Origin: a virus
Length of the DNA: 20,156 nucleotides
Virus record (IMG/VR): IMGVR_UViG_3300000115_000281
Span: 1-20,156 of that record
Strand: one strand, 5' to 3'
The first letter of the stretch is position 1. Every line of letters starts with the position of its first letter. Positions 1 through 20,156 of this stretch are shown here, in pieces. The translations under genes were made by a program, and so were the position numbers. The notes under the pieces were generated by a model, which was given only the letters and a program-made list of their open reading frames with translations, was not told the DNA's origin and did not search any database.

Positions 1-1502
1 CCATCAAATGGTTCTCCATTACTATCTTTTAATTTAACTTTACTGTCACCATAACCAACTCCATTATAATCTAAGAATTGTTTAGCTAAAATAGTAGATG
101 GCTCTTGAAATTTAAAATCTAATTCAGATAGTATTTCTCCCCTCTCTACATTAAATTCAGAGTAATCAATGTACTTAGATATATCATATCTCTCCCCTGT
201 TCTATAGTAAGCATCTAAAGAATTAACGTAAAAGTCTCCACCCTCTCTACCTATCACAACAAGTTTAAACATCTGAATCAATCCTTTTATGAATTCAGTT
301 ATTTCCATTTCGGGGAGTAATTTACTAACCTCAACTGTTGCATCAGCAATTACAGTAGCATTTGTACTTGAATTTTCTATCTGTGTAGTTAGGTTACCAC
401 TCGCATCAATTAATGTAGATTTTAATGTTGCTGAATAAGTCAATGCTTCAGTAGGTAATACTTCAAAAATAACTCTTGTATCTTGTGGAATAGGAATTAC
501 TGTTGATATTCTTCCAAATCCGCTTCCTATTTGTGGCGGAATTACAAAAACACTTTGTTTATATATTTCATCAGTATCTACATTCCTAACTCTTAAAAGA
601 AATCTATTACCCACAGAACCTAATGCGGGTGTAAGTTTAAAAAACACTTGCATCTCATCCGTAGTACTCCCAACTGTTGGTGTGTAAGTTGCAATGTCAG
701 TAGTAGTGTCTAACCAAGTTCCATTTGTAGTACTCCAATCTATTTTGTTAACTTTATTCCCTAAAGCTCCACCCTCTAAGTCAGGTGATAACCACATATA
801 TAAATCATCAAACTCTGTGGTGTCAAAGAAATCTCTACTAAATGTTATAGGGTATTTATCTTCAATAGCATTTATTATTTCTATAGTTTTTAATGACGGT
901 CTAAGTTCTGTGTGTTGCAATCCTGAACCATTACCCAAAGCAGCTATATTTCTCAACAACACATCCCCATTGTTATCCAATAAATCACCTTCAAGTGGGT
1001 CTGAATTATAAAACATTCCTTTCTGCGACATAGGTGTATATATTACAGAGTTGTTAAACAATCCAAGCTCTAATCCTTCTCTTACTTTTGTTGAAGTGTA
1101 TTCGTGGTCAAATGCAGATAAGTCTAAATCCCTTAAAACATCCTTCCCTAATATCTGTTTTAGTGACGCAGTCTCACCAAAGAAGTTAATCTGATACGAA
1201 TCAGCTACTCCCTTAACCATTTTAACGCCACGTAAGAGCCATTTACCACTTCTGAATGGTACGCCATCAATATCAATAGTTCCTTTAACACGAGTTCTTG
1301 CATCAAATCCTCCATCAATCGTAGCATTATACCAATGTTTAAATATCTTATTGTTTCTTTTAGATGTAGGAACTGTAAAAGTCTTAGAATAATCACCTGT
1401 ATTCTTAGTTATATCCTGTACATCTAACACAGATGAAACTATTTCAACAGATTCATCGGCATATTGGTCTATTAATTGCCCCTCTATAAATAAATTAACC
1501 AT
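1..1502 (-). CDS. Large tail/baseplate protein, 3' end outside the window
   Basis: The frame stays open from ATG at 1502 to the window edge, giving at least 500 residues. The N-terminus (MVNLFIEGQLIDQYADE) is followed around residues 37-60 by SKTFTVPTSKRNNKIFKHWY, a pattern I associate with large tail proteins of Bacteroidota siphophages, and then by mostly beta-type sequence. It starts directly after the stop of the preceding tail gene (TAA then ATG), so the two are translationally linked. By position, the second large protein after the tail assembly genes, it could be the tail-associated (Tal-like) hub or another baseplate component. That role is inference; the structural assignment is more secure than the exact part. 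No catalytic motif was seen in the visible portion. Confidence 0.7.
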   Translation of the reverse strand, partial: MVNLFIEGQLIDQYADESVEIVSSVLDVQDITKNTGDYSKTFTVPTSKRNNKIFKHWYNATIDGGFDARTRVKGTIDIDGVPFRSGKWLLRGVKMVKGVADSYQINFFGETASLKQILGKDVLRDLDLSAFDHEYTSTKVREGLELGLFNNSVIYTPMSQKGMFYNSDPLEGDLLDNNGDVLLRNIAALGNGSGLQHTELRPSLKTIEIINAIEDKYPITFSRDFFDTTEFDDLYMWLSPDLEGGALGNKVNKIDWSTTNGTWLDTTTDIATYTPTVGSTTDEMQVFFKLTPALGSVGNRFLLRVRNVDTDEIYKQSVFVIPPQIGSGFGRISTVIPIPQDTRVIFEVLPTEALTYSATLKSTLIDASGNLTTQIENSSTNATVIADATVEVSKLLPEMEITEFIKGLIQMFKLVVIGREGGDFYVNSLDAYYRTGERYDISKYIDYSEFNVERGEILSELDFKFQEPSTILAKQFLDYNGVGYGDSKVKLKDSNGEPFD

Positions 1503-2606
1503 TTATATGTTGTTTATTTCGTTATAACTCTTCTCGAACTTCATAGTATATGATACTAATCTCTCATTTTGTCTTGTTTTGTACTTAAATGACTTGTCAA
1601 CTATGTTTAAAGGTGTAGGAATTCCGTCAATATATGACCATATTCTCTCACTTAATAGCATTTGTTTAACAACTTCATTGTTATCTTCATCAATAAATCC
1701 TGTTTCAGCAGATATAGCAGTCCTTGCTTGTACATTATGTCTAACAAACTGATGGTATCCTACAGAAGCCTGACCTCTATTGGTTTCAAAGTGATTGTCA
1801 GTTATAGTTATTCCCTCGTCCTGTCTCTTAAAGAATGTAAAAATTTGATTAGCACCGTCTTTATTCTGAAATATAACATCTAAAGGCGTGTATTTGCACT
1901 CATTTACTATGTCTAAGATAGTTGTTGAGGTTGCTGAAGTAGTATCGTTAGTATTGGTTATAGTAACAAACTCATCGTCTGATGTATCGTTTAAATCAAT
2001 CCAAAGATTAACAACTTTATTATCTGAATCGTCAGTAGTTCCAATATTGAACGTCTCATTTAATTGTGAGTCAGGTGAAGATACAGCAGTTATAGTTAGT
2101 GTATCTGTATCGGAAACAACAAAAGGATAAATAAAGAACCCTGTTCTACTCACCTTGTAGTCTTGTGCTTTTAATAATATATCATCAGTAGTAGTATCAT
2201 AGTTCTTACCTTCGTTTCCGTAAGCATAACCTAATGTCATAAAGTCAATGGCTATATCTTCTTCAGTAGTTAAATCATCATACTTAACGAATGTTCTAAC
2301 CCACATTTGATTCTTACCGTCTATAATTTGAGTAGTCTCAGCAGGATTAGGAAATGGTTGTTTAAACTCTATATAGTCTTGAATGATTGCGTTAATGTTT
2401 ATCTCGTGTGTTGTAGGGTCTGACTGTGTGTTAACAAAAGTAATGTCATAAGTATTAACCTTAACATTAGAATTACTACCGTCATACTCAGTAATCAAGC
2501 CATCCCACACTTGAACAGTCAATGTATATTTACTGCATACAACTGAAGTAGGATTTGTGTATGTTAAATTTGTAGTTATGTAATATGGACTTAATGCTCT
2601 TATCAT
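1503..2606 (-). CDS. Putative tail protein, possibly distal-tail-like
   Basis: A 367-residue protein rich in Thr, Asn and Asp with beta-type sequence throughout and no signal peptide or membrane segment. The C-terminal third, from about residue 235 (NECKYTPLDVIFQNKDG), has a compact region with conserved-looking aromatics and ends with the run KSFKYKTRQNERLVSYTMKF. The gene sits between the HK97-gp10-like gene (1 bp gap) and the larger tail protein (adjacent), so it belongs to the late tail operon. Its size and place would fit a distal tail or major tail component. I do not recognise a specific family, so only the virion role is well supported. Confidence 0.6.
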   Translation of the reverse strand: MIRALSPYYITTNLTYTNPTSVVCSKYTLTVQVWDGLITEYDGSNSNVKVNTYDITFVNTQSDPTTHEININAIIQDYIEFKQPFPNPAETTQIIDGKNQMWVRTFVKYDDLTTEEDIAIDFMTLGYAYGNEGKNYDTTTDDILLKAQDYKVSRTGFFIYPFVVSDTDTLTITAVSSPDSQLNETFNIGTTDDSDNKVVNLWIDLNDTSDDEFVTITNTNDTTSATSTTILDIVNECKYTPLDVIFQNKDGANQIFTFFKRQDEGITITDNHFETNRGQASVGYHQFVRHNVQARTAISAETGFIDEDNNEVVKQMLLSERIWSYIDGIPTPLNIVDKSFKYKTRQNERLVSYTMKFEKSYNEINNI

Positions 2607-2607
2607 C

Positions 2608-3129
2608 TTATTTAATTGTTATGTTATCGTTGTTTTCTATGATTTCATCTAAACTTTTCTCTATTGCATTGTAAGACGCTTGTAATATCTTTTCTTCTAA
2701 CTCTTTAGTTTCAGTATCAAAAGGGTCGTTAAAGAATGATGTCGTCTTTAAACCTCTGTGAAACACACTATTAGCAATCGCAAACTGTCCGCTTCTTTCT
2801 GATGTATATCTGCTGAATGCCGATGGTGGTGGCATCTTCTCTCTATACTTAAACTTATTGTTAGTTACTCTACGCTTTACCCAATTACTTCCATCTGCTT
2901 TTTGACCTCCTACACCTTCAACTCCGTAATCCATATACTCCCAATAGTCTGCTATCGTTATAGCTAAACTTACTGAGTTCTCATTAACCTTAGATTTAGA
3001 CTTCATACCATTGTATAAATGTCCTTTAGAGCTAATCTTAGAGGTTTTTATGTTCTTCTTAGCTTGTGTAACTATATCTTTACCTAATACAGTTAATACT
3101 TTCTTTATTTCTATTTTAAGCTTAGACAT
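2608..3129 (-). CDS. HK97 gp10-like head-tail/tail completion protein
   Basis: A 173-residue protein. The N-terminal half is a basic helix (LGKDIVTQAKKNIKTSK, about residues 14-30) followed by a short SKGHLYNGMKSK segment and a strand region ending in ADYWEYMDYGVEG (about 61-73). This arrangement, helix then strands then an aromatic Y/W-E-x-G patch, resembles the HK97 gp10 family of head-tail joining and tail completion proteins. The start overlaps the end of the preceding gene by 8 bp, consistent with translational coupling. The family call rests on pattern recognition; a general minor tail protein is the alternative. Confidence 0.55.
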   Translation of the reverse strand: MSKLKIEIKKVLTVLGKDIVTQAKKNIKTSKISSKGHLYNGMKSKSKVNENSVSLAITIADYWEYMDYGVEGVGGQKADGSNWVKRRVTNNKFKYREKMPPPSAFSRYTSERSGQFAIANSVFHRGLKTTSFFNDPFDTETKELEEKILQASYNAIEKSLDEIIENNDNITIK

Positions 3130-3589
3130 TTGTACATAGACTTACTTCATATATAGGCATTTCAACATCAAAAGACATTGTCCATCCGTCATATATGTTA
3201 GCACCTGCGAAATCTATTTGATTAATAGTAGGGTTATCCGATGCAGTTATATTATTTTTAGCAAAATCTCTATTCATTTTAGTCCAAACTGCTGATAATG
3301 AAGACAATGTAGCGTTATGATTGTCTACACTATTGTCATTATCCCAAAACTTATCATTTACATTCTCCTTATTAATCATTCTAATATCAACACAAGTTAA
3401 TTCAATACTAAATAGAACTGTCGCTGTAGACGTTAGGGAGCCTTCTAAGGCACTTATATTAAATATTGGGAATATATTACCTTTTTCCCAATCAAAGTCC
3501 TCAGGAACTCTGTTAAGAACTGTAGTGATGTATTCATCTTGTTCTACTAATTCCTTAATGTATCTTAATAGTTGACTATATGCGTTCAT
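3122..3589 (-). CDS. Putative tail terminator / tail completion protein
   Basis: 155 residues, beginning MNAYSQLLRYIKELVEQDEY, with an amphipathic N-terminal helix, a central GNIFPIFNI strand and a C-terminal DGWTMSFDVEMPIYEV strand. Similar small alpha/beta proteins in Bacteroidota siphophages sit beside the gp10-like protein and are thought to close the tail tube. The ATG follows the stop of the chaperone extension with a single-base gap, and the 3' end overlaps the next gene by 8 bp. The function is inferred from fold impression and neighbours only. Confidence 0.5.
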   Translation of the reverse strand: MNAYSQLLRYIKELVEQDEYITTVLNRVPEDFDWEKGNIFPIFNISALEGSLTSTATVLFSIELTCVDIRMINKENVNDKFWDNDNSVDNHNATLSSLSAVWTKMNRDFAKNNITASDNPTINQIDFAGANIYDGWTMSFDVEMPIYEVSLCTNV

Positions 3590-3590
3590 A

Positions 3591-3863
3591 TTATAATTGT
3601 GTTACGTTTTTACCGCCTTTTTTATTTCTTAATCCTTCCTCCATCTTACGCTTATCTAATTTATGTGCTAATGAAACGTGAAATGTATGCATTGGTAATT
3701 CAGTTATTGCATCTATTTTTAACACATCTCCGTCTGCCATCATATCTAATGTTGGATACCATCCCCACTTTTCGAAGTAAGGGCTCGCTTTAGCTTCAGA
3801 GCCTCCTGAACGGACGCTATATATTTCAGGGTATGTATTTGCAATTCGCTCGATAAAAGGCAA
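3591..3863 (-). CDS. Tail assembly chaperone, C-terminal (T-type) extension read by -1 frameshift
   Basis: This 90-codon frame lacks a good start of its own: its first possible initiator is a TTG inside the slippery run. Read as a continuation of the upstream chaperone after a -1 shift at 3863, it gives a fusion of about 257 residues (167 from frame 0 plus 90). The extension begins LPFIERIANTYPEIYS and contains EKWGWYPTLDMMADGD, and its basic Lys/Arg-rich end (KLDKRKMEEGLRNKKGG) looks suited to contacting the tape measure or tail tube. This matches the organisation of lambda G/GT chaperones (established knowledge). The expression route is inferred from the sequence. Confidence 0.75.
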   Translation of the reverse strand: MPFIERIANTYPEIYSVRSGGSEAKASPYFEKWGWYPTLDMMADGDVLKIDAITELPMHTFHVSLAHKLDKRKMEEGLRNKKGGKNVTQL

Positions 3864-4363
3864 AAAAAAACCAACATACCATTAACGATATTCATAGGTG
3901 CTTGTTTCATTGCTTCAGCATAATCACTATTTGCAGTATAAGACTCAATTTCATAGTTACCAAAAGCGTCTGACAGTATGACAGGTCTAAATAATATAGC
4001 CATTACCTTATGCAATGTTTCAGGGCTTGTTCCATAAGATGATAAATCTATATATTCCCCTGCACTAATTTCATCTAACTTTGGTATCATTCCGTATTCA
4101 ATACCATTTAGAGTGAATCTATTTTTAAACTCAACATCTAAATCCAATGCTTTGTTAATTTGCTTTACAATAGTGTCATAATCCCCAACATCCATCAACT
4201 CAACTTCACGCCTTTTTAGACCCGTGAACAATACAACAATCCTTTTAGTCTTATCGAATTCGCTTATATCTTCACGTCTTACAATAGACAAATACTTTTG
4301 TGATTGCTCTAAAGTAATGTCGCTTATATCTTCAGGTAATGTTATTTTAATACTTTCTTTCAT
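3746..4363 (-). CDS. Tail assembly chaperone (G-type, frame 0)
   Basis: 205 residues when read without shifting. The N-terminus MKESIKITLPEDISDITLEQ leads into a helical domain (residues about 20-110) and a second helical part ending NGMLVFF at residue 167, where the coding sequence runs through nine T. Beyond that point the zero-frame tail is 38 residues, while the -1 frame gives the 90-residue extension. An acidic helical protein just before tail genes, with a slippery run near its 3' end and a conserved-looking continuation in the -1 frame, is the signature of siphophage tail assembly chaperones. It follows TerL by 36 bp. No tape-measure gene is visible immediately downstream, which is unusual. 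Confidence 0.75.
   Translation of the reverse strand: MKESIKITLPEDISDITLEQSQKYLSIVRREDISEFDKTKRIVVLFTGLKRREVELMDVGDYDTIVKQINKALDLDVEFKNRFTLNGIEYGMIPKLDEISAGEYIDLSSYGTSPETLHKVMAILFRPVILSDAFGNYEIESYTANSDYAEAMKQAPMNIVNGMLVFFCLLSSELQIHTLKYIASVQEALKLKRALTSKSGDGIQH
3863..3869 (-). promoter_or_regulatory. Programmed -1 ribosomal frameshift site (T TTT TTT)
   Basis: On the minus strand codons GTT TTT TTT TGC are followed in frame 0. The heptamer T TTT TTT fits X XXY YYZ exactly, and slipping back one base gives TTG CCT TTT, entering the 90-codon extension. The run is nine T long (3862-3870). A small stem (TTCAG/CTGAA at 3795-3810) lies about 50 bases downstream, too far to be a confident stimulator. 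Confidence 0.7.
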
Positions 4364-4399
4364 ATACTATTTAAACGTATTTCTGTGGTGTATTGTTAT

Positions 4400-5638
4400 T
4401 TATCTTATTTCTATCTTACCGTTACCCATTAAAGTGTAGGAAACTGAGTACCTTAGGGCGTCTAAAAGGTGGTTATAGTTGTCAATTAATGTACCTGATT
4501 TTTTATGACTGTAAGCATAGTTATTTAATTCTTTTGCAAGGTTTAAACTCTCAGGACATACAACTAAATCGTAATCTTGTATTAAAGCAATACCCGCATT
4601 AATAGAACCTGCTCCTTTTTTAGCTCCAACTATATTACACTTTTGTTTCCGCATTTCATCAATCATTCTCGGCTCTGCGCTATCCGCCACAACTAAGTTT
4701 TTACCACAAGTTAATAGTACTATATTGGCGGTATCTGTAGTACTTATTCCTGTGTTATACATATACTCCTTAGCATAGATTATCTTTTTCTTTTTGTCTA
4801 TTGCTACACCTATTAACGTTGTAGGGTCATTAGTAAAGCCAAAATCCATCCCATAGGTAACTTGTAATTCATTGGGGTTATATTCTCCCGTACTCCAATC
4901 ACTAAAAACAACTCCTTCTGCGCTATCCTGCCATCCTCCTAATATCTCAAGCAGGTATTTTTTTGGTCTATCACGCCTCATCCTATCCATATTCTTAATA
5001 AAGGACTTAGAAACATTCGCTTCATTGTCCTTATATGTAGTATGAATATAAGTAGTATCTCCCTTAGTAGTGTTGCTACCACCCGTAACGCCTGCTTGCT
5101 CAAAAAACCTCTTGTAAATCCAATGCTCCTTTGTTGCAGGATTCATTACTAATATAACCCTGTTTTGAATTCCTTTTTGTCGTACTGATAAATCTATTTT
5201 GTCGAATGTATCCTCATCCACTAACTCTTCAGCTTCCTCAACTACAAAGGTAGTGATACCCTGTAAGGATTTAAGATTTGCGCTTTGGTCACCTGATGAA
5301 GTTTTAATACCTCTAAATAATATCTTGCTTCCTGTAGTCTTATTTACAATCTCATTCTTAGTTATATGGAAATACTCCTTTAATCCAAACAATTCTATCT
5401 TCTCGAGGAATTCAGGGATAATACTTATTTCGGCTGATGTCATTGTATAACGTGTGAACAATATTTTATGTCCGCCCTCACAGGTTAATAACGTTAATAG
5501 TGATGCAATACTAAAAGATTTGGAAGACCCACGCCCACCTGTCACAATATAGTACCTGCTGTCTGTTTGCGTAATAGGCGCGTATTTAGGGCTTATTACT
5601 ACGTTTGGTTTACCCTTATTCATCTGTTGAGGTTTCAT
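4400..5638 (-). CDS. terL: Terminase large subunit (DNA packaging ATPase/nuclease)
   Basis: 412 residues, usual length for the PBSX/Terminase_3-type family. The ATPase domain has Walker A GGRGSSKS (34-41), Walker B TFVVEEAEE (130-138) with adjacent glutamates, and coupling motif MNP (165-167). The nuclease domain shows the expected acidic residues in YGMDFGFTNDPT (D265), VVADSAEP (D319) and HLLDALRY (D393). The protein would power translocation of DNA into the prohead and cut the concatemer, working with the small subunit whose gene overlaps it by 23 bp upstream. The portal gene that normally follows is absent; the next gene is a tail assembly chaperone. Confidence 0.97.
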   Translation of the reverse strand: MKPQQMNKGKPNVVISPKYAPITQTDSRYYIVTGGRGSSKSFSIASLLTLLTCEGGHKILFTRYTMTSAEISIIPEFLEKIELFGLKEYFHITKNEIVNKTTGSKILFRGIKTSSGDQSANLKSLQGITTFVVEEAEELVDEDTFDKIDLSVRQKGIQNRVILVMNPATKEHWIYKRFFEQAGVTGGSNTTKGDTTYIHTTYKDNEANVSKSFIKNMDRMRRDRPKKYLLEILGGWQDSAEGVVFSDWSTGEYNPNELQVTYGMDFGFTNDPTTLIGVAIDKKKKIIYAKEYMYNTGISTTDTANIVLLTCGKNLVVADSAEPRMIDEMRKQKCNIVGAKKGAGSINAGIALIQDYDLVVCPESLNLAKELNNYAYSHKKSGTLIDNYNHLLDALRYSVSYTLMGNGKIEIR

Positions 5639-5963
5639 CTGTTACATCTATAGTCACATCATCATCAATACCGAAACCTATTAAGTTTCTGAAATCAATA
5701 CCTGCTGACAGATTGGCAGATATTTCAACCTGAGCTGTAGGTTTAACTGTTGAGTACTCCAATAATAGTTTCCCTGCTTGTATGTTACCATCTATTGCTT
5801 CATTATATAACACCCGAAACACCTTACCTAATTCATCACGTGACAAATTGTCCTGCATTACATCCTTAAATTGATTTTTCCGTCTATCGTTTGGGTCTAA
5901 ACTTTTAGTTGAATGCCCGCCATTGTTAGCCCTCTTATCAATTTTCTTTATACCTTTATCCAT
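5616..5963 (-). CDS. terS: Putative terminase small subunit
   Basis: 115 residues, directly upstream of terL and overlapping it by 23 bp. The basic N-terminus (IKKIDKRANNGG, then DPNDRRKNQFKD) is followed by a helical core (residues about 34-75, ELGKVFRVLYNEAIDGNIQA) and a strongly acidic end. Size, basic-helical-acidic layout and position fit a small terminase subunit that recognises the packaging site. No HTH was confidently resolved, so the assignment leans on context. The start is preceded by A/T-rich sequence with no Shine-Dalgarno. No TAnnTTTG element was found in the 253-bp gap upstream. Confidence 0.65.
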   Translation of the reverse strand: MDKGIKKIDKRANNGGHSTKSLDPNDRRKNQFKDVMQDNLSRDELGKVFRVLYNEAIDGNIQAGKLLLEYSTVKPTAQVEISANLSAGIDFRNLIGFGIDDDVTIDVTDETSTDE

Positions 5964-6132
5964 TTTAATAGAAATTATATATTAATTATCTTATAATAAT
6001 AAACGTAAAAAGTATATTTAATGTTATTTCTTATTCTAATGATGTTTTAACGAATATATAAAAGTATATGGACACAATATATACAAAGTTCCTTAAAAGC
6101 TCTTAAAACGCTTCTGTGTGACTCTAAAGCAT

Positions 6133-6169
6133 AAAAAAAGGGGATAACAAATTAATGCTACCCCCCTTT
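6133..6169 (-). terminator. Rho-independent terminator after the small-gene cluster
   Basis: On the minus strand AAAGGGG (6169-6163) pairs with CCCCTTT (6143-6137) and is followed by more T (plus-strand A at 6133-6136). It lies about 50 bp beyond the stop of the 96-residue gene and upstream of terS, separating the small-gene cluster from the packaging operon. The rest of 5964-6216 is A/T-rich, with no ORF found. Confidence 0.75.
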
Positions 6170-6216
6170 GGACTTATTCTATTTTAAACTAAACTATTTT
6201 TCTTTTATTTACTTAC

Positions 6217-6507
6217 TTACCCTTTATTATCTAACAATGTATTTAATATCTGAATATCCTCATTTTTACCATCCAATCTTTTGTATAAATCTCTAATGTC
6301 CATCAGCAAAATATGGTTATATGTTTCTGTTTCGTTTAGTTCTGATTTTAAAATTAACAGTTCATTATCTTGTTGTTCAATGATACCTTCCAAATCTAAC
6401 AATGTATCCTCATATTTTTTTCCCTCTAAATAGTCAACCCGTTTTTTTAATGCCACGTTTTTATCTACTAAGTTCCCGATTAATACGTCTTTTTCTTTAT
6501 GTGTCAT
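6217..6507 (-). CDS. Small coiled-coil protein, unknown function
   Basis: 96 residues, almost entirely helical with heptad-like leucine/isoleucine spacing (NLVDKNVALKKRVDYLEG, then LLDLEGIIEQQDNELLILKS). No membrane segment, Cys cluster or enzyme motif. It is the last gene of the small-gene cluster and is followed by a terminator. The start ATG is preceded by AAATAAATATAATT, the A/T-rich leader usual here. It could be an oligomerisation or adaptor protein; no function can be assigned. Confidence 0.7.
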   Translation of the reverse strand: MTHKEKDVLIGNLVDKNVALKKRVDYLEGKKYEDTLLDLEGIIEQQDNELLILKSELNETETYNHILLMDIRDLYKRLDGKNEDIQILNTLLDNKG

Positions 6508-6606
6508 AATTATATTTATTTAAGTTACTGATTATTAATGTTTTATCTTTTTACCTTTGTATTTTACCCCTTGTTAACTCCTATTCTCATTCATATTTTC
6601 AAATAT

Positions 6607-6664
6607 TGATGCAAATACAGCTATCTCTATATTACTATAAGACGTAGTCGAATCTGCATCAAAA
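6607..6664. repeat. Dispersed 58-bp repeat, intergenic copy (core flipped relative to the 18.5 kb copy)
   Basis: Three parts: left arm TGATGCAAATACAG (6607-6620), a 27-bp core (6621-6647), right arm TCGAATCTGCATCAAAA (6648-6664). The core is identical, in the same orientation, to 18490-18516. The left arm is the exact reverse complement of the right arm there, and the right arm matches the reverse complement of the left arm there in 16 of 17 bases. Read on the opposite strand, this is therefore the gene copy with its core inverted. The arms also form imperfect inverted repeats of each other. It lies in a 184-bp gap (6508-6691) with no ORF found. Confidence 0.9.
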
Positions 6665-6691
6665 TGACAACAATTCGGACATTATGTCAGG

Positions 6692-6895
6692 TTAAAACGT
6701 TTCGACTGCCAAACTGTCACAATCGGTTAGTTGTTCCTCATTTAGTAAATTAGTGATGTCTACTCCATTAACTAAAACTGTATGAGTTTCATACGTATCA
6801 TTGTAAGATTGTTCGTTATATCCACCGCTATAGGCTTGTATATAGTCCCCCTCTAAATCTAATTTAATCCCTTTGTATTTTATTGTGGTGTTCAT
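6692..6895 (-). CDS. Small acidic hypothetical protein
   Basis: 67 residues, beginning MNTTIKYKGIKLDLEGDYIQ, rich in Tyr, Asn and Glu, with no membrane segment or recognised motif. Alternating polar and hydrophobic residues suggest a small beta-type domain. It lies 6 bp downstream of the previous gene's stop, in the same transcription unit, and is followed by the gap holding the flipped repeat. Unrecognised; small late-of-early phage genes of this kind are often accessory proteins, but nothing here shows a role. Confidence 0.65.
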   Translation of the reverse strand: MNTTIKYKGIKLDLEGDYIQAYSGGYNEQSYNDTYETHTVLVNGVDITNLLNEEQLTDCDSLAVETF

Positions 6896-6901
6896 AGTTA
6901 T

Positions 6902-7246
6902 TTATTTTAAAAAGTAGTTAATATTAAAGCTTTGTTGTTCCCCTTTGAAATTTGGTTCATATATTAACGCTCCAAAAGTATTATTTTCATCATCCTTTAA
7001 TTGCATTGCTATACAAATTTGGTTCATATGTGTACACCAATTTTCGACCAATGGAACCATACTTGTAATATCTGCTTTTGTGTCAAATGTTAAAACTATA
7101 GTTGGTTCAGGTACTCCATTATAAACCCCGTTTAATTCTCTTATATGATAATCCTCAAAATATCCGCCTTGACGGGCATTGTTTATTAATTCCACAGTTT
7201 TACTATAGTTATTATCCCTCAATCCAATGTTAATTGTGTATTTCAT
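6902..7246 (-). CDS. Hypothetical protein
   Basis: 114 residues, with an N-terminal strand-helix unit (MKYTINIGLRDNNYSKTVEL) and a central EPTIVLTFDTKAD strand, then a Trp/Cys-containing helix (NWCTHMNQICIAMQ) and a final GALIYEP strand. The alternation of strands and helices suggests a compact alpha/beta domain. I recall this general pattern from unannotated phage proteins but cannot name a family. The ATG is preceded by AACTAAAATAAAAT-AAAG-like sequence shared with neighbouring genes in the cluster. Confidence 0.7.
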   Translation of the reverse strand: MKYTINIGLRDNNYSKTVELINNARQGGYFEDYHIRELNGVYNGVPEPTIVLTFDTKADITSMVPLVENWCTHMNQICIAMQLKDDENNTFGALIYEPNFKGEQQSFNINYFLK

Positions 7247-7265
7247 CTTTATTTTATTTTAGTTG

Positions 7266-7625
7266 TTAATATTTATTTTCAGTTCCAATATATACATAGT
7301 CTGAAACAATTTTATTTTGGTCAAATTCACTGTTATAAACTACATTTTTACCCACAAATTTACCGTCATACCAATGTACCCACTCCACAAATTCATACAT
7401 GAAATCGAAATTTGCTCTAATATACCCATTAATACTTGACTGCATATAATTAGGCAAAGTAGTGTATTTTTGATTTGTGTAAACCATTAATTTAATTGAT
7501 TCACATATTTGGCCGTGGTTTCTTTTTTCCTTCCTTGCATATTTGAATATATGTTTTATATCATTTCTTAAAGTTTCACTACTGTTTAACTTTTGCTTCC
7601 AAGTTGTGTTTTTTGTTTTTTTCAT
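7266..7625 (-). CDS. Hypothetical basic protein
   Basis: 119 residues with a Lys/Arg-rich N-terminal half (KKTKNTTWKQKLNSS, then FKYARKEKRNHGQ) and a Tyr/Phe/Trp-rich second half (FMYEFVEWVHWYDGKF). No membrane segment and no catalytic signature. The basic N-terminus could bind nucleic acid, which is only inference. It is one of a series of similarly spaced small genes that share the leader CTAAAATAA-AAAGATG before their starts. Confidence 0.65.
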   Translation of the reverse strand: MKKTKNTTWKQKLNSSETLRNDIKHIFKYARKEKRNHGQICESIKLMVYTNQKYTTLPNYMQSSINGYIRANFDFMYEFVEWVHWYDGKFVGKNVVYNSEFDQNKIVSDYVYIGTENKY

Positions 7626-7637
7626 CTTTATATTATT

Positions 7638-7778
7638 TTAGTTATGATAAGTTATTTTTATTGCGTCAAAATATTTAATTATATCGTTATAAGATAGCTT
7701 TGTGTATATTGTTTTTTGTACATTATTACTATCTAAAATAGTTACTTTTTGTGCCATTATTTCTGAATTGTTTAACAT
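7638..7778 (-). CDS. Small hypothetical protein, 46 aa
   Basis: Begins MLNNSEIMAQKVTILDSNNV and ends in a TYHN tail. ATG at 7778 with an alternative in-frame ATG at codon 8. It fits between neighbouring genes on both sides without overlap and has the same A/T-rich leader as its neighbours, which supports it as a real small gene. No motif was recognised. Confidence 0.5.
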   Translation of the reverse strand: MLNNSEIMAQKVTILDSNNVQKTIYTKLSYNDIIKYFDAIKITYHN

Positions 7779-7790
7779 TTTATTTTATTT

Positions 7791-7898
7791 TTAGTTGTCA
7801 TATAAGTTAATATTAAAATCTATATTCATTTCGTCAAAATCTAAATTGTTGTAGTTATCGTTAATACTGTTTACTGCGTTGATATATTGATTATTCAT
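7791..7898 (-). CDS. Small acidic, Asn-rich hypothetical protein, 35 aa
   Basis: Begins MNNQYINAVNSINDNYNNLD. Twelve of 35 residues are Asn and the second half is acidic. The low complexity and short length make it uncertain, but it fills the gap between two genes precisely (12 bp before the next start) and has the cluster-type leader AATAATATT before its ATG. Confidence 0.4.
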   Translation of the reverse strand: MNNQYINAVNSINDNYNNLDFDEMNIDFNINLYDN

Positions 7899-7924
7899 AA
7901 TATTATTTTTTTATTAATTTATTG

Positions 7925-8218
7925 TTAATTTAATTCACTTATTAATTTAAAATCTTCCCCCCAATTATCGCATAAAAATATATACTCATTTGCCTCACTT
8001 GCTGAACATATAACATTCCATCCGTTTGATATTAAAATCTTGTAAGCTTGCTCTTGTATGTCTCCGTCACCGTAGCTATACGAAAATAATTTGCTTTGTG
8101 TAGAATCATCATTATACCTTTTTGGCTCGTATATTTTTACCTTTGCGCCTCTGTGGTTTGTTGGGCTGATAAATTTCATTTTTATTTGTCTTAAATTTTG
8201 TACTTGGGATGCTTTCAT
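7925..8218 (-). CDS. Hypothetical protein
   Basis: 97 residues, with a basic N-terminus (NLRQIKMKFISPTNHRGAKV) and a C-terminal part of helix then strand (YKILISNGWNVICSASEAN). No membrane segment. The ISPTNHRGAKVKI stretch near the N-terminus followed by DGDIQEQAYKILISNGW resembles small phage proteins of unknown role that I cannot name. It lies 9 bp after the preceding 41-residue gene. Confidence 0.65.
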   Translation of the reverse strand: MKASQVQNLRQIKMKFISPTNHRGAKVKIYEPKRYNDDSTQSKLFSYSYGDGDIQEQAYKILISNGWNVICSASEANEYIFLCDNWGEDFKLISELN

Positions 8219-8226
8219 AATATTAT

Positions 8227-8352
8227 TTATTTTAAAGTTTTTATTAAATTTTGTGTTTTTTCTATTGTATCGAAATTATGTATTTCGTTTTTTGTACTAA
8301 GTTCAATTAAGTACTTATTTAATGCTGTTAATACTATATCTTTATTTGTCAT
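8227..8352 (-). CDS. Small helical hypothetical protein, 41 aa
   Basis: Begins MTNKDIVLTALNKYLIELST and is predicted to be two short helices joined by NEIHNFD. Its ATG lies two bases after the stop of the preceding small membrane protein, an arrangement that suggests co-translation. Lys/Thr/Asn-rich codon use matches its neighbours. No motif was recognised. Confidence 0.5.
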   Translation of the reverse strand: MTNKDIVLTALNKYLIELSTKNEIHNFDTIEKTQNLIKTLK

Positions 8353-8354
8353 AG

Positions 8355-8480
8355 TTAAAATATAATGTTTGAAGTTGTTAATACTTTAGTAGTGATTGAG
8401 ATTAGCAAAGGCAAAATAAAAACTATTGCGATTGATAAACCTACTTTTGTCGTTTTGTCTAATTTTTTAAATGTTTTCAT
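8355..8480 (-). CDS. Small single-pass membrane protein, 41 aa
   Basis: A basic N-terminus (MKTFKKLDKTTK) precedes one hydrophobic segment (VGLSIAIVFILPLLISI, residues 13-29), then a short polar tail, predicting the N-terminus inside. It is the first gene after the terminator at 8522-8545, so it probably heads the small-gene cluster. No promoter of the TAnnTTTG type was seen between that terminator and this start. Its role is unknown; a host-envelope target is possible. Confidence 0.5.
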   Translation of the reverse strand: MKTFKKLDKTTKVGLSIAIVFILPLLISITTKVLTTSNIIF

Positions 8481-8517
8481 AATATTAAGTTTTAAGTTAG
8501 TAATTATTTACACCACT

Positions 8518-8550
8518 AAAAGCCCGTATAAACTAATATACGGGCCTTTT
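8518..8550. terminator. Bidirectional-looking intrinsic terminator
   Basis: A perfect 9-bp stem GCCCGTATA (8522-8530) / TATACGGGC (8537-8545) with a 6-base loop, with T runs available on both strands (TTTT at 8547-8550 on plus; plus-strand AAAA at 8518-8521 on minus). It stands out sharply in AT-rich DNA. On the minus strand it would end transcripts entering from the 8.7 kb promoter region. Confidence 0.85.
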
Positions 8551-8705
8551 AAAACAGTTTCTTTAAAACTGCGAATTCAAGTTGTTTTAGTCCCTGATTT
8601 GCTTTTATTCACGTTTACGCTTGTAGCAAAAAAGTTGTAAAAAGAGTCCTTGTGACCCAACTAAGTTTTTAAGGAAACAGTAAAAAGAAAACTTATAAAC
8701 TTTCT
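8522..8705 (-). ncRNA. Candidate terminator-ended small RNA or leader, about 180 nt
   Basis: A TAnnTTTG element (TAGATTTG, 8719-8712) with TTTG 16 bases upstream would start transcription near 8705. The transcript holds no ATG-started ORF, has a small hairpin (CAGTTT/AAACTG, 8554-8570) and ends at the strong stem at 8522-8545. This could be a free small RNA or an attenuating leader for the small-gene cluster. The start is estimated from the promoter match only. Confidence 0.35.
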
Positions 8706-8711
8706 ACTCTG

Positions 8712-8743
8712 CAAATCTACGGAAACATATTAATGCAAACCTA
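8712..8743 (-). promoter_or_regulatory. Tandem Bacteroidota-type -7 elements
   Basis: TAGATTTG (8719-8712) and TAGGTTTG (8743-8736) both fit the TAnnTTTG consensus known for Bacteroides and Flavobacterium sigma-A promoters. The TTTG of the second also sits 16 bases upstream of the first, near the usual -33 position. The pair may be one promoter or two. Confidence 0.5.
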
Positions 8744-9392
8744 ATTTATACTATAATTTTAACATAACTTTAACATATTAAATGCTAAACGCCTGATAAT
8801 CAGTAAACTAAAATATGAGGTTGAAGATATATACCTTTTATAATATGGTAATGCGCGCACGTCTACAACAATTAATTTAATAAACCTAATTATTTTTATA
8901 TAAATATGCAAATTTTCGACTACTGAACTTTCTCAGAAAAGATATATACTTATAAAGCAGGTATAAAATAGAGCGCTTAAAAGGGCTTTAAAATCGATTT
9001 ACGGAGGTGTAGAATTATTTTTACTATTTTAACATTTTTTAACACTAAAAGTTTTTTTATTCCATTTTTTTTTAAGTACTTTGCGTTGGCGCCTTAGAAT
9101 GAGATGTTAAAGTTTTGTTAAATACTTGTTTATTTATAAAAATATTTGTAACTCGCGCGCCCGCCCGCCTGCACGATACGAAATATAGTTTATATCCTAT
9201 CTTTATTTTACCACCTTTTTATTATTATCATCGTATGTTTGCCACGATGAAAAAAGCCCCTACAAAAATAAATTAACAATACAAAATAAAATGTATTAAA
9301 ACTTTGAATATAATTATTTTTTAATATCAAAGGATTTTAACATAAATTTAACAATGTATTTTTTTGAGGGGAGGGCATACCAAAACACCCCA
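8744..9392. other. Non-coding region, possible origin or control region
   Basis: No ORF of useful length was found on either strand. The DNA is very AT-rich with repeated TTTAACA words (near 8757, 8768, 9028, 9338) and a repeated AGATATATAC (8825-8834 and 8940-8949). Two isolated GC-rich blocks occur: TGCGCGCACGTC (8852-8863) and TCGCGCGCCCGCCCGCCTGC (9153-9172). A 7-bp hairpin TCATCGT/ACGATGA lies at 9228-9250. Together with the adjacent repeat array this is the best origin candidate in the window, by inference only. Confidence 0.4.
9234..9241 (+). promoter_or_regulatory. Possible plus-strand -7 element in a hairpin
   Basis: TATGTTTG on the plus strand, in the loop side of the hairpin at 9228-9250. 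It is identical to the best minus-strand elements here but points against all genes, towards the repeat array. No TTG at -33 was seen, and only a 9-codon ORF follows. A chance match is possible. Confidence 0.25.
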
Positions 9393-9523
9393 TCACGCCT
9401 TTTTAAGGAGAGCAATGGGATGCTTAATCGGTCACGCCTTTTTAAGGAAGGAGTAAGTATGTTACCTATCACGCCTTTTTAAGGACAGAGTATAGGATTT
9501 ATTTCGCTCACGCCTTTTTAGGA
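9393..9523. repeat. Four-copy array of the 17-bp repeat TCACGCCTTTTTAAGGA
   Basis: Copies at 9393-9409, 9432-9448, 9469-9485 are identical; 9508-9523 lacks one A. Start-to-start spacing is 39, 37 and 39 bp, and the intervening 20-22 bp sequences are unrelated to each other. The fourth copy forms the last codons and stop of the 53-residue gene. Each unit can form a small CCTT/AAGG stem. Two more copies lie at 19635-19672, and a 14-bp match (TCACGCCTTTTTAG) at 4206-4219 inside the chaperone gene. Confidence 0.9.
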
Positions 9524-9669
9524 GGCTCTTCAGGTGTCAAAACTTCAACTATCTTTTCTTGATTGTGAGCTATGTTATCAACTAATATCTTTAAGTTGTT
9601 CAACCTATTCTCTAATTCCTTCACTCTATTCTTTAGTGTGATTGTCTTTACATTGTTTACTATCTTCAT
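9508..9669 (-). CDS. Small coiled-coil protein, 53 aa, ending inside a repeat
   Basis: Begins MKIVNNVKTITLKNRVKELE and continues as a long heptad-like helix before TPEEPPKKA. The last codons CCT AAA AAG GCG TGA coincide with a copy of the dispersed repeat, so the C-terminus PKKA is encoded by repeat sequence. It follows the Cys-rich gene by 3 bases and is the last gene before the non-coding region. Function unknown; small coiled coils of this kind are often oligomerising or antagonist proteins, but that is speculation. Confidence 0.6.
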   Translation of the reverse strand: MKIVNNVKTITLKNRVKELENRLNNLKILVDNIAHNQEKIVEVLTPEEPPKKA

Positions 9670-9672
9670 ATC

Positions 9673-10143
9673 TTATTGGTTATGGTTATTATATGTTCTG
9701 TCTAAATCAGACATAGCTTCTTTAACTCTTCCTTTCAAAGCACATTGAGTACATCTTACTTTAGCCCACTTACGATTGTATATCTTTGTGTATAGGGACA
9801 TTAAGTATTTAACCTCATCAGCTTCTAATCTACCCTTCTTCCTTGTGTTCATAAACAATCCGTACTCTGTATGCTCTTCATCAGTCATACATCTTACTTG
9901 TTTCCGTCCCCTTGGTAATAGGTTGTTAAGCTTCTCTCTTCTCTCATCACATCCGCAATCAACACCAAGCACATCAGACACTTTATCTACTACTGCTTTA
10001 ATACCTGTAGCTTTAGTGAATGCCTCTACGACGTCTCCTAAGCCCTTTATTTCTTTTTGTGATGCAAACTCTTCCTTCATTAATCTAAACTCCTTAGAAC
10101 GTCTGTCACCTTTGTAATTCTTTAAATCCTTTTTAGTTATCAT
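9673..10143 (-). CDS. Cys-containing phage protein of unknown function
   Basis: 156 residues. The N-terminal third is basic and helical (KNYKGDRRSKEFRLMKEEFA), then a GLGDVVEAFTKATGIKAVVD segment (34-53) runs into DCGCDERREKLN (62-73). A second Cys pair, CTQC (131-134), lies near the C-terminus, with C85 between. The CxC plus CxxC set could hold a zinc or other metal. I recognise the GLGD...CGCDERREKLN pattern from unannotated Bacteroidota phage proteins but know of no assigned role. It lies 2 bp after the sigma-like gene and shares its operon. Confidence 0.7.
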   Translation of the reverse strand: MITKKDLKNYKGDRRSKEFRLMKEEFASQKEIKGLGDVVEAFTKATGIKAVVDKVSDVLGVDCGCDERREKLNNLLPRGRKQVRCMTDEEHTEYGLFMNTRKKGRLEADEVKYLMSLYTKIYNRKWAKVRCTQCALKGRVKEAMSDLDRTYNNHNQ

Positions 10144-10145
10144 AT

Positions 10146-10649
10146 CTATTTCTTTTTAGCTTTACGGATTTTCATATTCTCATTATTATACAACTCTTCT
10201 TTAGCATCTCCTAATACTGAATCAAAGCCTTTATGCATCTCACGATATATGAATCCGTAGTTGATATCGTATATGCTTTCTATCTCTCTTAATGAACGGT
10301 CATAACTCTCAGCTATAAACTCCTGCTGATGATAAGGTAAATCGTTTATCTTATCTAACAACGCTTGTTGTTCATCGTCTGCTTCAAATATATTGGTATC
10401 ATCTTTAACGTCCATACCTTCTATTATTCCAACAGTCCTGTTCTTTATGTATCTCTGACTAACACTATCTATAAATATTGATTGCATTGTTTGTGTAACG
10501 TAATAAGAATTCATATCCTTATCTTTATCCATTAACTTTAAATACATATCCTGAACTAAATCATCCGCAGTAGCTCTATTCTTAGTGATGTTAAATGCAA
10601 TCTCTCTCCACTTAACATCGTGTTCTGCTAACTCGTTTATACCTTTCAT
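10146..10649 (-). CDS. Sigma-70-like protein (possible late-gene regulator)
   Basis: 167 residues from ATG at 10649; a GTG at 10676 would add nine residues but overlaps the upstream gene, so ATG is preferred (TAA-T-ATG junction). Residues 18-40 (AFNITKNRATADDLVQDMYL) resemble sigma region 2 with its conserved DDLVQ-type helix. Residues 103-143 (LPYHQQEFIAESYDRSLREI) resemble region 4 with a HTH. The two-domain length fits a small ECF-type sigma factor, which would direct host RNA polymerase to phage promoters. The regions are divergent, and such proteins may instead be HTH regulators. Position before the late block suits a temporal switch. Confidence 0.6.
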   Translation of the reverse strand: MKGINELAEHDVKWREIAFNITKNRATADDLVQDMYLKLMDKDKDMNSYYVTQTMQSIFIDSVSQRYIKNRTVGIIEGMDVKDDTNIFEADDEQQALLDKINDLPYHQQEFIAESYDRSLREIESIYDINYGFIYREMHKGFDSVLGDAKEELYNNENMKIRKAKKK

Positions 10650-10650
10650 A

Positions 10651-11406
10651 TTATAACATTGGGAATTTAGTTCCACCTTTATAGTTCTCCATTAACATTG
10701 GTACAACGATAGCCTCCTTGCCACCTAATACAACACCGCAAGATATTGCAGGCTTCTTTCCTGCCTTAGCGTATCCGAAAGCATAAGCTTCGTGGTCTAT
10801 TCCACATCCTACTTGCATTCCAAAAACTCTGTTCTTCCTACCTACAACATACTCAACGTAAGACTGTGTATGTAAGTGACCTTGTACTACTGACTGCAAA
10901 TCATTCTTACACTTACCTCTTGCTGTACCTCCTTCACCGTGAGCGTATAAAACACCATCGTGTTCCATCTCTGTGTGGAACCTCCAATTAGGAACTTGTA
11001 ACACATCATTGTAATCTCTCATCCATTCTTTAGGTATTCCACCTGACTGAGCTTTTCTCATAATAAGGCGTGAATGATTTCCGATTATAACATCTACATC
11101 AGGAAACTCCTTATAGTAACGTGCTAATCTTTTGATAGCAAACTCAAGCTCTTCGCCTCCACCCATACCATTCGCATCGGTTTCGTGATAGGATGAGTAA
11201 TGATGGTCAAGCTCGTCGCCAATATGTATAACCTTATTACAATCATACTTGTTGTATGTGTCAACCAAGAAGTCTAAGTAAGTGTCTAAATCGAATGGAC
11301 AATGTGTGTCTCCTATTATCAATACTCTACTCTCATCTTGATTAGCTCTCGACTTCTCTAATGCCGCTATCTCTTTCTTACTTAATCTATATCTATTGTT
11401 TCTCAT
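10651..11406 (-). CDS. Metallophosphoesterase (calcineurin-like)
   Basis: 251 residues with all the hallmark motifs of the binuclear metallophosphoesterase fold: GDTHCP (32-37), GDELDHH (63-69), GNHSR (109-113), HGEGG (156-160) and GHLHT (176-180). These place the metal-binding Asp, Asn and His residues in the usual order. The substrate cannot be read from the sequence; known phage members act on phosphoproteins, cyclic nucleotides or nucleic acid ends. The gene is separated from the SSB-like gene by a strong terminator and runs directly into the sigma-like gene (stop 10651, next ATG 10649). The first 25 residues are a basic extension before the domain. Confidence 0.92.
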   Translation of the reverse strand: MRNNRYRLSKKEIAALEKSRANQDESRVLIIGDTHCPFDLDTYLDFLVDTYNKYDCNKVIHIGDELDHHYSSYHETDANGMGGGEELEFAIKRLARYYKEFPDVDVIIGNHSRLIMRKAQSGGIPKEWMRDYNDVLQVPNWRFHTEMEHDGVLYAHGEGGTARGKCKNDLQSVVQGHLHTQSYVEYVVGRKNRVFGMQVGCGIDHEAYAFGYAKAGKKPAISCGVVLGGKEAIVVPMLMENYKGGTKFPML

Positions 11407-11412
11407 TGCTTA

Positions 11413-11449
11413 TAAAATTAAAGGGGCGAAGCTACTAACCTCACCCCTT
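11413..11449 (-). terminator. Intrinsic terminator after the SSB-like gene
   Basis: On the minus strand an 11-base arm (11449-11439) pairs with 11431-11421, including two G-U pairs, around a 7-base loop, followed by TAATTTT. It lies between the SSB-like stop and the metallophosphoesterase start. No promoter element was seen after it, so the downstream genes probably depend on read-through. Confidence 0.8.
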
Positions 11450-11465
11450 GATTTATTGTTTGATA

Positions 11466-11774
11466 CTAAAACGGTAAGTCGTTAGAATCATCTTCACTTG
11501 AATCACTTGAATCACCTGCTTCACGTTCACGTTCTGCTGTTGATACGTTATCATCTGATACCCATACAACTTTTCCATTACCTAAATAAATTTTAGGATT
11601 CTTAGCTTCTCTGTCCTCTTGTGATTGAGAGATAGCAATACTCGCATTGTTACCATACTTAGTCTCGTCGTTCTGAAACAAAGTTAAATTGATGTAAGAA
11701 CCTTTCTTACCTTTAACGATTAATTCTTTAGGAATCGCTTCTAAATTGATACTGAAATTTGTTATTGCACTCAT
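11466..11774 (-). CDS. Putative single-stranded DNA-binding protein
   Basis: 102 residues: a beta-rich N-terminal domain (FSINLEAIPKELIVKGKKGS, then INLTLFQNDETK and KIYLGNGKVVWV) followed by an acidic Ser/Asp tail (residues about 84-98) ending DSNDLPF. The acidic tail with a final D-L-P-F closely matches the DDIPF tip by which bacterial SSB recruits replication partners. The domain is shorter than the usual SSB core and I could not match it directly to one family, so the call rests on size, fold impression and tail. The promoter at 11846-11853 lies 71 bp upstream, and a terminator follows, so this gene may be strongly expressed as its own unit. Confidence 0.7.
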   Translation of the reverse strand: MSAITNFSINLEAIPKELIVKGKKGSYINLTLFQNDETKYGNNASIAISQSQEDREAKNPKIYLGNGKVVWVSDDNVSTAEREREAGDSSDSSEDDSNDLPF

Positions 11775-11845
11775 AATTTAATTGCCTATTTTTATAGGAC
11801 TTTTATTTAACCGTCCACTTCATTGTGGAACATTCGGCGTTACTA

Positions 11846-11853
11846 CAAAGATA
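11846..11853 (-). promoter_or_regulatory. -7 promoter element before the SSB-like gene
   Basis: TATCTTTG on the minus strand fits TAnnTTTG and lies 71 bp upstream of the SSB-like start, in an ORF-free gap. No clear TTG at -33. Confidence 0.5.
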
Positions 11854-11895
11854 TGTATTATATCCTTTACTCTTGATAATACTTATTGAAAGTTA

Positions 11896-12159
11896 TTAAC
11901 TTAAAAACTTTACTGCTAATAATAATAATGTTGGTGAGAATGTGAATACTGCATCCATTGCATTCGGTGTGCTGAATCTCATCTTAGCATCTACAATCTC
12001 TTTAAGGATTGATACGAATATCATAAACCCTACTGCTTCCATTGTTGTTCCCCATATTACTAATGGTGTTGCTATAATACTTCCGTAGAAGAAATGTAAT
12101 AGCTTGTCATTTGGTACTGATGCCATAACTGATAATACTCTTTTTAATACTTCTTTCAT
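11896..12159 (-). CDS. Small membrane protein, YfiM/DUF2279-like pattern
   Basis: 87 residues with NDKLLHFFYG (17-26), then a hydrophobic stretch to about residue 52, KEIVDA (53-58), S63/D69 and a hydrophobic C-terminus (residues 70-86). The pattern DKLLHF...KEI-D...D-x-x-x-T resembles a small integral membrane family (YfiM/DUF2279) in which His and acidic residues are conserved. Two or three membrane segments are predicted. It lies between the lipoprotein gene and the SSB-like gene. A holin-like role is possible from size, but the conserved polar residues argue for something else. Confidence 0.5.
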   Translation of the reverse strand: MKEVLKRVLSVMASVPNDKLLHFFYGSIIATPLVIWGTTMEAVGFMIFVSILKEIVDAKMRFSTPNAMDAVFTFSPTLLLLAVKFLS

Positions 12160-12199
12160 CTTACTTATTTATTTAATTGTTTGGGATTATTCCCGATTA

Positions 12200-12415
12200 T
12201 TAATATTCTATACACAAATAGTCTCCTACTTCTGCGTTAATCCAAACTGAAAACATAACGTGGTGTCTTGTTCCATCTATGAAAACAATCTCATTGCCAT
12301 TCCTGTCTATGTCCCATCCTGTTACTGTACCGCATTGGTCTTCAGGAGTGCAACTAAACATTGCTATTGCTAAACCCATTAGTAATACGATTTGAAATAC
12401 TTTGTTTTTTATCAT
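12200..12415 (-). CDS. Small lipoprotein
   Basis: 71 residues with a type II signal peptide: basic N-terminus MIKNK, hydrophobic core to residue 19, then MFSC with Cys22 as the lipid-modified residue (relaxed lipobox). The next residues are TPED; an acidic patch just after the Cys resembles the surface-export signals described for Bacteroidota lipoproteins. The mature part (about 50 residues, CGTVTGWDIDRNGNEIVFID) looks beta-rich and contains two extra Cys. The promoter at 12447 is 31 bp upstream, so it is probably made early. A role in blocking superinfection would fit an early-expressed phage lipoprotein but is inference; an outer spanin is less likely from position. Confidence 0.75.
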   Translation of the reverse strand: MIKNKVFQIVLLMGLAIAMFSCTPEDQCGTVTGWDIDRNGNEIVFIDGTRHHVMFSVWINAEVGDYLCIEY

Positions 12416-12446
12416 CTTTATTTATTTATTGATTATTAATTCTTTG

Positions 12447-12477
12447 CAAACATACGAAACTTATTTTAATCTCGCAA
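12447..12477 (-). promoter_or_regulatory. Promoter before the lipoprotein gene
   Basis: TATGTTTG (12454-12447) with TTG (12477-12475) 20 bases upstream: a good match to the Flavobacterium consensus TTG-N17-23-TAnnTTTG. The start codon is 31 bp further downstream, so the leader would be short. Confidence 0.7.
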
Positions 12478-12722
12478 GCTTTTTCTTATTTATTTTTAAA
12501 TGCTGATAGGGAACATAACTATCTAATCAATCGCAACGACCAAATTTTAAAAGATTCGACTCGCTCATTCCCTAACTAACACTTATAAAAGAAGCTCCTT
12601 TCACATTACAACAACCACGATTTAATATTAATGGTTACTCCCTTTTTACTTTAAGGTAACTCAAGGGAAGAATGGCTAACCCTTCTACAAATTTTAATCC
12701 CTCCCAAGTAGTCCCTATGTTA
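12455..12722. other. Non-coding gap with weak hairpins
   Basis: No ORF was found on the minus strand beyond 13 codons, and no tRNA could be folded. Small stems are visible: GATAG/CTATC near 12507-12525 and AAGGG/CCCTT near 12663-12685. Base composition is less A/T-biased than other gaps here. It might hold an RNA or the 3' ends of the upstream operon; nothing firm can be said. Confidence 0.35.
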
Positions 12723-12872
12723 TTATCTGTCTGTGTATTCTGTTATCCATCTGAACCTTAATCTCTTAACCTCAGCTTCGTATTCTTCTTTTGTTAATGA
12801 AGTGAATCCACTATGCCAAAACCTTCTGTGTAATTCTTTTATCTCTTCTAATACTTTATCTCTCTTATTCAT
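12723..12872 (-). CDS. Small basic hypothetical protein, 49 aa
   Basis: Begins MNKRDKVLEEIKELHRRFWH and continues as a charged helix with KEEYEAEVKRLRFRW. ATG at 12872 shares one base with the stop of the DnaA-like gene (TAATG), so the two are very probably co-translated. The charged, helical, Arg/Lys-rich composition could suit a partner or DNA-associated protein, but no family was recognised. Confidence 0.65.
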   Translation of the reverse strand: MNKRDKVLEEIKELHRRFWHSGFTSLTKEEYEAEVKRLRFRWITEYTDR

Positions 12873-13339
12873 TACATTCCTACGTTTATTATTTCAAATA
12901 CTTCTTTTCTATTATCATCTTTACGTTTCCATTCGAAACTCTTTAGTACCAATGAAGCTCTCTCATCATATATCCTTCTATCTTCTTCAGATAACTCTCT
13001 GTACATCTTCTCGTTGTTAGTTAGAACTTGACAATCTATATCTCTAATCACGTCCTCCTTAATCTCTTCACCAAAGAACTCTCTGTAGATATTCATATAG
13101 AAATCATCTCTCTCTAATAATGGGAATACATTGTTTCTTGTATGGATTACAGTAGCGTGACTCTTTCCAACTATCTTCCCTATTACATTCATTGATGCTC
13201 TTGTATCTTTTAACGCTATCTTATAATACAATGCTCTTGCATCAGTTACATCTGTTTGTCTTGACTTTGCAAGGATGTCAGCTCCCGTTCTTCTTGTTAC
13301 AAATTCTACTATCGTTTTTAATCTATTTTCGTTTTTCAT
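12872..13339 (-). CDS. DnaA domain IV-like (Bac_DnaA_C) HTH protein
   Basis: 155 residues. The N-terminal 75 residues align by eye with the DNA-binding domain IV of DnaA: TDVTDARALYYKIALKDTRA (29-48) then IGKIVGKSHATVIHTRNNV (53-71), whose GKSHATVIH matches the DnaA signature G-R-D-H-S-T-V-x-H. The AAA+ ATPase of DnaA is absent; the second half is a charged helical extension (YREFFGEEIKEDVIRDIDCQ). It would bind DNA, perhaps at the phage origin or at host DnaA sites, without ATP-driven melting. The start lies 20 bp after a TATGTTTG element, so the gene heads its own unit. Confidence 0.75.
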   Translation of the reverse strand: MKNENRLKTIVEFVTRRTGADILAKSRQTDVTDARALYYKIALKDTRASMNVIGKIVGKSHATVIHTRNNVFPLLERDDFYMNIYREFFGEEIKEDVIRDIDCQVLTNNEKMYRELSEEDRRIYDERASLVLKSFEWKRKDDNRKEVFEIINVGM

Positions 13340-13359
13340 ATTGCTTTATTAGTGAGGTG

Positions 13360-13367
13360 CAAACATA
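13360..13367 (-). promoter_or_regulatory. -7 promoter element before the DnaA-like gene
   Basis: TATGTTTG followed by CACCTCAC, 20 bp before the ATG. The same TATGTTTGCACCT sequence precedes the primase-helicase gene, and TATGTTTGTACCTCA precedes 15795. No clear -33 TTG. Confidence 0.65.
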
Positions 13368-13401
13368 CAAAATATATTTGACATAAAGTGTTAAAGAAAT
13401 G

Positions 13402-14082
13402 TTAAAGTATATTTAATTTTAATTGGAAGTATGTTTTTATGAATGCTTCTCTACCTTTAGCTTTATATTTCTTAGCAAAAGCCTTGAACACCACTCTAAT
13501 CATTCCGTACTCAGATAGACCTTGCAAGTTCTTTTCGCACCAAGACTTACCTAAACCCTTAACTCCTTTGACATTATCAGATGAATCACCGATTATCATT
13601 TGAGACCAAAAGTTAAAGTAAGCTTCTTCTTTAGATACCTTAATGAACTCCTTCTTACGATAGTTATATATAGTTCCTTCAAACTGCATATAGTCTTTAT
13701 CAATACTAATAATGACTGCTTTGTCTTTACCGTACTGTAACATAAGTTTAGCAACGATGTCATCTGTCTCTACAAAAGAACGGGTAACTACATCTAAATT
13801 ATCTTTAACATATTCTATTAATGGAGCTAAGAACTCAGGCTTTATCGAATCTTTTCTATTGGCTTTATAAGTATCGAAGATGGTGGCTCTGTAGTTATGT
13901 CTACAGAACCCTACGTTAATCATCTTTACACTACCATACCTAACTTCCATATTATATACAACGTCTTTATACTTACTCCAAAAGTTATCTATAGCTTCAT
14001 CTAAATCTTCTGCATTATAAGTAGCTTCATAGACTACGCTATCAATATCAAATATTCCGTAAGTTATCTTATTGTAAATCAT
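13402..14082 (-). CDS. 5'-3' exonuclease / flap endonuclease (FEN family)
   Basis: 226 residues. N-terminal FDIDSVVYEA (11-20) supplies the first metal-binding aspartates. YKANRK (72-77) is the basic helical-arch motif, ETDDIVAKL (105-113) and SIDKDYMQ (126-133) carry the acidic cluster, and GDSSDNVKGVKGLGKS (165-180) contains the last aspartates and the helix-hairpin-helix. Such enzymes remove RNA primers and process 5' flaps during phage DNA replication. It is shorter than polymerase-linked domains, as usual for free phage FENs (T5/T7 type). It follows the GIY-YIG gene by 3 bp. All key residues appear present. Confidence 0.92.
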   Translation of the reverse strand: MIYNKITYGIFDIDSVVYEATYNAEDLDEAIDNFWSKYKDVVYNMEVRYGSVKMINVGFCRHNYRATIFDTYKANRKDSIKPEFLAPLIEYVKDNLDVVTRSFVETDDIVAKLMLQYGKDKAVIISIDKDYMQFEGTIYNYRKKEFIKVSKEEAYFNFWSQMIIGDSSDNVKGVKGLGKSWCEKNLQGLSEYGMIRVVFKAFAKKYKAKGREAFIKTYFQLKLNIL

Positions 14083-14085
14083 AAT

Positions 14086-14466
14086 TTATTTATATGTATT
14101 AAATTTGTGTTTTCCTTTATATCCTTTTTCGTGATAACTCCTCTCTAAATTAAGAGCGTCTTGTCTTTCAAAAAACCTTCCTAAAACTTTGACTTCAGAA
14201 ACATCTTTCCCATTACCTTTGTGTTTCCACAACCTTCTTTTTAAGTCCTCTGTAGTCCCTACGTAGTTTTCATTTACAAGCAGGTAAACTAAAGGAGGGT
14301 GCTTATCTTTTTTTGCTTTAGCTAAATCTGTTATTTTTTTTCTACCTAAAATCTCTTCTCTGTTTTCTTTGTGATAAGCTCTACTCTCTGCGTTCCGTTT
14401 ATCTTTGTTTTTTAAATGGTATCTTTGGTGCTTAGTCAACCCATCGTTTATCTTAACTCTTGACAT
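14086..14466 (-). CDS. GIY-YIG family endonuclease (probable homing enzyme)
   Basis: 126 residues. A basic N-terminal segment (residues 10-50: KHQRYHLKNKDKRNAESRAY, then HKENREEI) resembles the Lys/Asn/Tyr repeats that bind DNA in phage homing endonucleases. The C-terminal domain starts PPLVYLLVNENYVGTTEDLK (57-76): VYLL and NYVG stand for the GIY and YIG motifs, followed by RRLWKH (77-82, catalytic Arg and His region) and E108 in LNLERSYHEK. The degenerate first motif is common in free-standing members. It overlaps the upstream gene by 14 bp and sits beside FEN, a layout expected for a selfish endonuclease inserted between replication genes. No intron boundaries were seen. Confidence 0.75.
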   Translation of the reverse strand: MSRVKINDGLTKHQRYHLKNKDKRNAESRAYHKENREEILGRKKITDLAKAKKDKHPPLVYLLVNENYVGTTEDLKRRLWKHKGNGKDVSEVKVLGRFFERQDALNLERSYHEKGYKGKHKFNTYK

Positions 14467-14941
14467 TGTACTTGCTTAAAGGAGCTTCTCCTGCTAATTC
14501 TAACTCTTTCTGTAGGTTTGCAGCTGCTCTCCATAAAACCTTTGTGCTGTGTCTTACTCCGTCCGTATCCATAGTTCCTGCTTGTAACAAGTGTCTTGTT
14601 AAGGCGTCTAACTCATCACCACTCTTATCTCTATGCCATTGAAGAGGTTCGTCAGGAGCGTGTTGTTGCTGCCCTGCAAAACTGCATCTTGCTAAATCAT
14701 TGATTGCGTCAGGAAAGTAATTAAGAACTCCACTAAATACAGGAGTATTCTTTCGAGCTTGTGCTTCATCTTCTTTAGGATGACTAATGAACTCATTCTC
14801 TAACTCACCACAAGTACAATCACTACACATTCCATTACACACCGATTCTTCCTCCACCATCATATCTCTTATTGACATACCTGAGTTATTAGCGATATAC
14901 TGATTCCATTCATCTTCCATATACTTATCTAAACTATTCAT
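14453..14941 (-). CDS. dATP/dGTP diphosphohydrolase N-terminal domain protein (DUF5664-like)
   Basis: 162 residues. Residues 61-148 carry ARKNTPVFSGVLNYFPDAIN, LQWHRDKSGDELDALTRHLL and the VRHSTKVLWRAAANLQ helix, matching the phage family with GVL-YFPDA, H-D-KS-DE-DAL-RH and DG-RHS motifs. This family is named for dATP/dGTP diphosphohydrolases, suggesting control of the deoxynucleotide pool; activity is not proven for this member. The N-terminal 55 residues are an extra, acidic part with a Cys cluster at 35, 39, 42 and 44 (CNGMCSDCTC), possibly metal-binding. It overlaps the small Cys-rich gene upstream by ATGA. Confidence 0.75.
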   Translation of the reverse strand: MNSLDKYMEDEWNQYIANNSGMSIRDMMVEEESVCNGMCSDCTCGELENEFISHPKEDEAQARKNTPVFSGVLNYFPDAINDLARCSFAGQQQHAPDEPLQWHRDKSGDELDALTRHLLQAGTMDTDGVRHSTKVLWRAAANLQKELELAGEAPLSKYNVKS

Positions 14942-15093
14942 ATCTTATTATTTTTACAATCTGATTGTGTTATACAATTACATCCAAAACATTCTTCTTC
15001 TCCATCAGGAAGAAACTCAGCGTGTTCTTTGCAGTCAGAACAGATACCCGAGTAAGGCATCCATTCATTAGCGCTGCAACAGTTACTCATCAT
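14938..15093 (-). CDS. Small Cys-rich, probably zinc-binding protein, 51 aa
   Basis: MMSNCCSANEWMPYSGICSD then CKEHAEFLPDGEEECFGCNC. Cys pairs CC, CxxC and CxxCxC form a rubredoxin-like or zinc-ribbon-like spacing. Translation joins both neighbours: the ATG shares a base with the upstream stop (TAATG) and the stop overlaps the next ATG (ATGA). A second in-frame ATG follows directly. Small Cys-rich proteins of this sort are common in phage replication regions; role unknown. Confidence 0.7.
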   Translation of the reverse strand: MMSNCCSANEWMPYSGICSDCKEHAEFLPDGEEECFGCNCITQSDCKNNKI

Positions 15094-15482
15094 TAAGCTT
15101 GACGTTTAAATGATTCTGACTCATCTTGACCAAATACACCTTGTTCGTATAGACCCGTCATTTTAAGTGTTGCTCTTGACAAGGCTCTCTTTTCTGCGAG
15201 CTCAATTACATACCAACTATTTGTACTCCCATCTTTAAACCCTGCTCCTTTCAATGCTGAACCAAATGTTTCAATAGTCTTCTCACCTTTCTTAGCAGTA
15301 GCCTTTATAACTGCGAAGTTAGGTTCACTATTAATTACTTCATAAGTGATATCAATCTGCTCTAAAGCACTTACCTTCTCGATTCCTGACCTTGTCAAAA
15401 TTATATAATGTTGATGTTTAAAGACGTCAGCCTTTGTTAAATCATACTTTACATACATCTCTTTTAATTTGTTAACTTCCAT
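15093..15482 (-). CDS. Possible single-strand annealing protein (Rad52/DUF1071-like)
   Basis: 129 residues. The N-terminus has FKHQHYIILTRSGIEKVSAL (21-40) then beta-type segments (NFAVIKATAKKGEKTIETFG) and the C-terminal helix YVIELAEKRALSRATLKMTG. The Y-x-x-x-x-AEKRALSRA-LK pattern is typical of Rad52/Erf-like and DUF1071-type proteins thought to anneal DNA strands in phage recombination. Length is shorter than most, so it may be a minimal member or a replication accessory protein that shares the fold. It lies amid nuclease and replication genes, 12 bp after a small basic gene. Confidence 0.45.
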   Translation of the reverse strand: MEVNKLKEMYVKYDLTKADVFKHQHYIILTRSGIEKVSALEQIDITYEVINSEPNFAVIKATAKKGEKTIETFGSALKGAGFKDGSTNSWYVIELAEKRALSRATLKMTGLYEQGVFGQDESESFKRQA

Positions 15483-15494
15483 AGTTTATATTAT

Positions 15495-15674
15495 TTATTG
15501 ATTATTAAAATTAAATTCTTTTTTAGTTCCGTGATTCTCTCTCCATATTTCTAAAGCTACGTCTTGCTCTTTAGATGAGTTATGAATGTGAAGCTTCTTT
15601 TCATCTGCACATTTCTTCATTGTAATAGGGTTTCTGTTTGTTAGCCAAAATCTGTGGCACTTTGTTTCTTTCAT
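15495..15674 (-). CDS. Small hypothetical protein, 59 aa
   Basis: Begins MKETKCHRFWLTNRNPITMK and contains ADEKKLHIHNSSKEQDVALE. His, Cys and Trp are scattered without clear pairing beyond KCHRFW. The ATG is one base after the stop of the previous small gene (TAA-T-ATG), supporting co-translation. Unrecognised. Confidence 0.6.
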   Translation of the reverse strand: MKETKCHRFWLTNRNPITMKKCADEKKLHIHNSSKEQDVALEIWRENHGTKKEFNFNNQ

Positions 15675-15675
15675 A

Positions 15676-15795
15676 TTAGTTATTTAAAAGTTTAAGTCTT
15701 AATATCTCTTTTCTTAGATTCTCAGCAGTCTCACTATCAGCAGGATAGTATGCTAAATCATTTTGTAATTGTTGGATAATCTGTTTTGATGTCAT
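15676..15795 (-). CDS. Small helical hypothetical protein, 39 aa
   Basis: Begins MTSKQIIQQLQNDLAYYPAD and continues ETAENLRKEILRLKLLNN, so it is a helix-turn-helix-like pair of amphipathic helices. It is the first gene after the promoter at 15828-15835 (32 bp leader), which supports it as a real translated unit. No motif beyond helices. Confidence 0.6.
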   Translation of the reverse strand: MTSKQIIQQLQNDLAYYPADSETAENLRKEILRLKLLNN

Positions 15796-15827
15796 ATTTA
15801 TATTTTAGGTTATTTCCTTGTGAGGTA

Positions 15828-15835
15828 CAAACATA
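15828..15835 (-). promoter_or_regulatory. -7 promoter element before the annealing/nuclease operon
   Basis: TATGTTTGTACCTCAC, matching the elements at 13360 and 19137. It shares AAAATAAGT..CGTATGTTTG with the element at 12447. Leader to the first ATG is 32 bp. No TTG at the -33 position. Confidence 0.65.
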
Positions 15836-15886
15836 CGACTTATTTTCGACGTGACCTAATTCTTTAACAAAACTTTAACATATTAT

Positions 15887-16429
15887 TTAATATTTTAACA
15901 CAGTCAATACACTCGAGTTACTATCTCTATCGTAGTAATACATAGACTCTATGTCGTTAGCAGAACCTTCTCTTGGTTTCCTTCCTCCATCTCTTTTAAT
16001 CCCCTTAAGCTTGTTCAGTTGTGCGTAAGTTATTCCATCTTCAAATGCCCATATTATAATCTTAGCACCTTTTACTTTCATTATCTTATTATGCTTTCTT
16101 TCAGCTAAAGGCAAGTCAGAGATGTCTTTTAACAACCTCTTCCTTCCTTTTACTTCTGCCACCCCTATAACAGTACCATCTTTTTTCTTTATCAAAAAGT
16201 CCAAATCATAATCCCCCAACTTCTTGTAGACATACCCATACTGTATTGTGAATAATTTTATAGCTTTCTCTTCCCTATCTAAATCCTCTTGCGTTTCAAA
16301 TCTCTTTGTTTTTTTATCTTCTGTTGAAAATATCTTTATAATAGTATCTAAACCTGACTTCAATCTTTTGTCAGACCTGCTTACTTCCTTGAACCCTAAT
16401 GTGTTAACCCCTGTATCTCTTTTTTTCAT
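15887..16429 (-). CDS. PD-(D/E)XK-like nuclease protein
   Basis: 180 residues. The core LGDYDLDFLI (71-80) then GTVIGVAEVKGRKRL (85-99) gives D77, E92 and K94 in the D-x(n)-E-x-K arrangement of PD-(D/E)XK nucleases, with strand spacing that fits. Preceding helix REEKAIKLF (52-60) could provide the first Glu. The C-terminal half is Lys/Arg-rich and could bind DNA. It lies after the primase-helicase operon, so a resolvase or end-processing role is plausible but not shown. There is no restriction partner nearby, which makes a restriction enzyme less likely. Confidence 0.6.
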   Translation of the reverse strand: MKKRDTGVNTLGFKEVSRSDKRLKSGLDTIIKIFSTEDKKTKRFETQEDLDREEKAIKLFTIQYGYVYKKLGDYDLDFLIKKKDGTVIGVAEVKGRKRLLKDISDLPLAERKHNKIMKVKGAKIIIWAFEDGITYAQLNKLKGIKRDGGRKPREGSANDIESMYYYDRDSNSSVLTVLKY

Positions 16430-16436
16430 AATTATT

Positions 16437-16517
16437 TTATTTAGTTATGTAAACCAATCCTAATGACAATACTGTTATGATAATCATTGTTGCAATAAAT
16501 TTAATTGTTTCTTTCAT
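16437..16517 (-). CDS. Tiny single-pass membrane peptide, 26 aa
   Basis: MKETIKFIATMIIITVLSLG followed by LVYITK: a Lys-capped hydrophobic helix filling almost the whole peptide. ATG at 16517 is 5 bases after the primase-helicase stop, in the same unit. Very short ORFs can arise by chance, but the hydrophobic helix and position support it. A function cannot be given. Confidence 0.45.
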   Translation of the reverse strand: MKETIKFIATMIIITVLSLGLVYITK

Positions 16518-16522
16518 TTGTT

Positions 16523-19114
16523 TTATATAAATAATTCATATTGGAATGGCTCTATGCCATCTTCTCTATTCTTTTTATCTTCTGCTTTAACTCCATCTAA
16601 CCAATCTAAAACATTTTCTCTTTCTATATACTCAGTAGATTTTATCACAGGTAAAAGATTATTACTTACTGTAAACTTCTTTCCAACAAACTTGTCAGTC
16701 TCTATCATAGGAATAGCTGAATATAAATCTATCTTAGAGGATGTTCTTGTACTACGACCTCTACCAATAGTTTGACTAATCTCAGCTTCTGCAATCTTAA
16801 CTTCAATTTCTGCTAAGTTCTTATCTTCAAATGTAAACAAAGTAAACTCGTGATGATTAGTCCTTACTGTCTGCTTAGACTTTTCTGTTGAAGCATAAGG
16901 AATATTAAGTAAAACTGCTTTAATTATTGTTGACTCACTTGGAGCTATTGGAGTACCAACAACAGATATATCCTTACCTTTAAACGAATCAATTCCTAAC
17001 GTATTACCAAAATAATACTCTTGTTGTTCCTTACCTTTAAAACTGCCTGAGTAAGCCTTGTATGTCAAAACTATATCACTATCTACCGTTGGAAAATCTC
17101 CTTTGCCTAACGTGCTTCTTGAGTAAGACTTTGTTGTATCTTGCTTAATTGGTTTAACATTAGACGCAGTACCTGAATGAAAGAAATCATAACCATCCTC
17201 TTTTGACAATAATCTGTCGTAAAAGTAACTATCAGCAGACGCACTCAACACAACAACCTTGCTAAAGCACTCATCAAACCCTCTAACATTGCCAAAGTGA
17301 TAAGAGGATACAGAGTTCCAATTAGTAATCTGAATAGCATAGTCAGCCTTAATTAGCTTAATGAATCCCGCAGTACCTTCTATCTGAGATAATCTTTCGA
17401 ATAGATTAGTTCTGTTCTTATATCTTATCTGAGTTTTAAACGTTCCTACTTGTCCGTCAACCAAGTCTGTAATCTCTAATCGTATGTTTAACATATCATA
17501 ATAAAAATCCTTAGTAGACTGAACTTTAGAATTCTCTCCATCACCTATTAAATTCAAAACATTGTCAATCACTCTATTGACTTTAGCAGTAGTAATTGAA
17601 GATGTAAACATTAACTCTCCCATAATATCCTCATCAAATATAACAGTATCTTTGTTAGCGAATAACTGTGGAGCTAACATAACTCTTGTGTGAGTTGTTA
17701 AAACAGTCACCTCAGACTCATAGGCTATCGCTAATGCACTTTTAAACTCAGAAGCAACTTGACTATCAGAAAAAGAATATTCGATGTTAGAAACGCTCCT
17801 ACCGTTTGCAACGTCATCTATTAAATTATTAGCCATCTTACTTTCTCCTATAGACTGAAGTGTGTTGTATCTTCTGTTTAAAGAATCTGCACTAAACAAT
17901 GGTGGAGCAGGAGTAACCACATAAGGTAAATTCTCTGAATCCATTCTCTCTGCAATTTCATCTTTTAGTCTGTGATTAGGTAAAGCTAATATAACATTAT
18001 CAACATTAATCATTTGCTTTGTCTTTCCTGTTCCTGTAGGAGCATTTATAATTGATACTCTGTTCTTAGACTTGAATGCGTTCTCGAAATGAGATTTAAA
18101 CTTACTTGCAACAACATCAATAGGTTCTTTTACAATCTCTCTAATTTGAGTTACAACTACTCTGTTCTTATTATCTAAACTTAAAACATTTGTATAACTA
18201 CCTGAAATCTTAGAATCGAAAGAAGACATAGATTCGGGATGTTGGTAACCTGCATTAGGTATTCTTCTTAACAAAGCGTAATCATCTCCATTGTAATCTC
18301 CTCGCTCATTCATTTTTAAACTTACATATTTCAAACCACCTCTAACAAACATCATATTTGAAATCAATGCTCTTAACTGTAAATATTTTAAATGAATAGT
18401 TCCTTTGTCAAATCCGTTAAACTGTTTTGAATTTTTACAAGCTTCATCGAAGTCAAATTGTTGTAATTTCTGTTTTGATGCAGATTCGGCTATCTCTATA
18501 TTACTATAAGACGTAGCTGTATTTGCATCATTTTGTGATATATTTAACTTTTTGATTGTTCGAGTGTGATTGTTTAAAGCCTTGTCTTTATTGATTAAAT
18601 CAGCAATCGCTCCTTTTATGTCATTCCAAATATTAACCCTTCCATTTATCACTTTTGGCTCAGTTCCCGCATAAAACATCCTCGATAAATCTTTAGTTGC
18701 ACCATCAGAACCTCCAATTTTAATTAAAGTATTCATTACATTTTTAAACAAAGATGGGTCTTCTATAATCGTATCAAGAACAATTACTAATCTAAACTTG
18801 CGGAACTCCTTCTTATTAGAAAAAGAATTATAAGTTAAGTTAACATTAATACCATATTCCTTAAATTTCTCTATTTCTTTTAATGGGTCTTGGTTATCAT
18901 CAAAGTCTAACATAAAGACTTGACAACCTACAAAGTTAGCGTTCTTCCTATGTTCACTATTAAGTATAGATGGAACGATAGTCTGACCGTTTGAGATTAT
19001 GTCCCTTAATTCCTTAAAGTCAACCTCTTTAGTTTTGTATCCATTTTGTAAATTATAAGCATCAGTAGGTTTACTACTATAGCTTTTTGGATGTATTGAT
19101 AATTTGAATTTCAT
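16523..19114 (-). CDS. Primase-helicase fusion (AEP-type primase plus superfamily 2 helicase)
   Basis: 863 residues. The N-terminal domain has GCQVFMLDFDD (63-73), the acidic pair of archaeo-eukaryotic-type primases. It is followed by NLTYNSFSNKKEFRKFRLVI (92-111) and SRMFYAGTEP (144-153), the matching C-terminal motifs. A linker of about 180 to 230 contains the dispersed repeat. The helicase part has Walker A APTGTGKT (358-365), a DED in VIFDEDIMGEL (491-501), VVLSASAD (621-628) and motif VI QTIGRGRSTR (781-790). One protein thus both unwinds and primes phage DNA replication. A primed DNA polymerase is not in the window. A promoter lies 22 bp upstream of the ATG. Confidence 0.85.
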   Translation of the reverse strand: MKFKLSIHPKSYSSKPTDAYNLQNGYKTKEVDFKELRDIISNGQTIVPSILNSEHRKNANFVGCQVFMLDFDDNQDPLKEIEKFKEYGINVNLTYNSFSNKKEFRKFRLVIVLDTIIEDPSLFKNVMNTLIKIGGSDGATKDLSRMFYAGTEPKVINGRVNIWNDIKGAIADLINKDKALNNHTRTIKKLNISQNDANTATSYSNIEIAESASKQKLQQFDFDEACKNSKQFNGFDKGTIHLKYLQLRALISNMMFVRGGLKYVSLKMNERGDYNGDDYALLRRIPNAGYQHPESMSSFDSKISGSYTNVLSLDNKNRVVVTQIREIVKEPIDVVASKFKSHFENAFKSKNRVSIINAPTGTGKTKQMINVDNVILALPNHRLKDEIAERMDSENLPYVVTPAPPLFSADSLNRRYNTLQSIGESKMANNLIDDVANGRSVSNIEYSFSDSQVASEFKSALAIAYESEVTVLTTHTRVMLAPQLFANKDTVIFDEDIMGELMFTSSITTAKVNRVIDNVLNLIGDGENSKVQSTKDFYYDMLNIRLEITDLVDGQVGTFKTQIRYKNRTNLFERLSQIEGTAGFIKLIKADYAIQITNWNSVSSYHFGNVRGFDECFSKVVVLSASADSYFYDRLLSKEDGYDFFHSGTASNVKPIKQDTTKSYSRSTLGKGDFPTVDSDIVLTYKAYSGSFKGKEQQEYYFGNTLGIDSFKGKDISVVGTPIAPSESTIIKAVLLNIPYASTEKSKQTVRTNHHEFTLFTFEDKNLAEIEVKIAEAEISQTIGRGRSTRTSSKIDLYSAIPMIETDKFVGKKFTVSNNLLPVIKSTEYIERENVLDWLDGVKAEDKKNREDGIEPFQYELFI
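18473..18530. repeat. Dispersed 58-bp repeat, copy within the primase-helicase gene
   Basis: Left arm 18473-18489, 27-bp core 18490-18516 and right arm 18517-18530. It encodes residues around 196-214 (DANTATSYSNIEIAESASK), in the linker between primase and helicase domains, and keeps the frame open. The core is identical to 6621-6647, but the arms are exchanged and reversed there. If the core were inverted here, the frame would meet a TAA in it and the protein would stop before the helicase. Confidence 0.9.
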
Positions 19115-19136
19115 ATGCGTGATTTAATTGCAGGTG

Positions 19137-19144
19137 CAAACATA
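19137..19144 (-). promoter_or_regulatory. -7 promoter element before the primase-helicase gene
   Basis: TATGTTTGCACCTG on the minus strand, 22 bp before the ATG, giving a very short leader. Same core as 13360. No clear TTG at -33. Confidence 0.65.
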
Positions 19145-19191
19145 CAACAAATATGTTGAATAAAAAAATAAATATAATAAAACTTTTATAA

Positions 19192-19617
19192 TTAGTAGAA
19201 TCTTTTTAAGATATCCTCCACAACTAACTGACAATCAGCCTTTGTGGCAGGCATATAGATTGCTCTTTTATCATTAGTTTGAAAAATAGTATTAAGAAAC
19301 ATCTTCCATCTTAATGGGAAGGACTGACTCATTCTTCCTTTTGCTTCAATAATAAATAAGTCTGATACGAAATCAGGAGTATAATAAATCTTACGAACCT
19401 TACTGTCTCCTATATTAGCAATTCCCTTCAGTCCTTTGCGTTTAAATAAGACGTTCTCCAAGTGAAACTCTGACATAAGTTCAAATACTTCACCTTCGTA
19501 TTCAAAGTCGATTCCTGCTTCTTTAAGTAGCTTGTAGCAAGATATTTCTAATTGTGATGCAAACTTGATTCCATCATACACACCTCTTTTGCTATTTATC
19601 TGTTTTTTACCCATCAT
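19192..19617 (-). CDS. DUF1064-like PD-(D/E)XK endonuclease
   Basis: 141 residues. DGIKFASQLEISCYKLLKEA (15-34) supplies the first Glu helix; YYTPDFVSDLFIIEAKGR (78-95) carries PDF (D82) and EAKG (E91, K93), and FPLRWKMFLN follows. This is the DUF1064-type arrangement found in phage endonucleases near replication genes, often called junction-resolving or VRR-like. Residues 45-75 include an insertion of basic sequence. The start (ATG ATG) is 17 bp after a pair of 17-bp repeats that probably lie in its leader RNA. Confidence 0.75.
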   Translation of the reverse strand: MMGKKQINSKRGVYDGIKFASQLEISCYKLLKEAGIDFEYEGEVFELMSEFHLENVLFKRKGLKGIANIGDSKVRKIYYTPDFVSDLFIIEAKGRMSQSFPLRWKMFLNTIFQTNDKRAIYMPATKADCQLVVEDILKRFY

Positions 19618-19634
19618 CTTATGTTTTTAATCAA

Positions 19635-19672
19635 TCACGCCTTTTTAAGGAGGTATCACGCCTTTTTAAGGA
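19635..19672. repeat. Tandem pair of TCACGCCTTTTTAAGGA in the nuclease leader
   Basis: Copies at 19635-19651 and 19656-19672 with 4 bp between (21-bp period; sequence extends as ACCTCCTTAAAAAGGCGTGAT on minus). They lie between a probable promoter (19720-19727) and the ATG at 19617, so they should be transcribed. The minus-strand ACCTCCTT resembles the 3' end of 16S rRNA, which may be coincidence. Confidence 0.85.
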
Positions 19673-19719
19673 GGTACATATATATATAACGTATATACAC
19701 CTATTATTATTATAAACAA

Positions 19720-19727
19720 CAAATATA
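19720..19727 (-). promoter_or_regulatory. Possible -7 promoter element before the nuclease
   Basis: TATATTTG matches TAnnTTTG; its transcript would start near 19713 and include both repeats in a leader of about 95 nt. Confidence 0.45.
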
Positions 19728-19742
19728 GTACAGTAAAATAGT

Positions 19743-19838
19743 TTAAGCTTTTATTATTAGTCTGAACAACAAAGTAAGGATGAAGAACAGCATCGACACC
19801 CCTACTATAGTTAAATTTCTTTTATCTTCTTTTTTCAT
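19743..19838 (-). CDS. Small single-pass membrane protein, 31 aa
   Basis: Begins MKKEDKRNLTIVGVSMLFFI and ends LTLLFRLIIKA: a charged N-terminus and one hydrophobic helix. The ATG overlaps the upstream stop by one base (TAATG), so it is coupled to the virion-like gene. Size would suit a small holin or an envelope-targeting peptide, but no evidence separates these. Confidence 0.5.
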   Translation of the reverse strand: MKKEDKRNLTIVGVSMLFFILTLLFRLIIKA

Positions 19839-20156
19839 TATCTCTCTTTAATGTACCAAGCTGAATCTCTTTCCATTGTACAATTATTTCCATCAGTTAA
19901 GTTGATAACCTGCCACACTACAGAATCGTTTTGGTTTAGTACTATTGGGATTTGTCCGTTAAAATAAGCTACATCTCTTGCTTGTGCACCACCTTGTAAA
20001 TTATTACATACTCTTGACTGAGAGAATACTTCTTGTGGATTAGTATTATTTTCTAATTTAACTAACACTATCGCATAAGTATCATTAGCAGTTCCGTCTA
20101 AAACAAAATTCCAAGATACAGTAAATTCTATAGGAGTAACCCCTAAATGCCTTAAC
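19838..20156 (-). CDS. C-terminal part of a probable virion protein, 5' end outside the window
   Basis: The frame is open to the window edge, so the GTG at 20068 is unlikely to be the real start. Visible residues (about 105) look like a beta-sandwich: EFTVSWNFVLDGTANDTYAI, then QIPIVLNQNDSVVWQVINLT and a final DSAWYIKER. The alternating hydrophobic and polar pattern with Trp, Asn and Thr and the S-x-W-Y-I ending suggest a jelly-roll or C1q-like domain of a tail fibre or head decoration protein. This is fold impression, not homology. Confidence 0.5.
   Translation of the reverse strand, partial: LRHLGVTPIEFTVSWNFVLDGTANDTYAIVLVKLENNTNPQEVFSQSRVCNNLQGGAQARDVAYFNGQIPIVLNQNDSVVWQVINLTDGNNCTMERDSAWYIKER

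Follow-up and report, generated by a model that had tools for sequence, protein, structure and literature searches.

The window, a 20,156-nucleotide contig of a marine flavophage whose recognisable genes lie on the minus strand, carries two copies of a 55-bp imperfect palindrome (quasi-palindrome), one between two small genes (6607-6661) and the other inside a putative primase-helicase gene (18476-18530). Comparison with related phages indicates that the two copies very probably form a paired palindromic element that evolves in concert. The fuller reading, in which the pair is a concertedly copied, cis-acting element acting in replication, is plausible and falls somewhat short of even confidence; the replication role taken by itself is advanced slightly more tentatively.

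Architecture of the palindromic pair

For comparison, each copy was split into two 17-nt arms and a 21-nt core, with the following layout:

6607..6661, minus strand: intergenic copy, a 55-bp quasi-palindrome between two small genes, reading B'-core-A' on the coding strand
6645..6661, minus strand: intergenic 5' arm B', an inverted copy of the gene's 3' arm (16/17)
6624..6644, minus strand: intergenic core of the gene type, TCTTATAGTAATATAGA, matching the gene core base for base in the direct sense
6607..6623, minus strand: intergenic 3' arm A', an inverted copy of the gene's 5' arm (17/17)
18476..18530, minus strand: gene copy, A-core-B, within the primase-helicase gene, encoding NDANTATSYSNIEIAESAS
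18514..18530, minus strand: gene-copy 5' arm A
18493..18513, minus strand: gene-copy core, departing from a perfect palindrome where TAA would be read
18476..18492, minus strand: gene-copy 3' arm B

The arms of the two copies agree at 33/34 positions when flipped versus 27/34 unflipped, whereas the core agrees at 21/21 positions directly versus 6/21 when inverted, which bears out the original prediction of two matching copies with a direct core and swapped, reverse-complemented arms. The size of 58 bp given there is reduced to 55 bp, the extra bases being flank, and that otherwise correct anatomy had missed both the copies in relatives and the quasi-palindromic nature of the core itself, through which each whole copy folds into one hairpin. 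Self-comparison of the window returns a direct match of 6606-6661 with 18475-18530 (88% over 56 nt) together with inverted arm matches at 6599-6628/18509-18538 and 6640-6664/18473-18497; in the window record, the blastn match between the copies has E = 8e-16. Four folds of the window hairpins give z = -3.5 to -6.9, with strong folding on both strands. Each site holds one lone quasi-palindrome without tandem direct repeats, and the gene holds a single copy of the element. Pattern and model searches found no third copy, so that two are present per genome where both regions are covered, 11.87 kb apart in the window and 12.25 kb apart in the related phage L011.

The gene copy is placed just past the matched N-terminal domain (residues 3-194) of the primase-helicase. 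The ideal core, TCTTATA-NNN-TATAAGA, is perfect in the intergenic copies of the related phages L014 and L015 and nearly so in that of L011. Read in the frame of the gene, each of the 64 perfect cores with a 3-nt loop gives TAA, always at one and the same codon, and an in-frame TAA also arises from every inverted core that was tried. The gene copies of the window and of L011 depart from the palindrome exactly there, with TATAGA replacing TATAAGA and a bulged T left behind. The gene copy looks like a palindrome bent for readability, and its core orientation appears locked because ideal and inverted cores alike give a stop in frame. The intergenic copy of the window carries the gene-type core letter for letter, though it is free of coding need; the simplest reading is a recent copying of this core out of the gene without inversion, the near-identity of the two copies then following from a copying event combined with the reading frame. 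The inverted intergenic arms point to copying in the opposite sense, either as a separate event or at an earlier time.

Template switching homogenises the arms of inverted repeats and inverts their spacers (PMC8604942). Judged from the sequence pattern, the swapped arms are attributed to template switching or gene conversion. A palindromic element could be copied in either orientation, which would leave its arms swapped. Among the origins proposed earlier, template switching or a recombination that sets the core against its arms remains a good account of this arrangement (PMC8604942).

The two sites lie among the following genes:

16523..19114, minus strand: 863-aa putative primase-helicase, whose N-terminal domain matches phrog_25531 (unknown function)
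6217..6507, minus strand: gene for a 96-aa coiled-coil-like protein, directly downstream of the intergenic copy
4400..5963, minus strand: terminase region, 0.6 kb further downstream of 6217..6507
5616-5963, minus strand: putative terminase small subunit, named by position and size
4400-5638, minus strand: terminase large subunit

The primase and helicase assignments of the 863-aa protein combine weak matches with motifs read by eye; specifically, a GTGKT P-loop, DEDI and QTIGRGRS would make it an SF2-type helicase. Its AlphaFold model is uninformative (pLDDT 31), a search of solved structures gave no match, and two scans of bacterial genomes returned no relative of the gene. Plasmids and cultured phages match the N-terminal part of the protein only, at ~30% identity. 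At the intergenic site, the start of the 96-aa gene keeps its place beside the hairpin in all four lineages that have the intergenic copy (4/4). Other replication or recombination genes in the window encode a 5'-3' exonuclease, a DnaA domain IV-like protein and a DUF1064 protein, the last with a match to a Holliday junction resolvase family. The DnaA-like product (12872-13339) is a phage protein with a match to the DnaA-box-binding domain IV and without the ATPase domain; a DnaA-box search of the window returned a single box-like sequence (TTATTCACA) and none at the element.

A small GIY-YIG-like ORF (14086-14466; weak Pfam match, below cut-off) lies between the dATP/dGTP hydrolase-like and exonuclease genes, and it may be a free-standing homing endonuclease because the close relative L004 is without matching DNA there (BLAST jumps from 14091 to 14727). 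In two relatives (L127:1465-2064, L015:680-1279), a gene for a 199-aa DUF7178 protein, matched in L127, apparently sits among the small genes that lie upstream of the intergenic hairpin, and no corresponding ORF is listed in that region of the window.

Orthologous copies and concerted change

Three related phages carry an intergenic copy at the place orthologous to window 6607-6661:

L011:13829-13883: intergenic copy of L011
L014:3078-3132 (= L127:3078-3132): intergenic copy of L014
L015:2497-2551: intergenic copy of L015

The most informative of these is L011 (IMG/VR 3300009428_000113), whose primase-helicase protein is 85% identical to that of the window. The two genes align without a gap across all 2592 bases, and the second L011 copy sits in the orthologous intergenic place, adjoining the orthologue of gene 6217-6507. 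The same gene copy is present in L004/L005, whose gene is ~98% alike to that of the window, and the intergenic copy is present in L014/L127 (one sample) and in L015; the element recurs in related phages, where the original prediction had proposed to look for it, with both copies in L011 and one in each of the others. Gene order is collinear across the window, L011 and L004/L005. The data set comprises six distinct copies from four lineages, both copies being seen in two phage lineages and a single copy in the other, partial contigs. In the coding direction, the arms of L011 agree at 31/34 positions flipped versus 28 unflipped and its core at 17/21 directly versus 12 inverted, the same arrangement as in the window; the L015 arms have diverged too far for an orientation to be assigned.

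An ungapped L011 gene and an orthologous second copy together show that the element is no insertion and speak against a mobile element; the pair is old. The tiny mobile element suggested originally, with a relative that would align around an empty locus, is not supported, since L011 aligns straight through the gene copy and carries its other copy in the orthologous intergenic gap. A genome with two near-identical copies ending in inverted repeats does recall a MITE- or REPIN-like element, or an assembly artefact, yet both are refuted as far as the data go and retain a negligible probability: the copies hold orthologous positions in independent assemblies, the gene shows no insertion gap, no third copy was found, and other pattern matches are without hairpin form. 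There is no empty site in the L011 gene; the related contig G003 is without the intergenic copy, but the region is rearranged there. Assembly error of one copy, which had been left as a possibility, is ruled out by recurrence of the element in independent samples and assemblies. The earlier alternative of a recent event or selection stands in part, in that exact core identity looks like recent gene-to-intergenic copying; as a statement about the pair, which is old, recency does not hold.

Arm agreement reaches 31-33/34 within a phage versus 18-22/34 between phages in either sense, and five stem base pairs have changed on both sides (types C-G to U-A, A-U to U-A and C-G to A-U). Because the arms are far closer within a phage than between phages and the stems carry compensatory changes, the copies evolve in concert. 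The element belongs to the faster-changing stretches of the gene, 17/55 bases differing from L011 versus 18% gene-wide, a divergence equalled or exceeded by 3% of same-size gene windows, some of which overlap the element. Stem cells are paired in 75% of cases versus 30-40% when slid, a good though not overwhelming result from six sequences. The outer arms and TCTTATA are invariant or nearly so, and TCTTATA lies on the coding strand in 6/6 copies. The covariation is no proof of selection because template switching by itself can make compensatory changes (PMC8794818). Under concerted evolution, the arms of the gene copy in the L015 lineage should match TGAAGCATATCTGACAT / ATGTGATATCTGCGTCA, whichever way round they lie.

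The intergenic copy is the strongest palindrome found in L011, in L127 and in L015. A model of the element, searched against 16 sources, among them G003 and two Nonlabens phages from culture, recovered the known copies only, on the coding strand (E 6e-23 to 5e-20), and in 81 loci of wider relatives it found none, two weak matches being inspected and dismissed. Paired palindromes and a matching primase-helicase are likewise absent from the 80 loci of wider terminase relatives kept from 589 matches. The nearest cultured phages by terminase (56%), Nonlabens phages P12024L and P12024S, have no matching primase-helicase and no pair. G003 is syntenic, but its intergenic copy is absent, its intergenic region is rearranged, and its primase region is off contig or absent. 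In unrelated phages, 28 new pattern matches were rejected, being without hairpin symmetry. From this distribution the element seems tied to a small marine clade, and possibly to the primase-helicase gene itself.

A candidate replication role and its alternatives

In the proposed mechanism, the two copies would work in cis as a pair: the 55-bp quasi-palindrome, which can fold into a hairpin or cruciform, would likely be bound in double-stranded form by a phage replication protein. One site lies in the putative replication gene, where the N-terminal domain ends, and the other, 12 kb off, in an intergenic gap near the terminase; template switching or gene conversion in either orientation would keep the two alike. 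One may serve as an origin or initiator site, with the other acting as a second origin or as a fork barrier, along the lines suggested for oriL and oriR of SPP1.

In SPP1, initiator gene 38 contains oriL, and oriR occupies noncoding DNA 12-13 kb away; binding of the initiator at oriR has been proposed to halt forks and set off concatemer synthesis (PMC6316719; PMC3485210). The present pair resembles this layout in having one site in a putative primase-helicase gene and a similar second site in an intergenic gap, at a spacing (11.87 kb in the window, 12.25 kb in L011) close to that of SPP1; the two sites resemble each other as oriL and oriR do, SPP1 oriR lying in the late region. Unlike the direct repeats and AT-rich unwinding element of SPP1, which are bound by gp38, each site here is a single 55-bp quasi-palindrome with arms swapped relative to the core. 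The role is accordingly described as working like a paired replication site outside the SPP1-type family, a placement suggested by the missing direct repeats and by an iteron-like array elsewhere in the window. The phage lambda origin, inside gene O and built of inverted repeats (PMC5043065), offers a second parallel for a candidate replication site with inverted repeats embedded in coding sequence; unlike lambda, where four 19-bp inverted-repeat iterons and an AT-rich tract occupy one place and no distant second copy is described (PMC5043065), the gene here holds one copy.

The iteron-like array belongs to a second repeat family, CTCCTTAAAAAGGCGTGA, with four copies at 9385-9524, 37-39 bp apart, that adjoin a long AT-rich noncoding stretch; another two, at 19627-19672, are 21 bp apart and lie just upstream of the DUF1064 and primase genes. 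The family also occurs at L005 972-1010 and L011 10740-10843. The array is iteron- or operator-like, a better candidate for initiator sites than the palindrome, with which it competes as the location of the origin. A very GC-rich run, ggcgggcgggcgcgcgag, lies at 9150-9170 inside the otherwise AT-rich noncoding region. GC skew shows no switch at either palindrome site.

An RNA-level role is unlikely, and of the functional alternatives it has the most in its favour. If transcribed, the intergenic copy could base-pair through its arms with those of the primase mRNA in trans; alternatively, both copies could act as hairpins in mRNA that a protein or RNase III recognises. The intergenic sense arms are indeed complementary to the gene's sense RNA at 33/34 positions in the window and 31/34 in L011, versus 26-28/34 for the arms of their own hairpins; TCTTATA on the coding strand of all six copies and the strong folding of both strands would also fit. 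An inverted copy, however, yields complementary arms automatically, and the cores are non-complementary in trans (6/21 pairs in the window, 12/21 in L011). Both gene copies show A-C mismatches and no G-U on the mRNA strand, which makes an mRNA hairpin less likely as the selected form in the gene; they also fold better as the opposite strand (-17.0 vs -24.4; -16.3 vs -24.7), and an Rfam search gave no match at E up to 0.5. Somewhat less probable again is the absence of any function, with the palindrome persisting and homogenising only through hairpin-promoted template switching and gene conversion. Such switching does homogenise arms and invert spacers (PMC8604942) and does make compensatory changes (PMC8794818), but two distant places are kept in the L011 and window lineages, the gene copy retains its hairpin as far as the frame permits, and the outer arms and TCTTATA are invariant or nearly so. 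The poorest of the three is site-specific recombination, in which a recombinase acting on both palindromes would invert the core or the intervening 12-kb segment: the arm/core/arm anatomy in two copies is suggestive and the inverted arms could permit flipping of the 12 kb between them, yet the scanned proteins (a subset of ORFs, from partial contigs) include no recombinase or integrase, gene order is collinear in the window, L011 and L004/L005, and an inverted core puts a stop in the gene.

The opposite sense of core and arms and the multi-base compensatory changes are explained by quasi-palindrome template switching (PMC8604942, PMC8794818), except that switching as described operates between the arms of one inverted repeat and must here also act across two sites 12 kb apart. 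REP/REPIN and MITE sequences share the short palindromic units and near-identical copies; unlike these mobile or numerous elements, the pair is fixed at two orthologous places, partly in a reading frame.

Implications of a possible paired replication site

A more specific form of the replication reading, which we regard as speculative, is two-site recognition: a palindrome in the linker of a replication gene, bent to stay readable, would have an intergenic partner rewritten in concert in each lineage by copying in either orientation, and the two would form a self-updating origin/fork-barrier pair or an RNA pair controlling the primase. Compensatory changes and inverted spacers call for caution, as both can stem from template switching. 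If the paired replication site is real, it would be a compact natural case of one stretch of DNA serving both a cis-acting structure and a protein reading frame, with two distant sites holding on to a shared sequence even as it changes. Two questions would then become testable: how origin-type specificity shifts while the partner site is retained, and whether hairpin-driven copying across distant sites is able to bring this about.
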